This document shows, in pieces, positions 1 through 64,000 of a stretch of 64,000 nucleotides of DNA (its first letter is position 1; each line of letters opens with the position of its first letter). The notes beneath the pieces are model-generated. The model ran no database searches. It was not told where the DNA came from and saw only the letters and a list, made by a program, of their open reading frames with translations. The position numbers and the translations under genes were made by a program. Origin of the DNA: Acutalibacter sp. 1XD8-33 (GTDB lineage: Bacteria > Bacillota > Clostridia > Oscillospirales > Acutalibacteraceae); assembly GCF_003612555.1 (NCBI RefSeq), contig NZ_RAZF01000003.1:186001-250000 (forward strand), given 5' to 3'.

Positions 1-1213
1 GGGCCTCCACGTCCTTCTTCTGGGCGGCCTTCTCCAGCTTGGTGGGCATCAGGTTCATGGGGCAGGCCGCCACGCACCGGCCGCAACGGATGCAGTCCGT
101 GGTCTCGTAGAGCTTGGCCTCCTTCTCGTCAAAGGCCAGAATGGCGTTGTTCTGCTTGAGAATGGGCAGCTCATCCCCCACAATGGCAATGCCCATCATG
201 GGTCCGCCCATGAGCATCTTCTTGGGCTCTGATTTGTACCCCCCGCAGAATTCCATCACGTCCTTGATGGGGGTGCCGATGGGCACGATCACGTTCTGGG
301 GGTTCTTCACCGCCGAGCCGTCAATGGTGACCCGCTTCTTGGTCAAGGGCATCCCCGTGCGCATGTAGCTGGCCAGGAAGGACACCGAGGCGATGTTCAT
401 CACCAGGCACCCCACGTCGGCGGGCAGGCCTCCCGCGGGGACCTTCCGGCCGGTGCAGGCCTGCACCAGCACCTTCTCCGCCCCCTGGGGGTAGCGGCTC
501 CGAAGGGCCAGCACCCGCACCTCGTCCCGAGGGTCCATCTGGGGGTTGTCCGCGATCTCTGTGAGCTTCTGGATCACGTCGGGCTTGTTGTCCTCCACAG
601 CGATGAGCACCCGGTGCACGTCCAGAATCTCTTTCACCTTGTAGATGCCGTCCAGCACGTTTTTGCCGTTTTCCAGGGCCTCCCGGTGGTCTGCGGTAAC
701 ATAGGGCTCACACTCGGCCACGTTGATGATCAGGGTGTCGATGCTTTTACCCTCGGGCACGTTGAGCTTCACATGGGCCGGGAAGCCCGCGCCACCCAGG
801 CCCACCAGCCCCGCCGCTCGGGCCGCGTCCGCCAGGGCTTTTTTGTCTTTGATCTCCGCCGGGGGGGCAATGGCCGGATCCGGCTCCATCAGGCCGTCCG
901 AGTCGATCACCACGGCCTCCACGGGGGCCCCGCCGGTGAGCATGACGTTCCGGATCTCCGCCACCGTACCGGAAACCGTGGCGTGGACCGGCGCACTCAC
1001 GTAGGCCTCGCTGTCGCCCACCACCTGGCCCAGGTAGACGTGGTCGCCCTTCTTCACCGTGGGCTTGCACGGTGCGCCGATATGCTGCTGCATGGGCAGA
1101 ATCACCCTCTGAGGGGGCGGCATCACCTGGCTCTCAGCCTGCCAGGTGTTCTTGTGGTGGGGCACCGGCGCGCCGCCATGGGTCCTGAAGGGGCGCTTGG
1201 GAAATTGCTCCAT
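1..1213 (-). CDS. rnfC: Electron transport complex subunit RnfC (3' end cut by window)
   Basis: RnfC is the peripheral, NADH-side subunit of the Rnf complex, which couples ferredoxin:NAD+ electron transfer to ion pumping. About 404 codons are visible. The N-terminal part has the GGxPxPxHK-type opening and a biotinyl-like region; the middle has the FMN/NADH-binding glycine-rich stretch (VGLGGAGFPAHVKL) and the AECEPY motif. The window cuts the gene just after the first 4Fe-4S motif CIRCGRCVAACP (about residue 372). The ATG at 1213 follows AAAGGATTG and a promoter at 1288-1316. The other rnf genes should lie to the left of the window. Confidence 0.95.
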   Translation of the reverse strand, partial: MEQFPKRPFRTHGGAPVPHHKNTWQAESQVMPPPQRVILPMQQHIGAPCKPTVKKGDHVYLGQVVGDSEAYVSAPVHATVSGTVAEIRNVMLTGGAPVEAVVIDSDGLMEPDPAIAPPAEIKDKKALADAARAAGLVGLGGAGFPAHVKLNVPEGKSIDTLIINVAECEPYVTADHREALENGKNVLDGIYKVKEILDVHRVLIAVEDNKPDVIQKLTEIADNPQMDPRDEVRVLALRSRYPQGAEKVLVQACTGRKVPAGGLPADVGCLVMNIASVSFLASYMRTGMPLTKKRVTIDGSAVKNPQNVIVPIGTPIKDVMEFCGGYKSEPKKMLMGGPMMGIAIVGDELPILKQNNAILAFDEKEAKLYETTDCIRCGRCVAACPMNLMPTKLEKAAQKKDVEA

Positions 1214-1287
1214 GATAGTCACAATCCTTTCTTGGACGGGAGGGGAAGGCGCCCGCCCTGATTCCTTCAAAAAAAATTCACAAATTC

Positions 1288-1316
1288 ATTTTACCGCAAA
1301 ACTTCCGTTTGTGCAA
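1288..1316 (-). promoter_or_regulatory. Probable rnfC promoter
   Basis: On the minus strand TTGCAC (1316-1311), a 17-base spacer and TAAAAT (1293-1288). It gives a leader of about 70 bases before rnfC. The -10 box is good and the -35 box is weak. Confidence 0.55.
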
Positions 1317-1408
1317 CAATAAAAGATTGGATTTTCTCAAAAACCTCCGGAAACGCGGAAAGCAGCCCACCCAAAAGGATGAACTGCTCTGCTATAATTA
1401 ACGTGGTT

Positions 1409-1852
1409 CTATTTCGCGGCCCAGTGCCGGAGCTTGGGCAGCTCTTTGCTGAAATATTCCCGCGCCTGCTCCGGCGGGAAGTTCTCGTTGGACATGTGAT
1501 CCGTGAGAAACTCCAGCAGCTGGTCCATGGAGCTGTAGACAAAGGCGCCGTCTGTGTAGCACCACTTGCAGTATTCCTCGTTAAAGCTGCCGTCCGGCTC
1601 CCGGCTGGTGGTCCCGTCCTCCAGGGGCATCCCGCAGCACTGGCAGACCAGCTGCCGGGGCGAGCCCAGCAGGGTGTTGATGGACACATCGAACACTCGA
1701 GAGAGCAGCTTCAATGTTTCGGGATTGGGGACGGTATCCCCGTTTTCCCAGCGGCTCACCGCCTGCCGGGTGACAAACACCTTTTCCGCCAGCTCGTCCT
1801 GGGACAGGCCCGCTCTATTTCTCAGCTCCAAAATGACTTCTTTTGCTTCCAT
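1409..1852 (-). CDS. XRE-family regulator with C-terminal zinc ribbon
   Basis: Predicted cytoplasmic DNA-binding protein of 147 residues. Residues 8-62 are a helix-turn-helix of the XRE class (GLSQDELAEKV, then VTRQAVSRWENG). Residues 70-98 hold CxxC pairs (C70/C73 and C95/C98 in the context CCGMPL and YCKWCY) typical of the putative zinc_ribbon_2 domain, followed by a helical tail. The ATG at 1852 is chosen because AAAGGAGC lies 6 bases upstream; the longer frame has no ribosome site. The target is unknown. It stands alone between rnfC and the small XRE/membrane pair. Confidence 0.85.
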   Translation of the reverse strand: MEAKEVILELRNRAGLSQDELAEKVFVTRQAVSRWENGDTVPNPETLKLLSRVFDVSINTLLGSPRQLVCQCCGMPLEDGTTSREPDGSFNEEYCKWCYTDGAFVYSSMDQLLEFLTDHMSNENFPPEQAREYFSKELPKLRHWAAK

Positions 1853-1951
1853 GTTTTTGCTCCTTTCCCGGCCGCGCCGGACGCTGTCTTTGGTTTCGCC
1901 CCTATTATACACCGGCCCGGGGGAAAAGAAAAGCAACTGCCTGTTGCTCCC

Positions 1952-2407
1952 CTACCGGCGGCTATAAATCCAGTAGGCGCCGGCCTTCAGGCAGACCGCT
2001 GTCACCAGCACGGCAAAGGCCGTGTAGAACGCCGGCATATTGTAGGCGGCCGCCCCGGCGTTCAGAAAGAGCAGCAGCACCAGGAGGATGTCCAGCACCA
2101 CGCCGCCGCTCTTGTCGTGAAGGTACTGCCGCCGCTCCTCCAGCTCCCGGTCCATCTGCTCCCTGCGGCGGATTCCGTCCGCTAGCAGGCGCTTATTGTG
2201 GACGATCCGGGCCACCGCCAGCCCCATCCCCCCAAAGATGACCAGCCGGGACACGTTGGAGGCCAGGGGCGTCATATACCGGGAGTCCGCGCCGCCGGTG
2301 ACGCCCACTACCACCATCAGGGCCACCAGCGCCAGCAGGAGTCCCCAGAGCCCCCAGATCCGCAGCCGGAGCTTCTCCGCATACGTCCTATTTTGAAAGC
2401 CTTTCAT
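1952..2407 (-). CDS. Four-helix membrane protein of unknown function
   Basis: 151 residues with four predicted membrane segments (about 17-36, 53-70, 103-121, 127-147) and a charged cytoplasmic loop (KRLLADGIRRREQMDREL) between the second and third. I do not recognise a named family. The ATG at 2407 is preferred because AAAGGAGG sits 9 bases upstream; an ATG at 2416 touches that site and is too close. The gene overlaps the end of the small XRE regulator by 20 bases, so the two are translationally coupled. Pairs of a short XRE repressor and a small membrane protein are common in Clostridia; the role is unclear. Confidence 0.75.
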   Translation of the reverse strand: MKGFQNRTYAEKLRLRIWGLWGLLLALVALMVVVGVTGGADSRYMTPLASNVSRLVIFGGMGLAVARIVHNKRLLADGIRRREQMDRELEERRQYLHDKSGGVVLDILLVLLLFLNAGAAAYNMPAFYTAFAVLVTAVCLKAGAYWIYSRR

Positions 2408-2624
2408 AGTTCTCATCCTCCTTTTTCCGGTTTTCCTCCAGGCAGCACAGGTCCTCCACGGTGGAGCCGAACACACGGGCCAGCCGGTAGGCCAGCATCA
2501 GCGAAGGGCTATACTGCTCCTTCTCGATGGAGATGATGGTCCTGGCGGATACCCGGACCATCTCCGCCAGCTGCTGCTGGGTCAGCCCCGCCTGGGTCCG
2601 CATTTCCCGCACCTTGGTTTTGAT
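2388..2624 (-). CDS. Small XRE-family (YozG-like) regulator, probable ATC start
   Basis: Compact helix-turn-helix protein of about 78 residues (RTQAGLTQQQLAEMV, then ARTIISIEKEQYSPSLMLAY, then the conserved RVFGSTVEDL), matching the YozG type of short repressor. No normal start fits. The in-frame ATG at 2675 lies inside the -10 box of the only visible promoter, so it would not be transcribed. A GTG at 2612 has no ribosome site. ATC at 2624 has AGAGGGG 8 bases upstream and falls exactly where relatives have their Met (xKTKVREMR). The start is therefore uncertain, while the protein itself is clear. It likely represses its own operon through the palindromes at 2646-2673. Confidence 0.7.
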   Translation of the reverse strand: MKTKVREMRTQAGLTQQQLAEMVRVSARTIISIEKEQYSPSLMLAYRLARVFGSTVEDLCCLEENRKKEDENYERLSK

Positions 2625-2645
2625 AGGCCCCGCCCCTCTTTTTGT

Positions 2646-2673
2646 GAAGTTAACTTCTCGTGAAGCCAGCTTC
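2646..2673. promoter_or_regulatory. Two palindromic operators at the XRE promoter
   Basis: GAAGTTAACTTC (2646-2657) is a perfect palindrome and GAAGCCAGCTTC (2662-2673) an imperfect one. Their centres are 16 bases apart, directly downstream of the -10 box and over the expected transcription start. This suits autorepression by the adjacent regulator. Confidence 0.6.
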
Positions 2674-2702
2674 ATGTTATCACAGATTGAGGGGCTTGTC
2701 AA
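2674..2702 (-). promoter_or_regulatory. Promoter of the small XRE/membrane operon
   Basis: On the minus strand TTGACA (2702-2697), 17 bases, then TAACAT (2679-2674) preceded by TGA, an extended -10. The final T and the following bases form the ATG at 2675, which excludes that ATG as start codon. Confidence 0.7.
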
Positions 2703-2719
2703 GGGAGTAAAGCGTGTTT

Positions 2720-2985
2720 TTTTTGAAGTAGTAGGAGGCCTCCGGCGGCTGGGGACTCCGTCCCCCGTCCCCTGCCACCTTTGAAAAGGTGGACGAAACT
2801 TTTACCCTGGTTAGCTTGAAATGCTACAGTAAACAGCATCGACCGGTCCAGCTGGTCTTAAGCTGGCGCGGGTGTGGGGTGAGCGTCTGCCAGTGGCAGA
2901 CAAGCTGCGAACCGACCGAACCGGCAGGTGAGAAACCCCCTAAACTGCCAGAGGCCAAAACATCGTCCCCAAAACACTGATTTTT
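2720..2985 (+). repeat. Mosaic hairpin repeat, copy 1
   Basis: Fills the gap before purC. It holds the CCACCTTTGAAAAGGTGG hairpin, the GACGAAACTTTTACCCTGG module and the GACCGAACCGGCAGGTGAG module, all found again in other gaps of the window. The outer boundary GGAGGCCTCC recurs inverted near 17850. Confidence 0.8.
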
Positions 2986-3004
2986 GTCGCTCCTCGGCTG
3001 CCTA

Positions 3005-3033
3005 TTGCAAAATCCCGCCGCTTGGGATATACT
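3005..3033 (+). promoter_or_regulatory. Probable purC promoter
   Basis: TTGCAA (3005-3010), 17-base spacer, TATACT (3028-3033). It lies just right of repeat copy 1 and about 40 bases before purC. No purine riboswitch was recognised here. Confidence 0.6.
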
Positions 3034-3074
3034 GTATTCAGTATCAAATTCTATCTTTGAAAGGGCGGCTCATC

Positions 3075-3923
3075 ATGGAAAAAATCATCAGCGGCAAGGT
3101 CCGAGAAATCTATAGCGTCTCAGAGGACCGGCTGGCCATTGTCACCACGGACCGGATCTCTGCCTTCGACGTCATCCTCCCCACCCCCATTCCCCAGAAG
3201 GGCCAGGTGCTGAACCGGCTCTCCTCCTTCTGGTTCTCCTACACCCAGGATATCGTCCCCAACCACATGATCTCCGAGGACCTCTCCCAGATGCCGGCGG
3301 AGCTCCAGGGGCCGGAGTTTGAGGGCCGGACCATCCTGGTGAAAAAGCTGCGGATGCTCCCCTTCGAGTTCATCGTGCGGAGGTATCTCTTCGGCTCCAT
3401 GTGGAAGGAATACCAGAAAACCGGCGGCTACTGCGGCATGAAGCTCCCCGAGGGCATGAAGCAGGCCGAGAAGCTCCCCGAGCTCATCCTCACCCCCTCC
3501 ATCAAGGCCGAGGAGGGCCACGATGTGAACGTCTCCTTCCAGTATATGGCGGAGAAGCTGGGGACGGAGCTGGCCCGGAAGACCTGGGACGCCTCCCTGG
3601 CCCTCTACCAGCGGTGCTACGACTACGCCTACGACCGGGGCATCATCATCGCGGACACCAAGTTCGAGTTCGGCCTGGACGAGAATGACAGACTGGTGGT
3701 AGCCGACGAGGTCCTCACCCCGGACAGTAGCCGCTTCTGGAGCCGGGACGCCTATCAGGTGGGCGTATCCCCCGAGAGCTTCGACAAGCAGTATCTCCGG
3801 GACTGGCTGACCCAGAACGGCCTGGACGGCAAAACGCCTCCCCCGGAGCTGCCGGCGGAGGTGGTGGAGAAAACTAGAGAGAAGTATCTGGAGTGCCAGC
3901 GGCGTCTGGTCCCCGAGGAGTGA
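3075..3923 (+). CDS. purC: SAICAR synthase (phosphoribosylaminoimidazole-succinocarboxamide synthase)
   Basis: Joins CAIR and aspartate with ATP to make SAICAR in purine synthesis; cytosolic. The 282 residues match the family's usual length. The N-terminal ATP-binding part (SGKVREIYSV, ISAFDVILPT), signature 1 (FIVRRYLFGSMWKEY) and signature 2 (IADTKFEFGLD) are intact, as is the late DEVLTPDSSRFW segment. The ATG at 3075 follows GAAAGGGCGG; the upstream extension of the frame is repeat sequence. Only 5 bases separate its stop from the response-regulator start, so purC and the two-component genes look like one transcript. No other pur gene is near. Confidence 0.97.
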   Translation: MEKIISGKVREIYSVSEDRLAIVTTDRISAFDVILPTPIPQKGQVLNRLSSFWFSYTQDIVPNHMISEDLSQMPAELQGPEFEGRTILVKKLRMLPFEFIVRRYLFGSMWKEYQKTGGYCGMKLPEGMKQAEKLPELILTPSIKAEEGHDVNVSFQYMAEKLGTELARKTWDASLALYQRCYDYAYDRGIIIADTKFEFGLDENDRLVVADEVLTPDSSRFWSRDAYQVGVSPESFDKQYLRDWLTQNGLDGKTPPPELPAEVVEKTREKYLECQRRLVPEE

Positions 3924-3928
3924 GTGCC

Positions 3929-4630
3929 TTGTACCGGCTTCTGGTTGTGGACGACGAGGAGAAAATCCGGGCGCTCATCCGCAAATACGCGGAATTTGAG
4001 GGGCACCAGGTTACAGAGGCGGAAAACGGGATGCAGGCGGTGGAGCTCTGCCGCAAAAGCCCCGACGCTTTCGACCTGATCGTCATGGACGTGATGATGC
4101 CCGAGCTGGACGGCTTCTCCGCCGCTGCAGAAATCAAAAAGACCTGCCAGACCCCCATTCTCATGCTCTCCGCCCGAGGGGAGGAGTATGACAAGATCCA
4201 CGGCTTCGAGGTGGGCGTGGACGACTATGTAGTAAAGCCCTTCTCCCCCAAAGAGCTGATGCTCCGGGTAAATGCCATTATGAACCGGGTGCGCCCGGCG
4301 GCTGGGGGCCAGCCCCGGCAGACGGAGAGCTTCGGGGGGCTCACGGTGGACTTCAGCGCCCGGGTGGTCACGGTGGACGGCCAAAGAGTGGATCTCTCCC
4401 CCAAGGAATACGATCTTCTCTCTTATCTAATAAAGAACAAGGGGCTGGCCCTCACCCGGGAGATGCTTCTCACCAATGTGTGGGGCTATGACTTCTACGG
4501 GGACGACCGCACTCTGGACACTCATATCAAGCTCCTCCGCCGCCGCCTGGGTCCCTACAGCAAATACATCGTCACACTGCGGGGGGTGGGCTACCGGTTC
4601 GAGGGGGACCGAAAGGAGGGCGTGTCTTGA
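3929..4630 (+). CDS. OmpR-family response regulator
   Basis: 233 residues: receiver domain with acidic pair D8/D9, phospho-acceptor D54 (VMDVMMPE), S81 and K103 (VVKPF), then an OmpR/PhoB winged helix (LSPKEYDLLSYL, TREMLLTNVWGYDF, DTHIKLLRRRLG, LRGVGYRF). The start is taken as TTG at 3929, with GAGGAG 8 bases upstream inside the purC stop region, because translation then opens with YRLLVVDDE as in relatives. It acts with the histidine kinase encoded two genes on. The signal and targets are not evident. Confidence 0.93.
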   Translation: MYRLLVVDDEEKIRALIRKYAEFEGHQVTEAENGMQAVELCRKSPDAFDLIVMDVMMPELDGFSAAAEIKKTCQTPILMLSARGEEYDKIHGFEVGVDDYVVKPFSPKELMLRVNAIMNRVRPAAGGQPRQTESFGGLTVDFSARVVTVDGQRVDLSPKEYDLLSYLIKNKGLALTREMLLTNVWGYDFYGDDRTLDTHIKLLRRRLGPYSKYIVTLRGVGYRFEGDRKEGVS

Positions 4631-4836
4631 GACGAAAACTCTTCTGGGGACAGATCGCGGCTTTGAGCGTCACCATTGTCAGCGTGATTGTTCTGGGCGT
4701 TTTGATCCTTACTCGGCACGGGCTGGAAAACCTGGCCCTGGTCTATGTGTTTGCCGGCCTTGGAATCGCGGGCTTCTGGGCCAACGCCGGACTGGCTGTG
4801 GCCCGGGTGCTGTGGGAAAGGAATGGCCGAAAATGA
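4627..4836 (+). CDS. Small two-helix membrane protein between regulator and kinase
   Basis: 69 residues with two predicted membrane helices (about 9-28 and 37-56) and basic ends (MRRK, WERNGRK). The start is TTG at 4627, overlapping the regulator stop by four bases (TTGA), with GGAGG just upstream. Its own end overlaps the kinase start by four bases (ATGA). The tight double overlap shows it is translated with the two-component system. I do not recognise a family. It could modulate the kinase in the membrane, but that is inference from position only. Confidence 0.8.
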   Translation: MRRKLFWGQIAALSVTIVSVIVLGVLILTRHGLENLALVYVFAGLGIAGFWANAGLAVARVLWERNGRK

Positions 4837-6311
4837 GGAAAAAGCGCGCCCCCGCAGGGGAACGGAAGCGCATTCCTATGGCTGTTCGGAAGCGAACGCC
4901 CATGGGAGTGCGCTGGCAGATGGCCCTGGGCTTCGGCATCTTCGCCCTGGTGACGGTGACCTTGCTGTGGATCTTCCAGATTTTCCTTCTCCGGCCCTTC
5001 TATCGAGGCATAAAAACCTCTGAGGCCAAAAAGATCTCCGCCGCCGTGGTCCGCCAGCTGGACGGCGACAATCTGGCCTCCACCGCCCATGAGCTTTGCG
5101 CCCGCACGGGGGTAAGTCTCTACGTGGGGGACGAGCTGGGGAAAACCCTTATCGGCTACCAGTACCTCTTTCGGGAGAGCATGATCTACAGCCTCTCCCG
5201 GCAGGAAAGAGTGCAGTTTTTCGAGCAGGTGAACCTGCTGGGCGGGGAGTACTCCCGGATCTTCCAGTCCCGCACCCCCATCCAGGACGGCTCCCAGATT
5301 CTGCTCTATGCCGTCACTCTGCGCACCCCTCAGAACAACTACCGCATGGTGGTGGTGGAGGCGGAGATCACCCCCCTGAACTCCACGGTGGAGACCCTGC
5401 TGGTCCAGCTCATCTGCCTGACGCTGGTGCTTCTGCCCCTGGGGGCGGTGCTGGCGGCCTATATTCCCCGGCGGATCGCCCGGCCCCTGACGGAGATCAA
5501 CGAATCCGCCAAGCGCCTAGGCCAGGGGGACTATTCCGTGCGCTTCGCCCAGCGGGGAGCCAAAGAGGTCAGCGAGCTGGCCCAGACCCTGAACTTCGCC
5601 GCCGGGGAGCTCTCCAAAACCGACAGCCTTCGCCGGGAGCTGCTGGCCAACGTCTCCCACGACCTGCGCACGCCCCTCACCATGATTAAGGGCTACGCGG
5701 AGGTGATGCGGGACCTGCCGGGGGAGAACACCCCGGAGAACGTGCAGACCATTATTGACGAGGCAGGCAGGCTGAACGACCTGGTGAACGACCTGCTGGA
5801 CCTGTCCCGGCTCCAGGCCGGAGTGATCCAGCTGGAGACCGCCCGCTTCAACCTGACAGAGAGCATCCGGGAGATCCTCTCCCGCTACGACCGGCTGGCG
5901 GACTACAGCTTCCCCTTCCAGGCGGAGGAGGACGTGTATGTGGTGGCGGACCAGCTGAAGATCTCCCAGGTGGTGTACAATCTGGTGAACAACGCGGTGA
6001 ACTACGCCGGGGAGGACAAGACCGTCTCCCTGCGCCAGGAGCTGCGGGAGGGCCGGGTGCGCGTCTTTGTCACGGACACGGGCGAGGGCATCCCGGCGGA
6101 CAAGCTCCAGGACATCTGGGACCGGTACTACAAGGTGGACCGGGAGCACCGCCGAACCCAGGTGGGCACTGGGCTGGGGCTGTCCATCGTGAAGAACGTG
6201 CTGGATATGCACGGCGGGGCCTACGGGGTCATCAGCCAAGTGGGCAAGGGCAGCACTTTCTGGTTCGAGCTGGAGGCCGCGCCGCCCGAAGCCCAACTGC
6301 CGCCGGGCTGA
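4833..6311 (+). CDS. Sensor histidine kinase (HAMP, HisKA, HATPase_c)
   Basis: Membrane kinase of 492 residues, partner of the response regulator. A very basic N-terminus precedes membrane segment 1 (about 29-51). An extracytoplasmic sensor region of about 135 residues and segment 2 (about 188-213) follow. Then come HAMP (PRRIARPLTEINESAKRL), the H-box with H276 (NVSHDLRTPL), the N-box (YNLVNNAVNYAG), G1 (VTDTGEGIP), the F-box (WDRYYKVD) and G2 (GTGLGLSIVK). All catalytic boxes are intact. ATG 4833 overlaps the small membrane gene. Further upstream codons in this frame belong to the other genes. Confidence 0.93.
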   Translation: MRKKRAPAGERKRIPMAVRKRTPMGVRWQMALGFGIFALVTVTLLWIFQIFLLRPFYRGIKTSEAKKISAAVVRQLDGDNLASTAHELCARTGVSLYVGDELGKTLIGYQYLFRESMIYSLSRQERVQFFEQVNLLGGEYSRIFQSRTPIQDGSQILLYAVTLRTPQNNYRMVVVEAEITPLNSTVETLLVQLICLTLVLLPLGAVLAAYIPRRIARPLTEINESAKRLGQGDYSVRFAQRGAKEVSELAQTLNFAAGELSKTDSLRRELLANVSHDLRTPLTMIKGYAEVMRDLPGENTPENVQTIIDEAGRLNDLVNDLLDLSRLQAGVIQLETARFNLTESIREILSRYDRLADYSFPFQAEEDVYVVADQLKISQVVYNLVNNAVNYAGEDKTVSLRQELREGRVRVFVTDTGEGIPADKLQDIWDRYYKVDREHRRTQVGTGLGLSIVKNVLDMHGGAYGVISQVGKGSTFWFELEAAPPEAQLPPG

Positions 6312-6354
6312 TTCGGGCGGGGAGATTTTTGGGCCCTCCGGCGAGGGACAGCCG

Positions 6355-6792
6355 GTTCCGGTTTCCAGGGGACTTTTTTCTCAGTTGCAAAAGAGTTCAT
6401 CTTGTTTCACAAGATGAACTCTCTGTCCCCTCTTGCAAGAGTTTTGCTTCGCAAAACTCGGATAGTTAATCGAGCGAAGCGAGCATTAACTATTATTCAC
6501 CACTTCAAAAAATGCGCTTCTCAGGAGTTTAAGGTCAAGGGCAAGACCTTGGAGGCTCTGCCTCCAAACCACCGCAACCTTTGAAAAGGGCGCTGGTCTC
6601 CGGTGGAGACCGACCCGACCGAACCGACAGGTGAGACGACGAAACTTTTACCCTGGTTAGCTTGGCAAAAAACGCAAAACGTTCACGACGAATGCAATGA
6701 GGAGTGACATTGCGCGGTCAAAGACTTGGCGAAGCCAAGTCTCAGGCGTCTAGGCCCCTGGCGGGGTGTAGGGCAGCGCCCCACGACCTGAA
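6355..6792 (+). repeat. Mosaic hairpin repeat, copy 2 (long form)
   Basis: Fills most of the 490-base gap between the kinase and the S66 peptidase. Modules in order: GGTTCCGGTTTCCAGGGG; hairpin GTTTTGC-TTC-GCAAAAC; AGTTAAT...ATTAACT; CTCAGGAGTTTAAGGTCAAG; covarying hairpin TTGGAGGC-TCT-GCCTCCAA (6549-6567); CCTTTGAAAAGG; GGTCTCC-GGT-GGAGACC; GACGAAACTTTTACCCTGG; ACGTTCACGACGAATG; hairpin GACTTGGC-GAA-GCCAAGTC. It ends directly at the ribosome site of the next gene. Confidence 0.85.
6392..6422 (+). terminator. Perfect hairpin after the two-component operon
   Basis: Thirteen-base arms AGAGTTCATCTTG (6392-6404) and CAAGATGAACTCT (6410-6422) around TTTCA. No T-run follows, so it may be an RNA-stability or repeat hairpin rather than an intrinsic terminator. 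Confidence 0.4.
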
Positions 6793-6803
6793 AGGAGGCT
6801 CTT

Positions 6804-7727
6804 ATGCGTGCGAAAGCTCTGCCCCGAAACGGGGCCATTGGCCTATGCTCTCCCAGCCACATTCCCCTCTACGAGGCCGCGCCCGGTCAGGAGGTCCCCC
6901 GGAGCTGGGAGTACAAAAACATCATCCAGTCCATGGAGAAAGAGGGCTTCCGGGTGGTCCAGGCGGACAACCTGTACAAAACCACCTGGGGCTATCTGGC
7001 CTCGGACCAGGAGCGGGGGGCCGACCTGAACCAGTTGGCGGCGGACCCCTCCGTGGACTGCATCCTCTTCGGCGGGGGTGAGGGGGCCCCGGAGATGCCG
7101 CCCTATCTGGACTTCGAGCTGTTCCGGCGGAATCCCAAGCGGATCTGCAGCTACAGCGACGGCACCACCATCCTGAACGCCGTTTGGGCCACGACGGGTC
7201 TAGAGACCTATTACGGCCAGAATCCCACCGTTTTCACCGGCTGGACGGACTACAACCGCCGCCACTTTGAGGGGCATATCCTGGGCGGCAGGATGGCGGT
7301 CCACGAGAAGAATTCCCCCTGGCTCTGCCTGAATCCCGGCACAGCGGAGGGAGTGCTCACCGGCGGCTACACCATGAATTTCGCCCTGCTGCTGGGCACA
7401 AAACACTTCCCGGTGGACCTTCGGGAACCCCATATCCTGTTTCTGGAGGACCACGAGATGTTCGGCGGAGAGGATCACGTCAGCGCCATGCTGGGGTACA
7501 TCGAACAGAGCGAGTTCATGAGCTCCGTCACCGGGGTGATCTTCGGCAACTACGCGGACCATCCCTGCCCCAACCTCTACGCCCGGCTGAAGCTGCTGGG
7601 GGAGCGCCACGGCATCCCGGTGGTCTACTGCGACGACTTCGGCCACGGGGAGAACCACGCCATCCTGCCCATCGGCCGCAGGGCCCAGCTGGACGCGGAC
7701 CGGCTGGAATTGTCCTATCTGTCCTAA
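6804..7727 (+). CDS. S66-family peptidase (LD-carboxypeptidase / MccF-like)
   Basis: Serine peptidase of 307 residues. The family cleaves the terminal D-Ala of murein tetrapeptides (LdcA) or inactivates microcin C-type compounds (MccF). The nucleophile is S118 in SYSDGTT, and the Glu and His of the Ser-Glu-His set are visible in ILFLEDHE and DDFGHG. There is no signal peptide, so it acts in the cytosol. GAAAGGAGG precedes the ATG. The loop HEMFGGEDHV and the long first domain resemble MccF-type members as much as LdcA, so the exact substrate is open. Confidence 0.88.
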   Translation: MRAKALPRNGAIGLCSPSHIPLYEAAPGQEVPRSWEYKNIIQSMEKEGFRVVQADNLYKTTWGYLASDQERGADLNQLAADPSVDCILFGGGEGAPEMPPYLDFELFRRNPKRICSYSDGTTILNAVWATTGLETYYGQNPTVFTGWTDYNRRHFEGHILGGRMAVHEKNSPWLCLNPGTAEGVLTGGYTMNFALLLGTKHFPVDLREPHILFLEDHEMFGGEDHVSAMLGYIEQSEFMSSVTGVIFGNYADHPCPNLYARLKLLGERHGIPVVYCDDFGHGENHAILPIGRRAQLDADRLELSYLS

Positions 7728-7807
7728 ACTTTCCAGAAAAACCGCCGATATTTATAAAAGGACCTGTTTTTCGCGGTCTAATTTTGGAAAAGAAGGGATT
7801 CCCCGAA

Positions 7808-8479
7808 ATGGATATGAAGATTGAAACCAGTGCAAACTATATCTCGCTTATGAAGCCCGGCGCATGGACGAAATTCCAGGCCAGGCCCCAGGAAATGCCT
7901 TCCGTCGCTGACCGGGTGGAGATCTCTCCGGAAGCCAGGGCGTCCCGGGAGGCCCAACCGCCGGAGGACCGGTTCTCCCAGCTGGAGACCCTCTTGGAGG
8001 GCCCCAATAAGGACGCCCTCATGGCCCAGGTGCGGGAGTGGCGGCAGAGCCATCAGCTGGAAGTGAACTGGAACGCCACAGTGGACCCGGACGGCAGTAT
8101 TTACGCCCGATCTTATATGGAAGGGCTTGTGAACCAACTCGAAACACTGCGGACCACCGTGGAGGACTATTACCAGGAGGGCCATCAGGAGAACCTCCGC
8201 TTCCCCAACCCCCACAACCATCTGGTGGAAAAATACCGGTATTCCGGCTCCCCTTATTTCCGTGGGGACCTGCCCCAGGCCCAGCGGGATATGGCTTTCC
8301 GCCAGGAGGAGGCCCTGCTCCGGGGCGGCCGGGTAGCGCTGAACGATCCTTGGGCGCTGGCCCCTGTGGGCGGTGTTCCCAAAGGGGAGGATCTGGAAAA
8401 AGCTGCCAAGGAGTACGCCCAGAGCGTGCTGGACGGCCTGATTGCCGACTACAAGAAGCTCCACGGCATTCAGGAGTAG
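7808..8479 (+). CDS. Unknown soluble protein
   Basis: 223 residues, no membrane segment or signal peptide. I do not recognise a family. The N-terminus has VADRVEISPEARASRE, a motif type seen in FlgM-like and other short clostridial proteins; the rest is rich in charged and aromatic residues with predicted helices (RFSQLETLLEG, LEKAAKEYAQSVLDGL). The ATG at 7808 is favoured over a TTG at 7784 because AGAAGGGA lies about 10 bases upstream. Codon use matches the neighbours, so it is very likely expressed. Confidence 0.7.
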   Translation: MDMKIETSANYISLMKPGAWTKFQARPQEMPSVADRVEISPEARASREAQPPEDRFSQLETLLEGPNKDALMAQVREWRQSHQLEVNWNATVDPDGSIYARSYMEGLVNQLETLRTTVEDYYQEGHQENLRFPNPHNHLVEKYRYSGSPYFRGDLPQAQRDMAFRQEEALLRGGRVALNDPWALAPVGGVPKGEDLEKAAKEYAQSVLDGLIADYKKLHGIQE

Positions 8480-8572
8480 CGGAAATAGGGTCCGCGCGCC
8501 GCACGCGCGCGAAAAGGGCGAAACAGCCCTCTCAGGCTTTCCCTGTGGCGTCGCCTGGATCCCCCCAACTGA

Positions 8573-8935
8573 GGGCTGGTTCCGGTTTCCAGGGGCTTTG
8601 TCTCGCCTGCTCCGCAGTCGAGATAGGGGACCCCCGACGAGGGTCCCCTACGCAAAACGTCCCACCGGGACGTTTATGCTACCCTCCTGCGTTGTTTTCT
8701 CAGGTGTTAAGGTCAAGGGATAAGACCTTGGAGGCGCTGCCTCCAAACCACCGCAACCTTTGAAAAGGTTGACGAAACTTTTACGGTTGTTAGGTTAGCT
8801 TGGCAAAAAACGCAAAACGTTCACGACGAATGAAATGAGGAGTGACATTGCGCGGTCAAAGACTTGGCGAAGCCAAGTCTCAGGCGTCTAGGCCCCTGGC
8901 AGGGGCTTGGGGACAGCGTCCCCAAGGTCTTAAGA
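8573..8935 (+). repeat. Mosaic hairpin repeat, copy 3 (long form)
   Basis: Nearly the same module order as copy 2. It opens with GGTTCCGGTTTCCAGGGG but carries the module CGTCCC-ACC-GGGACG plus TTTATGCTACCCTCC in place of the AGTTAAT hairpin. Covarying hairpin TTGGAGGC-GCT-GCCTCCAA, CCTTTGAAAAGG, ACGTTCACGACGAATG and GACTTGGCGAAGCCAAGTC follow. It ends in hairpin CTTGGGGAC-AGC-GTCCCCAAG directly at the Mrp ribosome site. The 93 bases before it (8480-8572) are GC-rich with no clear feature. Confidence 0.85.
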
Positions 8936-8950
8936 AAGGAGAAATCAGCA

Positions 8951-9787
8951 ATGACCGATATGGAAAACTGCACGCACGACTGCTCTAGCTGCGGGGCGGA
9001 CTGTCCCTCCCGGCAGAACCCAGAGAGCATGATCGAAAAACTCAACGACCTGAGCCAGGTGAAAAAGGTGATCGGCGTGGTCAGCGGCAAGGGGGGCGTG
9101 GGCAAGTCCCTGGTGACCTCCATGCTGGCCACCACTCTGCGCCGCCGGGAAAACGCCGTGGCGGTCCTGGACGCGGACATCACCGGCCCCAGCATCCCCA
9201 AATGCTTCGGGCTCAAGGGCATGGCCATGGCCGACAAAAACGGCCTCTACCCCCGGGAGACCAAAACCGGCATCAAGGTGATGAGCATCAACCTGCTGCT
9301 GGAGGAGGAGACCGCCCCGGTGGTCTGGCGGGGCCCGGTAATTGCCGGAGCCATCAAGCAGTTCTGGACTGATGTGGTCTGGGGCGACGTGGACTACATG
9401 TTTGTGGACATGCCCCCCGGCACCGGCGACGCGCCCCTGACGGTGTTCCAGTCCCTGCCCCTTGGCGGCATCATCATCGTCACCTCCCCCCAGGAGCTGG
9501 TGAGCATGATCGTCTCCAAGGCCGTGGAGATGGCAAAGCTGATGAATATCCCCGTACTGGGGCTGGTGGAAAACATGAGCTACGTCCAGTGCCCGGACTG
9601 CGGCAAGCGCATCAGCGTCTTTGGGGAAAGCCACATCGACGAAGTGGCCGCAAAATACGCCCTGCCCGTGCTGGGCAAGCTGCCCATTGACCCCACCTTG
9701 GCCTCCGCCTGCGACAGGGGTATCATCGAGCTCTTCGGAGGCGACTGGCTGGAAAAGGCCGCGGATATCGTCGAAAATTTACAATAA
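8951..9787 (+). CDS. Mrp/NBP35-family ATP-binding Fe-S carrier protein
   Basis: P-loop ATPase of 278 residues that binds and transfers Fe-S clusters; cytosolic. The Walker A deviant motif SGKGGVGKS is at 45-53. DADITGPSIPK, FVDMPPGTGD and ENMSYVQCPDCG with its CxxC pair are in their usual places. The N-terminus also carries four cysteines (C7, C11, C14, C18), recalling the extra N-terminal cluster of NBP35-type members. ATG 8951 follows AGAAAGGAG; the longer frame is repeat sequence. A terminator follows at once. Confidence 0.93.
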   Translation: MTDMENCTHDCSSCGADCPSRQNPESMIEKLNDLSQVKKVIGVVSGKGGVGKSLVTSMLATTLRRRENAVAVLDADITGPSIPKCFGLKGMAMADKNGLYPRETKTGIKVMSINLLLEEETAPVVWRGPVIAGAIKQFWTDVVWGDVDYMFVDMPPGTGDAPLTVFQSLPLGGIIIVTSPQELVSMIVSKAVEMAKLMNIPVLGLVENMSYVQCPDCGKRISVFGESHIDEVAAKYALPVLGKLPIDPTLASACDRGIIELFGGDWLEKAADIVENLQ

Positions 9788-9793
9788 CTTCCC

Positions 9794-9820
9794 GCAGTCC
9801 CCGCTCTGGGGACTGCTTTT
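9794..9820 (+). terminator. Intrinsic terminator after the Mrp gene
   Basis: Stem GCAGTCCCC / GGGGACTGC around GCTCT, then TTTT. It ends only a few bases before the ribosome site of the next gene, so it may also attenuate that gene. Confidence 0.8.
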
Positions 9821-9835
9821 GTAAGGAGAACCCCT

Positions 9836-11305
9836 ATGGCAAAAAGGAAACAAAAACTCTCAAAAGAAGAGCGCCGGCTCCGGCGCGGAGAGGACCTGCA
9901 AAAGGCCAAGCTGGAGATCAAGGCCCACCCTGTGCTGTTCACCGTCTATGTGGTGCTGCGGGCTCTGGTGGTGGCGGTGTTGATCCTGCAGCTGCTGAAC
10001 CAGGACTATTACGATGTGTTCCTCTGCTCTCTGACACTGGTGCTGTTCCTGATCCCCAGCTTTGTGGAACGCCGCCTGCACATCGATGTGCCTAACACCC
10101 TGGAGGTCATCATCCTGCTGTTTATTTTTTCGGCGGAGATTCTGGGGGAAATCCAGGAATACTACTTGACCTACCCCTTCTGGGACACCATGCTCCACAC
10201 CATCAACGGATTTCTGATGGCCGCCATCGGCATCGCCATGGTGGACATCCTCAACCGCTCTCGGCGGTTCAAGGTGCGGCTGTCCCCGGTGTTCGTGGCG
10301 GTGGTGGCTTTCTGCTTCTCCATGACCATCGGCGTGCTATGGGAGTTTTTCGAGTATGGCATGGACACCTTCTTCCAGATGGACATGCAGAAGGACACCT
10401 GGGTCAGCATGGTAAACACCGTCAGCCTGAACCCGGAGGGCAGGAACTCCCCAGTGCGCATCCCCATTGAGAGCGTGGTGGTGAACGGCCAGGAGTGGCC
10501 CGGCTATCTGGACATCGGCCTTAACGACACCATGAAGGACCTTCTGGTAAACTTCATTGGCGCGGCGGTATTTTCGGTGATTGGCATGATCTACATTATG
10601 GGCCGGGGCACGGGGAAATTCGCCCCCCGGTTCATTCCCCGGCTCAAGGAGAGGGAGCTTTCTTCGCCGGACATAAAGGAAAAGAAGGAGGAGCGCTCTC
10701 CCCGGGAACGCCTGCCCGGCCTTTTGGAGCCCATCGCCCTGGAGGGGCCGGAAGCCCAGGAAGGGCCGGAGCTGATGGATCTTTTCACCCGGGACGGAAA
10801 GTTTACCGGCCGTACAGTAGAGCGAGGAACGGATAAAGGAGACGGGTTCACCCTGGGAGTTCATGTGTTCCTGTATGACAGCCAGGGCAGGTTCCTGCTG
10901 CAAAAGCGGTCGGAGAACAAGAAATTCCTCCCCGGCCAATGGGAAACCCATATGGGCCACGCCCTGGCGGGGGAGAGCAGCTTTGAGTGCGCTCTGCGGG
11001 AAATGCGGGAAGAATTGAGGGTAGACCTGTCTCAGGAAGATTTTGTGAAGATCTACCGCTGGGTGGAAAAAGACGCCCAGATGCTCACGGATCTCTATTT
11101 TGTCCGAGCCAATCTGGACGAGAACAGCCTCACCCTGCAAAAGAACGAGGTGATCGGCGTTCAGTGGGTGGCCAAGAGGGAGATGCTGGACTTTGTTCGG
11201 GCCATGGACTACCGCCCGGAGTGCTACAAGGCTGTCGTGGCCCAGTATATTGAGGACTGCATCCAGGAAGCCCCGGAGAATCCCGCCGGCGGCTCTGAAG
11301 AATAA
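9836..11305 (+). CDS. Membrane protein with YjdF-like domain fused to a NUDIX hydrolase
   Basis: 489 residues. Residues about 25-265 form several membrane helices resembling the YjdF/DUF2238 family (DTMLHTINGFLMAAIGIAMV, VLWEFFEYGMD, NFIGAAVFSVIGMIYIMG). A charged linker follows. Residues about 320-470 are a NUDIX domain whose box runs from GHALAGE to REMREELRV; the final Gly of the consensus is replaced. The surrounding FTLGVHVFLYD and LQKRS context resembles IPP isomerase/YfcD-type NUDIX members. There is one continuous frame with no sign of a frameshift. Substrate unknown. The active site should face the cytosol. Confidence 0.85.
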   Translation: MAKRKQKLSKEERRLRRGEDLQKAKLEIKAHPVLFTVYVVLRALVVAVLILQLLNQDYYDVFLCSLTLVLFLIPSFVERRLHIDVPNTLEVIILLFIFSAEILGEIQEYYLTYPFWDTMLHTINGFLMAAIGIAMVDILNRSRRFKVRLSPVFVAVVAFCFSMTIGVLWEFFEYGMDTFFQMDMQKDTWVSMVNTVSLNPEGRNSPVRIPIESVVVNGQEWPGYLDIGLNDTMKDLLVNFIGAAVFSVIGMIYIMGRGTGKFAPRFIPRLKERELSSPDIKEKKEERSPRERLPGLLEPIALEGPEAQEGPELMDLFTRDGKFTGRTVERGTDKGDGFTLGVHVFLYDSQGRFLLQKRSENKKFLPGQWETHMGHALAGESSFECALREMREELRVDLSQEDFVKIYRWVEKDAQMLTDLYFVRANLDENSLTLQKNEVIGVQWVAKREMLDFVRAMDYRPECYKAVVAQYIEDCIQEAPENPAGGSEE

Positions 11306-11333
11306 CCCAAAAATCACACAGGAGGAAACCGTT

Positions 11334-12620
11334 ATGCAAACCATTGTTCAAACCAAGCAGGGGGCCGTGGAGGGTCTGAAATCCGCCGATGGCCAGACTA
11401 TTATCTTCAGGGGGATCCCCTACGCCCAGCCCCCGGTGGGAGACCTTCGCTTCCGCCGGCCCCAGGAGCACGAGCCTTGGGCGGGAACCCTTTCCTGCAA
11501 AGAATTCGGCGATTCCTGCCCTCAGGCGGACCTCTCCGCCGACCCCTTCTACGGCAAAGAGTTCTACGACGTACCTTTGCCCGCCCTCAGCGAGGACTGC
11601 CTCTACCTGAACATCTGGACCCCGGAAACCGCTGGACCGGACTCCAAGTTGCCTGTGCTGTTCTGGATCCACGGCGGGGCTTTCATGCACGGCTCCGGCA
11701 GCGAAAAGGAGTTCGACGGCGAAGGCTTTGCCAAGGACGGAGTAATCCTGGTCACCATCAACTACCGGGTAAACGTGTTCGGCTTTTTCGCCCATCCAGA
11801 GCTGGAAAAGGAGAACCCGGAGGGTGTCTCCGGCAACTACGGCATCCTGGACCAGATTTTCGCCCTGTGGTGGGTGCGGGAGAACATCGGGAATTTCGGC
11901 GGCGACCCGGATAAGATCACTATCTTCGGCCAGTCCGCCGGATGCATGAGCGTACAGACCATCGTGTCCTCCCCTCTGTCAAAGGGAATGCTCCGGGGCG
12001 CGATTCTCCAAAGCGGGGGTGGCATCCGTGCCCTGGGGACCACCGCCTCCAAGGAGCAGATCTGCTCTGTCTGCCAGAAGCTCATGGACCATCTGCACGC
12101 CTCCACCCTGGAAGAGCTGCGGAAAGTGCCCGCCGAACAGCTGCGGGACGCGGCCTATACTGTGGGCCAGGGGGAGGGCCTCTGTTGGACACCTCATGTG
12201 GACGGCTGGTTGCTGGGAGATACCACCGATGCCCTGGCCGAGAAGGGAGAGATCCACGATGTGGCCTATATGATCGGTTCTCTGGGAGACGACATCGGGG
12301 GTGAATCGCTGCTTCAGGAGAGCGGGGCCCGCTGGTGTGAAAATCAGCTGAAGCTGGGGCGCCAGCCCTCGTACTTCTACTTCTTTGACCGCAAGCTGCC
12401 CGGCGATCAGGCGGGAGCTTTTCACTCGGGAGAGCTGTGGTACATTTTCCAGACGCTGGACCGGTGCTGGCGGCCCTGGGAGGACAGGGACTATGCGCTT
12501 ATGAAAATTCTCTCCGGCTATTGGGCCAATTTTGCCAAAAACCTGGATCCCAACGGCCCCGGCCTGCCGCCCTGGAAGCCCTATGTCAAGGAGCATACGG
12601 CGCCGCAGGTTTTGAAATAA
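11334..12620 (+). CDS. Type B carboxylesterase
   Basis: Alpha/beta-hydrolase of 428 residues with no signal peptide. Hallmarks: EDCLYLNIW, the oxyanion segment WIHGGAFMHGSG, and the nucleophile elbow FGQSAG with S201. A late His lies in FHSGELWYIF. The family usually has about 490-520 residues; here the segment between GQSAG and the catalytic His is short, and the acid residue is not obvious (possibly in GSLGDDIGGE). It is probably active on small esters, but the substrate is unknown. Strong GGAGGAAA ribosome site; 28 bases after the NUDIX fusion gene, so likely co-transcribed. Confidence 0.88.
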   Translation: MQTIVQTKQGAVEGLKSADGQTIIFRGIPYAQPPVGDLRFRRPQEHEPWAGTLSCKEFGDSCPQADLSADPFYGKEFYDVPLPALSEDCLYLNIWTPETAGPDSKLPVLFWIHGGAFMHGSGSEKEFDGEGFAKDGVILVTINYRVNVFGFFAHPELEKENPEGVSGNYGILDQIFALWWVRENIGNFGGDPDKITIFGQSAGCMSVQTIVSSPLSKGMLRGAILQSGGGIRALGTTASKEQICSVCQKLMDHLHASTLEELRKVPAEQLRDAAYTVGQGEGLCWTPHVDGWLLGDTTDALAEKGEIHDVAYMIGSLGDDIGGESLLQESGARWCENQLKLGRQPSYFYFFDRKLPGDQAGAFHSGELWYIFQTLDRCWRPWEDRDYALMKILSGYWANFAKNLDPNGPGLPPWKPYVKEHTAPQVLK

Positions 12621-12650
12621 TTTCGCCTGCATGGTCCGGGTAAATTTCTA

Positions 12651-12679
12651 TTGACACCTCGGAGCATTTCTATTATAAT
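12651..12679 (+). promoter_or_regulatory. Consensus promoter of tRNA-Pro
   Basis: TTGACA (12651-12656), 17 bases, TATAAT (12674-12679): a perfect match to the housekeeping consensus, about 15 bases before the mature tRNA. Confidence 0.92.
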
Positions 12680-12694
12680 AGATTTGAAATCCTT

Positions 12695-12770
12695 CGAGGT
12701 GTAGCTCACCCGGTAGAGCGCTTGGTTTGGGACCAAGAGGCACGGAGTTCGAGTCTCCGCACTTCGACCA
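12695..12770 (+). tRNA. tRNA-Pro (anticodon TGG)
   Basis: Complete cloverleaf with encoded CCA. Acceptor CGAGGTG pairs with CACTTCG (one G-T). The anticodon stem CTTGG/CCAAG encloses TTTGGGA, so the anticodon is TGG. The T-loop GTTCGAG is intact. Confidence 0.95.
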
Positions 12771-12777
12771 TATTCAG

Positions 12778-12935
12778 AACTTATCCCGAAATGATCCGCG
12801 CACAGCCTGTCAGTGAATTTTCCGCCATAATCAGTCGATTTTCCTTGCCAATCGCGGGATTGACGGCGCTCAATCTACCGGTTCTGACGAAATATCCGCT
12901 TGGCAATCTGCACACGCCTGATTTGGGGATAAGCT
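12778..12935. mobile_element. Short element with terminal inverted repeats (MITE-like), no ORF
   Basis: The left end AACTTATCCCGAAAT (12778-12792) and the right end ATTTGGGGATAAGCT (12921-12935) are imperfect inverted repeats. The similarity extends over about 29 bases (21 matches). The 158-base interior has no credible gene. It sits 7 bases after tRNA-Pro. No exact target duplication was recognised. Confidence 0.5.
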
Positions 12936-12966
12936 CTTAGAATGCGCTGCGTTTGTACGCAACGTG

Positions 12967-13015
12967 GCATTAAAAAATAAGCTCCCGGAAAACCGGGAGC
13001 TTATTTTTTAATGCC
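12967..13015. terminator. Bidirectional terminator between tRNA-Pro and ileS
   Basis: A 22-base perfect stem with GCTCCCGG / CCGGGAGC at its core and A/T runs outside works in both directions: for ileS on the minus strand and for the tRNA on the plus strand. Confidence 0.9.
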
Positions 13016-13061
13016 TAATGAGTTTGCCTATCATAAAATCATTGCGGCTTAAAATTTCTCT

Positions 13062-16000
13062 TTACACTTTCTCCACGCCCAGAGTAGTCTCCTGACCGTT
13101 TACGTCCCAGGTGGCTTGATAACCGGAGAGCTCTCCATAACGGCAGCTCTCTCCCAGCACACCGGCAAGGATTTCGCCCTCATTTTTCCGGAAGATCTCC
13201 TCCACTTTGGGGCTGCCTTGGTGGTATACCCGGATGTGGTCGGTGACATGGAAGCCCGCGTCCTTGCGCATGGACTGGAGCTTCGACACAATCTCCCGCA
13301 CGAAGCCCTCCTCGATCAGCGCCTCGGTGAGGGTGGTATCCAGCACTACGGTCAGGCCCCGGTCGGATAGAGAGGTGTAGCCCTCCTTCTGGGCGGTCTC
13401 GACGAGCAGCTCCTCCGGGCTCAGGTCGATGGCCCCATCGGCCAAGGGCAGGTGTAAAGCGCTGGTACTGTCCAGCTCCTTTTTGGCTGCGGCGCCGTCC
13501 AGCTGCTGCAGGGCCTGCCGGATGGCCCCGATCTGCTTGCCATATTTCTGGCCCAGCAACCGGAGCTGGGGCTTAAAGGTATAGGCCGTAAAGTCCGACA
13601 TATCGCTGAGAAAGTCGATGACCTTTACATTCAGCTCCTGGCGGATGATATCCTGATAGAGCTCCCCAAGGCCGGCGTCCGCGTCTGTGCACAGGCGGGA
13701 GAGAGGCTGGCGGTTCTTGATATTGGCCAGATTCCGGGCTGCGCGGCCCAGGCCCACAATTTTCAGCACCTCGTCCATATCCGCCTCCAGCTTCTGGTCG
13801 ATCCAGCTCTCATTGCACACAGGATACGCGCACAGATGCACGCTCTCCGGGGCGGAGGCGTCCACGGAGCACACCAGATTGCGGTAGACCTCCTCGCTCA
13901 TAAAGGGGGCCAGGGGGGCCAGCAGCTTCGCGGTGGTCACCAGGGCGGTGTACAGGGTCATGTAGGCGGCGGTCTTATCCCCGGCCTCCCCCTGCACCCA
14001 GAACCGCTCCCGACTCCGGCGCACGTACCAGTTGGAGAGCTCGTCCACAAAGTCCAGCAGGGCCCGGGCGGTCTCCGGCACGTGGTACTGGGAAAGTTGG
14101 AAGTCAACCTCCTTTACAGTGCTGTTCAGGCGGGAGAGCAGCCACCGGTCCATGACGGTGAGGGCACAGTCCTCCAGCCTGTGCTTTGTGGGGTCGAATT
14201 CATCGATATTCCCATAGAGCACGAAGAAGGCGTAGGTATTCCACAGGGTGGAGAAGAACTTCTTCTGGCCCTCCACCACGGTCTTTTTGCTGAAATTCTT
14301 GGGCAGCCAGGGGGCGGAACAGGTGTAGAAGAACCACCGCAGGCTGTCCGCACCAAAGGCCCCCAGCGCCTCCATGGGCTCCACGGCGTTGCCCTTGGAC
14401 TTGCTCATCTTCTTGCCGTCCTCGTCCTGCACCAGGCCCATCACCAACACGTTTTTATAGGGGGCCTTGTCGAAGAGCAGAGTGGAGATGGCAAGCAGGG
14501 TGTAGAACCAGCCACGGGTCTGGTCCACCGCCTCGCTGATGAAGTCCGCCGGGAACTGGCTCTCAAAGAGGGCCTTGTTCTCGAAGGGGTAGTGGTACTG
14601 GGCGAAGGGCATGGCTCCGCTGTCGAACCAGCAGTCGATCACCTCGGGCACCCGGCGCATCTGCTTGCCGCAGTGGGGGCAGGTGATGGTCACCTGGTCC
14701 ACAAAGGGCCGGTGGAGCTCGATGTCCTCCGGACAGTTGGGGGACATCTCCCGAAGCTCGGCAATGCTGCCCACGGCGTGGCGGTGGCCGCACTCGCACT
14801 CCCAGATGTTCAGGGGCGTGCCCCAGTAACGGTTCCGGCTGACGGCCCAGTCTTGGAGGTTCTCCAGCCAGTCCCCGAAGCGGCCCTTGCCGATGCTCTC
14901 CGGCAGCCAGTTGACGGTGTTGTTGTTGCGGATGAGCTGGTCCTTCACCTTGGTCATCTCGATATACCAGCTCTCCCGGGCGTAGTAGATGAGGGGAGTG
15001 TCGCAGCGCCAGCAGAAGGGGTAGCTGTGCTCGAATTTGAGCGCGGAGAACAGCAGGCCCCGGGCCTCCAGGTCCTTGAGGATCTCCTTGTCCGCATCCT
15101 TGCAGAACACGCCGGGCCACTGGGTCTCCGCCGTCATCTGACCCTTTCCGTCCACCAACTGGACCAGGGGCAGGCCGTATTTCCGGCCCACCTTGGCGTC
15201 GTCCTCGCCGAAGGCCGGGGCGATGTGCACCACGCCGGTGCCGTCGGTGAGGGTGACGTAGTCGTCGCAGACCACGTACCAGCACCGCTCCTTGGGGCTG
15301 ACGAAGGAGAACAGGGGCTCGTACTCCTTGTTCTCCAGGTCCGCGCCCTTGTAGGTCTCCAGCACGGTATAGGTCCCCTCTCCCAGCACCGTATCGCACA
15401 GGGCGGCCGCCAGATAATAGGTGAACTCCCCAGACTCTGTACAGTGCTTCACCTTCACATACTCCTCCTTCGCGTTGACGCAGAGGGCCACGTTGGAGGG
15501 CAAAGTCCAGGGGGTGGTGGTCCAGGCCAGGATGTAAGTGTCCTCTCCTTTACACTTGAACCGGGCGATGGCGGAGCGCTCCTTCACGTCCTTATAGCCC
15601 TGGGCCACCTCGTGGGAGGAGAGGGGCGTGCCGCAGCGGGGGCAGTAGGGCACGATCTTGAAGCCCTTGTAGAGCAGACCCTTGTCCCAGATCTGCTTTA
15701 AGGCCCACCACTCGGACTCGATGTAGCTGTTTTCGTAGGTCACGTAGGGGTTCTCCATGTCGGCCCAGAAGCCCACGGCATGGGAGAAGTCCTCCCACAT
15801 GCCCTTGTACTTCCACACGCTCTCCTTGCATTTTTCGATGAAGGGGGCGATGCCGTAGTCCTCGATCTGCTCCTTGCCGCTGATGTGTAGCAGCTTCTCC
15901 ACCTCCAGCTCCACCGGCAGGCCGTGGGTATCCCAGCCGGCCTTGCGCAGCACCATCTCCCCCTTCATGGTGTGGTAGCGGGGGAACAGGTCCTTGAAGG

Positions 16001-16193
16001 CCCGGGTCTCCAGGTGGCCGATATGGGGCTGGCCGTTGGCGGTGGGGGGGCCGTCATAGAAGGTGTAGGCCGGCGCGCCCCGGCGGGCCTCCACGCTCTT
16101 CTCAAAGATCCCGTGCTCGGCCCAGAAGCGCTCCGTGGCCTTTTCCCGTTCCACGAAGTTCATATTCGCGGAAACCTCCCCATACTTGCTCAT
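13062..16193 (-). CDS. ileS: Isoleucyl-tRNA synthetase
   Basis: Class I synthetase of 1043 residues that charges tRNA-Ile. HIGH is at 57-60 (GQPHIGHLETRAFKD) and KMSKSKGN at about 593. The CP1 editing domain and a zinc-like site (CRRV-type, CPHCGKQMRRVPEVIDCW) lie between them. The length and the opening NMNFVEREKATERFW fit the longer, eukaryote-like IleRS type (IleS2) common in clostridia, a type known for low mupirocin sensitivity. ATG 16193 is chosen because GGAAAGG lies 9 bases upstream; two in-frame ATGs just before it are too close. It is controlled by the T-box upstream. Confidence 0.97.
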   Translation of the reverse strand: MSKYGEVSANMNFVEREKATERFWAEHGIFEKSVEARRGAPAYTFYDGPPTANGQPHIGHLETRAFKDLFPRYHTMKGEMVLRKAGWDTHGLPVELEVEKLLHISGKEQIEDYGIAPFIEKCKESVWKYKGMWEDFSHAVGFWADMENPYVTYENSYIESEWWALKQIWDKGLLYKGFKIVPYCPRCGTPLSSHEVAQGYKDVKERSAIARFKCKGEDTYILAWTTTPWTLPSNVALCVNAKEEYVKVKHCTESGEFTYYLAAALCDTVLGEGTYTVLETYKGADLENKEYEPLFSFVSPKERCWYVVCDDYVTLTDGTGVVHIAPAFGEDDAKVGRKYGLPLVQLVDGKGQMTAETQWPGVFCKDADKEILKDLEARGLLFSALKFEHSYPFCWRCDTPLIYYARESWYIEMTKVKDQLIRNNNTVNWLPESIGKGRFGDWLENLQDWAVSRNRYWGTPLNIWECECGHRHAVGSIAELREMSPNCPEDIELHRPFVDQVTITCPHCGKQMRRVPEVIDCWFDSGAMPFAQYHYPFENKALFESQFPADFISEAVDQTRGWFYTLLAISTLLFDKAPYKNVLVMGLVQDEDGKKMSKSKGNAVEPMEALGAFGADSLRWFFYTCSAPWLPKNFSKKTVVEGQKKFFSTLWNTYAFFVLYGNIDEFDPTKHRLEDCALTVMDRWLLSRLNSTVKEVDFQLSQYHVPETARALLDFVDELSNWYVRRSRERFWVQGEAGDKTAAYMTLYTALVTTAKLLAPLAPFMSEEVYRNLVCSVDASAPESVHLCAYPVCNESWIDQKLEADMDEVLKIVGLGRAARNLANIKNRQPLSRLCTDADAGLGELYQDIIRQELNVKVIDFLSDMSDFTAYTFKPQLRLLGQKYGKQIGAIRQALQQLDGAAAKKELDSTSALHLPLADGAIDLSPEELLVETAQKEGYTSLSDRGLTVVLDTTLTEALIEEGFVREIVSKLQSMRKDAGFHVTDHIRVYHQGSPKVEEIFRKNEGEILAGVLGESCRYGELSGYQATWDVNGQETTLGVEKV

Positions 16194-16217
16194 GCTCATC
16201 ATCCTTTCCAGAAAATC

Positions 16218-16549
16218 AAAAAAGCCCCGCCCCAAAACGGGGCGAAGGCAAACTTCGCTATACCACCCATTTTTCACGTACCTTCCTTATATTGGGACGC
16301 GCCCAGGGCCAGATCGGGCCACTGGCCCAGTGCCCGCGCGCGGCGGCGGATACGCTGCCCGGTAACGGCGGGCGCCCGGCTCCCCCTACTGAGCGGACAG
16401 GCTTCGGCATCCCCAGGGGGGCGCGGAGCCAACCGCTGTTCAGCTGGCGGCTTCGGAGGGATGCGGCCGGGGGATTCGCGCCGGTTCACACCACCCACCG
16501 GCTCTCTGAAGCGCAGGGAACCCCGCCGCCTGTCTCCATCAAGGCTTTG
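16218..16549 (-). promoter_or_regulatory. T-box riboswitch of ileS (Ile specifier)
   Basis: The leader runs from the promoter to a terminator. Stem I base GGCGGC/GCCGCC encloses AGAGAGCCGGTGG. A specifier ATC (16462-16460) lies in the context GCATCCCTCCGAAG. The T-box core GGGTGGTATAGCG (around 16268-16256) would pair with the uncharged tRNA CCA end. It precedes the terminator stem CGCCCC/GGGGCG followed by GGGC and six T (16249-16218). Uncharged tRNA-Ile should favour read-through. Confidence 0.88.
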
Positions 16550-16554
16550 GGCAC

Positions 16555-16583
16555 ATTATAGCATAGGCTTTGTGGAAAGTCAA
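16555..16583 (-). promoter_or_regulatory. ileS promoter
   Basis: On the minus strand TTGACT (16583-16578), 17 bases, TATAAT (16560-16555), a few bases before the T-box leader. Confidence 0.88.
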
Positions 16584-16730
16584 GGCCCAGCACACGGGGT
16601 GCGAAGAACGATTCCGTCCCTTTTCGCATAGCCTAAAAAGAGGCCCGCTCCAACCGGCAAAGGCAAAAGAAATGGGGAGCCGGTTAAATTGAGAATATAG
16701 CGGCTTTTATGTTTAGAAAGGAGGCGCGCT

Positions 16731-17597
16731 ATGGCGGATTATCTGGCTTCGGGAATTGATATTTCCCAATTTAACGGGGATGTGAATATCGCCGCCCTGC
16801 GGGGAAAGGTGGACTTTATTATCATCCGCTGCGGCTATGGCAGCGACTATTCCAGCCAGGATGATACCCAGTACCGGGCCAATGTGGAAAAGTGCCGGCA
16901 GGCGGGGATCCCTTTTGGGGTGTACCTGTACTCTTACGCCCGAAACCGGGAGATGGCCCTCAGCGAGGCCCGGCATACCCTGCGGCTTCTGCGGGGGATC
17001 GAGCCCCTGTACGGTGTTTGGTATGATGTGGAGGACAGCACCCTCCCTGCCGGGGAGGCCATTGTGGACAACTGCCTGACCTACTGCGGAGAGCTTCAGA
17101 AGGCGGGGTATTACTGCGGAATCTACTCCTTCCTGGAATGGATGCGCACCCGGCTGAACAGCCCACGGCTGGCCCATATTGACCGGTGGGTAGCCCAGTG
17201 GAACTCCCAGCTGGACTACTCCGGGGCAGGCATGTGGCAGTATAGTGACAGCGGGATCATCAATAACCAGCGGTTCGACCTGAACCGAGCCTTCCGGGAT
17301 TACCCGGCGATCATCAGCAAAGGAGAGTGGACGAATATGACAAAGGAACAGGTGGCTGAGCTGGCCCGCAAGGAGGCTCAGAAGGTGTATGACGCCAACG
17401 AGCGGCGCTATCCCCGGATGAAGGATGTTCCCGCCTGGGCCCGGCCCGCTGTAGAGGAGGTATACCGGCGGCTGGATCTGACCGGTACGGGCTCCGGAAA
17501 CGAGTCCAACGCCAAAATCGACGCCAGCCACACCTATATCCGAGCCCTGTACGTGATCGAGAGGGTCCTGCGGGAGCTGGACGGGCTGGAGCAGTAG
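16731..17597 (+). CDS. GH25 lysozyme-like muramidase
   Basis: 288 residues. Residues 1-200 are a glycoside hydrolase family 25 barrel: GIDISQFNGDV with the catalytic Asp, DFIIIRCGYG, GVYLYSYA, VWYDVED with the catalytic acid pair, YCGIYS and AQWN, then MWQYSDSG. The C-terminal 85 residues are helical (KEQVAELARKEAQKVYD) and may bind the wall. There is no signal peptide, as in phage endolysins, yet no phage genes surround it. A strong AGAAAGGAGG ribosome site precedes the ATG. Confidence 0.93.
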   Translation: MADYLASGIDISQFNGDVNIAALRGKVDFIIIRCGYGSDYSSQDDTQYRANVEKCRQAGIPFGVYLYSYARNREMALSEARHTLRLLRGIEPLYGVWYDVEDSTLPAGEAIVDNCLTYCGELQKAGYYCGIYSFLEWMRTRLNSPRLAHIDRWVAQWNSQLDYSGAGMWQYSDSGIINNQRFDLNRAFRDYPAIISKGEWTNMTKEQVAELARKEAQKVYDANERRYPRMKDVPAWARPAVEEVYRRLDLTGTGSGNESNAKIDASHTYIRALYVIERVLRELDGLEQ

Positions 17598-17601
17598 AGT
17601 T

Positions 17602-17868
17602 TTTTTGAGTGATACGGTGTGGCCTCCATGCGTATAGAAACGCGCATTCCGGCAAGACCTTGGAGGCGTTGCCTCCAAACCTCCACCACCTTTGAAAAGG
17701 TGGACGAAACTTTTACCCTGGCTGGCTTTGTCGCATTCAACTAACCAGGGTAAAAGTTTTTGATCCAAACTTTTTTCAAAAAGTTTGGCGCAGGTGTGGG
17801 CCGCGCAGGCCCACGACCTTGCCGTAGGGCGCGACCTGTGCGCCCGAAGGCCTCCTACTACTCCAAAA
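17602..17868 (+). repeat. Mosaic hairpin repeat, copy 4
   Basis: Begins just after the lysozyme stop with GTGATACGGTGTGGCCTCC. Then come covarying hairpin TTGGAGGC-GTT-GCCTCCAA (17660-17678) and CCACCTTTGAAAAGGTGG. The AACTTTTACCCTGG module is followed by its own mirror image CCAGGGTAAAAGTT, and AAACTTTTTTCAAAAAGTTT comes next. It ends at GGCCTCCTACTACTCC. Confidence 0.85.
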
Positions 17869-17985
17869 AACAACAGCCCCCGCGTTCCTCGCGCCCCTAC
17901 GAAAAAAACCTACCATTTTCCCGGAAAATGTGATATACTAGTCTTTAACGGGCAAAAGGCCCGGTTTGTGAAGGAGGACGCGGAA

Positions 17986-19809
17986 ATGTGCGGATTTGTA
18001 GGATTTACGGGGGACGCGGACCAGGGGGTCCTGCGCTCCATGACAGAGGCCATCGCCCACCGGGGGCCGGACGACGCCCAGTATTACCAGGACGGCAGGA
18101 TGTCACTGGGCTTCCGGCGGCTGTCCATTATCGACCTGGAAGGCGGGCGGCAACCCATAGAGAACGAGGACGGCGGCAAGGTGCTGGTCTTTAACGGGGA
18201 GATCTACAACTACCGGGACCTGCGCCGGGACCTCTTGGAGGCCGGGCACCTGTTCCGGACCCAGGCGGATTCCGAGGTGGTGCTCCACGGCTACGAGGAG
18301 TACGGACCGGAGCTGCTGAACCGGCTGCGGGGCATGTTCGCCTTCGTGATCTGGGACAGAGAGAAGGGGGAGCTCTTCGGGGCCCGGGACTTCTTTGGCA
18401 TCAAGCCCCTCTACTACGCCAAAATGGGGGGCGAGCTGCTCTTCGGCTCGGAGATCAAGAGCTTCCTGCCCCACCCCGCCTTTCAGAAAAAACTCAACCA
18501 GCGGGCCCTGGAGAGCTACCTGAGCTTCCAGTATTCCCCCGGGCCGGAAACCTTCTTCCAGGACGTGTACAAGCTGCCCCCCGCCCACTATTTCCTCTAC
18601 AAGGCCGGGAGCATGGAGATCACCCGCTACTGGGCCGCGGAGTTCCGTGCGGAGGAGGACAAGCCCCTGGACTACTGGGTGGACGAGATCGAGAAGGTAT
18701 TTGATAACAGCGTGGAGGCCCACAAGGTCAGCGACGTGGAGGTGGGCTCCTTCCTGAGCTCCGGGGTGGACTCCAGCTATGTGGCCTGCTCCGCCCATGT
18801 GGACAAGACCTTCACCGTGGGCTTTGACAACGGGGAGAAGTACAACGAGACCAGCTACGCCAAGGAGCTCTCGGAGCTGATCCCGGTGAAGAACATCAGC
18901 AAGGTGATCAGTCCGGAGGAGTTCTGGGGGAATTTCCCGAAGATCCAGTACCACATGGACGAGCCCCTGGCGGACCCCTCCGCCGTGGCCCTGTACTTTG
19001 TGTGCAACACCGCCAGCCAGCACCTGAAGGTGGTTCTCTCCGGCGAGGGCGCGGACGAGATCTTCGGCGGGTACAATATCTACAAGGAGCCCCTTGAGAT
19101 GGCCTGGTACGATAAGATTCCCTTCCCCATCCGCCGGGCCATTGGCAAACTGGCCGGGATGCTCCCCGCCCACCGGGGGCTGAACTTCCTGGTGCGCCGG
19201 GGCAAGCGGCTGGAGGAGAGGTTCATCGGCAACGCCTACATGTTCACGGAGAAGGAGCGCAAGGCCCTTTTGAAGCGGCCTACGGACGCCAGATCCCCGG
19301 CGGAGCTGGTGAAGCCCTACTACGACATGGTGGCGGGCAAGGACCCGGTGACCCGGATGCAGATGGTGGACCTGAACATGTGGATGGTTGGGGACATTCT
19401 GCTGAAGGCGGACAAGATGAGCATGGCCAACTCCCTGGAGTTGCGGGTGCCTTTCCTGGACAAGGAGGTCATGGCCCTGGCGGGGCGAATTCCCACCAAG
19501 TACCGGGTGAACGGAGAGAACACCAAATTCGCCATGCGCAAGGCGGCCCTGCGGCGGATGCCGGAGAAATGGGCCGGAAAGAGGAAGCTGGGCTTCCCGG
19601 TGCCCACACGGGTATGGCTAAAGGAGGAAAAATACTACAACCAGGTGAAGGAGGCCTTTCTGAGCCCCCAGGCGGAGGAATTTTTCCACACGGAGAAGCT
19701 CCTACAACTGCTGGACGATCACCGGGCGGGGAAGGCGGACAACAGCCGCAGGGTGTGGACGGTGTACACCTTCCTGGTGTGGTACGAGGAGTTTTTTATC
19801 AAGAGATAA
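17986..19809 (+). CDS. asnB: Asparagine synthase (glutamine-hydrolysing)
   Basis: Makes asparagine from aspartate, glutamine and ATP. 607 residues. The N-terminal nucleophile C2 is present (MCGFVG), with RRLSIIDLE, NGEIYNY and DSEVVLHGYEEYG in the glutaminase half. The synthetase half has the ATP loop SFLSSGVDSSYVA and SGEGADEIFGGY. ATG 17986 gives the required Cys2 and follows AAGGAGG; the upstream frame is repeat sequence. An extended -10 box (TGATATACT) lies near 17932-17940. Confidence 0.97.
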   Translation: MCGFVGFTGDADQGVLRSMTEAIAHRGPDDAQYYQDGRMSLGFRRLSIIDLEGGRQPIENEDGGKVLVFNGEIYNYRDLRRDLLEAGHLFRTQADSEVVLHGYEEYGPELLNRLRGMFAFVIWDREKGELFGARDFFGIKPLYYAKMGGELLFGSEIKSFLPHPAFQKKLNQRALESYLSFQYSPGPETFFQDVYKLPPAHYFLYKAGSMEITRYWAAEFRAEEDKPLDYWVDEIEKVFDNSVEAHKVSDVEVGSFLSSGVDSSYVACSAHVDKTFTVGFDNGEKYNETSYAKELSELIPVKNISKVISPEEFWGNFPKIQYHMDEPLADPSAVALYFVCNTASQHLKVVLSGEGADEIFGGYNIYKEPLEMAWYDKIPFPIRRAIGKLAGMLPAHRGLNFLVRRGKRLEERFIGNAYMFTEKERKALLKRPTDARSPAELVKPYYDMVAGKDPVTRMQMVDLNMWMVGDILLKADKMSMANSLELRVPFLDKEVMALAGRIPTKYRVNGENTKFAMRKAALRRMPEKWAGKRKLGFPVPTRVWLKEEKYYNQVKEAFLSPQAEEFFHTEKLLQLLDDHRAGKADNSRRVWTVYTFLVWYEEFFIKR

Positions 19810-19858
19810 AAGAGAACCTGGCTGGCGGCGACGGCCGCAAAAGTTTTTGAAGATTATT

Positions 19859-20065
19859 AGGGCTTGTTTGAAAATAGAGGAAATGACGGATTTTTGGCCT
19901 TAGAAGAAGAGTTGAGTAAACACAACTCTGTCAATTTCAAGGAGGAGAACCGCTATAGTTAGCTACGCTAACTATGCCAATCTTGTGATTGACGAGGATT
20001 CCCAACGCAGAAAGTGGCCCCTTATGGGCAAAAAGACGATGTTTTCGATTTTTCAAACAAGCCCT
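19859..20065 (+). mobile_element. MITE-like element, copy A
   Basis: 207 bases bounded by inverted repeats AGGGCTTGTTTGAAAA and TTTTCAAACAAGCCCT, with TA at both outer edges of GGGC...GCCC. The interior has a TTAGCTACGCTAA hairpin and no gene. It is homologous, in opposite orientation, to copy B at 20993-21157. Confidence 0.75.
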
Positions 20066-20085
20066 AAGGGACTTGTTTCAAAAAG

Positions 20086-20400
20086 CCCCTTAATCTAGAG
20101 GTTTGGAGACGTTGCCTCCAAAGTCTTTTACTCCTGAGAAGCGCGTTTTTTGCGGGGGTGAATAATAGTTAATCTCGCTCTGCTCGATTAACTATCCGTG
20201 TTTTGCAAAGCAAAACTCTTGCAAGAGGGGGAGCTTTTTCCAAGAGAAAAAAGCTCCCCCTAAGCATGGGTTCCAGCTGGCGATTTTTCGCCCCAGCCCT
20301 CGCCTTCTGCCGTCCCCGCGTGCCGAAAGCCAGCGGAATGCACTCCGCCCGGTGCGCGCCCCCAAAAGTATATTTTGCATTTTGGGTTTTGAGAGGGTCC
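20086..20400. repeat. Mosaic hairpin repeat, copy 5 plus associated hairpins
   Basis: Contains TTGGAGACGTTGCCTCCAAA, CTCCTGAGAAGCGCG, the AGTTAAT...ATTAACT stem and hairpin GTTTTGC-AAA-GCAAAAC. Next is hairpin GGGGGAGCTTTTT / AAAAAGCTCCCCC (around 20228-20262). The remaining part up to 20400 is GC-rich; on the minus strand it shares GGCTTTCGGC and CGCGG with the dnaG leader. No gene is visible. Confidence 0.7.
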
Positions 20401-20423
20401 TGCCGGGCGCACCCACCAGCTTT

Positions 20424-20975
20424 TCACAGGTTCCGGTTGATTTCCCTGATAATCTCTGCCACTTCGATGTCCCCGTCCACCAACAGTTCTTTGACCGGAC
20501 GTCCCTCGCCGCTGGGGCCGTTCTGCCAGTAATTCCGAGCCAGAACCAGATTTTGCTCCCGGTCTGGCAAACCATCGAAACAGTTACACGCGTCGCCAGA
20601 GAAGAGATTTCCCCGCACCCGCAACTTCACAATATGATAGGTGGGCCGCTTGCAGCCTTCGGCGAAAAACTCTGCCCAATCCTCTGCCTCCCGAAGGGTT
20701 TCCGACACATACAGGGAGGCCATCCGGGAGGGATACTGGGGGAAACTCTCCCGCCGCACCTCCTCCATGGCCAGCTCCCGCAGGGCTACCGCCGTATGGT
20801 GCTCTAAAGAAGCCCCCGCATACCGATCCGGATGGGCATAGATCTCCTTCACCAAGGCCATTTTGGCCATCACCCGGGCATAGACCCCGTTATGGTGGCC
20901 CTGGCCAAGCAGGATGTGCTGGCCCAGCTTCATGGGCCGTTCTGTTACCACATGATAAGCAATAAATTCCGGCAT
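20424..20975 (-). CDS. DUF2441-family protein
   Basis: 183 residues matching DUF2441 by its opening AYHVVTERPMKLGQ, the central EEVRRESFPQYPSRMASLYV and the end motif NYWQNGP...VKELLVDG. The function of the family is unknown; it is a soluble, enzyme-like protein. ATG 20975 follows AGGAGG by 7 bases. The gene lies between two oppositely oriented MITE-like copies (19859-20065 and 20993-21157). The latter ends only a few bases before its ribosome site, so promoter elements must come from or across the element. Confidence 0.85.
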   Translation of the reverse strand: MPEFIAYHVVTERPMKLGQHILLGQGHHNGVYARVMAKMALVKEIYAHPDRYAGASLEHHTAVALRELAMEEVRRESFPQYPSRMASLYVSETLREAEDWAEFFAEGCKRPTYHIVKLRVRGNLFSGDACNCFDGLPDREQNLVLARNYWQNGPSGEGRPVKELLVDGDIEVAEIIREINRNL

Positions 20976-20992
20976 ACTATATCCTCCTGTCA

Positions 20993-21157
20993 AGGGCTTG
21001 TTTGAAAAATCGAAAACATCGTCTTTCTGTCCAGAAAGCGGCTACTTTCCGCGTCAAGAATCCTCGTCAATCGAGGGAGATTAACTTGCGGCTTTCTCCC
21101 TGAAATTGGCCACTTCTGGCCAAAATCCGTCATTCCCTTTATTTTCAAACAACCCCT
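20993..21157 (-). mobile_element. MITE-like element, copy B
   Basis: 165 bases from AGGGCTTGTTTGAAAA to TTTTCAAACAACCCCT. It shares CGAAAACATCGTC, AATCCTCGTCAATC and CCGTCATT blocks with copy A, in opposite orientation. It directly abuts the DUF2441 ribosome site. Confidence 0.75.
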
Positions 21158-21229
21158 AGAAAATTCCACGTCTATGTAATTACGTTGGCGTCCTGCCGCT
21201 GGCAGAAGGCGGAGCCGCGTTTCCGTCTT

Positions 21230-21991
21230 CTAGCCCGGCAGCGCCTGGAAAATCAGGAATATTCCCATGAGCACCGGCTGGTGCAAAAGGTAAATCAGCA
21301 GGCTGTGCCGGCCCACAAAAGCCAGGGGGGCAAACCCCGGCTTCAGCATCTTCATCACGTTCCGCCGGGGGCTGAGCATCCGCCATAGAAAATATCCGGA
21401 GAGATACAACAGAAACCAGGGGATCAGAGGGAAATAGTCAGAAGAGGAAAAGCCTGGTCCAGGCAGGCCCGCCACTGCCAGCCAGTCCCACTGGTATAGC
21501 TGCTCCGGCAGGGGAACAAGGGCCAATCCCTCGAAGCCTAAGTTGCCCCGGGGCACATTCCGGGTGAGGAAAAATCCCCCCAGCGCCAGAGCAAAGCCCA
21601 GCCCCGCAGGAAACGGCGGCCAATCCAGCTTGCTCCACAAAGCCCAAACCGCGCATTGGATCAATCCGGCCAGTCCCAGAAGGTATAACACCCCAAAGAG
21701 GATAAATTCCGAGGGCATGGCGGCATACGTGACGGCGCTTACCAGCACCCCCGCCCCTAAAATGATGAGCCCGTGGCGCACTGGATGGGAGGACAGCCGG
21801 AAGCAGAAACCCGACAGGAAGATGAAGCCCCAACAAATACTCTGCTGCCACACATAGCCCGGCCAGCCGGTATACCACTCCATAGGCACGCCTATAATAT
21901 TCACTACATCATATAGCGCGTGATAGGCCACCATATTGACCACCAGAAGCCCTCTCAGGGAATCCAGCGCCCGGTATCTCGCCCCGCTCAA
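21230..21991 (-). CDS. HGSNAT-like (DUF1624) multi-pass membrane protein
   Basis: 253 residues with about seven membrane helices. The start YRALDSLRGLLVVNMVAYHALYD is the signature of the heparan-alpha-glucosaminide N-acetyltransferase catalytic family, including the membrane His. Later parts include WQQSICWGFIFLSGFCFRL, LIPWFLLYLSGYFLW and GRHSLLIYLLHQPV. It probably transfers acyl groups to a sugar or envelope component; the substrate is unknown. The TTG start at 21991 overlaps the dCMP deaminase stop (TTGA) with GGGGAG upstream, so the two are coupled. Confidence 0.85.
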   Translation of the reverse strand: MSGARYRALDSLRGLLVVNMVAYHALYDVVNIIGVPMEWYTGWPGYVWQQSICWGFIFLSGFCFRLSSHPVRHGLIILGAGVLVSAVTYAAMPSEFILFGVLYLLGLAGLIQCAVWALWSKLDWPPFPAGLGFALALGGFFLTRNVPRGNLGFEGLALVPLPEQLYQWDWLAVAGLPGPGFSSSDYFPLIPWFLLYLSGYFLWRMLSPRRNVMKMLKPGFAPLAFVGRHSLLIYLLHQPVLMGIFLIFQALPG

Positions 21992-22485
21992 TAGCCCAGC
22001 ACTCCCCGCAAGGACTCGTCGTCCTCCACCCAATCCCGCACCTGAATCACCCGAAAATGCTCCTTGTCGTCCCGCACAATCACCTGTTCAATCCCGGCAT
22101 TGATCACCAGCCGCTTACACATAGAGCAGCAGACAGCGTCCTTGATGTAGCCGCCCTCATTCACTTCGGTGCCCGTCAGGTACAACGTCGCGCCGATCAT
22201 ATCCCGGCGCGGCGCGGAGATAATCGCGTTGGCCTCGGCGTGAACCGAACGGCACAGCTCATAGCGCTCTCCCCGGGGGATGCCCAACTTTGTCCGCAGG
22301 CAATAGCCCAGGTCCGAACAGTTCTGGCGGCCCCGGGGCGCGCCCACATAACCGGTAGAGATTACCTCGTCATCCTTGACAATGACCGCGCCGTAGCGGT
22401 GGCGCAGACAGGTGCATCGCTGAGAGACTACCTCGGCTAGATCCAGATAATAATTGGTCTTGTCCCTGCGCTCTATGGCTTTCAT
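21988..22485 (-). CDS. dCMP deaminase family protein
   Basis: 165-residue zinc deaminase. The family converts dCMP to dUMP for dTMP synthesis (ComEB type in Firmicutes). Zinc ligands are in VHAEANAI and the later CCSMCKR; RYGAVIVKDDEVISTGYVGAPRG is typical of the group. ATG 22485 has AAGGGGGCG upstream and its own promoter. The longer frame upstream overlaps that promoter and is rejected. The downstream membrane acyltransferase gene is translationally coupled to it. Confidence 0.92.
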   Translation of the reverse strand: MKAIERRDKTNYYLDLAEVVSQRCTCLRHRYGAVIVKDDEVISTGYVGAPRGRQNCSDLGYCLRTKLGIPRGERYELCRSVHAEANAIISAPRRDMIGATLYLTGTEVNEGGYIKDAVCCSMCKRLVINAGIEQVIVRDDKEHFRVIQVRDWVEDDESLRGVLGY

Positions 22486-22513
22486 AAGAACGCCCCCTTC
22501 CCTTATTGGGAAT

Positions 22514-22542
22514 ATTCTAGCACAATCCGCCCCAAAAGGCAA
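22514..22542 (-). promoter_or_regulatory. Promoter of the dCMP deaminase operon
   Basis: On the minus strand TTGCCT (22542-22537), 17 bases, TAGAAT (22519-22514) with TGC in front (extended -10). It is divergent from the promoter at 22583-22611. Confidence 0.7.
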
Positions 22543-22582
22543 CTGGGCTTTTGGGAGGAACCCCGTAGGCGCGCTACCGCTC

Positions 22583-22611
22583 TTTACTTTCTTTCAAAAA
22601 AATGGTAAAAT
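22583..22611 (+). promoter_or_regulatory. Promoter of the GT-C-like/rsmA operon
   Basis: TTTACT (22583-22588), 17 bases, TAAAAT (22606-22611) preceded by TGG, about 40 bases before the first gene. Confidence 0.65.
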
Positions 22612-22650
22612 GGTGCTATTCCATATCATGCAGAAATAGAGGGTGGCTTC

Positions 22651-24786
22651 ATGTACGGTTCCTTTTCCGGCGGCGTTATGGCTATGGCCATGATCTGCTT
22701 CTTCCAGGCCTGCGGCCTTTGCCTGTCCGCCGTCCTGCTGTCCCGGGAATCTCCCGGAGCACGGGTGCTTTTGGGCAGTGTGCTGGGCAGCGTAAGTATG
22801 CAGTGGCTTCCGGCACTGTCCGCTTTTGCTTTTGACTTCACTCTCGCCGCCCAGATCTCCGCCATGATCCTAGCGGCTGGAATGGTTTTGGCCTGCGCCC
22901 TCTGGGCGAAAAAGCGGGGCCTCGCCCTCTCCCCCTTCGCTGGGCTCAAGGAGTCCGCCAAGGCCTTTCTCCGGCATAAATTTCTCTTTGCCGTGGGGGC
23001 CCTCTGGGTGTTCTTCTGCTTTCTGGTCCTCCACTCCTTTCGCTGGGAGGAGGGCAAGGTGTTTAGCAGCCAGGCCACCTTTGGCGACATGGCCATGCAC
23101 CTGAGCTTTATCACCAGCCTGGCCCGTCAGGGTACTTTTCCTCCAGACTACTCCCTGCTTCCCGGCACGCGCCTCTCCTATCCCTTCCTCTCTGACAGCA
23201 TCTCCTCCAGCCTCTATCTGCTGGGCGCGCCCCTACGTCTGGCCTATTGCCTGCCCATGTTCTTGGCGGGAGCTCAAGTGTTGTTTGGGGGCTGGCTCTT
23301 CTTTCACCGGATGACTGGAGGCCGTTCCCAGGCCGCTGTGGCCTGGACGCTGTTCTTCTTTAACGGCGGCCTGGGTGTCCTTTGGTTTTTGGGGGGACCG
23401 CCAGAGAATTTTACCCGAATCTTTACAGCATACTATGAAACGCCTACCAACTATACCGTAGAAAATATCCGCTGGGTCAACGTGGTGGTAGACATGATGC
23501 TCCCTCAGCGGGCCACCCTGTTCGGCTGGGCGGTGCTGTTCCCAACTCTCTGCCTGCTGTATCGGGGCGTGTTCCAAAAGGACCGGCGGTGCTTTCCCAT
23601 CGCGGGGCTTCTGGCCGGGGCTCTGCCCATGATCCACACCCACTCCTTCCTTGCCCTGGCATTGGTCTGCGGCTCCTGGCTAACGGCTGAGCTCCTGGAT
23701 TTTCACCGGCGGGGTTCCATAGCCGTCAAGACCGGCAAGGTCCTGATTCTCCTGGGCCTAGGGATCATGACGGGACTCAAGGTCTGGCTCTCCTCCACGG
23801 AACAGGCGGATTCTCCCTGGCTGCTGACTTTTGTCGTCTTTGCCTTTAGCTTGTGGGCCGGCTTTCTCCTAGTTCTCGCTGTCCAAGGAGTACGCAGGGG
23901 AATGGGGCCTTGGTTGGGAAAAACCTGGAGGACTTTGCTCCTTGTCACCTGCCTTCTGGCTTTGCCCCAGCTTTTTACCTGGACCTTCCGGCAGGTAGGC
24001 GCCGGCGGAATGGTTCGAGGTCATTTTGGCTGGATTACCGGGCCGGACAATTACCTGTGGTTCTATCTGAAGAACCTGGGAGCTGCGGCTGTGCTGGGGC
24101 TTCTTGGGCTCCTCCTGGCAAAAAAGGAGGACTTCGCCCGGTACTGCCCGGTGATGGCCATTTGGTTTCTGGCGGAATTTGTGGAGTTCCAGCCCAATGA
24201 CTACGACAACAACAAGCTGCTCTACGTGGGCTACCTGTTCCTCTGCTGTGCCGCCGGGGACGGGCTGTGCTGGATTCTCCAGCGGCTTATGAAAAAGGCC
24301 TCCCGTCGGGTCCAGGCCTGGACAGCAACTGCTGCCATATCTCTTTTCTCTGTTTCGGCGGTCCTCACCATGGGGCGGGAGGCTGTTGCAAGCTACGAGC
24401 TTTTCGGGGAAGGCGCTTTGCGGTTGTGCCAGTACATAGAAGAGGAGCTTCCGCCGGACGCCATCGTCCTCACGGACCAGCGGCACAACAACGAGGTGGC
24501 GTCCCTCTCCGGGCGGAACGTGGTGTGCGGCTCCTCTGCCTATCTCTTCTACCACGGCCTAGGATACTACCACAACGAGGAGGCCAGCCGGTTGATGTAC
24601 CAGCAGCCAGAGGAGTACCGGAATCTTTTCCTGCAATTCGGCGTAGACTATGTGCTAGTCAGCGACTTTGAGGAGAGTTCCTTCCAGGTGGACACCGCCG
24701 CTTTGGAGGGCATGTTCTCCTGTATCTACGACGATGGTGTCCGAAAGCTATACCGGACCCATTCAGAGAGCGGAGGAAACCCATGA
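22651..24786 (+). CDS. Large multi-pass membrane protein, probable GT-C-type glycosyltransferase
   Basis: 711 residues with about 12-14 membrane helices and a soluble C-terminal domain of roughly 140 residues. The first large outer loop has ATFGDMAMHLSFITSLARQG and YPFLSDSISS; an acidic residue there is how GT-C lipid-linked sugar transferases (PMT-like) act. The C-terminal part (LPPDAIVLTDQRHNNEVASLSGRNVVCG) resembles the soluble domains of this superfamily. Substrate unknown. It starts with ATG after AGAGGGTGG and overlaps rsmA by four bases. Confidence 0.7.
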   Translation: MYGSFSGGVMAMAMICFFQACGLCLSAVLLSRESPGARVLLGSVLGSVSMQWLPALSAFAFDFTLAAQISAMILAAGMVLACALWAKKRGLALSPFAGLKESAKAFLRHKFLFAVGALWVFFCFLVLHSFRWEEGKVFSSQATFGDMAMHLSFITSLARQGTFPPDYSLLPGTRLSYPFLSDSISSSLYLLGAPLRLAYCLPMFLAGAQVLFGGWLFFHRMTGGRSQAAVAWTLFFFNGGLGVLWFLGGPPENFTRIFTAYYETPTNYTVENIRWVNVVVDMMLPQRATLFGWAVLFPTLCLLYRGVFQKDRRCFPIAGLLAGALPMIHTHSFLALALVCGSWLTAELLDFHRRGSIAVKTGKVLILLGLGIMTGLKVWLSSTEQADSPWLLTFVVFAFSLWAGFLLVLAVQGVRRGMGPWLGKTWRTLLLVTCLLALPQLFTWTFRQVGAGGMVRGHFGWITGPDNYLWFYLKNLGAAAVLGLLGLLLAKKEDFARYCPVMAIWFLAEFVEFQPNDYDNNKLLYVGYLFLCCAAGDGLCWILQRLMKKASRRVQAWTATAAISLFSVSAVLTMGREAVASYELFGEGALRLCQYIEEELPPDAIVLTDQRHNNEVASLSGRNVVCGSSAYLFYHGLGYYHNEEASRLMYQQPEEYRNLFLQFGVDYVLVSDFEESSFQVDTAALEGMFSCIYDDGVRKLYRTHSESGGNP

Positions 24787-25637
24787 GCCATTTATCCGAC
24801 CCGGCGGCGGTCCGGGAGCTTCTGGCCCGGCACGGGCTGCGGCTTTCTAAGGGATTGGGACAGAATTTTTTAATCAATCCCAGCGTATGCCCCCGTATGG
24901 CGGCGGCCTCTGGCGCGGCGGACTGCGCCGGGGTTTTGGAGATCGGGCCGGGAATCGGGGTGCTCACCTGGGAACTGGCGCAAATCGCGCCGAAAGTCAT
25001 CGCCATTGAGCTAGATCGTCGGCTTACCCCTGTCCTAAAGGAAACTCTATCCGGCTGCGGTAATGTGGAAGTAATCTGGGGTGACGTGCTGGAGCTGGAC
25101 CTATCCCGGCTGATTCAAGAGAAGTTCGACGGGGAACAGATCTGTGTCTGTGCCAATCTCCCCTATTACATCACCTCCCCGGTAATCATGACGCTGCTGG
25201 AAAGCCAGCTGCCTCTTTCCACCATAACGGTTATGGTGCAGAAAGAGGCAGCACAACGGCTATGCGCGCCCCCCGGCGTACGCGCTTGTGGCGCAGTCAG
25301 TGTCGGCGTACACTATCGCAGCCGTCCCAAGATATTATTTCAGGTAAGCCGGGGTAGTTTTCTGCCCCCGCCCAACGTAGACTCCGCTGTCATTCGTTTT
25401 GATCTGCTCCCCACTCCCCCAGTTGCCGTATCCCATGAGCCCACACTCTTTCAAATAGCGCGGGGAGCCTTTTCTCAGCGCCGGAAAACTGCCGCCAACG
25501 CCATTTCTGCCGCTCTGGGGATCCCCAAACCTCAGGTGGAAGAGGCGCTGTTGGCCGCAGGATCCCCTGCCAATGCCCGTGCCGAGCAGCTTACTCTGGA
25601 ACAGTTCGCGGTTCTGGCAAATATATTATCGGAATAA
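24783..25637 (+). CDS. rsmA: 16S rRNA dimethyladenosine transferase (RsmA/KsgA)
   Basis: Uses SAM to dimethylate the two adjacent adenosines near the 3' end of 16S rRNA during 30S maturation; loss gives kasugamycin resistance. 284 residues with LGQNFLINP, the SAM motif LEIGPGIGVLT, the acidic IAIELDRRL, and the catalytic NLPYYITSPV. The end has SFLPPPNVDSAVIRF and FSQRRKT. ATGA overlap with the upstream membrane gene. GC-rich, normal codon use. Confidence 0.97.
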   Translation: MSHLSDPAAVRELLARHGLRLSKGLGQNFLINPSVCPRMAAASGAADCAGVLEIGPGIGVLTWELAQIAPKVIAIELDRRLTPVLKETLSGCGNVEVIWGDVLELDLSRLIQEKFDGEQICVCANLPYYITSPVIMTLLESQLPLSTITVMVQKEAAQRLCAPPGVRACGAVSVGVHYRSRPKILFQVSRGSFLPPPNVDSAVIRFDLLPTPPVAVSHEPTLFQIARGAFSQRRKTAANAISAALGIPKPQVEEALLAAGSPANARAEQLTLEQFAVLANILSE

Positions 25638-25661
25638 ATTTTTGGGAAAGGAATGGACTCC

Positions 25662-25844
25662 ATGACAGATTTGGAACGCAAACTTTACAAATTTCTTCTT
25701 ATGATAGACGCGATTGCCATTGTGATCAGTATGATTGCCGGACCGCTCCGCCACACGGCCATCTCTATTGGCGCGGCTGCCTCCGCCGCATTGATTTCGC
25801 TCTCTCTCATTCTTTACGGTCTGTACTTTTGGGCCAAGCGTTAA
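25662..25844 (+). CDS. Small two-helix membrane protein
   Basis: 60 residues: MTDLERKLYKFLLMIDAIA, then two membrane segments (about 12-27 and 35-55) and a basic end. No family recognised. ATG 25662 is preferred to 25653 because GGAAAGGA lies about 9 bases upstream. It is 24 bases after rsmA in the same operon and is closed by a strong terminator. Confidence 0.65.
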   Translation: MTDLERKLYKFLLMIDAIAIVISMIAGPLRHTAISIGAAASAALISLSLILYGLYFWAKR

Positions 25845-25890
25845 AGGTGAGGTTACTTTGCATGCCGCCCCGCAAAATCTTCGATTTTGC

Positions 25891-25937
25891 CGGAAAGAAA
25901 GGGCCTGGAGAAAATTTCTCCAGGCCCTTTCTTTCCG
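25891..25937. terminator. Strong bidirectional terminator
   Basis: Perfect stem of about 23 base pairs with GGGCCTGGAGAAA / TTTCTCCAGGCCC at its core and CTTTCTTTCC outside. It separates the rsmA operon from the convergent TPM gene. A smaller hairpin CAAAATC-TTC-GATTTTG precedes it (25872-25888). Confidence 0.88.
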
Positions 25938-26001
25938 AGGTTGGGCAGCAAAGCTGCCCGACCGGGCGGCGGCCTTCAAAAATCCTAGACTGAGGAGCAA
26001 G

Positions 26002-26973
26002 TTATCTCCTTCCTGCTCCGCCGCCACGACTGCCACCGCCACCATGGAATCCACCGCCGCCAAAGCCACCTCGACCAGCGCCTCCTCCATGGGAACGTCC
26101 TCCTCCAGTGAATCCGCCGAAGCCGCCTCTAGGCGGATGGGGACCTCCAAACCCAGGCCCGCCAAAGCCTCCTGGAGGCGGAGGCGGCGGGGGCCTCCAA
26201 TAGCTCCGTCTCCGGTTCATCATACTGCCCAGCATCATGCCCTGCCAGAAGCCTCCGCCTCCACCAGAGCCTCCTCCGGGTCCGCCACGGCCTCCTCGGC
26301 CCATCCGGCCAATCAAATTAAAAACCAGCAGGATCACTACCGCCACCACAACCACCCGGCCGACGGCAACCAGCACCGAAACAGCCTTTCCCAAGCCGGA
26401 ACGCCGTTCCGAATACCTACCGTCCGTCACGGTTTCATGGCCGCCGTAGGGTTCGTTTTCCTGGTAGTCCTCGTAGTAATCCTCGATCTCATCTACAACC
26501 GCATCGAAGAAATTTTCCACACCTTTGTCATAGTCCCCAGCGGCAAAATCCTCCTCCAAATATTCATCCAGCAGCTCCTGGAGCTTCGCCCCGTCGAAAT
26601 AGCCGTCGATCCCGGACCCCGCCTGGGCATAGTAATCCCCGTCCCCCTCGCCGATGGCCAGCACCAACAGAATACCGTTGTCCCGTTCCTGAGAGCCGAT
26701 CCCCCAGCTGTTGAACAGCTCATAGGCGTAATCCTCAATATCCTGACCGCCCAAGAAGTCCACCGCTACAATCACTACTTCCGCGCCGCATTCCTGAAAT
26801 AGCTCTCTGTTTTCTTTCACAATCTCCCGCTCAGTAGAACTGGAAATCACCCCGGCAGAGTCCAGCACATATTGATTCTCCGGCCGGTCCGGCACCGCAG
26901 CCAGAGCCGCCGGAGCGAAACCGATCAGCAGAAAAACCGCCAGCAACACGCCTGCCAAACCGCGTCTTTTCAT
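26002..26973 (-). CDS. TPM-domain (YgcG-like) secreted/membrane protein
   Basis: 323 residues. Signal peptide 1-25 (LAGVLLAVFLLIGFAPAALA), then an extracytoplasmic TPM domain (YVLDSAGVISSSTEREIV, AEVVIVAVDFLGG, DNGILLVLAIGEGDGDYYAQAGSG). A membrane helix lies at about 198-220, then a long Gly/Pro/Arg-rich tail with repeated GGFGG and GGGRSHGGG blocks. TPM proteins are typical partners of LemA proteins, and a LemA-like gene lies upstream here. The role is in the envelope; no enzyme activity can be claimed. The low-complexity tail makes the reverse strand look coding, which it is not. Confidence 0.88.
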   Translation of the reverse strand: MKRRGLAGVLLAVFLLIGFAPAALAAVPDRPENQYVLDSAGVISSSTEREIVKENRELFQECGAEVVIVAVDFLGGQDIEDYAYELFNSWGIGSQERDNGILLVLAIGEGDGDYYAQAGSGIDGYFDGAKLQELLDEYLEEDFAAGDYDKGVENFFDAVVDEIEDYYEDYQENEPYGGHETVTDGRYSERRSGLGKAVSVLVAVGRVVVVAVVILLVFNLIGRMGRGGRGGPGGGSGGGGGFWQGMMLGSMMNRRRSYWRPPPPPPPGGFGGPGFGGPHPPRGGFGGFTGGGRSHGGGAGRGGFGGGGFHGGGGSRGGGAGRR

Positions 26974-27023
26974 CTGGGCGAACCTCCCTTTCCAAAATGG
27001 TATACTTTTATGGAGTACATATT

Positions 27024-27345
27024 GGCCTCTGGCAGCTGGGCGGTCACCCCCAGACCCCTGACCAGCTTAAGACCAGCTGGACCGGTCAATGCTGACCAAG
27101 GAAAAAGTTTCGTCCACCTTTTCAAAGGTGGTGGAGGTTTGAAGGGCGCTGGTCTCCGGTGGAGACCGTCAAGCGCCGACCGAGCCGGCAGGCGAGACCC
27201 AGAGCCTCCAAGGTCTTGTCCTTAAACACCTGAGAAGCGCATTTTTTGAAGTGGTGAATCATAGTTAACGTTCGCTCCGCTCGGTTAACTATCCGAGTTT
27301 TGCAACTGAGAAAAAAGTTTCCCGGAAACCGGAACCAGCCAGCTG
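27024..27345 (-). repeat. Mosaic hairpin repeat, copy 6
   Basis: Inverted copy between the LemA-like and TPM genes. It holds CCACCTTTTCAAAGGTGG, GGTCTCCGGTGGAGACC, GACCGAGCCGGCAGGCGAG, the AGTTAAC...GTTAACT stem and GGAAACCGGAACCAGCC. The rest of the gap (27346-27472) shows nothing clear. Confidence 0.8.
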
Positions 27346-27472
27346 TGTGCGCAGAAAATCAGCAAGTTCGCTCGCCCAACCTTGTGCTCCGCAATCAGCC
27401 AGCGCGAACACCCACGCGCCCATATAAAAATACTGACGCTCAAAACCAATACTTGCCAGCTTTCAACAGATT

Positions 27473-28213
27473 TTATTCAAAAATGTCATCCAGAACATCA
27501 TCTACGAAATCGCCCACCTGTTCTCCTACAGCCTCCCCGTACTCCTGGGCCCGCTGGCCCATATCCTCGCCGAACTTCGCCGTCCGCTGGGCAATCTGCT
27601 CCGCCGTTTTACCGGTGTCCCGGGTCGTGGCAGCGGTTCCCTCTTCCACAGGGGGACTCTCCTCGCTCCAGCCTTCAAAAGTGGCCATGGGCTTGACCAG
27701 GGCGATGGGCCGCAGCCGCTCCACCTTCTGGTTGAAACTCCGGGCGTCGTCGTTGTAGCTGCTGCGCTCGATCTTATCCTGCTCCGACTCCATCTGGGCG
27801 ATCATCTGTCCGGGATATTTTTTGTCCCGCTCCGAAAGGTCCAGCTCCTCCAGGGTGCTGGCGATGGCCGCCGCCATGGGGTCCAGGTTCCGGTTGGCCT
27901 CGGCCTCCTCCCAGAAGGTGTAGTCCCCGGACCAGGCGTTCTCGGAGGCGCTGATCCGGTACTCCAGCTCGTCGATCAACCCCTCCAGGCCGGGCTCCTG
28001 CTGGGTGTAGCGCTCTGCCACAGTGATCAGATTCTGGGCAGCCTCCCGGCGCTTTTCGATCCCCTCATAAATCGCGTACCCGCCCTTGTCGTAGTAGTAG
28101 TCCTCGGCGGCTCTGTCCCGCAGCTTGATAAGAGAGCGGTTGACGCCCAGGGGAACAGAGGCAAGAATGGCGGCGGACATGATGATTCCGCCCACAAGAT
28201 TTTTCGTTTTCAT
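27473..28213 (-). CDS. LemA-like membrane-anchored helical protein
   Basis: 246 residues. One N-terminal membrane anchor (about 5-24) precedes a helical outer domain with the LemA-like pattern LEYRISASENAWSGD, then SYNDDARSFNQKVERLRPIAL. The acidic C-terminal tail EQVGDFVDDVLDDIFE is unusual. LemA proteins are of uncertain function and often occur with TPM proteins, as here, although a repeat copy of over 300 bases now separates the two genes. ATG 28213 follows AGAAAGGACGG. Confidence 0.75.
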   Translation of the reverse strand: MKTKNLVGGIIMSAAILASVPLGVNRSLIKLRDRAAEDYYYDKGGYAIYEGIEKRREAAQNLITVAERYTQQEPGLEGLIDELEYRISASENAWSGDYTFWEEAEANRNLDPMAAAIASTLEELDLSERDKKYPGQMIAQMESEQDKIERSSYNDDARSFNQKVERLRPIALVKPMATFEGWSEESPPVEEGTAATTRDTGKTAEQIAQRTAKFGEDMGQRAQEYGEAVGEQVGDFVDDVLDDIFE

Positions 28214-28228
28214 GGAGAAGCCGTCCTT

Positions 28229-28420
28229 TCTATGCAAATAAGACCTTGGGGGCTCTGCTTACAAAGCACCACAACCATAGCCACAACCATTGCGCGGTCC
28301 TAGACTTGGCGAAGCCAAGTCTCAGGCGTCTAGGCCCCTGGTAGGGTGTGCCTTAGCAACGTCCCACACCCTGCGAGCTTTTGAAAAAGCTCGACCAAAA
28401 CTTTTGCCATGGTCAGCTTT
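28229..28420 (+). repeat. Mosaic hairpin repeat, copy 7
   Basis: Contains ATTGCGCGGTC, the GACTTGGCGAAGCCAAGTC hairpin, CAGGCGTCTAGGCCCCTGG and a GCTTTTGAAAAAGC stem. It lies between the TelA and LemA-like genes, opposite to their direction. Confidence 0.8.
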
Positions 28421-28482
28421 CTCCTCTCAGCCAGCTCTGGGCGTAAACGGAAAAGCCAAACCGCCGTTCTCCGCGCCGAAAA

Positions 28483-29640
28483 TCAGGTATGGATGTCCAG
28501 GAGCTTCTGCTTCAGCTCGCCCTCCAGCCGGCCGATCTCCGCCTCGGCGGCCCGGCGTTTGGCCCGGCCCTCGTCCTGAATCCTCACCACCTCGTCCAGG
28601 GTCTGGATCAGAGACTGATTGGTGATGCGCAGGGTCTCCATGTCCACCACGCCTCGCTCGGATTCCCGGGCGGTCTCGATGGTGCTCATCTTCAGCTTTT
28701 CAGCGTTTTTGCGCAGGAGCTCGTTGGTCATGTCGCTGACCTCCCGCTGGGCCCGCACGGCCTGCTCGCTATGGACCAGCCCCAGGGCCAGCACCATCTG
28801 GCTCTTCCACAGGGGGATGGTGTTCACCAGGGTGGACTGGATCTTGTCGCTCATCAGCTTGTCGTTGTTCTGTACCAGCCGGATCTGGGGGGACATCTGC
28901 ACGCTGACCATCCGGGTGAGCTCCAGGTCGTGGAGCTTCTTCTCAAAGCTGTCGCACTGCTGGGCGAAGTCGTTGGCCGCCTGGGCGTCCTCCGCAAGGC
29001 CGCTCTTTCGGGCCTTGTTCTGGAGCTCCACCAGCGTGGTGGCCCGCTCCTGCTGGAGCTTCTTCTTCCCCGCGATGATGTACATGGAGAGCTCCTTGTG
29101 GTAGTTCAGGTTCATGTCGTATAGCTTATCCAGCATCACCACGTCCTTCATCAGCTGCACCTGATGGGACTCCAGCGCCGAGGCGATCTTGTTCACGTTC
29201 ACCTCTGCGCTGTCATACCGGGCCTTCATGGCCACGATCTTGTTCCCCGTGCTCTTGAACCGGCCGAAGAAGCCCTTCTTCTCCTCCTCGTCGATATCGA
29301 AGCCCTTGAGCTCCACCACCAGATTGGAGATCTGGTTGCCCACCTCCCCCAGGTCCTTGGTGCGCACGTTGTTCAGGGCGGTGTCCGAGAAGGAGGCGAT
29401 CTTCTTCTGGGCGGCGGATCCGTACTGCATCACCATGGTGCTGTTCTGCAGGTCGATCTTCTGGGAGAACTCATCCACCACCTTGCGCTCCTCGGGGGTC
29501 AGCACGCTCTCGTCCAGGGTGGTGACCTGTGCCTCCTCCTGCTGAACGGGCTGGGGCTCCGGGGCCGCCTCGGGCTCCAGGGTCAGCGTGGGCATCTGGG
29601 GGGCCTTCTGTTCCAGCGTCAGTTTGATTTCATTGTCCAT
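28483..29640 (-). CDS. TelA-family protein (toxic anion resistance family)
   Basis: 385 residues, soluble and helical. An acidic/Pro/Gln N-terminus of about 45 residues precedes the TelA domain (VDEFSQKIDLQNSTMVMQYG, GFFGRFKSTGNKIVAMKARY, DVVMLDKLYDMN, IPLWKSQMVLALGLVHS). Family members are linked to tellurite and cell-envelope stress resistance; the biochemical role is unknown. It lies 78 bases downstream of the XpaC gene, and XpaC-TelA pairs are common in Firmicutes. Confidence 0.92.
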   Translation of the reverse strand: MDNEIKLTLEQKAPQMPTLTLEPEAAPEPQPVQQEEAQVTTLDESVLTPEERKVVDEFSQKIDLQNSTMVMQYGSAAQKKIASFSDTALNNVRTKDLGEVGNQISNLVVELKGFDIDEEEKKGFFGRFKSTGNKIVAMKARYDSAEVNVNKIASALESHQVQLMKDVVMLDKLYDMNLNYHKELSMYIIAGKKKLQQERATTLVELQNKARKSGLAEDAQAANDFAQQCDSFEKKLHDLELTRMVSVQMSPQIRLVQNNDKLMSDKIQSTLVNTIPLWKSQMVLALGLVHSEQAVRAQREVSDMTNELLRKNAEKLKMSTIETARESERGVVDMETLRITNQSLIQTLDEVVRIQDEGRAKRRAAEAEIGRLEGELKQKLLDIHT

Positions 29641-29718
29641 CCTTACGACCTCGTTTCAAATTTATTTTAAATCTGTCTCTTTACAGGATCTTGTCTGGTT
29701 TCTTAACGATTTATGAAG

Positions 29719-30885
29719 CTATAGCCCTTTCTTCTCCTCCACAAAGCCCTCCTGCTTGAGCATGGTCTCAAACACGGTGATGTCCGCCGAGATGTCCATG
29801 GCCTCGTCGGTGAACAGGGAGTCCAGCTGCTTCTCGAAGGCATCCGCCACGGTGTGCATCATACCCGCTATGTTGAACAGGGTGGAGGTGATGTTCTCCC
29901 CCTTCACCGATTGCCGGGAGAGCCGCTCGTAGCTGTTCAGCAGCTTCAAGGTGGTGGGCAGGTAGTAGTTCATGAATTTGCGGATCTGGGGGGCCTTCTC
30001 CGGGCGCTTGGCAATGTAGTTGAAGATGTCCGCGGAGGCCCGCTCCATCCGGTCGATATCCGCCGAAAGAGCCTCGTCCGGGATGGCGTCGTTGGCGGCC
30101 CGCAGCTTCTGGATCATCTCGTGGCCCTCGTCGATAATCTTATCCACCTCCGGGTTCCCGGTGGAGGATTTCTTCTCCTTCTCCGGCTCCGGTTGCTTTT
30201 CAGGTTTAGGCTCAGGCTTTTTCTCCGGCTTCGGCTCCTCCACCGGCACAAACTGCTTCTTCCCCCGGAACAACGCTGAGGAGAGAAGGAATGTCAGCGC
30301 TACCACAATCGCGAATACTGCGAAATGCGCCGGTTCATACATGGGAAAGCGCAGAGCGTAAAACAGGGCCATAAAGCCCGTTATATAAAACTTTGCCGGG
30401 CTTCCTGCCCGCACCAGCTTCATGGGGGGCATCTGCGGGGGCGGGGCGGGGGTCACGCCCTGCGGGGGGCGCACCGTCTGCCGGGGCTGCGAATTCCGGC
30501 CAGACCATCCGGATTGCCCCGCCTGCGCCTGCCGGGGCGGCTGGGCCCAATGTGTCTGGGATGGCGGCTGGGCGGTATACCGGGTCTGATGTGGCGGGGT
30601 AGGGCTTTGCTGTCCGGCCGGCTTTGCGCCGTTTTGCCCATTGTACCGGTATGTTCCGTTGGGATTTCCCTGGGCCGGCTGGTGCTGCTGGGCTTCCCGG
30701 ATATTTTCCGCCGCCGAACGCACCGCCGGTCCCACGGAATTCAGCGCCGCGTCCAGGCCGGCCGCCGCCTTTCCCAACCCTTCTGCCAGCTTATCCGCTC
30801 CCGGAATTCCTACGCCTGTAAGGGTTTTATACATCTGGGACGAACGGTATTCATTCTCCACAGGTTTCTTGCTGTTCTGATTCAT
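29719..30885 (-). CDS. XpaC-family (5-bromo-4-chloroindolyl phosphate hydrolysis) membrane protein
   Basis: 388 residues. A long Gln/Pro-rich N-terminal region (about 70-150) is followed by two membrane helices (about 163-205), a Pro/Glu/Lys repeat linker (EEPKPEKKPEPKPEKQPEPE) and the XpaC core (NPEVDKIIDEGHEMIQKL, NYYLPTTLKLLNSYERLS, ALEKQLDSLF-like end). The historic name reflects a plate phenotype, not a proven reaction. It is followed by TelA in the same operon, with its own promoter at 30936-30964. Confidence 0.88.
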   Translation of the reverse strand: MNQNSKKPVENEYRSSQMYKTLTGVGIPGADKLAEGLGKAAAGLDAALNSVGPAVRSAAENIREAQQHQPAQGNPNGTYRYNGQNGAKPAGQQSPTPPHQTRYTAQPPSQTHWAQPPRQAQAGQSGWSGRNSQPRQTVRPPQGVTPAPPPQMPPMKLVRAGSPAKFYITGFMALFYALRFPMYEPAHFAVFAIVVALTFLLSSALFRGKKQFVPVEEPKPEKKPEPKPEKQPEPEKEKKSSTGNPEVDKIIDEGHEMIQKLRAANDAIPDEALSADIDRMERASADIFNYIAKRPEKAPQIRKFMNYYLPTTLKLLNSYERLSRQSVKGENITSTLFNIAGMMHTVADAFEKQLDSLFTDEAMDISADITVFETMLKQEGFVEEKKGL

Positions 30886-30935
30886 CGTCTATTTCCCTTT
30901 CGCCAGGCCAGCTGAAACGCTATGGCCCTATTCCT

Positions 30936-30964
30936 ATTTTACGGGTTATCCGCTCTTGTGTCAA
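30936..30964 (-). promoter_or_regulatory. Promoter of the XpaC-TelA operon
   Basis: On the minus strand TTGACA (30964-30959), 17 bases, TAAAAT (30941-30936). It lies inside the last codons of the sugar kinase gene. Confidence 0.75.
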
Positions 30965-31880
30965 CTGCATTTTCCCCAAAAAACCGGTGGTAAATCTCAA
31001 CTACCTCTTCCCCTGTGGCAATTTTGGGGGAGAAAGCCGTGGCGGCTCCTGCGGACACCGCCCAGTTCATTGCTTCGGCCGCGCTCTTGGTCTTTTGCCA
31101 GCCATAAAGGAACCCCGCCACAAAGGAGTCCCCCGCGCCCACCGAGGACCGCTCTTCTCCCGGCAGCGGAGCCCGAACCAGGACCTGGCCGTCCTCCGCC
31201 AGCAGCATGGCCCCCTGGCTTCCCATGGAAACCGCCACGTTCCGGGCTCCCTTTTTCTGCAGCTTCCGGGCATAGGTTTTGGCCTCGTCCTTCTGGGCGA
31301 TCGTTACCCCGAACAGGGCTCCCAGCTCCTCCAGATTGGGCTTAATCAGAAACGGCTTCGCTTTAAGGCCCGCCAGAAGCGCGTCGCCCACTGTATCTAT
31401 TACTATATTCACGCCCCGGCCCGCGGCCCTGGCCAGCCGCAAGTAAATCTCTTGGTCCAGGCCTGCGGGCACACTGCCCGCCAGCACCAGGAAGTCCCCC
31501 GGACGCAGAGTAGCCGCAAGCCGCTGCTCCAGCCGGTCTATCGCCTCCATAGGGATTTGGGGCCCGGCTCCGTTAAAGGCGGTCTCCTGTTCCGCCAGGA
31601 TCTTCACGTTTACCCGGGTGAGGCCCTGCTCCAGCTCAATGAATTCCCCGAGGCATCCGGCCCGCTTCAGAGCCGCTGCCAGCGCCTTGCCGGTAAATCC
31701 CCCGGTAATTCCCATGGCTACACTCTCCATGTTCAAGGAGTTCAGCAGCAGAGAAACATTGATCCCTTTTCCGCCGGGAAAAAAGCTGGGCTCTCCGTAG
31801 CGGTTGATCTCCCCGGTCCGGAATTTCTCTACAGCGAGAAAGCAGTCCAGCGCCGGGTTTAACGTCACCGTACACACCAT
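30939..31880 (-). CDS. PfkB-family sugar kinase, 1-phosphofructokinase type
   Basis: 313 residues. The opening CTVTLNPALDCFL, the glycine pair SFFPGGKGINVS, the later SVPAGLDQEIY and the catalytic GAGDSFVAGFLYG loop identify the 1-phosphofructokinase / tagatose-6-phosphate kinase branch of PfkB kinases. It would phosphorylate fructose-1-P or a related sugar phosphate. ATG 31880 is chosen since AGGAGG is 8 bases upstream; an ATG at 31886 is too close. No PTS gene is adjacent, so the sugar is uncertain. The promoter carries an 18-base palindrome. Confidence 0.88.
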   Translation of the reverse strand: MVCTVTLNPALDCFLAVEKFRTGEINRYGEPSFFPGGKGINVSLLLNSLNMESVAMGITGGFTGKALAAALKRAGCLGEFIELEQGLTRVNVKILAEQETAFNGAGPQIPMEAIDRLEQRLAATLRPGDFLVLAGSVPAGLDQEIYLRLARAAGRGVNIVIDTVGDALLAGLKAKPFLIKPNLEELGALFGVTIAQKDEAKTYARKLQKKGARNVAVSMGSQGAMLLAEDGQVLVRAPLPGEERSSVGAGDSFVAGFLYGWQKTKSAAEAMNWAVSAGAATAFSPKIATGEEVVEIYHRFFGENAVDTRADNP

Positions 31881-31916
31881 AATCATACCCTCCTAGTCTT
31901 ACAAGTTTCTTAAAGT

Positions 31917-31945
31917 ATTCTATCATTTTGAAAAAATTTTTTCAA
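31917..31945 (-). promoter_or_regulatory. Sugar kinase promoter with overlapping operator
   Basis: On the minus strand TTGAAA (31945-31940), 17 bases, TAGAAT (31922-31917) with TGA before it. The perfect palindrome TTGAAAAAATTTTTTCAA (31928-31945) covers the -35 box, a likely repressor site. Confidence 0.65.
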
Positions 31946-32026
31946 TCTTTTCCGGTGTATTTTCTTCCGTTTTCCGGTAAAGCTAACACCGTCTGTTGAA
32001 AACTTTTTGTAAAGAAGGGAATCATC

Positions 32027-32362
32027 ATGCTAAAAAAGCGTTTCTTCATTTTAACAGCCTGCGGCCTTCTGGCCCTTGCCTTTGGCGGCTGCGGCGACGG
32101 CAAGGTGCAGAGCACCGTCTCAGAGGTCGTGTCCCGGGTGGGCGACGATGTAAGCGAAACCATCAGCCGGGTGGAATCCGCCCTTGACTCCATGGTGGAC
32201 GGGGACGATGAGAGCAGCCTCACCAGCCGTCTGGACGACGAGATTTCCGGCAATCTGGACAGTGATCTGGCCGATGACGGCGTGGCCGGCGACGATACCA
32301 GCTCTCTTTGGGAAAACGAGGACGACAGCAGCGCCTCTTCCAAAAACACCAAAGACCGGTAG
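32027..32362 (+). CDS. Small acidic lipoprotein
   Basis: 111 residues. Lys-rich start, hydrophobic core and lipobox LAFGGC (Cys about 22) show a lipid-anchored envelope protein. The mature part is acidic and repetitive, with VSRVGDDVSETISRVESALD and DDESSLTSRLDDE blocks. No family recognised. A GAAGGGA site precedes the ATG, and a terminator follows directly. It is divergent from the sugar kinase. Confidence 0.8.
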   Translation: MLKKRFFILTACGLLALAFGGCGDGKVQSTVSEVVSRVGDDVSETISRVESALDSMVDGDDESSLTSRLDDEISGNLDSDLADDGVAGDDTSSLWENEDDSSASSKNTKDR

Positions 32363-32380
32363 TCAGGTGGGGCTTGAAAC

Positions 32381-32420
32381 AAAAAGTAACCGCGTCCAGA
32401 AACGGCGCGGTTACTTTTTT
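32381..32420. terminator. Bidirectional terminator after the lipoprotein gene
   Basis: Fourteen-base stem AAAAAGTAACCGCG / CGCGGTTACTTTTT with A/T runs at both edges. Confidence 0.88.
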
Positions 32421-32741
32421 CATTCAGCCGGCTTTTGGGGGGTTCTCCCCTACTCCTTGCCCCTCTCCCGGGCGGCTGGAACCGCGAGCAGGAAAGGCCT
32501 TCTCCACGCATACAAAAAAGCGCTTTTTATAAGAAGCCGTACCAATAGGCGTTTGCATTCCCCTTTCCGGCAAATTCAGCCGGGAAGCGGCGTTGTAAAA
32601 ACTTGCCAATCGCCAGATTGCTTTTCCCCACTGCATTTGCTCGAAAATCGTATACTTTTTGAGAGATAGCGTGCGCGGTCGCTGGTTATCAGAAAGTATA
32701 GAAAACCGCTGCAAAAGAATGGGGAATTGGCAGAACAGGCT
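32421..32741. other. Gap with one inverted repeat, no gene seen
   Basis: About 320 bases. The only structure noted is TATACTTTTTGA (32651-32662) with TCAGAAAGTATA (32689-32700), an imperfect stem that could end the membrane gene on the minus strand. It has none of the mosaic repeat modules. Confidence 0.4.
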
Positions 32742-33458
32742 CTAGGAATACCGGCGAATCAGCGCGGAAAAGAGCATCACCACGGCGCACAGAGCAAATA
32801 AAACCAGGGGTACCGATTGGAAGGGTAGGGAAATACACGGCTCCCGATAGAAAAATTGAGCCGGAGGGGAGCCGAACAAGCCATAAAGTAAAAATGGCAC
32901 GAAAGGCGCGAAGAACAGCTCCCGAAGCCGCTGTCCGGCAATCCATCCCCCCGCCAGGGCCATCCCCAGAAAGAGGGCGTACCACAAGGTCTCGGAGGCA
33001 AAATGGTGCCCGCCCGCTAGCCCCAGCAGAAACGCAATAGGATAGACCGGCAGGCAGGCGGCCAGACAGGCCCCGATCAGCCTGACCCGGAGGAATTCCC
33101 CGCCCCGCTGCCAGAGGGCCCGGTTAAAAACCCAGGCGGAGGCCAGCTCCAGCAGGAGGTAGATCAGGCTTTCCGTGCCTGCAGGGCACATGTAGAGCGC
33201 CAGGGGCGGAATCGCCAGGATGGGCCACAGCTTTTTGGGCCGCGTGCCTGCCACAGCACCCACCAGTACGCAAAAGGGCGGATACACAAAGAGCAATACC
33301 GGCACAGTGATTCCTGCCAGGGGATTTTTGTCCGGCGGAATTTGAAGCTGGCGGGGCAGCAGGAGCACCCAGCCCAGAAGGACGGACACTGTAAAGGTAT
33401 AGAGGTAAGCCAGCAAGGGGAATCCCTTGCCCCCCTTATCAGCAAGAAACTTCCGCAT
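32742..33458 (-). CDS. Multi-pass membrane protein of unknown function
   Basis: 238 residues with about seven membrane helices (for example 17-36, 50-72, 78-92, 125-150, 155-178, 185-205, 215-233). No family recognised. The ATG at 33458 overlaps the end of the kinase gene by 20 bases and has no good ribosome site, so it is probably translated by coupling. Charged residues are limited to short loops; no signature motif for transport or catalysis is visible. Confidence 0.65.
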   Translation of the reverse strand: MRKFLADKGGKGFPLLAYLYTFTVSVLLGWVLLLPRQLQIPPDKNPLAGITVPVLLFVYPPFCVLVGAVAGTRPKKLWPILAIPPLALYMCPAGTESLIYLLLELASAWVFNRALWQRGGEFLRVRLIGACLAACLPVYPIAFLLGLAGGHHFASETLWYALFLGMALAGGWIAGQRLRELFFAPFVPFLLYGLFGSPPAQFFYREPCISLPFQSVPLVLFALCAVVMLFSALIRRYS

Positions 33459-34557
33459 TTTGCGCGGCCACAGCGGCGCGGATAATCTCCCCCATCTCTT
33501 CCCTGCGTTCCTCCATCTGCCTGACCAGATGGAACTGGTTCCGGGCCCGGTCCAAGTTCTGCCGGGGATGGGCGGTGCGGAAGTACACGTCCCCGTTGAG
33601 GTAGTCTGCCAGGAAGCGGATGCCTACCTCATAAGTCATGGTCCAGGCTCCGTCTGGGAGAGTGTCAAGCTCTGTGCTTGTCAGGGTGGACCCGGCGGCA
33701 TTCAGAAAGCCCTCTGTATACGCCCTGTAAAGGTCCAGGTCAAAACACACCTTATTAAGATCTGTCTCGTCCTCAGCGGCCGTAGAGGCTCCGGCACGAA
33801 TAGAATCCCCGAAATCGTAGGCGGTAAGCCCGGGCATCACAGTATCCAAATCGATAACGCAAACGGCCTTGCGGGTTGTCTCATCAAAGAGGATGTTGCT
33901 CATTTTGGTGTCGTTGTGGGTGACCCGCAGAGGCAGCTTCCCCTCTGCCAGAAGTCCCGTAAGCAGGCCTGCCTGGCCCTCCCGGCTAAGGGCAAACTCC
34001 ATCTCTGCGGCTACCTCTTGTAAGCGGCCTTTGGGGTCCCGGGAGGCGGCGTCCTTCAGCTGCTGGACACGCACCGGAGTGTTGTGGAAATCAGGGATAA
34101 TCTCATGAAGGGTATCCGCCGGGTAGCCGCTGAGCATGGCCTGAAAGTTCCCGAAAGCCCGTCCCGCCTCCCAGAGCATCTGGGCGCTGTCCGGCGTTTC
34201 AAAAGAGGCTGTGCCGTCAATGTGCAGGGTGCAGCGCCAGAAATTGCCGGTCGCGTCCTGGCAGACAGGGGCACCGTCTAGGGTGAGGACCACCTGAAGG
34301 ATCTCCCGGAAGGGGTCGCCGCCCTGTGCCCGTACCTTATTTTGCAGGAACTGGGTGACGCCCACCATATTTTCCATGATCTCCCCGGGATGGGGAAAGA
34401 CGTAGTGGTTAATGCGCTGCAAAACGTACCGTCCGGAGACTAGGTAGGTATCATTGATGTGCCCGCCGGGCAGTGCCTCCAGGAGGGCGGAGGGTGAGAG
34501 GCCGAAGGCCCGAAGGACTTCATTGGGGATGGGGTTGGGAATGAGATTGCTGTTCAT
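33439..34557 (-). CDS. Phosphotransferase resembling N-acetylhexosamine 1-kinase (NahK)
   Basis: 372 residues with the aminoglycoside-phosphotransferase fold. The nucleotide-binding opening is GGHINDTYLVSGRYVLQRIN; the catalytic loop is VTHNDTKMSNILFD and the metal site VIDLDTVMPG, followed by AYDFGDSIRAG. These match the NahK/LnpB branch, which phosphorylates GlcNAc and GalNAc at C1 in mucin and milk-glycan use. The assignment to this branch rests on motif pattern only. ATG 34557 follows AGGAG by 8 bases. No lacto-N-biose phosphorylase gene is adjacent. Confidence 0.75.
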   Translation of the reverse strand: MNSNLIPNPIPNEVLRAFGLSPSALLEALPGGHINDTYLVSGRYVLQRINHYVFPHPGEIMENMVGVTQFLQNKVRAQGGDPFREILQVVLTLDGAPVCQDATGNFWRCTLHIDGTASFETPDSAQMLWEAGRAFGNFQAMLSGYPADTLHEIIPDFHNTPVRVQQLKDAASRDPKGRLQEVAAEMEFALSREGQAGLLTGLLAEGKLPLRVTHNDTKMSNILFDETTRKAVCVIDLDTVMPGLTAYDFGDSIRAGASTAAEDETDLNKVCFDLDLYRAYTEGFLNAAGSTLTSTELDTLPDGAWTMTYEVGIRFLADYLNGDVYFRTAHPRQNLDRARNQFHLVRQMEERREEMGEIIRAAVAAQNAEVSC

Positions 34558-34744
34558 GGGGATCACTCCTATGGGATGATAATTTTATGGGGGTGCGGCG
34601 GGCGCAACAGCGCGTCCAGATTCCAGCTGGTCCAGAGCGCCTTTGGGCTGGTACGCTCGTGCGCTCAGATAGCGGGTTCCGGAGCCTAAGTTCGCTTTGC
34701 AAATGCAAAGCGAAACAAGGGACCATTCAGCGCCGACCGAAGCG

Positions 34745-35035
34745 GAAGCGGAGACCCCCTACGCAAAACGTCCTACCGGAACGTTTATGCTACCCTCCCG
34801 CATTGTTTTCTCAGGAGTTAAGGTCAAGAGATAAGACCTTGAGGGCGTCGAGTCTCAGCTGCCGCTTCGGTCGGTTCGCAGCTTGGTCTGCAATACTTGA
34901 TTTTGCCAAGTATCCGGCAAAACGCTCACCCCTCAAACTCCCACGAACTTTCTCAAAGGTTGCAGGGTGTGCCTTAGTAGCGTCCCACGATCTTGCCGTA
35001 GCCGCGCCCTTTGCCTTTTGCGGCGGAGGCCATCA
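34745..35035 (+). repeat. Mosaic hairpin repeat, copy 8
   Basis: Module ACGCAAAACGTCCTACCGGAACG with TTTATGCTACCCTCC, then CTCAGGAGTTAAGGTCAAG, CTTTCTCAAAGG and the TCTTGCCGTAG edge. It fills most of the gap upstream of the NahK-like gene, opposite to its direction. Bases 34558-34744 hold no clear feature beyond a GCTTTGCAAATGCAAAGC hairpin. Confidence 0.75.
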
Positions 35036-35046
35036 CATACTCCACC

Positions 35047-36348
35047 TTAAAAGCGCAGCAAAGCCCGAATGATGACCTCTTCGCCGGTACAGGATACGGT
35101 CAGGCTGCCGCTGTGGGCCAAAACGATTTCCGCAGCATTATCCAGTCCCCGCAGCTCCGTGTCCTCCGGGGCGGGGTCATCTAGCAGCCAGGCCAGCAGA
35201 TCGGTAAACTTCTTCCCCTTTGGGGAAAACCTCTCCTTTTCCGGCAGGGTTCCGGTAAAAACCACCTCCAGGCGCAGGGAATCTTCCCCTGGTATGGCCG
35301 TGAACCGCAGGCGGCGCTTGCCCTCATAAGAGGCGGCGTCCTGGCATGCCCGGCTGAGCAGCTCGTTTATGAGGACACACAGCTCCGAAGTTTTGATAGG
35401 GCATTCGGCGGAGGACGCATTGCATTCAAAGTCAATCTCGTTTTGAAAGGCATAGGCCGCTTTTGTGGCAATCACGCCGTTGAGATAGGGGTTTTCATGA
35501 TAATTGGCCAAAATAGGATTGTGCTGGGCGTTACGCTTGGTCATACGGATGTAAACCGAAATCTTTTCCATCTGATCCTCCCGCAAGAGCTGATCAATGG
35601 TATCCAGCGCGTATTCCCCGCTTTTTTGAGCGGCACGCACTTCCCGCACAGCGGCCAGCATATCCAAAAAATCCCCAGACTCCATCGCCAGCATCCGCTC
35701 GTGGGCAGCCTGCTTGGTAATCTGGGCCTGCCAGCGCCCAGCCTGATAGATGCTACGGAAACAAAAAATCAGCACGCAATAAACCGCCACAGCCAGGAAC
35801 AGCCGCCGGTTTGGAGTGAGAATCCCCAAAAAACGGTCCAGCTTGCCTAAGCAGAGCAGATACTGGACAGAGGAAAGCACCAGCATCCCCCCCAGAAAAA
35901 GGGAGGGCCCCCGTTGACTGAAGCGCTGAAGCGGCCTGTAAAGGCACATCCCTGTCAACAGATAGAGAAGCAGCACAGCCAATATTGACAATACGCCGCC
36001 CATCGCCCCGGCGGTAGAAAACGGCAAAACTCCCAGCAGCAGAGGGACAAACAGGAGGCAGAATGAGTAGTTTGCCACACAGAGCATGGCCACAAAAAAC
36101 TTTTGCAGAAGATTATTGGTGTGGATAAAGATGGATGCCGCAAAAAACAGACCGGCCCCCAGCCAACAGGGAACCTGCTGGGAGAGCTCCGGCCCCTTTG
36201 CCATGCCCTTGGCAAGAGAGGCCGCCACCAGGGACAGTATGTATACCCCGGCCATAACGGCAACAGTGGTCCAGATCCGGTAGCGGTCCTGCAAAAGGGT
36301 GATAAAGAATCCCGCCATGCAGAAAAAGATAACCGGGAAATAGATCAT
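35047..36348 (-). CDS. AgrC-like membrane protein with degenerate kinase domain
   Basis: 433 residues. Six or seven membrane helices cover about 1-215, then a coiled region and a GHKL-like domain. The position of the phospho-acceptor (HDY in AgrC) reads MLAAVREVRAAQKSG, with no His. The N-box is altered (VLINELLSRACQDAA), and the expected DNG-type G-box is replaced by GLDNAAEIVLAHSG. It is thus probably not an active kinase, but may bind a ligand or act as a scaffold. ATG 36348 follows AAGGAGAG. No LytTR regulator or AgrBD genes are adjacent. Confidence 0.75.
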   Translation of the reverse strand: MIYFPVIFFCMAGFFITLLQDRYRIWTTVAVMAGVYILSLVAASLAKGMAKGPELSQQVPCWLGAGLFFAASIFIHTNNLLQKFFVAMLCVANYSFCLLFVPLLLGVLPFSTAGAMGGVLSILAVLLLYLLTGMCLYRPLQRFSQRGPSLFLGGMLVLSSVQYLLCLGKLDRFLGILTPNRRLFLAVAVYCVLIFCFRSIYQAGRWQAQITKQAAHERMLAMESGDFLDMLAAVREVRAAQKSGEYALDTIDQLLREDQMEKISVYIRMTKRNAQHNPILANYHENPYLNGVIATKAAYAFQNEIDFECNASSAECPIKTSELCVLINELLSRACQDAASYEGKRRLRFTAIPGEDSLRLEVVFTGTLPEKERFSPKGKKFTDLLAWLLDDPAPEDTELRGLDNAAEIVLAHSGSLTVSCTGEEVIIRALLRF

Positions 36349-36551
36349 GGTAGACACTCTCCTTCTTGGAGTCTGGTTATAGTCACTCAGCTTGAATTTT
36401 CGCCTAGCATTGATGATATGGGCCAGGATTTCATGCTTGGAAAACAAAATGGCTGTGGGAGGTGCAACGCCATGCCCACAACCTATTGTACCATACTTTT
36501 TGCAATAATACCAGACCCAATCCGGAATGGGGCGGTAAAATTCGCTCTTTT
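36349..36551. other. Leader region of the AgrC-like gene
   Basis: Contains a possible extended -10 (TGGTACAAT, minus strand near 36489-36497) without a good -35. A 15-codon open stretch there has no ribosome site. Nothing else is clear. Confidence 0.3.
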
Positions 36552-36815
36552 TTTGAGTAATAGAATGCCTCCATACGCACAAGACTTGGCAAAGCCAAGT
36601 CTGTCGCGCATTCCGGCAAGACCGTGGGACTATGCGGACCGCACCTGCGCCAAACTTTTTGAAAAAAGTTTGGATCAAAAACTTTTACCCTGGTTAGCTG
36701 GATGCGTCAAAGCCAGCCAGGGTAAAGTTTTCGTCCACCTTTTTCAAAAGGTGACGGGGTTTTTAGGGGCAGAGCCCCTAAACTGCCAGAGGCCGTAAAC
36801 TTCGTCCCCCAAACA
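36552..36815 (-). repeat. Mosaic hairpin repeat, copy 9
   Basis: Carries GACTTGGCAAAGCCAAGTC, AAACTTTTTGAAAAAAGTTT, AACTTTTACCCTGG with its mirror CCAGGGTAAAG, the CACCTTTTTCAAAAGGTG stem and GGGGC-AGA-GCCCC. It reaches to within 13 bases of the cysK stop. Confidence 0.82.
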
Positions 36816-36827
36816 TCGCCCCAAGCC

Positions 36828-37760
36828 TTACTCCCCGAATATGCCGGTGGAGAGGTACCGGTCGCCCCCGTCCGGCAGCAGGGCCACAATGGTTTTTCCC
36901 TGATTCTCAGGAAGCAGCGCCATCTCCTTAGCCGCCCAAAGCGCCGCGCCAGAGGAAATTCCCACCAGGACTCCTTCCTGCCGCCCGCAAAGCCTGCTCA
37001 TGGCAAAGGCATCCTCGCCGGTCACAGGGACCACCCGGTCCAGAAGGCTCTGGTCCAGAATCTCCGGCACAAAGTTCGCGCCAATGCCCTGCAGCGTATG
37101 GGGACCCGCCTGTCCGCCGCTGAGAAGGGGCGAAGAGGCCGGCTCCACCGCCACAATCTCCACGTCAGGCTTCCGATCTTTCAAATACCGGCCCACTCCC
37201 GTTATGGTGCCGCCGGTGCCCACTCCCGCCACAAAAATATCCACCCTGCCTTCTGTGTCCTCCCAGATCTCAGGCCCTGTAGAGGCAAAATGCGCGGCGG
37301 GGTTGGCCGGATTCCGGAACTGCCCGGGAATAAAACTGCCAGGAATTTTCCTTGCCAATTCCTCGGCTTTTTGGATGGCCCCGGCCATACCTGCCTCTCC
37401 CTGGGTGAGCACCAGCTCCGCCCCATAGGCCTGCATCAGCTGGCGGCGCTCCAGGCTCATGGTTTCCGGCATGACGATCACTACCCGGTAACCCCGAGCT
37501 GCCGCCACGCTGCACACCCCAATCCCCGTGTTGCCAGAAGTAGGCTCAATGATAACCGAACCGGACTTCAACAGGCCTCGGGACTCGGCGTCGTCCAGCA
37601 TAGATTTTGCCGGCCGGTCTTTCACGCTGCCTGCCGGATTCAGATACTCCAACTTTCCCAGGAGACGGCCTCTAAGGCCCAGATGCTGTTCCAGCCTGCT
37701 CAGCTCCAGAAGGGGAGTGCGGCCGATCAACTCTTCGGCCGAGGTATAAATTTTGCCCAT
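36828..37760 (-). CDS. cysK: Cysteine synthase (O-acetylserine sulfhydrylase)
   Basis: PLP enzyme making cysteine from O-acetylserine and sulfide. 310 residues, the normal size. The PLP lysine is in [11 protein letters not shown]; the substrate loop is PTSGNTGIG, the phosphate cup [15 protein letters not shown], and the end is [15 protein letters not shown] 37760. It lies 29 bases downstream of an unknown charged protein in the same direction. Confidence 0.96.
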
Positions 37761-37789
37761 GGAATCGCCCTCTCTATAATAAATTGTGG

Positions 37790-38581
37790 TTATGCCTGGA
37801 TATGCCAGATAGGTAAGGCGGACTTTGCCTCCAAGCTGACCGCACTCCGGTAGGCGGCTGGCAGCGGCTCCCGAGCGGTTCTGGCCCGGTTGGCCCTGGC
37901 ACGCTTTACCTTGCGTTCTTCCGGGGTTTCCGCCTTGGCCGCGTCTCTAACAAGCTCCTGGGCCTCTTCCTCCCACTCCAGATCCTCCTCCAAGCTGGGG
38001 CAGGCCTCCCTCTCCCTGCCGGCTTCCCGGGCATCCTGTTCCGCTTTGGTCTCTTCCGTCTGGGTAGGCAGCTTTTCGTAGTCTCCCCGGCGAACAAACT
38101 CCTGCATACTCTTCTCCAGGCGGTCACAGCGCTGCTTTTCCTCCATCATGATCTCCAATTTTTTCTGCTGCGGGATATTGGAGTTGTGTTCCACCGCTTT
38201 CACCTTAACCAAAGAAGAATTGAGATAGGTCATTCTCAGCCGCTGAGCCTCCTCCTGAGTTTTGCACCGTTTCAGCTTCTGCTCAAAAGCCCGTTGTTCC
38301 CGCTCAGAGGCCTCCAATTTAGCATAGGCCTCTGGATCCTTGACCTGAAGATAGCGTCGTTCCTCCGCTGTAAGGCTTCCTCCTGCCTCCAACTTCTGAT
38401 GAATGGAGCGCAGCTGTTTATCTCCGCCCCCACCAGCTGCCTCTTCCTTGGACTGCGCCTCTCCCAGCCATTCCTCCAGGGGCTTGTGGCTGTTGAGCTC
38501 TCCCCTCTGCTGCTTTAGCTGAAACTGTGCCTGCATTTTCAGATTCTTCGTATAAGCATTCAAAGAACCAATCATCAGCAT
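37790..38581 (-). CDS. Charged helical protein of unknown function
   Basis: 263 residues, very rich in Glu, Lys, Arg and Gln, with predicted long helices or coiled coil ([56 protein letters not shown]). No signal peptide or membrane segment. The pattern [19 protein letters not shown] is distinctive, but I cannot name a family. ATG 38581 has AGAGGGGG about 9 bases upstream. The two adjacent cysteines and acidic patches give no clear function. Confidence 0.65.
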
Positions 38582-38606
38582 ATCTTCTTTCCCCCTCTCT
38601 TAAACG

Positions 38607-38894
38607 AGACCTCGTTATATAAACCGAAAATGCCGTCTTTTTGTCCGGAAGCAACCAGTTTCTATAGTAAACGCACTTAAAAATCGGTATATACCGATTT
38701 TTAAGCTGGGCGGCTACGCCGCCTGGTTCAAAAGAGGTATTCTACCTCTTTTGAACTGCGTTAACTATATAAGAAATCCTCGTCAATCGCAATGATTGGC
38801 ATAGTTAGCGCAGCTAACTATAGCGGTTCTTCTCCTTGAAACCGATCACTTCTGGTCAATCTTCCGTCATTCTCTCTATTCCCAAGCAAAACCT
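38607..38894 (-). mobile_element. MITE-like element, copy C (diverged, enlarged)
   Basis: Shares CCGAAAATGCCGTC, AAATCCTCGTCAATCGCAA, ATAGTTAGCGCAGCTAACT and CCGTCATTCTCTCTATT with copies A and B, but its ends have decayed. It has an extra internal part with hairpins AAAAATCGG-TATATA-CCGATTTTT and GTTCAAAAGAGGTA / TACCTCTTTTGAAC. Confidence 0.65.
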
Positions 38895-39086
38895 AACGTC
38901 AAAACACTTCAGAAGTATCAAACAAATGGGTTTTAGATTCCAAAAATCGCAAAGATTTTGCAATAGGAAAATCCTTTACATATAACCTATCGGCAATGGA
39001 CAAAGGGAAATTAAGAACCTCGCCGGGTAGCCCACAGAAAAGTTTGCGGCTCTTGCCATTGCTGTCGTGTAACGCGAAAAGCGTAA
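38895..39086. other. Gap downstream of tuf, no gene supported
   Basis: A/T-richer than its surroundings. An open frame of 68 codons on the minus strand runs out of the tuf terminator and has no ribosome site, so it is not called. Confidence 0.4.
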
Positions 39087-39114
39087 AAGAAAAAAGGCTC
39101 CCCAAAGGGGAGCC
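39087..39114 (-). terminator. Terminator of tuf
   Basis: Stem GGCTCCCC-TTT-GGGGAGCC followed on the minus strand by a T-rich run. Confidence 0.92.
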
Positions 39115-39129
39115 TCTTGAAAGCGTCTC

Positions 39130-40332
<1,203 letters not shown>

Positions 40333-40384
40333 TGGGAAATTGCCTCCTTGCAATATAAAATATTCCTAGCTTTGCCTTGCTCTC

Positions 40385-40413
40385 ATTTTACCAACAAAGC
40401 AGCAAAAAAGCAA
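40385..40413 (-). promoter_or_regulatory. tuf promoter
   Basis: On the minus strand TTGCTT (40413-40408), 17 bases, TAAAAT (40390-40385) with TGG before it, in the fusA-tuf gap. Confidence 0.65.
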
Positions 40414-40427
40414 GCTAAATTTATCAT

Positions 40428-42524
40428 TTACTCAGACTTTTTACCTCGGTCGCTGATAATCTTCTCAGAAATGTTCTTGGGCACCTCCGCGTAGTGGGCG
40501 GGCTCCATGGTATACTGGCCACGCCCCTGAGTCTTGGAGCGCATGTCGGTGGCATAGCCGAACATCTCGGAAAGGGGAACTTCAGAGTTCACCTGCTGCG
40601 CGCCGGGCAGGGCGTCCATACCCAAAATCATGCCGCGTCGGGAGTTCAGATCGCCGATCACGTCGCCCATATACTCCTCGGGGGTGATGACGGTGACCTT
40701 CATAATGGGCTCCATCAGCACCGGGTCGGCCTTGCGCATGGCCTCTTTAAAGGCCATGGAGCCAGCAATCTTAAAGGCCATCTCAGAGGAGTCCACCTCG
40801 TGGTAAGAGCCGTCGTACAGGGTGACCTTTACGTCTACCACGTTGTACCCCGCCAGAACGCCAGAAAGCATGGCTCCCTGGATACCCTGGTCAACAGCAG
40901 GGATATACTCCTTGGGAATCGCGCCGCCCACCACTGCGTTGACAAACTCGTAGCCTTTGCCCGGATTGGGCTCAATGCGGATCTTGGCGTGGCCGTACTG
41001 ACCCTTACCACCGGACTGTCTGGCATATTTGGTGTCGCTCTGGCTCTCCTTGCGGATGGTCTCCTTATAGGCCACCTGGGGCTTGCCTACGTTGGCCTCC
41101 ACCTTGAACTCACGGAGCAGACGGTCCACGATGATTTCCAGATGGAGCTCGCCCATACCGGCGATAATGGTCTGGCCGGTCTCCTCATCGGTATACGCCT
41201 TAAAGGTGGGGTCCTCCTCCGCCAGCTTGGAGAGGGCGATGCCCATTTTCTCCTGGCCGGCCTTGGTCTTGGGCTCGATGGCCACCCGGATCACCGGGTC
41301 TGGGAACTCCATGGACTCCAGAATCACCGGGTGCTTTTCGTCGCACAGGGTGTCGCCGGTGGTGGTATTCTTCAGGCCCACGGCGGCGGCGATGTCTCCC
41401 GCGTACACCCGGTCGATGTCCTTGCGGTCGTTGGCGTGCATCTGCACAATGCGGCCCATGCGCTCGTTGTTGTCCTTCACGGAGTTGTAGACCGTGGCGC
41501 CGGCCTCCACAGAACCGGAATAGACCCGGAAGAAGCACAGCTTACCCACGTAGGGGTCCGTGGCGATCTTGAATGCCAGGGCAGAGAAGGGCTCCTCGTC
41601 AGAGGAATGCCGGACCTCCTCCTCCTCGGTGTCGGGGTTGGTGCCCTTGATGGCGGGCACGTCGGTGGGGGCGGGCATATAGTCCACGATAGCGTCCAGC
41701 AGCTTCTGCACACCCTTGTTCCGGTAGGAAGTGCCACAGGTGACAGGCACCATGTGGTTGGCAATGGTGGCCTTGCGAATGCAGGCCTTGATCTCCTCTT
41801 CGGAGATCTCCTCTCCCTCCAGATACTTCTCCATCAGGGCATCATCCAGCTCAGCCACATGCTCCACCATCTCGCTGTGATACTTCTCGCAGAGCTCCTT
41901 CATATCCTCGGGGATTTCCTCCTCGCGGATATCCTTGCCCAGATCGTCATAGTAGACATAGGCCTTCATCTTCACCAGGTCTACCAGGCCTTTGAAGGAA
42001 TCCTCCGCGCCAATAGGCAGCTGGATGGGCACCGCGTTGCACTTGAGGCGGTCTTTCATCATCTGGACCACACGGTAGAAGTCCGCGCCCATAATGTCCA
42101 TCTTATTCACATACGCCATGCGGGGAACCTTATATTCGTCCGCCTGACGCCATACGGTTTCAGACTGGGGCTCCACGCCGCCCTTGGCGCAGAACACGGT
42201 GACAGACCCGTCCAGCACGCGCAGAGAGCGCTGTACCTCTACGGTGAAATCCACGTGGCCGGGGGTATCGATAATGTTGATACGGTTCTGCTTGCCGTTA
42301 CGGTCCGGCCAAAAACAGGTGGTGGCAGCGGAAGTGATGGTGATGCCGCGCTCCTGTTCCTGGGCCATCCAGTCCATTGTGGCGGCACCCTCATGGGTTT
42401 CGCCTATTTTATAGTTGACGCCTGTATAAAACAGGATGCGCTCTGTCGTCGTGGTTTTACCAGCATCAATATGGGCCATGATGCCGATATTTCTAGTCAA
42501 TTCTAGTGGTACCTGTCTGGCCAT
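40428..42524 (-). CDS. fusA: Elongation factor G
   Basis: Translocation GTPase of 698 residues. G1 [14 protein letters not shown], switch [18 protein letters not shown]3 [10 protein letters not shown]4 NKMD; domains II-V follow, with the domain IV tip region and [17 protein letters not shown] 42524 follows AAGGAGG. It lies 69 bases after rpsG in the str operon. The C-terminus ([13 protein letters not shown]) is ordinary. Confidence 0.99.
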
Positions 42525-42593
42525 AGATACGTTGTTTCCTCCTTAAATTCCAGACAGCGGCATGATCTTCCCGCTATCTGCAGTGTGCGCACT

Positions 42594-43064
42594 TTACCAG
42601 CGGTAATGTGCGAAAGCCCGGTTGGCCTCTGCCATTCTGTGGGTATCGTCCCGCTTCTTGGCCGCGCCGCCGTTGCCGTTGATGGCGTCCAGGATCTCCC
42701 CGGCCAGCCGCTCGCGCATCGTGCGCTCGTTGCGGGTGCGGGCAAAGCTGGTCATCCACCGCAGGCCCAGGGTCTGCCGGCGCTCGGGACGCACCTCCAT
42801 GGGCACCTGATAAGTGGAACCGCCCACGCGGCGGGACTTACACTCCAGGCTGGGCATTACGTTCTCCATAGCCTGCTCAAAAACCTCCAGGGGCTCCTTG
42901 CCGGTCTTTTCCTGGACGATCTCGAAAGCGCCGTAAACGATCTTCTGGGCCACGCCCTTCTTGCCGTCCAGCATTACGCTGTTAATCAGCCGGGTAACCA
43001 GCTTGGAGTTGTACAAGGGGTCCGGCAAAACGTCGCGCTTTGCCACATTGCCTCTTCTTGGCAT
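42594..43064 (-). CDS. rpsG: 30S ribosomal protein S7
   Basis: Binds the 16S 3' major domain and nucleates head assembly. 156 residues: [51 protein letters not shown] and the end [12 protein letters not shown] 43064 follows GAAGGAGGG; the longer frame is leader. Confidence 0.98.
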
Positions 43065-43264
43065 ACTCTTCCCTCCTTCATAGAATGAATTCATCGGTAC
43101 TCGAAAGCCTTTGGCTTCCGATCAGCTAATAGGCAATTTACCAAGACCCCGATGGGTTCTGTTGTCGGAAAGACCCGCAGCCTCTTTGGGCTTTCACGCG
43201 GCCTTCCCGCAAGCATTCCCTGAGAATCTATATAAATCAAGCCAAATAGCTTAGAAAATTCTTT

Positions 43265-43687
43265 TTACTTCTTGCCGGCTTTGGGCCGTTTCGCGCCGTA
43301 CTTGGAACGGGCCTGCATCCGCTTGGCAACACCCTGGGTATCCAGAACGCCGCGGATGATGTGGTAGCGCACGCCGGGCAGGTCGCGCACACGGCCGCCC
43401 CGGATCATTACCACGCTGTGCTCCTGCAGATTGTGGCCTACGCCAGGGATATAGCAGAGCACTTCCACCCCGTTGGAAAGACGAACGCGGGCGATCTTCC
43501 GCAGAGCGGAGTTGGGCTTTTTGGGTGTACGGGTGGTCACCGTGGTACATACGCCCCGCTTCTGGGGAGAATCCTGGTCGATGGCCGCGCGCTTTTTAGA
43601 GTTCCACCCCTTCAAAAGCGCGGGGGACTTGGACTTCTTCACAACGTCAGACCTGCCTGCTTTTACCAACTGGTTAAAGGTTGGCAT
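43265..43687 (-). CDS. rpsL: 30S ribosomal protein S12
   Basis: Decoding-centre protein of 140 residues: [30 protein letters not shown] with the wild-type lysines of the streptomycin region, [25 protein letters not shown] 43687 follows AAGGAGG. The mapped promoter lies 264 bases upstream, and repeat copy 10 occupies part of the leader. Confidence 0.98.
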
Positions 43688-43757
43688 ACAGCTGCACCTC
43701 CTTCTTTTTCTAAGATATCTATGCGAAGCGGACTTGCCCGCTTTACGCCTTTTTGGG

Positions 43758-43895
43758 GATTTTTTGAGAGTGATACGGTGTGGCCTCCGAACGCACAGAG
43801 ACGCGTTCTCCGGCAAGGTCTTGGGGCTTTGCCCCAAACCCCACCAAGGGCCTAACGCCCCTGAACCGCCGGAGGCCTTCCAGTACTCATAAACA
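43758..43895 (+). repeat. Mosaic hairpin repeat, copy 10 (in the rpsL leader)
   Basis: GTGATACGGTGTGGCCTCC, GAACGC / GCGTTC hairpin, covarying hairpin TTGGGGC-TTT-GCCCCAA (43821-43837), then GGGCCTAACGCCC and GAACCGCCGGAGGCC. It lies between the str-operon promoter and rpsL. Confidence 0.82.
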
Positions 43896-43950
43896 CGCGC
43901 CCAAAGGCCATCATCACTCTCACAAATCATAGATTTGGCACTATCTACGG

Positions 43951-43980
43951 ATTATAACACCAATCCTCTGTATCTGTCAA
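43951..43980 (-). promoter_or_regulatory. Promoter of the rpsL-rpsG-fusA operon
   Basis: On the minus strand TTGACA (43980-43975), 18 bases, TATAAT (43956-43951): two perfect boxes, 30-60 bases after the rpoC stop. Confidence 0.88.
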
Positions 43981-44009
43981 GGTTTTTCCTGTGTTTGTTG
44001 TGAAAACTC

Positions 44010-47000
44010 TTACACGACCTCTGGCTCGGGCCGGTCGTCCGGAACAGCTTCCTCTCCGGGGAGGAAATCCTCATCCTCGCCGTCCTCATCCTCAAAGCCC
44101 TCCAGGGGCTCTTCTTGGGGGGCGGCCTCCGTATAGACCACGGGGGCGGCGGGCTCTTCCGGGACGGTGGATTCCACCTCGACCTCGCTGTAGCACTTTA
44201 GACCCGTGCCTGCGGGCACCAGCTTGCCGATAATAACATTCTCTTTCAAGCCTACCAAGGAGTCCACCTTGCCCTTGATGGCCGCGTCGGTGAGCACCCG
44301 GGTGGTTTCCTGGAAGGAGGCCGCCGACATAAAGGAATCCGTGGCCAGAGACGCCTTAGTGATACCCAGCAGAATGGGCGTAAAGACGGCCTCTCGCAGC
44401 TGCGTCTCCCCCAGAGCAATGCGCCGGCGAATCTCCTCGTTGGCGGAGAGCACCTCGTTTTTATCCGTGAGAGTACCCACCATCAGGCCCGTGTCTCCAG
44501 CGTCGTCCACCCGGACTTTCCGCAGCATCTGCCGCACGATAATCTCGATATGCTTGTCGTTGATATCCACGCCCTGCATCCGGTAGGTGCGCTGTACCTC
44601 CTGAATCAGGTAATTCTGCACCTCCTGCACGCCGCTGATAGCCAGCACGTCATGAGGAGACACAGAGCCCTCGGTGAGATACTTGCCCCGTTTGATATAC
44701 TCCCCTTCCTTCACGGTCACCCGGGATCCAAAGGGGATCAGATAGGACCGGGAATCCCCGGTTTCATCGTTGGTCACTACAATATGCCGGTTCTTTTTGA
44801 TCTCCTCAAAGGTGACCTTGCCGTCCAGCTCGTTGATAATGGCCACGTGCTTGGGCTTGCGGCCCTCGAAGAGCTCGTCAATGCGGGGAAGACCCTGGGT
44901 GATATCCTCGGCGCTGGCCACGCCGCCGGTGTGGAAAGTACGCATGGTTAGCTGCGTACCGGGCTCGCCGATGGACTGGGCCGCAATGATGCCCACCGCC
45001 TCGCCTACCTGCACTGGCTTGCCGGTGGCCAGAGAAGCGCCATAGCAGCGCTTGCACACGCCGTTGTGGGCCCGGCAGTTCAGCACGGAACGGATCGTGA
45101 TGCGCTCCGTCCCCCGGTCGATGATTGTGTCCGCGTCCTGATCGTCCATGAGTTTATCCCGGGAAACCAGAACCGTGCCGTCCTCATCGCAGAAGTCCTC
45201 TGCCAGATAGCGGCCCACCAAGCGCTCCTTCAGGGGCTCGATGGATTCCGGGCCAGACTTGATCTCAAACACCTCGATGCCCTCATGGGTGCCGCAGTCC
45301 TCCTCCCGGATCACCACTTCCTGGGAGACATCCACCAGGCGGCGGGTCAGATATCCAGAGTCGGCTGTCCGCAGAGCGGTATCTGTAGTACCCTTTCTGG
45401 CCCCTCGGGAGGAGATGAAGTACTCCAGCACGTTCAGGCCCTCCCGGTAGTTGGACTTGATGGGGATCTCGATGGTCTTGCCTGCGGTATTAGAGATGTT
45501 GCCCCGCATCCCGGCCAGCTGGTTCAGGTTGGAGATGCTGCCACGGGCGCCGGAGTCCGCCATCATATAGATGGGATTGTACCGGTCCAGACCCTTTTGC
45601 AGAGCAGAGGCCACATCCCTTGTGCATTTGTCCCAGACCTTCAGCACCGCTTCATAGCGCTCCCGCTCAGAGAGGAAGCCCTCGCTGTACTCGCTGGCGA
45701 TCTCGTTGACCTCTTCTTGGGCGCTGGCCACCAGCTGCTGCTTGTCAGCGGGAATGGTGGCGTCGCACACAGCCACCGTAATACCGCTAATGGTGGAATA
45801 CCGGTATCCTTGGGCTTTGATCTCGTCTAGCACCTCGGCGGAACGCTCCGTACCGTGGACCTTGATGCAGCGCTCGATGATCTTCTTCAGCTGCTTGGAG
45901 CCTACCAGGAAGTCCACCTCAAACTGCAAAGCGCCCTCTGGGGTGGAGCGGTCTACATAGCCCAGGTCCTGGGGAATGGGCCGGTTGAAGATCATCCTGC
46001 CCATGGTAGTCTCCACCAAACCGGTAACCTGCTCGCCATTAAGCTCCACCGTGCGACGCACCCGGATTTTCGCGTGCAGACTGATCACCTTGGCGTCATA
46101 GGCCATCATGGCCTCGTCCATATTCCGGAACACCTTGCCCTCTCCAATCTCCCCCTCCTTGTCCAGAGTGAGGTAATAGGAGCCCAGCACCATGTCCTGA
46201 GTGGGCACGGTAACCGGCTTGCCGTCCGAGGGCTTCAAGAGGTTGTTGGCAGCCAGCATCAGGAACCGGGCCTCTGCCTGGGCCTCGGCGGAGAGGGGGA
46301 CGTGCACGGCCATCTGATCCCCGTCAAAGTCCGCGTTATAGGCGGTACACACCAAGGGGTGGAGCTTCAAGGCCCGGCCCTCCACCAGCACGGGCTCGAA
46401 AGCCTGGATACCCAGACGGTGCAGGGTGGGGGCCCGGTTCAGCAGCACGGGATGGTTTTTGATAACCACCTCGAGAGCGTCCCAGACCTCCCCCTTGGCC
46501 CGCTCCACAGACTTGCGGGCGGCCTTGATATTGCTCACCGCGCCGGTCTCCACCAGGCGCTTCATTACAAAAGGCTTGAACAGCTCCAGGGCCATCTCCT
46601 TGGGCAGGCCGCACTGGTACATTTTCAGTTCCGGGCCCACCACGATTACCGAACGGCCGGAGTAGTCCACCCGCTTGCCCAGCAGGTTCTGGCGGAAGCG
46701 CCCCTGTTTGCCCTTGAGCATGTCGGAAAGGGATTTCAGGGGCCGGTTGTTGGGGCCGGTGACGGGCCTGCCCCGCCGGCCGTTGTCAATCAAAGCGTCC
46801 ACAGCCTCCTGAAGCATCCGTTTCTCGTTGCGCACAATAATATCCGGCGCGCCCAGCTCCAAAAGGCGCTTCAGACGGTTGTTCCGGTTGATCACCCGGC
46901 GGTACAAGTCGTTCAGATCACTGGTGGCGAAACGCCCGCCGTCCAGCTGAACCATGGGCCGGATATCCGGGGGGATCACCGGCACCACGTCCAGGATCAT

Positions 47001-47675
47001 CCACTCGGGGCGGTTGCCGGACATCCGGAAGGACTCCACCACCTCCAGGCGCTTGAGAAGGCGCATCCGTTTCTGGCCGCTGGCGGCTTCCAGCTCTTCC
47101 CGCAGCTCCTTGCTGAGCTTCTCCGGGTCCAGCTCAGAGAGCAACTCCTTGATGGCCTCCGCACCCATGCTGGCCTTAAAGTCGTCCTCATATTTTTCCT
47201 TGAGATCCCGGTATTCCTTTTCTGTGAGGGTCTGCATTTTGGAGAGCTCCCGCACCTCCCCGGGGTCGGTGACAATGTAAAGGGCAAAGTACAGCACCTT
47301 TTCCAGAATTCGGGGAGACAGGTCCAAAATCAGTCCCATACGGCTGGGAATGCCTTTAAAGTACCAGATATGGGACACCGGGGCTGCCAGCTCGATGTGG
47401 CCCATGCGCTCCCGGCGCACCTTGCTGCGGGTGACCTCCACGCCGCAGCGGTCGCAGATCTTCCCCTTGTAGCGGATGCGCTTGTACTTGCCGCAGTGGC
47501 ACTCCCAGTCCTTGGTGGGCCCGAAGATCCTCTCGCAGAACAGGCCGTCCCGCTCGGGCTTCAGGGTACGGTAGTTGATGGTTTCGGGCTTCTTCACCTC
47601 GCCGTGGGACCACTCCCGGATTTCCTCCGGCGAAGCCAAACCGATCTTTATAGACTCAAAAGTGTTGAATTCCAT
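44010..47675 (-). CDS. rpoC: RNA polymerase beta' subunit
   Basis: 1221 residues. N-terminal zinc ribbon [20 protein letters not shown], the catalytic [15 protein letters not shown] with its three Mg-binding Asp, the trigger-loop region ([22 protein letters not shown]) and the second zinc site ([14 protein letters not shown]). The C-terminus ends in a long acidic/Pro-rich tail of about 50 residues ([18 protein letters not shown]), not part of the core. ATG 47675 follows AGAAAGGAAA. A gap of 280 bases with repeat copy 11 separates it from rpoB, where most relatives have a short spacer. Confidence 0.99.
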
Positions 47676-47734
47676 AGATACCCGATTTCCTTTCTCGCGA
47701 AGCTATATATAGAAGAGATATGCTGGAATGGCGT

Positions 47735-47945
47735 ACGTTTTGGGACGATGTTTTGGCCTCCGGCGGTTTAGGGGGGGGGCTCACCTACCGGTTCGGTCGG
47801 CGACGGGAAATCGCCACTGGCGATTGTCGCCCCCTAAAAACCCCGCAACCTTTGAAAAGGGCGCTGGTCTCCAGTGGAGACCGTCAAGCGCTGACCGAAC
47901 CGGCAGGTGAGACTGACGAAACTTTTACTTTGGGACCTCCGTTCT
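47735..47945. repeat. Mosaic hairpin repeat, copy 11 (between rpoB and rpoC)
   Basis: GGTCTCC-AGT-GGAGACC, two copies of the ACCGGTTCGGTC / GACCGAACCGGCAGGTGAG module, hairpin ATCGCCACTGGCGAT, CCTTTGAAAAGG and ACGAAACTTTTAC. It covers nearly the whole rpoB-rpoC spacer. Confidence 0.82.
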
Positions 47946-47955
47946 GGCTATCCTT

Positions 47956-50900
47956 CTAAAAATCGTCCTCGCCGCCCTCGTCGTCCAGGCCGAAGTCCTC
48001 GTCGTCCAGGCCGTCGCCGTCGTACTCGTCCTCTTCTTCGTCCTCCAGGGGCTCGCCGTCCTCATCCTCCTGGTAGTAGCCGTCCAGGTCATCGGCCACG
48101 TTCTCCTCGTCGAACACGTCGCCGCCCTTGTTCAGGCCGATATCGTCATCATCAAAGGTCTGCTTCAGGTCGATCTCCTGATTCTCCCCGTCCAGCACCT
48201 TCACGTCCAGGCCCAGGCTCTGGAGCTCCTTGATCAGCACCTTGAAGCTCTCGGGAATGCCCGGCGTGGGGATGTTCTGGCCCTTCACGATGGCCTCGTA
48301 GGTTTTCACACGGCCCACCACGTCGTCGGACTTCACCGTCAGGATCTCCTGCAGGGTGTAGGCCGCGCCGTAGGCCTCCAGGGCCCAGACCTCCATCTCG
48401 CCGAAGCGCTGCCCGCCGAACTGGGCCTTGCCGCCCAGAGGCTGCTGGGTAACCAGGGAGTAGGGACCGGTGCTCCGGGCGTGGATCTTGTCGTCCACCA
48501 GATGGTGGAGCTTCAGATAATACATATAGCCAACGGTAACCGGGTTGTCAAAATATTCGCCGGTACGGCCGTCCCGCAGGTAGAACTTGCCGTCCTCGTG
48601 CATGTTCCCCATGCGGAAGCACTCCCGGATGTCCGCCTCGTGGGCGCCGTCGAACACCGGGGTCATGATCTTCCAGCCCAGGGCGTGGGCCGCCATGCCC
48701 AGATGCACCTCCAGCACCTGGCCGATGTTCATGCGGCTGGGCACGCCCAGGGGGTTCAGCACAATATCCAGGGGGGTGCCGTCGGGCAGGAAGGGCATCT
48801 CCTCCTCCGGCAGAATCCGGGAAACCACGCCCTTGTTGCCGTGGCGGCCGGCCATCTTGTCGCCCACGGAGATCTTCCGCTTCTGGGCGATATAGCAGCG
48901 CACTACCTTGTTCACTCCGGGGGAAAGCTCGTCATGGCTGTTCTCCCGGGTGTACACCCGCACGTCCACCACCACGCCGTATTCGCCGTGGGGCACCCGT
49001 AGAGAGGTGTCCCGGACCTCCCGGGCCTTCTCGCCGAAGATGGCCCGCAGCAGCCGCTCCTCGGCGGTGAGCTCGGTCTCGCCCTTGGGGGTCACCTTGC
49101 CCACCAGGATGTCCCCTGCCCGCACGTCCGCGCCCACGCGGATGATGCCCCGGTCGTCCAGGTCGCTGAGCAGGTCGCCGCTGGCGTTGGGGATGTCCCT
49201 GGTGATCTCCTCGGGGCCCAGCTTGGTGTCCCGGGCCTCCATCTCGTACTCCTCGATGTGGATGGAGGTGTACACGTCGTCCCGCACGATCTTTTCGTTT
49301 AAGAGGACCGCGTCCTCATAGTTGTAGCCCTCCCAGGTCATAAAGCCGATGAGGGCGTTCTTGCCCAGGGCGATCTCGCCGTTCTTGATGCCGGGGCCGT
49401 CGGCGATGACGCTGCCCTCCTCCACCCGCTCGCCCACGTCCACCACGGGCACCTGATTGATGCAGGTGCTCTGGTTGGAGGGCATGAACTTGGTGACCTC
49501 GTAGTCGTCAATGTCCCCGTTGTCCGCGGTGACCCGCACCAGATTGGCGCTGACGGACTTCACAACGCCACCCCGCTTGGCCAGCACGCACACGCCGGAA
49601 TCCACCCCGGCCTTATACTCCATGCCCGTGCCCACGATGGGGCTCTCCGTGCGCAGCAGGGGCACCGCCTGGCGCTGCATGTTGGAACCCATCAGGGCCC
49701 GGTTGGCGTCGTCGTTTTCCAGGAAGGGAATGCAGGCTGTGGCCACGGAAACCATCATCCGGGGGGTGATGTCCATGTAGTCGGCCTTTCCGGCCTCCAC
49801 TTCCACGAACTCGTCCCGGTAGCGGCCCACTACTCGTTTATGGACGAAATGGCCCTCCTCATCCAAAGGCTCATTGGCCTGAGCCACCACGAATTCGTCC
49901 TCCACGTCGGCGGTCATATAGGTCACTTCATCCGTCACCCGGCCGGTAGCCTTGTCCACCCGGCGGAAGGGTGCCTCGATGAAGCCGTACTCGTTGATCT
50001 TTGCGAAGGTGGCCAGATAGGAAATCAGGCCGATGTTGGGGCCTTCGGGAGTCTCGATGGGACACATGCGGCCATAGTGGGTGTAGTGCACGTCCCGCAC
50101 CTCGAAGCTGGCCCGGTCCCGGGAAAGGCCGCCGGGACCCAGGGCGGAGAGCCGCCGCTTGTGGGTGAGCTCCGCCAGAGGGTTGGTCTGGTCCATAAAC
50201 TGGCTAAGGGGCGAAGAGCCAAAGAACTCCTTGATAGCCGCCACCACCGGCCGGATGTTGATGAGGGAATGGGGGGTCAACTGCTCCAGGTCCGCAGCCT
50301 GGAGGGTCATGCGCTCTCGAATCACCCGTTCTAGGCGGGAGAAACCGATGCGGAACTGGTTCTGCAGCAGCTCGCCCACAGAACGGATCCGCCGGTTGCC
50401 CAGGTGATCGATGTCATCGGTAACGCCCAGGCCCACGGCCAGGCAGTTCATATAGTTGATAGAGGCGAAAATGTCCTCCACGGTGATGAAATTAGGGATC
50501 AACTCAGCTTTTCGGCTGCGCAGGGCGGTCTTCAGCTTCTGCTCATCCTCCCCGCACTCCTCCAAGATCTCCTGGAGCACCGGAAAGCTCACCCGCTCAT
50601 TGATGCCGCATTTCAGCAGAGTCTCCTTGTCCAGATCCACATATTTCTGGATATCCACCATGCCGTTGGAGAGAATTTTTACGTCCTTGTCCTCCATGGT
50701 CACGGTCACCGAGGTCACGCCGGCATCGTCCATCTGTTCCGCCAGCTCCCGGTTCACGGTCACGCCCACATCCGCCAAAATTTCTCCGGTGGAGGGGTCC
50801 GCTACCGGCTGGGCCAGCGTCTGGCCGGTGAGGCGTTCCGCAAGGCGCAGTTTTTTATTGTATTTATACCGGCCCACCCGGGACAGATCATAGCGCCTGG

Positions 50901-51687
50901 GATCAAAAAACAGGCCGTTGATATGGGCTTGGGCACTTTCAATGGTAGGCGGCTCACTGGGCCGCAGCTTGCGGTAGATCTCGAACAGCGCCTCTTCCAC
51001 CGTCTTGCAGGTATCCTTCTCCATGGTGGCCCGCATCCGGTCGTCGTCGCCAAACATGTCGAAAATCTGCTGGTCCGTGCCCAGCCCCAGGCAGCGGATG
51101 AACACCGTGATGGGAATTTTTCGGTTCTTATCAATGCGCACATAGAACACATCGTTCACGTCGTTCTCATATTCCAGCCAGGCGCCCCGGTTGGGGATGA
51201 TGGTGGAGCTGTAAAGCTCTTTGCCGGAGCGGTCGTAGTCCATCTTAAAGTATACGCCGGGAGAGCGCACCAGCTGGGAGACGATCACCCGTTCCGCGCC
51301 GTTGATGACGAAAGTGCCACTCTGTGTCATCAGGGGGAAGTCCCCCATGAACACCTCGCTCTCCTTGATCTCGCCAGTCTCTTTGTTCAGCAGCCGGGCG
51401 GTCACCCGCAGGGCCGCCGCATAGGTCGCGTCCCGCTCTTTGCATTCGGTAACGCTGTAGTTGGGCGTGTCGTCCAGCTTATAGTCCACAAAGTCCAGAA
51501 CAAGGTTGTTGTTAAAGTCGGTAATTCCCGACACGTCCTGAAAGACCTCGCGCAGTCCATCTTTCAGAAACCACTCATACGAGTTTTTTTGCACCTCAAT
51601 CAGGTTGGGCATTTTCAGGACTTCCTCGATCTTGCCAAAGCTCATCCGTGTCGTTTTTCCCAACTGGACCGGTTTCACATTCACCAT
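47956..51687 (-). CDS. rpoB: RNA polymerase beta subunit
   Basis: 1243 residues. The rifampicin region [20 protein letters not shown] and [10 protein letters not shown] has the sensitive-type Asp, His and Ser. Later motifs: [27 protein letters not shown] and [24 protein letters not shown]. The last 65 residues are strongly acidic ([20 protein letters not shown]). The ATG at 51687 has AGGAG about 12 bases upstream. rplJ-rplL, which often precede rpoB, are not here; a divergent acetyltransferase gene is. Its promoter is at 51854-51882. Confidence 0.99.
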
Positions 51688-51776
51688 TAGGCACAGCCAC
51701 TCCTATCTTTGAATTTCTTCGGCACTCGCTCCACCCATAAAAGTACACAAAAAAACAGTTTTTTCGCGCCTGCCTC

Positions 51777-51805
51777 TTGACTCCCCCAAAATCCTGTGGT
51801 ATACT
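51777..51805 (+). promoter_or_regulatory. Promoter of the acetyltransferase gene
   Basis: TTGACT (51777-51782), 17 bases, TATACT (51800-51805) with TGG before it. It overlaps the rpoB leader on the opposite strand. Confidence 0.7.
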
Positions 51806-51853
51806 GTACACAGAGAAAAGGGCCTGCTTTTATAGATGATGATACAGTATATT

Positions 51854-51882
51854 ATTGTAAACCACCTGTAAGGTATTGTCAA
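51854..51882 (-). promoter_or_regulatory. rpoB promoter
   Basis: On the minus strand TTGACA (51882-51877), 17 bases, TACAAT (51859-51854). It gives a leader of about 160 bases, crossed by the opposing acetyltransferase promoter. Confidence 0.75.
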
Positions 51883-51923
51883 GCCCTGCCAACAAATTTT
51901 CTGTATATTTTTTGTGGATTTGG

Positions 51924-51951
51924 ATAAAAGCCCCTGTACCGGAGCTTTTAT
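51924..51951 (+). terminator. Terminator-like hairpin in the acetyltransferase leader
   Basis: ATAAAAGC / GCTTTTAT with inner CC/GG pairs, followed by TATTA, between promoter and gene. It may attenuate. Confidence 0.5.
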
Positions 51952-51980
51952 TATTACGAAATTTTCGAGGAGGAGAGCCC

Positions 51981-52517
51981 ATGGAATTCTCCATCGCCAA
52001 AGCCTGTGCTTCCAATCTGGAAGAAACCGGCGTCCTTTATGGCGCTGTCTGCGACAGTCTTGCGGACAAGCCCTATAACCCGGGCTGGCGGCGGGACGGC
52101 TTTCCCACTGCCGCCAACGCCAAAAAGTATCTGGAAACCGGTACACTGCTGCTGGCCCGGGCAAACGGTATACTGGCTGGTTCTGTAGCCTTTACCCCCA
52201 ACCCCAGTGCTGAAGAAGAGGAGGATGGCTCGTTTCCCGTCCCGCCTCCCTCCACCGGTGCGGTCTGGTATATTCATGTTCTCGCTGTCCACCCTGATTT
52301 CCTTCGACAGGGCGTAGCCTCTCAACTGTTGGATGCCGCCGGAGAGCAGGCCCGCGCGGCCGGCGTTTCCGCTCTGCGGCTCTATGTGTGGGAGGGGAAC
52401 ACTGTGGCCATCCACGCCTACGAGAAAAATGGCTACCTGCCCATTCAGGCGGGTGTGGACATTGGCCTCGCGGAATTCGGTCTGGAGCGCTTCACCCTAT
52501 ACGAAAAGGCCCTGTAG
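51981..52517 (+). CDS. GNAT-family N-acetyltransferase
   Basis: 178 residues. Acetyl-CoA site pattern VLAVHPDFLRQGVASQLLDAA (the R/Q-x-x-G-x-A type), beta-4 strand AVWYIHVLAV and the late LRLYVWEGNTVAIHAYEKNGY. The N-terminal half resembles small GNATs with a PYNPGWRRDGFPT segment. Acceptor unknown. ATG 51981 follows GAGGAGGAGA; the longer frame covers the hairpin leader. Divergent from rpoB and closed by a strong terminator. Confidence 0.93.
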   Translation: MEFSIAKACASNLEETGVLYGAVCDSLADKPYNPGWRRDGFPTAANAKKYLETGTLLLARANGILAGSVAFTPNPSAEEEEDGSFPVPPPSTGAVWYIHVLAVHPDFLRQGVASQLLDAAGEQARAAGVSALRLYVWEGNTVAIHAYEKNGYLPIQAGVDIGLAEFGLERFTLYEKAL

Positions 52518-52562
52518 ACAAAAAACACCCGCCCCGGCATCTCGGAGCGGGTGTTTTTTGTC
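52517..52562 (+). terminator. Terminator after the acetyltransferase gene
   Basis: Sixteen-base stem GACAAAAAACACCCGC / GCGGGTGTTTTTTGTC starting at the last base of the stop codon. Confidence 0.92.
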
Positions 52563-52627
52563 TGGGGTTTGAGGGCCGTGCTCGCTTCGCGGCGTAGGCT
52601 TCCGGCCCGAAGCCCAGTTCCGTATTC

Positions 52628-52936
52628 TCATTCCACCTGATATCCCCGGCTCTTAAAGAATCCTCGGTCGGCCGCGTATTCCCGGACCAGCTCCGGGTCG
52701 CTGTCCATCAACCGTTCATAGAGCTCCGGGCCCAACTTTTCCAGGGAAGCCCTCTCAAAGACCGGGACGTTCAGCGTGCGGCCGCAGGCTTCGCACCGGT
52801 AAATAAGCCAGACATCCAGCCTTCGTCCGTTGGCGTTCACTCGGAATTTTCCAGAACACTCAAATTTCTGTTTTCTGCCGCATCTTCCACAGCGGAAGAT
52901 GATTCTATATGTTTTTCTTGTATTTGCATAGCCCAT
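52628..52936 (-). CDS. DUF1062-family protein, short form
   Basis: 102 residues. FRCGRCGRKQKFECSGKFRVNANGRRLDVWLIYRCEACGRTLNVPVF-type order is seen: two CxxC pairs around FRVNAN and DVWLIYRC, a probable zinc ribbon. Known members are mostly about 170-190 residues; this one ends soon after the motif, at KSRGYQVE, with a normal stop, so it is a short or truncated form. GAAAGACGCC before the ATG is a weak ribosome site. Function of the family unknown. Confidence 0.8.
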   Translation of the reverse strand: MGYANTRKTYRIIFRCGRCGRKQKFECSGKFRVNANGRRLDVWLIYRCEACGRTLNVPVFERASLEKLGPELYERLMDSDPELVREYAADRGFFKSRGYQVE

Positions 52937-53114
52937 GGCGTCTTTCGAGAAAGCCTTTTGGCGGGTTCTCCGCCGGACGCGACGGCTATTGCAGAATATT
53001 CTTTTATTTCTCTTTCCTCACGTATGGATTTGCAATAGCCGCGCTATGCAAATCGCTGGGGTTCCCGTCCTCTGAAGACGCATCCCTCCTCTGTTTTTGA
53101 TAGTATAGCATGTG

Positions 53115-53310
53115 TAGCCTCCGGTGGGAAGGGGCGTTGCCCCCTCATCCCACCACCTTTGAAAAGGTGGACGAAACTTTTACCCTAGTCAGCATTGACC
53201 ACGCCAGCTGCTAGTGGCAGATACGCTGCGAACTGACCGAACCGGCAGGTGAGACTCGCGCAGGCCCAAATCTGGCCGTAAGGCGCGATCTGTGAGCCTG
53301 GAGGCTACAC
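53115..53310 (+). repeat. Mosaic hairpin repeat, copy 12
   Basis: GGGGCGTTGCCCC, CCACCTTTGAAAAGGTGG, GACGAAACTTTTACCCTAG, GACCGAACCGGCAGGTGAG and a GGAGGCTACAC edge. It lies between the DUF1062 gene and the Rrf2 gene end. The bases 52937-53114 hold only a GCAATAGCCGCGCTATGC-type inverted repeat near 53031. Confidence 0.8.
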
Positions 53311-53333
53311 AGTATTTCTCCCCCGGCCCTTCT

Positions 53334-53777
53334 TCACTCGCAATCCGGCTCCGCCGGACCGCCGCTCTGGGCCCCCTCCCCCTGTCGCACTCCGCAAATC
53401 ACGTCGAAGGTGTAGGATCCCAGCTCTTGGCGCACGGTAGAGCTGACCTTCTCATAGATGCTGTGCAATCCACAGTGCTCCCGACCGCAGCTGTACTCCT
53501 CTTTCTGACAGCGGCTGAGCATATAGGGACCCTCCACACTCTCGATCACCTCCAACAGGGTAATCTCCCCGGCGGGTCTTTCCAGGCTGTAGCCCCCCTT
53601 GGAGCCTTTATAGGAACACACCATGCCCGCCTGCACCAGTCCCCGGAGAATCTTCAGGCAAAAGCGCATGGGCACCTGCATGTTCTCCGAAATGGTCTTT
53701 GCGTCCCGGCGTCCGGGGTTCTTTGTGAGATATTCCACAATGCGGACCGCGTAATCCGCCTCTAAGGTCATTACCAT
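53334..53777 (-). CDS. Rrf2-family transcriptional regulator with Fe-S-type cysteines
   Basis: 147 residues. Winged helix (LEADYAVRIVEYL, ISENMQVPMRFCLKILRGLV, GSKGGYSLERP) and the dimer helix. Three Cys in CQKEEYSCGREHC (spacing 6 and 4) resemble the cluster ligands of IscR/NsrR-type members, so iron-sulfur, redox or NO sensing is likely. An ATG at 53771 is an alternative start. It is coupled to an upstream small membrane gene. No isc or suf genes are near. Confidence 0.9.
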   Translation of the reverse strand: MVMTLEADYAVRIVEYLTKNPGRRDAKTISENMQVPMRFCLKILRGLVQAGMVCSYKGSKGGYSLERPAGEITLLEVIESVEGPYMLSRCQKEEYSCGREHCGLHSIYEKVSSTVRQELGSYTFDVICGVRQGEGAQSGGPAEPDCE

Positions 53778-53789
53778 AGCTTTTCACCG

Positions 53790-54050
53790 TTATCCATCCC
53801 GCTCGTCCCCCTTGATGTCCAGGTCCAGCCACTCTTTTTTGTAGTGCCAGATATCATACAGCGCCCAGCCCAGGGTATAGCCAGCGGCCATCACCGCCCC
53901 GGTGAGAAACCGCCCTCCCCCGCAGGCCCACACCACCATTTCCGTCAGGATTAGGTTTTTCATCAGTTCCAACACATAGTCAAAAGCCCGAGCCTTCAGA
54001 TGCCTTTTCAGCCGGAAGCTCTTTTTCTCCTCCGCCGTAAACGCACCCAT
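53790..54050 (-). CDS. Small membrane protein
   Basis: 86 residues: a basic N-terminal half (KKSFRLKRHLKARAFDYVLEL), then two hydrophobic segments (about 30-45 and 49-66) and an acidic end. No family recognised. AAGGGG lies 9 bases before the ATG. It lies 12 bases upstream of the Rrf2 gene, in the same operon. Confidence 0.65.
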   Translation of the reverse strand: MGAFTAEEKKSFRLKRHLKARAFDYVLELMKNLILTEMVVWACGGGRFLTGAVMAAGYTLGWALYDIWHYKKEWLDLDIKGDERDG

Positions 54051-54154
54051 GGCGTCCGCCCCCTTTCTTCGGAAAATGCCCTGGCCTCCCCTACGGCCGG
54101 CTCTTCATAGCCCGCTTCACCCAAGAGAAGGCGTATTCATCCGCCCGCATACTC

Positions 54155-54421
54155 CTACTCCAACCCATCGTTTTCCTCCATGGCGATATGATTCAATACC
54201 TTGTCCTGATGTGCTTCAACGGCCAGTAAGAGTAACAGAGCCGCGAATACGGCTCCCGCCAAAAACAGCATGACGACAGCAAGCCGCTGCCAGCCTGCCG
54301 CCCAAAACAGAACGCCAGCCAAAAATAGTGCTCCGACGATTTTCATCATGATAAGTCCCGGCTCAAGCATATTCAGTTTGTGCTTATAGCGGTTCTCATA
54401 GCTCACATGCCTACGCTTCAA
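54155..54421 (-). CDS. Small two-helix membrane protein downstream of rpoD
   Basis: 88 residues with membrane segments at about 24-43 and 47-67 and an acidic end. The start is uncertain: TTG at 54421 touches AAGGAA, while GTG at 54406 lies 13 bases after it. It starts 17 bases after the rpoD stop and so belongs to the dgt-dnaG-rpoD transcript. No family recognised. Confidence 0.6.
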   Translation of the reverse strand: MKRRHVSYENRYKHKLNMLEPGLIMMKIVGALFLAGVLFWAAGWQRLAVVMLFLAGAVFAALLLLLAVEAHQDKVLNHIAMEENDGLE

Positions 54422-54437
54422 TTCCTTGCCGCCCGCC

Positions 54438-55523
<1,086 letters not shown>

Positions 55524-55555
55524 TCCGCCACCATTCCTTTCTATTTTCCCCGTAC

Positions 55556-55960
55556 TGGCTTAAGACCTTGGAGGCTCTGCCTCCAAATCTCCGCCATGGG
55601 GCCGAAACTTGGCAAAGCCAAGTTTTCCGCCCCTGGACCGCGCAATGTCACTCCTCATTTCATTCGTCGTGAACGTTTTATGCTATTTGACGAGCTAACC
55701 TAACAACCGTAAAAGTTTCGTAGACTTCGTGAAACGAAATCTTACCTTTCTCAAAGGTTGCGAGGTGTGGAGCAGAGCTCCACAGTCTTTCTCTTGACCT
55801 TAAACTCCTGAGAAAACAACGCAGGAGGGTAGCATAAACGTCCCGCGTTTTGCGTAGGGGCCCCACGTATGGGGCGCTGGTCTCCGGTGGAGACCGACCC
55901 GACCGAACCGGCAGGTGAGACCCCCTATCCCGGTTGCGGAGCAGACGGGAAGCCCTTGGG
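55556..55960 (-). repeat. Mosaic hairpin repeat, copy 13 (between dnaG and rpoD)
   Basis: Long form in the direction of the genes: GGTCTCC-ACC-GGAGACC, CGTTTTGCG with TTTATGCTACCCTCC, CTCAGGAGTTTAAGGTCAAG, covarying hairpin GTGGAGC-TCT-GCTCCAC (55767-55783), CCTTTGAGAAAGG, ACGTTCACGACGAATG, AACTTGGC-TTT-GCCAAGTT, and TTGGAGGC-AGA-GCCTCCAA at the end. It fills nearly the whole gap. Confidence 0.85.
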
Positions 55961-56006
55961 AGCGCGTCCAGCCATCTGCGTGCGCAGTATCCCAGCCAAT
56001 TCGCCT

Positions 56007-57770
56007 TCACGCCTTCTTTTTCTTCAGGCCCTCAAGATAGGTTTTCATCTCTTCGTCACTGGTATTTTTAATCCATTCCGTGCCCGTGTGCCCGGCCTCG
56101 CTTTGAATGATCCCAATATACTCCTTCACGTCTCTTCCGGTGGGAGGGGCTTCCCTGCGCTGGGCCAGAATCCGGCTGAGCTCCCCCATCTCCTCCGGGG
56201 TCAGCTCCCCGGCAAAATCTGCCAGACCGGCCGCGCCAAGGTTAGTCTTGCCCAATATCGCCCGGTATACTCTGCGGTTCCACTCTGTCACGAATTTTTC
56301 CGGGGGCAGCAGCTTCTGCAAGGCCTCCGCCTTGTCCTGGTGCAGGAAGAGGTAGGCGATGACCCCCTCCTCCGCCAGGGCGGCCCGCATGTGGTCCTTC
56401 TTCTCCGGGTTGGCCCCCGGCCCGGCCCCGGCGATCTCCATCTGGGACCGCACCAGCTTCTTCTCCTCCTTGTGCCGCTCCCGCTTGGAGAGCCGCCCCA
56501 CGGTCTCCAGGATCCGCCCCTTGTCCACGCCGGTCTCCTGAGAGAGCTTTCCCGCGTAGACGTCCTGCTCCATGGGGTCCCGCAGTTTTGAGAGCACCTG
56601 CTCCGCCGCGTCACCCAGATACCGCACCCGGCCCTCCTCCGTGGCAAGGTCATACCGGCCCCGCAATTTTTCCAGGCGGTACTCCACGTCCGTGCCGCCC
56701 CCCTCCAAAAGCTGCTTGAAGCGCAGAGGCCCGTCCTTTCCGTGGAGCTTCATGAACTCGTCCGGGTCCTTCCCCCCGGGCACGGTCACCACCTTCACCC
56801 GCAGGCCCGCGTCCTTCAGGATGGGGATCGCCCGCTGGGTGGCCTTCTGCCCGGCCTCGTCTGAATCATAGCAGATCACCGCCTCATCGGCGTAGCGCTT
56901 GATGATCCTGGCCTGCTCCTCGGTAAGGGACGTGCCCAGAGAGGCGATGGCGTTCTCGAAACCCGCCCGGTGCAGGGCGATCACGTCCATATAGCCCTCG
57001 GCCAGGATCAACTGGGAGCTGCCGGTGTTCTTGGCCAGATTCATGGCGAAGAGGCCGCTGCTTTTGTGATAGACCGGGGTGTCCGAGGTGTTGATGTACT
57101 TGGGCTTCTCGTCGGTGAGCACCCGGCCCCCGAAGGCCACCACGTTCCCCCGCAGGTCGAAGATGGGGAACATCACCCGGCCCTTATACCGGTCGTAGGG
57201 GTTGCCCCTCTGGGAGATCCGGGCCACGTCCGCCTGGGACATCTCCTCGTTAGAATAGCCCAGCTTTTTCAGGTGGTTCACCAGGGCAAAGCCCCCCTCC
57301 GGGGAATACCCCAGACCAAAGCGCTTGATGGTCCCGGGGTCCAGTCCCCTGCTCCGGAAATAGTCCAGCCCGGCCCGGCCCTCCGGGGAGACGAGGGTTC
57401 TATAGAAGAACCGCCCCGCCTCCCGGTTGATCTCTAGAATCCGCATCCGCAGGCGGCTCATACTGTCATCCTGGCCGTTTTCCGGCACCTGGATCCCCGC
57501 CTGCTGGGCCAGCCATTTCACGGCCTCCAGAAAATCCAGCCGCTCAATGTCCATCACAAAGTTGATCACCCCGCCGCCCTTGCCGCATCCAAAGCAGTAA
57601 TAGGAGTTATTTCCCGGGTAAATATTGAAGGAGGGCGTCTTTTCGCTGTGGAACGGGCATAGGCCCACCAAGTTCTTGCCCCGGCGCTTTAAATTCATAT
57701 ACCGGGCCGCGATCTCCTCGATCCGGCTGCGGTCCTCCAGCTCTCGCAGAAATTCCGGCGGAAACGCCAT
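56007..57770 (-). CDS. dnaG: DNA primase
   Basis: Primer synthesis at the replication fork. 587 residues. CHC2 zinc site CPFHSEKTPSF...YYCFGCGKGG, the primase core SSGLFAMNLAK with ILAEGYMDVIAL, and the TOPRIM acidic cluster ICYDSDEAGQKA. The C-terminal helicase-binding part is present but divergent. ATG 57770 is preceded by GAGAGGGGGGGGGG; the longer frame is translated repeat. It lies in the conserved dgt-dnaG-rpoD order. Its leader is about 490 bases long and includes repeat copy 14. Confidence 0.98.
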   Translation of the reverse strand: MAFPPEFLRELEDRSRIEEIAARYMNLKRRGKNLVGLCPFHSEKTPSFNIYPGNNSYYCFGCGKGGGVINFVMDIERLDFLEAVKWLAQQAGIQVPENGQDDSMSRLRMRILEINREAGRFFYRTLVSPEGRAGLDYFRSRGLDPGTIKRFGLGYSPEGGFALVNHLKKLGYSNEEMSQADVARISQRGNPYDRYKGRVMFPIFDLRGNVVAFGGRVLTDEKPKYINTSDTPVYHKSSGLFAMNLAKNTGSSQLILAEGYMDVIALHRAGFENAIASLGTSLTEEQARIIKRYADEAVICYDSDEAGQKATQRAIPILKDAGLRVKVVTVPGGKDPDEFMKLHGKDGPLRFKQLLEGGGTDVEYRLEKLRGRYDLATEEGRVRYLGDAAEQVLSKLRDPMEQDVYAGKLSQETGVDKGRILETVGRLSKRERHKEEKKLVRSQMEIAGAGPGANPEKKDHMRAALAEEGVIAYLFLHQDKAEALQKLLPPEKFVTEWNRRVYRAILGKTNLGAAGLADFAGELTPEEMGELSRILAQRREAPPTGRDVKEYIGIIQSEAGHTGTEWIKNTSDEEMKTYLEGLKKKKA

Positions 57771-57784
57771 CGGTTCTCCCCCCC

Positions 57785-58035
57785 CCCTCTCAGGTCGTGA
57801 GGGCTCTGCCCTCACACTCCCGCCACCTTTGAAAAGGTGGACGAAACTTTTACCCACTCCTCGCTTTGCTCGTCGTGAACGTTTTATAATGTTTCCACCT
57901 AGCCCCAACACATTGCGCGGTCCAAGACTTGGCGTAGCCAAGTCTCAGGCGTCTAGGCCCCTGGTAGGGTTTGGGGCAACGCCCCAAGGTCTTGCCCTTG
58001 ACCTTAAACTCCTGAGGAGCGCAATTTTTGCGGGG
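57785..58035. repeat. Mosaic hairpin repeat, copy 14 (dnaG leader)
   Basis: Covarying hairpin GTGAGGGC-TCT-GCCCTCAC (57797-57815), CCACCTTTGAAAAGGTGG, GACGAAACTTTTACCC, GACTTGGCGTAGCCAAGTC, CAGGCGTCTAGGCCCCTGG, TTGGGGC-AAC-GCCCCAA, and CTTAAACTCCTGAGGAGCG in opposite orientation. Modules of both orientations are joined, a clear mosaic. It reaches the dnaG ribosome site. Confidence 0.85.
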
Positions 58036-58150
58036 TGAATTGGCGCGAAGTGCTCTCTTTTCGCCATTCTTGGCGTCATGCGCCCCGCGCCCAGCTTGGC
58101 AGGGTTTTCGCCGCACTTTTGCGTAGCAAAAGACAGCCATTTCACGGCTG

Positions 58151-58215
58151 GGGCGGAAACTCATGTCACACCGCGAAGCCTAGCCTGCTCATCTCGCCTT
58201 GCTTGGCGCGGTGTG
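58151..58215 (-). other. Candidate structured element in the dnaG leader
   Basis: On the minus strand CACACCGCG (58215-58207) pairs perfectly with CGCGGTGTG (58175-58167). A loop starting CCAAG and a tail CATGAGTTTCCGCC follow. The same layout with different but still pairing stem bases occurs upstream of lexA (63803-63866). Hairpins CTTTTGC-GTA-GCAAAAG and CAGCC/GGCTG lie next to it. Confidence 0.5.
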
Positions 58216-58262
58216 CCGCGGGCCGAAAGCCATCCGCTCCCTCCAGGCCCTGTTCGCGCCAT

Positions 58263-58292
58263 ATTATATACCATTATGTATAGCGCGCACAA
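58263..58292 (-). promoter_or_regulatory. Probable dnaG-rpoD promoter
   Basis: On the minus strand TTGTGC (58292-58287), 18 bases, TATAAT (58268-58263). Good -10, weak -35. It lies about 490 bases before dnaG. Confidence 0.5.
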
Positions 58293-58398
58293 AGCTCCCG
58301 GCGAAGGGAAGGCCTCCCGCCCGCGAAGCAGGCCGGAACTCCCGGCGGATCCCCCTTCTGGGCCCTTCGCCGCGCGAAAGCCTCTCAAAAGAGCCTCC

Positions 58399-59394
58399 CT
58401 AATTATCCCAGGCCTTGGGGATGAACAGCTCCTTGTACTGGGCCACAGCGTAGCGGTCGCTCATGCCCGCCACAAAATCGCAGGCCGCTGTGTGCTCCCC
58501 CTCCCGCCGGGCAATCTCCCGCATATAGCCGGGAAGGTTCTCCTCCCGCCGGAAATGCCGGTAAAGGCTGTCGATAATGTGGGGCACCTTCTTCTCCTCG
58601 CTCTTGGCGTACTCGTTCCGGTACACCGCCTGGAACATGAAGTCATGGAGCTCCTGATAGGCCCGGTAGTCCTCCGGGTTCATGGCGATCTCCCTCTCCC
58701 GGCTGTTCTCCACCACCGAGGCGATCAACGCGGTGATCCGCTGGGTTTTGGAGTGTCCCAGCCGCCCGGTGAGATGCGGGGGGATGTCCTCCTCACGGAG
58801 CACCCCTGCCCGGATGGCGTCGTCGATGTCGTGGTTGATGTAGGCGATGTGGTCCGCCAGCCGCACGATCCGCCCCTCGGCGGTGGCGGCCTCCTGGCCC
58901 TCCGTGTGGCAGAGGATGCCGTCCCGCACTTCCCAGGAAAGGTTGAGACCCAGGCCCTCCTTCTCCAGCCTGTCCACCACCCGCAGGCTCTGCCGGTAGT
59001 GGCGGAAGCCCCCCGGAACCAGCTGGTCCAGGGCCCGCTCCCCCGCGTGGCCAAAAGGCGTGTGGCCCAGGTCATGGGCCAGGGCGATGGCCTCGGTCAG
59101 GTCCTCGTTCAGGCGCAGGGCCCGAGCGATGGTCCGGGCAATCTGGGATACCTCCAGGGTGTGGGTGAGCCGGGTGCGGTAGTGGTCCCCCTCCGGGGAC
59201 AGAAACACCTGGGTCTTGTGCTTCAGCCTCCGGAAGGATTTGCAGTGGATCACCCGGTCCCGGTCCCGCTGAAAGGCCGTGCGCAGGGGGCACTCCTCCT
59301 CGGGGCGCTCCCTGCCCCGGCTGTCCGCCGCTTTTGTCGCCCAGGGAGCCAGGGTCCGTCGCTCCAGCTCTTCTGTCTGCTCTCTTACCGTCAT
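58399..59394 (-). CDS. dGTP triphosphohydrolase-like HD protein
   Basis: 331 residues. HD-domain ligands in RTRLTHTLEVSQIARTIA, then ALAHDLGHTPFGHAGE and, later, RIVRLADHIAYINHDIDDA. It belongs to the dGTPase family that hydrolyses dNTP to deoxynucleoside and triphosphate. The opening ECPLRTAFQRDRDRVIHCKSFRRLKHKTQVF is typical of the shorter Gram-positive type. It stands first in the conserved dgt-dnaG-rpoD order. AAGGGGGAG precedes the ATG. Confidence 0.93.
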   Translation of the reverse strand: MTVREQTEELERRTLAPWATKAADSRGRERPEEECPLRTAFQRDRDRVIHCKSFRRLKHKTQVFLSPEGDHYRTRLTHTLEVSQIARTIARALRLNEDLTEAIALAHDLGHTPFGHAGERALDQLVPGGFRHYRQSLRVVDRLEKEGLGLNLSWEVRDGILCHTEGQEAATAEGRIVRLADHIAYINHDIDDAIRAGVLREEDIPPHLTGRLGHSKTQRITALIASVVENSREREIAMNPEDYRAYQELHDFMFQAVYRNEYAKSEEKKVPHIIDSLYRHFRREENLPGYMREIARREGEHTAACDFVAGMSDRYAVAQYKELFIPKAWDN

Positions 59395-59486
59395 ACGGGC
59401 TCCCCCTTTTCAAGCCGTTTCAATTGTATATACGGCGTTTTCCGAAAAAATACTTTTCCTTTGGAAAAATTTTTCAAAAAACCTGA

Positions 59487-60113
59487 TTACAGTTCAAAGG
59501 GATAGAATGCCCGGCCAATTTCCGCCAGCACCCCACGGCCTGCTGTGGCGTCAGCCAGACGCCGGGTCAATGCTTCCACTGCTTGGGACTCCAGATGCAG
59601 ATTTAGTTTCACCTGGTCGGTAAAATCCGTACCATCCACCACGCCCCCACACTCCGGCACAAGCCCCTGAACCCGACCGTAGTGGTCGTATCCACAGGAG
59701 AGCTCCAGCAGCAGGCACTCCTTCATGCGCACCTTTTCCGCCGCGCCCAAGGCGATACTGGCAGTGTGGGAATAGGCCCGGATTAACCCGCCGCCTCCCA
59801 GGAGGATCCCGCCGAAATACCGGGTGGCAACCACCACCGCATCCACCACTCCCGCCTTTTTCAGCGTGTCGATCACCGGAATTCCCGCTGTACCCTGGGG
59901 TTCGCCGTCATCGGAAAACCGCTGCACGCCGCTATCTTGAAGAATATACGCATAGACATTGTGGGAGGCGTCCCAATACTCGCTTTTCTTCTGGGCCACA
60001 AAAGCCAGGGCCTCTTCCTCGGTTTTCACCGGTTTGCAGGAACCGATAAACCGGGATTTCTTTTCTATAAATTCCGCCGTGCCTTCCTGCCGCACCGTAA
60101 TATACTCTGCCAT
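59487..60113 (-). CDS. YigZ/IMPACT-family protein
   Basis: 208 residues. The N-terminal IMPACT domain has KKSRFIGSCKPVKTEEEA, HNVYAYIL, FSDDGEPQGTAGIPV and TRYFGGILLGGGGLIRAYS; a C-terminal DUF1949 ferredoxin-like part follows. The family is thought to bind nucleic acid or ribosomes and link to stress; function unproven. ATG 60113, with no good ribosome site. A GC-rich cloverleaf (60251-60328) lies upstream. Confidence 0.9.
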   Translation of the reverse strand: MAEYITVRQEGTAEFIEKKSRFIGSCKPVKTEEEALAFVAQKKSEYWDASHNVYAYILQDSGVQRFSDDGEPQGTAGIPVIDTLKKAGVVDAVVVATRYFGGILLGGGGLIRAYSHTASIALGAAEKVRMKECLLLELSCGYDHYGRVQGLVPECGGVVDGTDFTDQVKLNLHLESQAVEALTRRLADATAGRGVLAEIGRAFYPFEL

Positions 60114-60250
60114 CAAAAATCACCATGCGATACAGAGCTCGCGCAATAAAGAATGAGGCATCCGCTCTTTATGCCCGGTACCGCTCCTTTCGTTGTATTT
60201 TCTCCGGATTTCTCCTTTTTCCTGAAAGCAGGATCTTCCCCCTTCTACTA

Positions 60251-60328
60251 GCCCCGCGCGCCCCGCTTCGCGGGGCCTGCCGGACGGCAAAGCCGTCCGC
60301 CGCGGCGGCGCAGCCGCCGGCGCGGGGC
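60251..60328. repeat. Perfect GC-rich cloverleaf (four-stem palindrome)
   Basis: Outer stem GCCCCGCGC (60251-60259) / GCGCGGGGC (60320-60328). Inside are three hairpins with three-base loops: GCCCCGC-TTC-GCGGGGC (60260-60276), CGGACGGC-AAA-GCCGTCCG (60281-60299) and CGGCGGC-GCA-GCCGCCG (60303-60319). No mismatch in any stem. It lies between the rpmE terminator and yigZ. Confidence 0.85.
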
Positions 60329-60346
60329 GTTGGCATCAGACCAACC

Positions 60347-60375
60347 ACAAAAAGACGGCGCTTTTACACGCCGTC
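60347..60375 (-). terminator. Terminator of rpmE
   Basis: On the minus strand stem GACGGCG / CGCCGTC around TGTAAAAG, followed by TTTTTG. Confidence 0.8.
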
Positions 60376-60460
60376 CTTCCGTATCAGTTTTTCGCCGTAT
60401 CTAAGCCGAATCCGGCAAACCTTTCCCTCTAAGAAAATCCTTTGAAGGCGTTCCGCCAGA

Positions 60461-60661
60461 CTACTTCAGGCCATAACGCTTCTTAAACATGTCCACCCGG
60501 CCACTGGTGTCCACCAGCTTCTGTTTGCCCGTAAAGAACGGGTGGCATTTGGAACATATTTCGACTTTGATGTCCTTCTTTGTGGAACGGGTATGGATCA
60601 CGTTCCCACAGGCGCAGGTGATCGTGGTCTCCTGATAGTCGGGATGTATATTCTCTTTCAT
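60461..60661 (-). CDS. rpmE: 50S ribosomal protein L31, zinc-binding type
   Basis: 66 residues: [40 protein letters not shown]. Four cysteines (CxC and CxxC) make this the zinc-containing C+ form. Ordinary AGAGGTG ribosome site. Monocistronic, with a promoter overlapped by a perfect inverted repeat. Confidence 0.98.
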
Positions 60662-60697
60662 CGCTCTGTTTCACCTCTTTGCAGTCAATATGGAAAT

Positions 60698-60726
60698 AGT
60701 ATACCACGTTCCCCGAAAAAATGCAA
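60698..60726 (-). promoter_or_regulatory. rpmE promoter
   Basis: On the minus strand TTGCAT (60726-60721), 17 bases, TATACT (60703-60698) with TGG before it. Confidence 0.8.
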
Positions 60727-60745
60727 GAGCCATTTTTCGGGGAAC
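60708..60745. promoter_or_regulatory. Inverted repeat over the rpmE promoter
   Basis: Thirteen-base perfect arms GTTCCCCGAAAAA (60708-60720) and TTTTTCGGGGAAC (60733-60745) around 12 bases. It covers the spacer and -35 region, so it may be an operator or a terminator of upstream antisense transcription. Confidence 0.55.
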
Positions 60746-60782
60746 CATCATTAGAGTTTCCCTGGAAGCGCGCCAAAATTGA

Positions 60783-60812
60783 TTGACAATTTTCCCTCTT
60801 CCCGTTTATACT
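60783..60812 (+). promoter_or_regulatory. Promoter of the MGMT-family operon
   Basis: TTGACA (60783-60788), 18 bases, TATACT (60807-60812). Confidence 0.82.
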
Positions 60813-60841
60813 AGATCTATCACAAAATCAGGAGGCGCCCA

Positions 60842-61138
60842 ATGGACGACAGTCTTGTTTACGAAATTCTATCCGTAGTGGAAGAAATCCCCCCAGGAAC
60901 CGTAGCCAGCTATGGCCAGATCGCCCGCCTCACCGGTCGGGAGAAAAACGCCCGTCTTGTGGGAAAGATCCTCAGCCGGGCAGAGTTTTACGGAGACTAC
61001 CCCTGCCACCGAGTGGTAAACCACGCGGGCCGTACCGCCCCCGGCTGGTTCCAGCAGAAATCGCTTTTGGAGGCTGAGGGCGTGGAATTCCAGTCCAACG
61101 GCTGCGTCGATATGAAAAAATATCAATGGGAGGCATGA
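60842..61138 (+). CDS. Minimal MGMT-domain protein (alkyltransferase-like)
   Basis: 98 residues, only the DNA-binding methyltransferase domain: VVEEIPPGTVASYGQIARL, then YPCHRVVNHAGRT. Alkyltransferase-like proteins of this size usually have Trp in place of the acceptor Cys (PWHR). Here the Cys is kept (PCHR), so direct alkyl transfer is possible. It is followed at once by a full ogt-type gene. AGGAGGCGCCC precedes the ATG. Confidence 0.88.
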   Translation: MDDSLVYEILSVVEEIPPGTVASYGQIARLTGREKNARLVGKILSRAEFYGDYPCHRVVNHAGRTAPGWFQQKSLLEAEGVEFQSNGCVDMKKYQWEA

Positions 61139-61143
61139 ATTCC

Positions 61144-61668
61144 ATGATTTGTTATACCGAAGTTCCTTCCCCTCTGGGAAAAATTACCCTGGCCAGCAAT
61201 GGCGCCGCGCTGGCCGGCCTCTGGCTGGAAGGCCAGAAATATTTCGGAGGCTCCATCCTAGGCGGGGCGGAACGGCAAGACGGCCTCCCGATCTTCCGCC
61301 AAACCCAGGGTTGGCTGGGCCAGTACTTTTCCGGAGAAAAGCCTGCCGCTTCCCAATTACCTCTCGCCCCTATAGGAAGCCTCTTCCGCGAAAAAGTCTG
61401 GAATGCTCTTCTCCGCATCCCCTATGGCCAGACGGCCACTTATGGCGCTATCGCTAGGGAATTAGGGGCTAGTTCAGCCAGCCAGGCAGTAGGCAGCGCG
61501 GTGAGCCACAACCCCATTTCTATTATCATCCCCTGCCACCGTGTAGTGGGAGCCAGCGGAAGCCTTACCGGCTACGCCGGAGGCATTGAAAAGAAAGTCT
61601 GGCTTTTAAAGCTGGAAGGCGCGGATACGGCCGGGTTATTTGTCCCTAAAAAGGGTACGGCTCTATAG
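61144..61668 (+). CDS. ogt: Methylated-DNA--protein-cysteine methyltransferase
   Basis: Suicide enzyme that removes O6-alkyl groups from guanine. 174 residues: N-terminal domain CYTEVPSPLGKITLASN, helix-turn-helix RIPYGQTATYGAIARELG, and acceptor site IIPCHRVVGASGSLTGYAGG. ATG 61144 is chosen because GGGAGG is 10 bases upstream; earlier in-frame ATGs at 61126 and 61135 are too close or overlap the previous gene. The operon partner is the minimal MGMT protein. Confidence 0.95.
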   Translation: MICYTEVPSPLGKITLASNGAALAGLWLEGQKYFGGSILGGAERQDGLPIFRQTQGWLGQYFSGEKPAASQLPLAPIGSLFREKVWNALLRIPYGQTATYGAIARELGASSASQAVGSAVSHNPISIIIPCHRVVGASGSLTGYAGGIEKKVWLLKLEGADTAGLFVPKKGTAL

Positions 61669-61704
61669 TATTTGGCAGGCGGGAATCCCCCGTCTGTTTT
61701 TTAC

Positions 61705-61733
61705 TTGACAAAGCGAACGATTGATAGTACAAT
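61705..61733 (+). promoter_or_regulatory. Promoter of the TetR-flavodoxin operon
   Basis: TTGACA (61705-61710), 17 bases, TACAAT (61728-61733). Confidence 0.82.
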
Positions 61734-61750
61734 ATATAAACTATCGATTG
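61718..61750. promoter_or_regulatory. Likely TetR operator
   Basis: Half sites CGATTGATAGT (61718-61728) and ACTATCGATTG (61740-61750) form an imperfect inverted repeat centred on the -10 box. This suits autorepression. Confidence 0.6.
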
Positions 61751-61785
61751 CTCGCCATCGCTTATTCCCTCCTAAGGAGGCGTCT

Positions 61786-62388
61786 ATGAATACCAAAGAA
61801 AGAATCCTCTGGGAAGCCCTAGAGCTGTTCTCCCAGAGAGGGTATCACGCGGTATCCGTCAGGGACATCGCCGGAGCCGTAGGCATTCGCGAAAGCTCCT
61901 TATATAACCATTTTGCTGGGAAAAAGGAGATTTTCCAGGCTGTTGTGGATATCTGCTGGCAAAAGGCAGAAGAATACTATCACAACCACGGCCTGCCTTT
62001 TTCTCCGGAAGAGGACCTTTCCCCCTTTCAGCAAAAAAGCCCCCAGCTGGAGGAAACTCTGCTGGAGGTATTCGCTTATTTCTTTCAAGACCCCTGGAAC
62101 ACCCGCTTTCGACGGCTGCTTACCCTCAACCAGTTTGACGACTCCCAGATGGGATCCCTCTACCAGCAGCTTTACTGCCAGTATCCGCTGAAAATCCAGT
62201 CGGCCATCTTTTCCGGGCTGATGGAACGGGGCATTCTCCAACAGGCAGATCCCCATGCACTGGCCCTGGAGTTTTACGGCGGAGTGTTCCTTCTGCTGAA
62301 TCTCTGCCCAGACTGGGAAGAAGCCCGTCCCCGGCTGCTGGACCACATTCGGCTGTTTCAGTCCCAGCAAATCCAGCTTCCCGGCTAG
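61786..62388 (+). CDS. TetR-family transcriptional regulator
   Basis: 200 residues. N-terminal helix-turn-helix ALELFSQRGYHAVSVRDIAG, GIRESSLYNHFAGKKEIFQ; the C-terminal ligand-binding part is helical and aromatic-rich, with a TetR_C-type FYGGVFLLLNL end. ATG 61786 follows CTAAGGAGG; the upstream frame crosses the promoter. It lies just before a flavodoxin gene, its probable target. Confidence 0.93.
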   Translation: MNTKERILWEALELFSQRGYHAVSVRDIAGAVGIRESSLYNHFAGKKEIFQAVVDICWQKAEEYYHNHGLPFSPEEDLSPFQQKSPQLEETLLEVFAYFFQDPWNTRFRRLLTLNQFDDSQMGSLYQQLYCQYPLKIQSAIFSGLMERGILQQADPHALALEFYGGVFLLLNLCPDWEEARPRLLDHIRLFQSQQIQLPG

Positions 62389-62436
62389 CTCTACGCCCTT
62401 TGATGTTCTTACCCAATCTAAAAAAGGAGAATCACT

Positions 62437-62955
62437 ATGAAAACCATCATACTATACTGCTCAAAGACCGGCTTCACCCGTCAATATGCCCAATGGCTTC
62501 AGGAAGAGCTTCGGTGCGACTGCGTCCCCTTTTCAGAGCGGAACACTGTGGATCTCAGCCAATATCAAGCCATCGCCTTCGGTTCAGGATGCTATGTAGG
62601 AAAAATACGAAAATTGGACTGGTTCAAAAAGCAGGCCCAGAAGCTTCGGGGCAAAAGGCTGGCCGTGTTCTTCACGGGAGCCATGCCGCCCGATGCCCCT
62701 GACGTCCACCGCCTGGAACGGGAGAACTTTACCCCGGAGGAACTTCGCGCAATAAAACCCTTCTATCTGCAAGGAGGGCTGAACTATAAGCAGATGTGCC
62801 TAAAAGACAAGCTGCTTATGGCGGGATTCCGGAAAATGCTCAAGGCCCACGCGGATTCCTCTAAGGAAAAGGTCATGCTTCAAAACATCCAGCATTCCTT
62901 CGACAAAACCAGCAGGGAAAGCCTCCTCCCCCTGCTGGACTACCTCCGTCAGTAG
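62437..62955 (+). CDS. Flavodoxin-domain protein
   Basis: 172 residues. FMN-binding loop ILYCSKTGFTRQYAQWL, then AIAFGSGCYVGKI and KRLAVFFTGAMPP, matching the flavodoxin_5 / protoporphyrinogen-oxidase-like group. Probably an electron carrier or small-molecule reductase under the upstream TetR. Its end overlaps the convergent lexA gene by 7 bases. Confidence 0.9.
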   Translation: MKTIILYCSKTGFTRQYAQWLQEELRCDCVPFSERNTVDLSQYQAIAFGSGCYVGKIRKLDWFKKQAQKLRGKRLAVFFTGAMPPDAPDVHRLERENFTPEELRAIKPFYLQGGLNYKQMCLKDKLLMAGFRKMLKAHADSSKEKVMLQNIQHSFDKTSRESLLPLLDYLRQ

Positions 62956-63530
62956 TACCTCACCACTGCGATCACTCTGCCCAGCAGCGACACCTGGTCG
63001 CTGTAAATCGGCTCGAAATCCGGATTTTCCGGCTGCAGGCGTATTCTGTCCGGTTCCCGGTACAAGCGTTTGACTGTGGCCTCGTCCTCAATCATGGCCA
63101 CCACAATATCCCCATCATCGGCAGTGGGAACCCGCTCTGCCACCACAAAATCCCCATCCAGGATTCCCGCGTCCCTCATACTCAGGCCCACCACATGCAG
63201 GGCAAACAGCTCCTTGCCTTCCTTTTGAGGAAAGGGGATATAGCCCTCGATATCCTCCACCGCCAGAATGGGAATCCCGGCTGTGACCCGGCCTAGAATA
63301 GGCACCTGCGCGGCTGGCTGGCTGCCCTCAATGCGAATGGCCCGGTTCAGTCCCACCTCTCTATTGATATAGCCCAGCTTCTCCAGGGTTTTCAGGTGGG
63401 CATGGACGGTAGAGGTGGAACGCAAGCCCGTGGCTGTACAGATCTCCCGCACAGTGGGAGGGACCCCGCTGGGCATGGTTTTCACCAGAAAATCATATAC
63501 CTTTTGTTGGCTTTCTGTTAAACGAGCCAT
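62949..63530 (-). CDS. lexA: LexA repressor
   Basis: SOS master repressor. 193 residues. Winged helix (TESQQKVYDFLVKTMPSG, PTVREICTATGLRSTSTVHA), self-cleavage site VTAGIPI (Ala-Gly), catalytic Ser in VVGLSMRDAGILDGD and Lys in EATVKRLY. ATG 63530 follows TAGGAGG. The promoter and a LexA-like box lie about 340 bases upstream; repeat copy 15 and a structured element fill the leader. Confidence 0.97.
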   Translation of the reverse strand: MARLTESQQKVYDFLVKTMPSGVPPTVREICTATGLRSTSTVHAHLKTLEKLGYINREVGLNRAIRIEGSQPAAQVPILGRVTAGIPILAVEDIEGYIPFPQKEGKELFALHVVGLSMRDAGILDGDFVVAERVPTADDGDIVVAMIEDEATVKRLYREPDRIRLQPENPDFEPIYSDQVSLLGRVIAVVRYY

Positions 63531-63556
63531 TGCTTTTCCTCCTATATCGTTTCCTT

Positions 63557-63790
63557 TTCTGAGAGTAGTACTGTGTGGCCTCCGAACGCACAGAAACGCG
63601 TTCTCCGGCAGGACCATGGAGCTCCGCTCCACACCACGCCACCTTTTTAAAGGTGGACGAAATTTTTACCCTAGTCAACCTTTATGCACTCAGCCAACCA
63701 GCGTAAAAATTTCGCCAGCCTTTTCAAAGGCTGCGGGGTTTTCAGGGGTGGAACCCCTGAATCGCCGGAGGCTTGCGTAGCGAAGCGAGC
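63557..63790. repeat. Mosaic hairpin repeat, copy 15 (lexA leader)
   Basis: GTGTGGCCTCCGAACGCAC, GAACGC/GCGTTC hairpin, covarying hairpin TGGAGC-TCC-GCTCCA (63617-63631), CCACCTTTTTAAAGGTGG, a mirror pair of the GACGAAATTTTTACCC module, GCCTTTTCAAAGGC and GGGGTGGAACCCC. It lies between the lexA promoter and the gene. Confidence 0.83.
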
Positions 63791-63802
63791 GCCTCGCGCG
63801 AT

Positions 63803-63866
63803 GGGAGAAAACTCATGAGACACAACGAGGCCGGGCTTTCTCCTTGCGCTCCCTTGGCGTTGTGTC
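63803..63866 (-). other. Candidate structured element upstream of lexA
   Basis: On the minus strand GACACAACG (63866-63858) pairs with CGTTGTGTC (63827-63819). The loop starts CCAAG, and a tail CATGAGTTTTCTCC could pair with GGAGAAA in the loop. It matches the element at 58151-58215 in layout, with compensatory stem changes. The first stem bases overlap the expected lexA transcription start. Confidence 0.5.
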
Positions 63867-63867
63867 C

Positions 63868-63896
63868 ATTATACCACATTCTCCAGGAAAAGTAAA
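63868..63896 (-). promoter_or_regulatory. lexA promoter
   Basis: On the minus strand TTTACT (63896-63891), 17 bases, TATAAT (63873-63868) with TGG before it. Confidence 0.7.
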
Positions 63897-63906
63897 ACGA
63901 ATGTTT
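63895..63906. promoter_or_regulatory. Probable LexA box
   Basis: AAACGAATGTTT fits a degenerate AAC-N4-GTT palindrome like the Gram-positive GAAC-N4-GTTC box, and it touches the lexA -35 element. The remaining bases to 64000 show no gene. Confidence 0.5.
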
Positions 63907-64000
63907 GAAAAAATTTCCAGAGCTCTTCAAAACAGAAGGTTCACAAATTCCCCTGGATTTCTTTAAGGTTTATTCACAGCACTTTAACAACTCCCAGGGA

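Follow-up and report, generated by a model that had tools for sequence, protein, structure and literature searches.

The window, by which we mean the whole stretch of 64,000 nucleotides analysed here, encodes an RpoC with 87-88% identity to those of Neglectibacter timonensis and an uncultured Neglectibacter. The genome it comes from (an assembly of 3.62 Mb in 106 contigs) is Neglectibacter-like and carries a palindromic repeat of modular build in more than 100 copies. Perfect stems of at least 7 bp with a 3-nt loop number 43 in the window, compared to 3-9 in each of five first-order Markov simulations. The unit under study lies at the GACC/GGTC edge of the repeat and consists of a hairpin with a 3-nt loop (hairpin 1) and a short third segment; a second hairpin (hairpin 2) is one of several possible inner neighbours. 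At the gathering threshold, one tRNA is the only Rfam family in the window, and the repeat unit matches no Rfam family at that score. Judging by titles and the first lines of abstracts, we found no paper on such repeats in Neglectibacter.

A sequence-only reading had named six stems at this position of the repeat, and all six are present within one base of where it had put them (6549, 17660, 43821, 57797, 55766 in a minus-strand unit, and 63617). The lexA context that it gave for the last of these is correct as well.

Table 1. Repeat features and their positions in the window
Feature	Positions	Strand	Remarks
Outer edge AAGACC of focal unit	6543-6548	+	Read from the sequence; edge served to delimit copies
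5' arm TTGGAGGC, purine-rich, focal unit	6549-6556	+	
Loop TCT, 3 nt, focal unit	6557-6559	+	
3' arm GCCTCCAA, pyrimidine-rich, focal unit	6560-6567	+	
Third segment ACCACCG, focal unit	6568-6574	+	Mirrors 3' arm, but A for T opposite A-T pair
Hairpin 2 as far as CAACCTTTGAAAAGG, then broken by E module	6575-6589	+	
Unit TTGGAGGC/GCCTCCAA, third segment ACCACCG	8728-8753	+	
Unit TTGGAGGC/GCCTCCAA, third segment ACCTCCA	17660-17685 (stem 17660-17678)	+	
Edge AAGACC, TTGAGGGC ... CCCTCAA, third segment ACTCCCA	34833-34943	+	Unit with E module inserted in loop
Unit TTGGGGC/GCCCCAA, third segment ACCCCA	43821-43843 (stem 43821-43837)	+	Upstream of S12 domain of rpsL (rpsL on -)
Unit TTGGAGGC/GCCTCCAA, third segment ATCTCCG	55568-55593	+	Between rpoD and dnaG
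Unit GTGGAGC/GCTCCAC, third segment ACCTCG	55761-55783 (stem 55766-55784)	-	
Unit GTGAGGGC/GCCCTCAC, third segment ACTCCCG	57797-57822 (stem 57797-57815)	+	Asymmetric core, exact mirror; near dnaG start
Hairpin class TTGGGGC at other end of the 57797 element	57971-57987	-	Class differs from left end
Unit ATGGAGC/GCTCCAC, third segment ACCACG	63616-63638	+	Start of lexA ORF; 63617-63631 stem inside 7-bp stem, one outer A.C mismatch

Hairpin arms stay paired while their sequence changes

Copies were collected blind to hairpin 1. With hairpin 2 as the anchor, we gathered 246 distinct copies (109 from the window's own genome, the rest from genomes of the same genus) and kept those whose 5' limit was a GACC/GGTC edge at a distance of 3n+2, leaving 94 delimited copies. 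The other 152/246 anchor copies have a different or broken outer edge that could not be parsed as GACC/GGTC and lie outside the analysis. Arm length in the 94 copies is fixed by two limits and is independent of complementarity. Hairpin 1 is formed in 83/94 copies (50 of the 83 from the own genome), with perfect arms in 74, one mismatch in eight and two mismatches in one. Its arms comprise 12 core sequences, or nine after leaving out single mismatched copies.

Covariation was assessed by permutation tests in place of R-scape, with every 7-bp and 8-bp row included and the 6/94 delimited copies of other lengths outside the test. For the 7-bp geometry (49 copies), 330/343 pair cells match, compared to a permutation mean of 260 and a maximum of 281; the 8-bp geometry (39 copies) gives 281/312, with a mean of 217 and a maximum of 241. 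The observed pairing was never reached when the 3' arms were shuffled among copies 20,000 times, at either arm length. The earlier claim that both arms change together is thus borne out far beyond chance in copies chosen without regard to complementarity, and pairing is kept while the sequence changes both genome-wide and in relatives.

On the strand that reads purine arm, pyrimidine arm and third segment, the hairpin 1 mismatches are 7 A.C and 1 G.T, plus 2 of other kinds, and on the complement the ratio is reversed (7 G.T versus 1 A.C). A plain purine/pyrimidine pattern search gave complementary arms at most of the matches listed, and at least four of the listed places in the own genome are without them. 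One multiplied subfamily, GTGGGACGTTGCTAAGGCAC ACCCT (L019, L020, L029, L068 and L078; five copies, four of them among the 94), has no matching 3' arm and keeps its third segment.

The arms of hairpin 2 (7 bp) are perfect in 229/246 copies and comprise at least six arm types, with 8 G.T and 6 A.C mismatches. In hairpin 2 modules throughout the genome (e.g., window 8754-8771), the CNNCCTTTGAAAAGGNNG arms change together as CCACC/GGTGG, CAACC/GGTTG, CAGCC/GGCTG, CGGCC/GGCCG and CCGCC/GGCGG. No third segment was noticed beside hairpin 2.

A third segment mirrors the 3' arm

The hairpin observation is real and larger than first noted, and what is new here is a third segment that covaries with both arms. 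The 6-7 bases 3' of the hairpin mirror its 3' arm, giving three covarying segments. Among the main classes, those with A in the core typically have a sequence following the 3' arm that is the arm's mirror about its last base, as in GCTCCAC-ACCTCG, GTCCCAC-ACCCTG, GCCTCAC-ACTCCG, GCCCTCAC-ACTCCCG, GTCCCCAA-ACCCCTG and GTCTCGC-GCTCTG. We tabulated the triples in 83 copies; among the 11/94 left out are two GCGAGAC/GCTCTG units for which the register was wrong. At Watson-Crick core G-C pairs (300 cells), the third base is C in 285, T in 14 and A in 1, while at core A-T pairs (63 cells), it is T in 53, A in 9, G in 1 and C in none. Most of the G-C pairs facing T (11 of the 14) are at the last core position. 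The whole core is mirrored exactly in only 57/83 copies. The all-G cores are the weakest, with an exact mirror in 8/19 (7/15 and 1/4) and mostly T at the last position in the remainder.

Permuting the third segments among copies gave p <= 5e-5 for both arm lengths, with all copies and with distinct sequences, and also when every 7-bp and 8-bp row was kept. When the permutation was confined to single hairpin 2 types, the observed value was at least as high as the largest of 5000 shuffles. Since the copies are related, these copy-level p values overstate the evidence, and class-level values are safer. For the 7-bp geometry with five cores, 20/20 positions follow the mirror (p = 0.0083); the GGGG core has a 7:7 tie, and resolving it in the opposite sense gives 19/20 (p = 0.017). 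The 8-bp geometry gives 30/35 with seven cores (p = 0.014) and 19/20 with the four clean cores only (p = 0.083).

Asymmetric cores separate a mirror from other kinds of copy. Here, the mirror holds in 44/56 copies (12/19 distinct), and in 53/56 (16/19) when A is allowed opposite A-T. Reading the third segment as a direct duplication or as an inverted copy was rejected, with 0/56 asymmetric-core copies fitting either. In a wider set of hairpin 2 neighbours with looser edges, G-C pairs face C in 421 cells and T in 18, and the 91 A-T cells face T in 70, A in 19, G in 1 and C in 1. This broad search also picked up units read in reverse and hairpins with no relation to them, and for units with other neighbours we re-selected the strict-edge rows; among units adjoining other inner modules, 7/9 with asymmetric cores keep the mirror rule. 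Within the window, at 2749-2774, a unit with another outer edge (CTCCGGCGG) has the arms CTGGGGAC/GTCCCCCG with TCCCCTG, and it has siblings with GGGGGC and CCCCCA. Units with this outer edge seem to follow the same mirror rule.

Further copies and other genomes

When three mismatches at most are allowed, the hairpin 2 anchor (CCACCTTTGAAAAGGTGGACGAAACTTTTACC) has 116 matches in the own genome and none in the control. A similar anchor is present in 17/29 genomes searched within the genus, counting the own one, and in 0/31 other genomes. Copy number per species within the genus (G000-G028, some assemblies being incomplete) ranges from 0 to 148, a spread among congeners that suggests bursts of spread or loss.

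Searching with a degenerate purine/pyrimidine pattern plus the edge yielded 70 places in the own genome, matches in 4/394 genomes of the order (own included), and no control matches. Ten third segments from these loci were new; all eight A-containing cores show T (6) or A (2) opposite A, and 4/10 segments have T opposite a G-C pair. The plain n=7 pattern returned 30 loci, of which 18 were new, and at the new loci, G-C pairs face C in 51/54 cells and A-T pairs face T in 9 and A in 1 of 10; L396, L398 and L409, all among the 18, fall short of clean units and contribute only those positions where the pair matched. With only CCCC fixed, seven places outside the genus were found, where the base that follows is T in five of the six GGGGA cores, G in the other, and C in the sole GGGGG core.

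One genome of another family in the same order (G102) has two TTGAGGGC units, with the third segments ACTCCCG (exact) and ACACCCA. The edge and unit are shared by its loci L348, L351, L354, L356 and L358, and in some cases additional units made up of an edge and a hairpin with a larger loop come next, such as GACCTCGGGAC tacgc GTCCCGAACCCTG in L354.

Element anatomy and neighbours

Complete elements have one unit at each end, facing inwards and so in opposite orientation, and in all 21 found, the two ends carry different classes. Pairing of the third segment with the other end of the element is unsupported, given that the ends are of different class in every complete element. Avoidance of equal ends is itself not significant (probability of no equal pair by shuffling 0.10). 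Both the outer and the inner neighbours of the unit vary between copies. A second small module, which we call E, is a variable hairpin around CCAGTGG followed by CCGACCGARCCGGCAGGYGAGAC; it recurs as an insertion within the hairpin loop of the unit or next to that loop (window 34833-34943 and 47770-47960; L201, L209, L409 and many loci of the own genome). Outward complementary arms of at least six bases surround it in 44/75 copies; when right flanks were swapped, the mean over 20 trials was 21.8 copies and the maximum 29.

The gap between rpoB and rpoC is 280 bp in the own genome and holds an element of the repeat family, with another outer edge and inserted E modules. Because the gap is 14-24 bp in 10/10 relatives examined (L110-L119, of 80 fetched), the element was probably acquired in this lineage, between two genes that are normally transcribed together. 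For the one mobility enzyme family examined, Y1 transposase, no link to the repeat emerged: neither hairpin nor the E module lies within about 1.5 kb of the two loci with Y1_Tnp above the cut-off (L342 and L343), and a weak locus below the cut-off (L344) has some units.

Discussion

We tentatively read the unit as a potential intrastrand triplex, folded from single-stranded DNA, that would mark or protect a mobile composite repeat at its ends, and we rate this as possible while stopping somewhat short of calling it probable. The unit would be laid out as a purine arm, a 3-nt loop, a pyrimidine arm, a short link and the mirror third segment (5' R-Y-Y' 3', or 5' R'-R-Y 3' on the complement). DNA that becomes single-stranded, e.g., in replication or mobilisation, could fold into the hairpin plus a third strand, the most likely form being a purine motif on the G-rich strand, and the shape, rather than the sequence, would mark or protect the end of the element. 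We infer from sequence patterns that a triplex may form, that it would do so in DNA, and that it might serve the mobility or upkeep of the element. A role as end mark or protection is suggested by the position and orientation of the units and by their patchy distribution.

The exceptions to the mirror rule appear to fit purine-motif DNA better than RNA. The purine-motif code allows 347/363 core cells, compared to 338/363 for the pyrimidine-motif code. According to parts of Holder et al. 2015 (PMC4666352), the purine-motif code also permits T.A-T; this triplet being allowed on the other strand, the nine cases of A opposite A-T are covered by the purine motif. The same source states that purine-motif triplexes do not form in RNA. 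Because A opposite A-T is allowed in this motif, and because the motif is said not to form in RNA, DNA with a purine motif is favoured. The arm mismatches, mostly G.T on the other strand, hint weakly in the same direction.

Other observations speak against a triplex. The core classes are few, implying few independent events, the copies are related, and the strictest class-level test gives p = 0.083; in addition, the GTGGGACGTTGCTAAGGCAC subfamily multiplied without a matching 3' arm. The mirror is also incomplete, being exact over the core in 57/83 copies, weak in all-G cores, and broken by T opposite G-C in 4/10 of the new segments and by C in one of the 91 A-T cells of the wider set. Triplex stability is doubtful because each unit has only 4-5 core triplets, fewer than the search minima of at least 6 (Holder's ITxF) and more than 7 (Hoyne), both as given in Holder et al. 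2015 (PMC4666352). For a longer triplex motif in E. coli, parts of the same paper describe a triplex seen in vitro that in vivo DMS footprinting did not show.

Bacterial intrastrand triplex motifs are known as PIT elements, BoxC or TM_ECO (Hoyne and Maher 2000, as cited in parts of Holder et al. 2015, PMC4666352). As far as they are described there, these motifs share with the repeat here the multi-copy nature, an arrangement of three adjacent blocks along a single strand, loops of 3 nt and a duplex arm mirrored by the third block. In 83/94 delimited copies, a purine arm, 3-nt loop, pyrimidine arm, short link and third segment follow one another, which agrees with the PIT/TM layout in the broad sense (purine, pyrimidine and Hoogsteen blocks in a row, joined by loops of 1-6 nt), and at 338/363 core cells (pyrimidine code) or 347/363 (purine code) the third block obeys the triplet code as a mirror of a duplex strand. 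In Holder's scheme (PMC4666352), the unit would fall into class III when read on one strand and into class I on its complement. We do not file it as a PIT/TM member, because its triplets are fewer than the minimum. TM_ECO itself is outlined in PMC4666352 as proteobacterial and nearly symmetric, with 9-nt blocks in the order Y-R-R' (5'-CCCTCNCCC N3-6 GGGNGAGGG N3 GGGNGAGGG). That TM_ECO/BoxC consensus does not describe the unit here, which differs in block order and length and, with 4-5 core triplets, has several asymmetric classes, three-way covariation and a place as the end module of a composite repeat.

The repeat also resembles other mobile or hairpin-forming sequences. REP/BIME palindromes, associated with RAYT (Y1) transposases, are multi-copy hairpins in modular mosaics. 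The repeat here likewise consists of multi-copy hairpins in a modular mosaic, but unlike REP/BIME with RAYT it has a mirror third segment, and its genome's above-cut-off Y1_Tnp loci have no units nearby. Mitochondrial mobile double-hairpin elements, as partial accounts present them, are small hairpins that spread, and hairpins nested in loops occur here too; in contrast to those elements, the repeat is bacterial and has an extra covarying segment. Template-switch-maintained RNA hairpins, in the parts of PMC8794818 that describe them, are perfect stems of changing sequence, as here, with two covarying segments to which the unit adds a mirror third.

The sequence-only reading had suggested that pairing is selected. 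Paired arms alone are no proof of this, since template switching within a hairpin can create or repair perfect stems and so restores pairing (parts of PMC8794818). Arms might therefore be kept complementary by mutation without selection, one being copied onto the other, with the mirror segment an incidental feature fixed when a few classes were founded. Such upkeep would suit hairpin 2, whose arms change together without a third segment, as well as the rarity of intermediates, the lack of a clear G.T enrichment in either hairpin, the few classes and the strictest 8-bp class-level p of 0.083. Template switching, however, yields reverse complements and is not expected to give mirrors, whereas asymmetric cores are mirrored in 44/56 copies and repeated directly or as a reverse complement in 0/56, and we think mutational upkeep unlikely. 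The earlier reading had named swapping of whole hairpins as something that would refute it, and on this point it is only partly supported. Because the core set is limited (12) and the ends differ in 21/21 elements, swapping of whole units can account for much of the variety between loci: a few ancient three-part classes would have spread by recombination, with loci differing only through swapped units, consistent with discrete classes and with the same classes beside several inner modules. Partly matched forms (TTGAGGAC/GTCCCCAA with CCCCT; GTGGGGC/GCCCCAC with CCCT) indicate that classes also change stepwise, and shuffling leaves the mirror inside each class unexplained; as a full account, we consider it improbable. 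The mirror third segment, which neither copying nor template switching explains, speaks for selection on a fold.

A folded single strand, RNA or DNA, was the earlier proposal, and it remains the natural reading; the RNA half of it is not favoured. Elements lie between or adjoin rpoB-rpoC, rpsL, rpoD-dnaG and lexA, and RNA can form pyrimidine-motif triplexes (parts of Holder et al. 2015, PMC4666352), so a transcript hairpin with a pyrimidine-motif triple helix might stabilise mRNA or slow polymerase. Against this, the units face opposite ways in 21/21 complete elements, so that either strand shows one of each form, and A opposite A-T (9/63) is no pyrimidine-motif triplet. Nor is G.U clearly enriched, with 1 G.T versus 7 A.C in hairpin 1 (7 versus 1 on the complement) and 8 versus 6 in hairpin 2. 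We regard a structure at the RNA level as about as improbable as shuffling alone. On the G-rich strand, some classes contain GG four times (GGAGG TTT GGAGG), which would allow the same bases another fold, such as a two-tetrad G-quadruplex or an i-motif, and a protein might instead read two half sites. The GTGGGAC/ACCCTG and GCGAGAC/GCTCTG classes are without four G runs and still keep the mirror rule, and we hold explanations of this kind to be very improbable.

Comparative covariation has long served as evidence for RNA pairs and base triples. For DNA triplex repeats, we found no earlier report of three-strand covariation in the open-access literature, and the main text of Holder et al. 2015 (PMC4666352) contains neither 'covari' nor 'compensat'. 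The intrastrand triplex proposed here bears on the question of whether such structures form and matter in bacteria. The wider proposition, which we put forward with more doubt than the reading of the unit itself, is that selection acts in living bacteria on short intrastrand triplexes that fold from single-stranded DNA and serve a mobile composite repeat as end marks independent of sequence, with three-strand covariation as the evolutionary evidence. The asymmetric classes within this one genome already offer third strands that match or mismatch, with which the idea could be tested directly.
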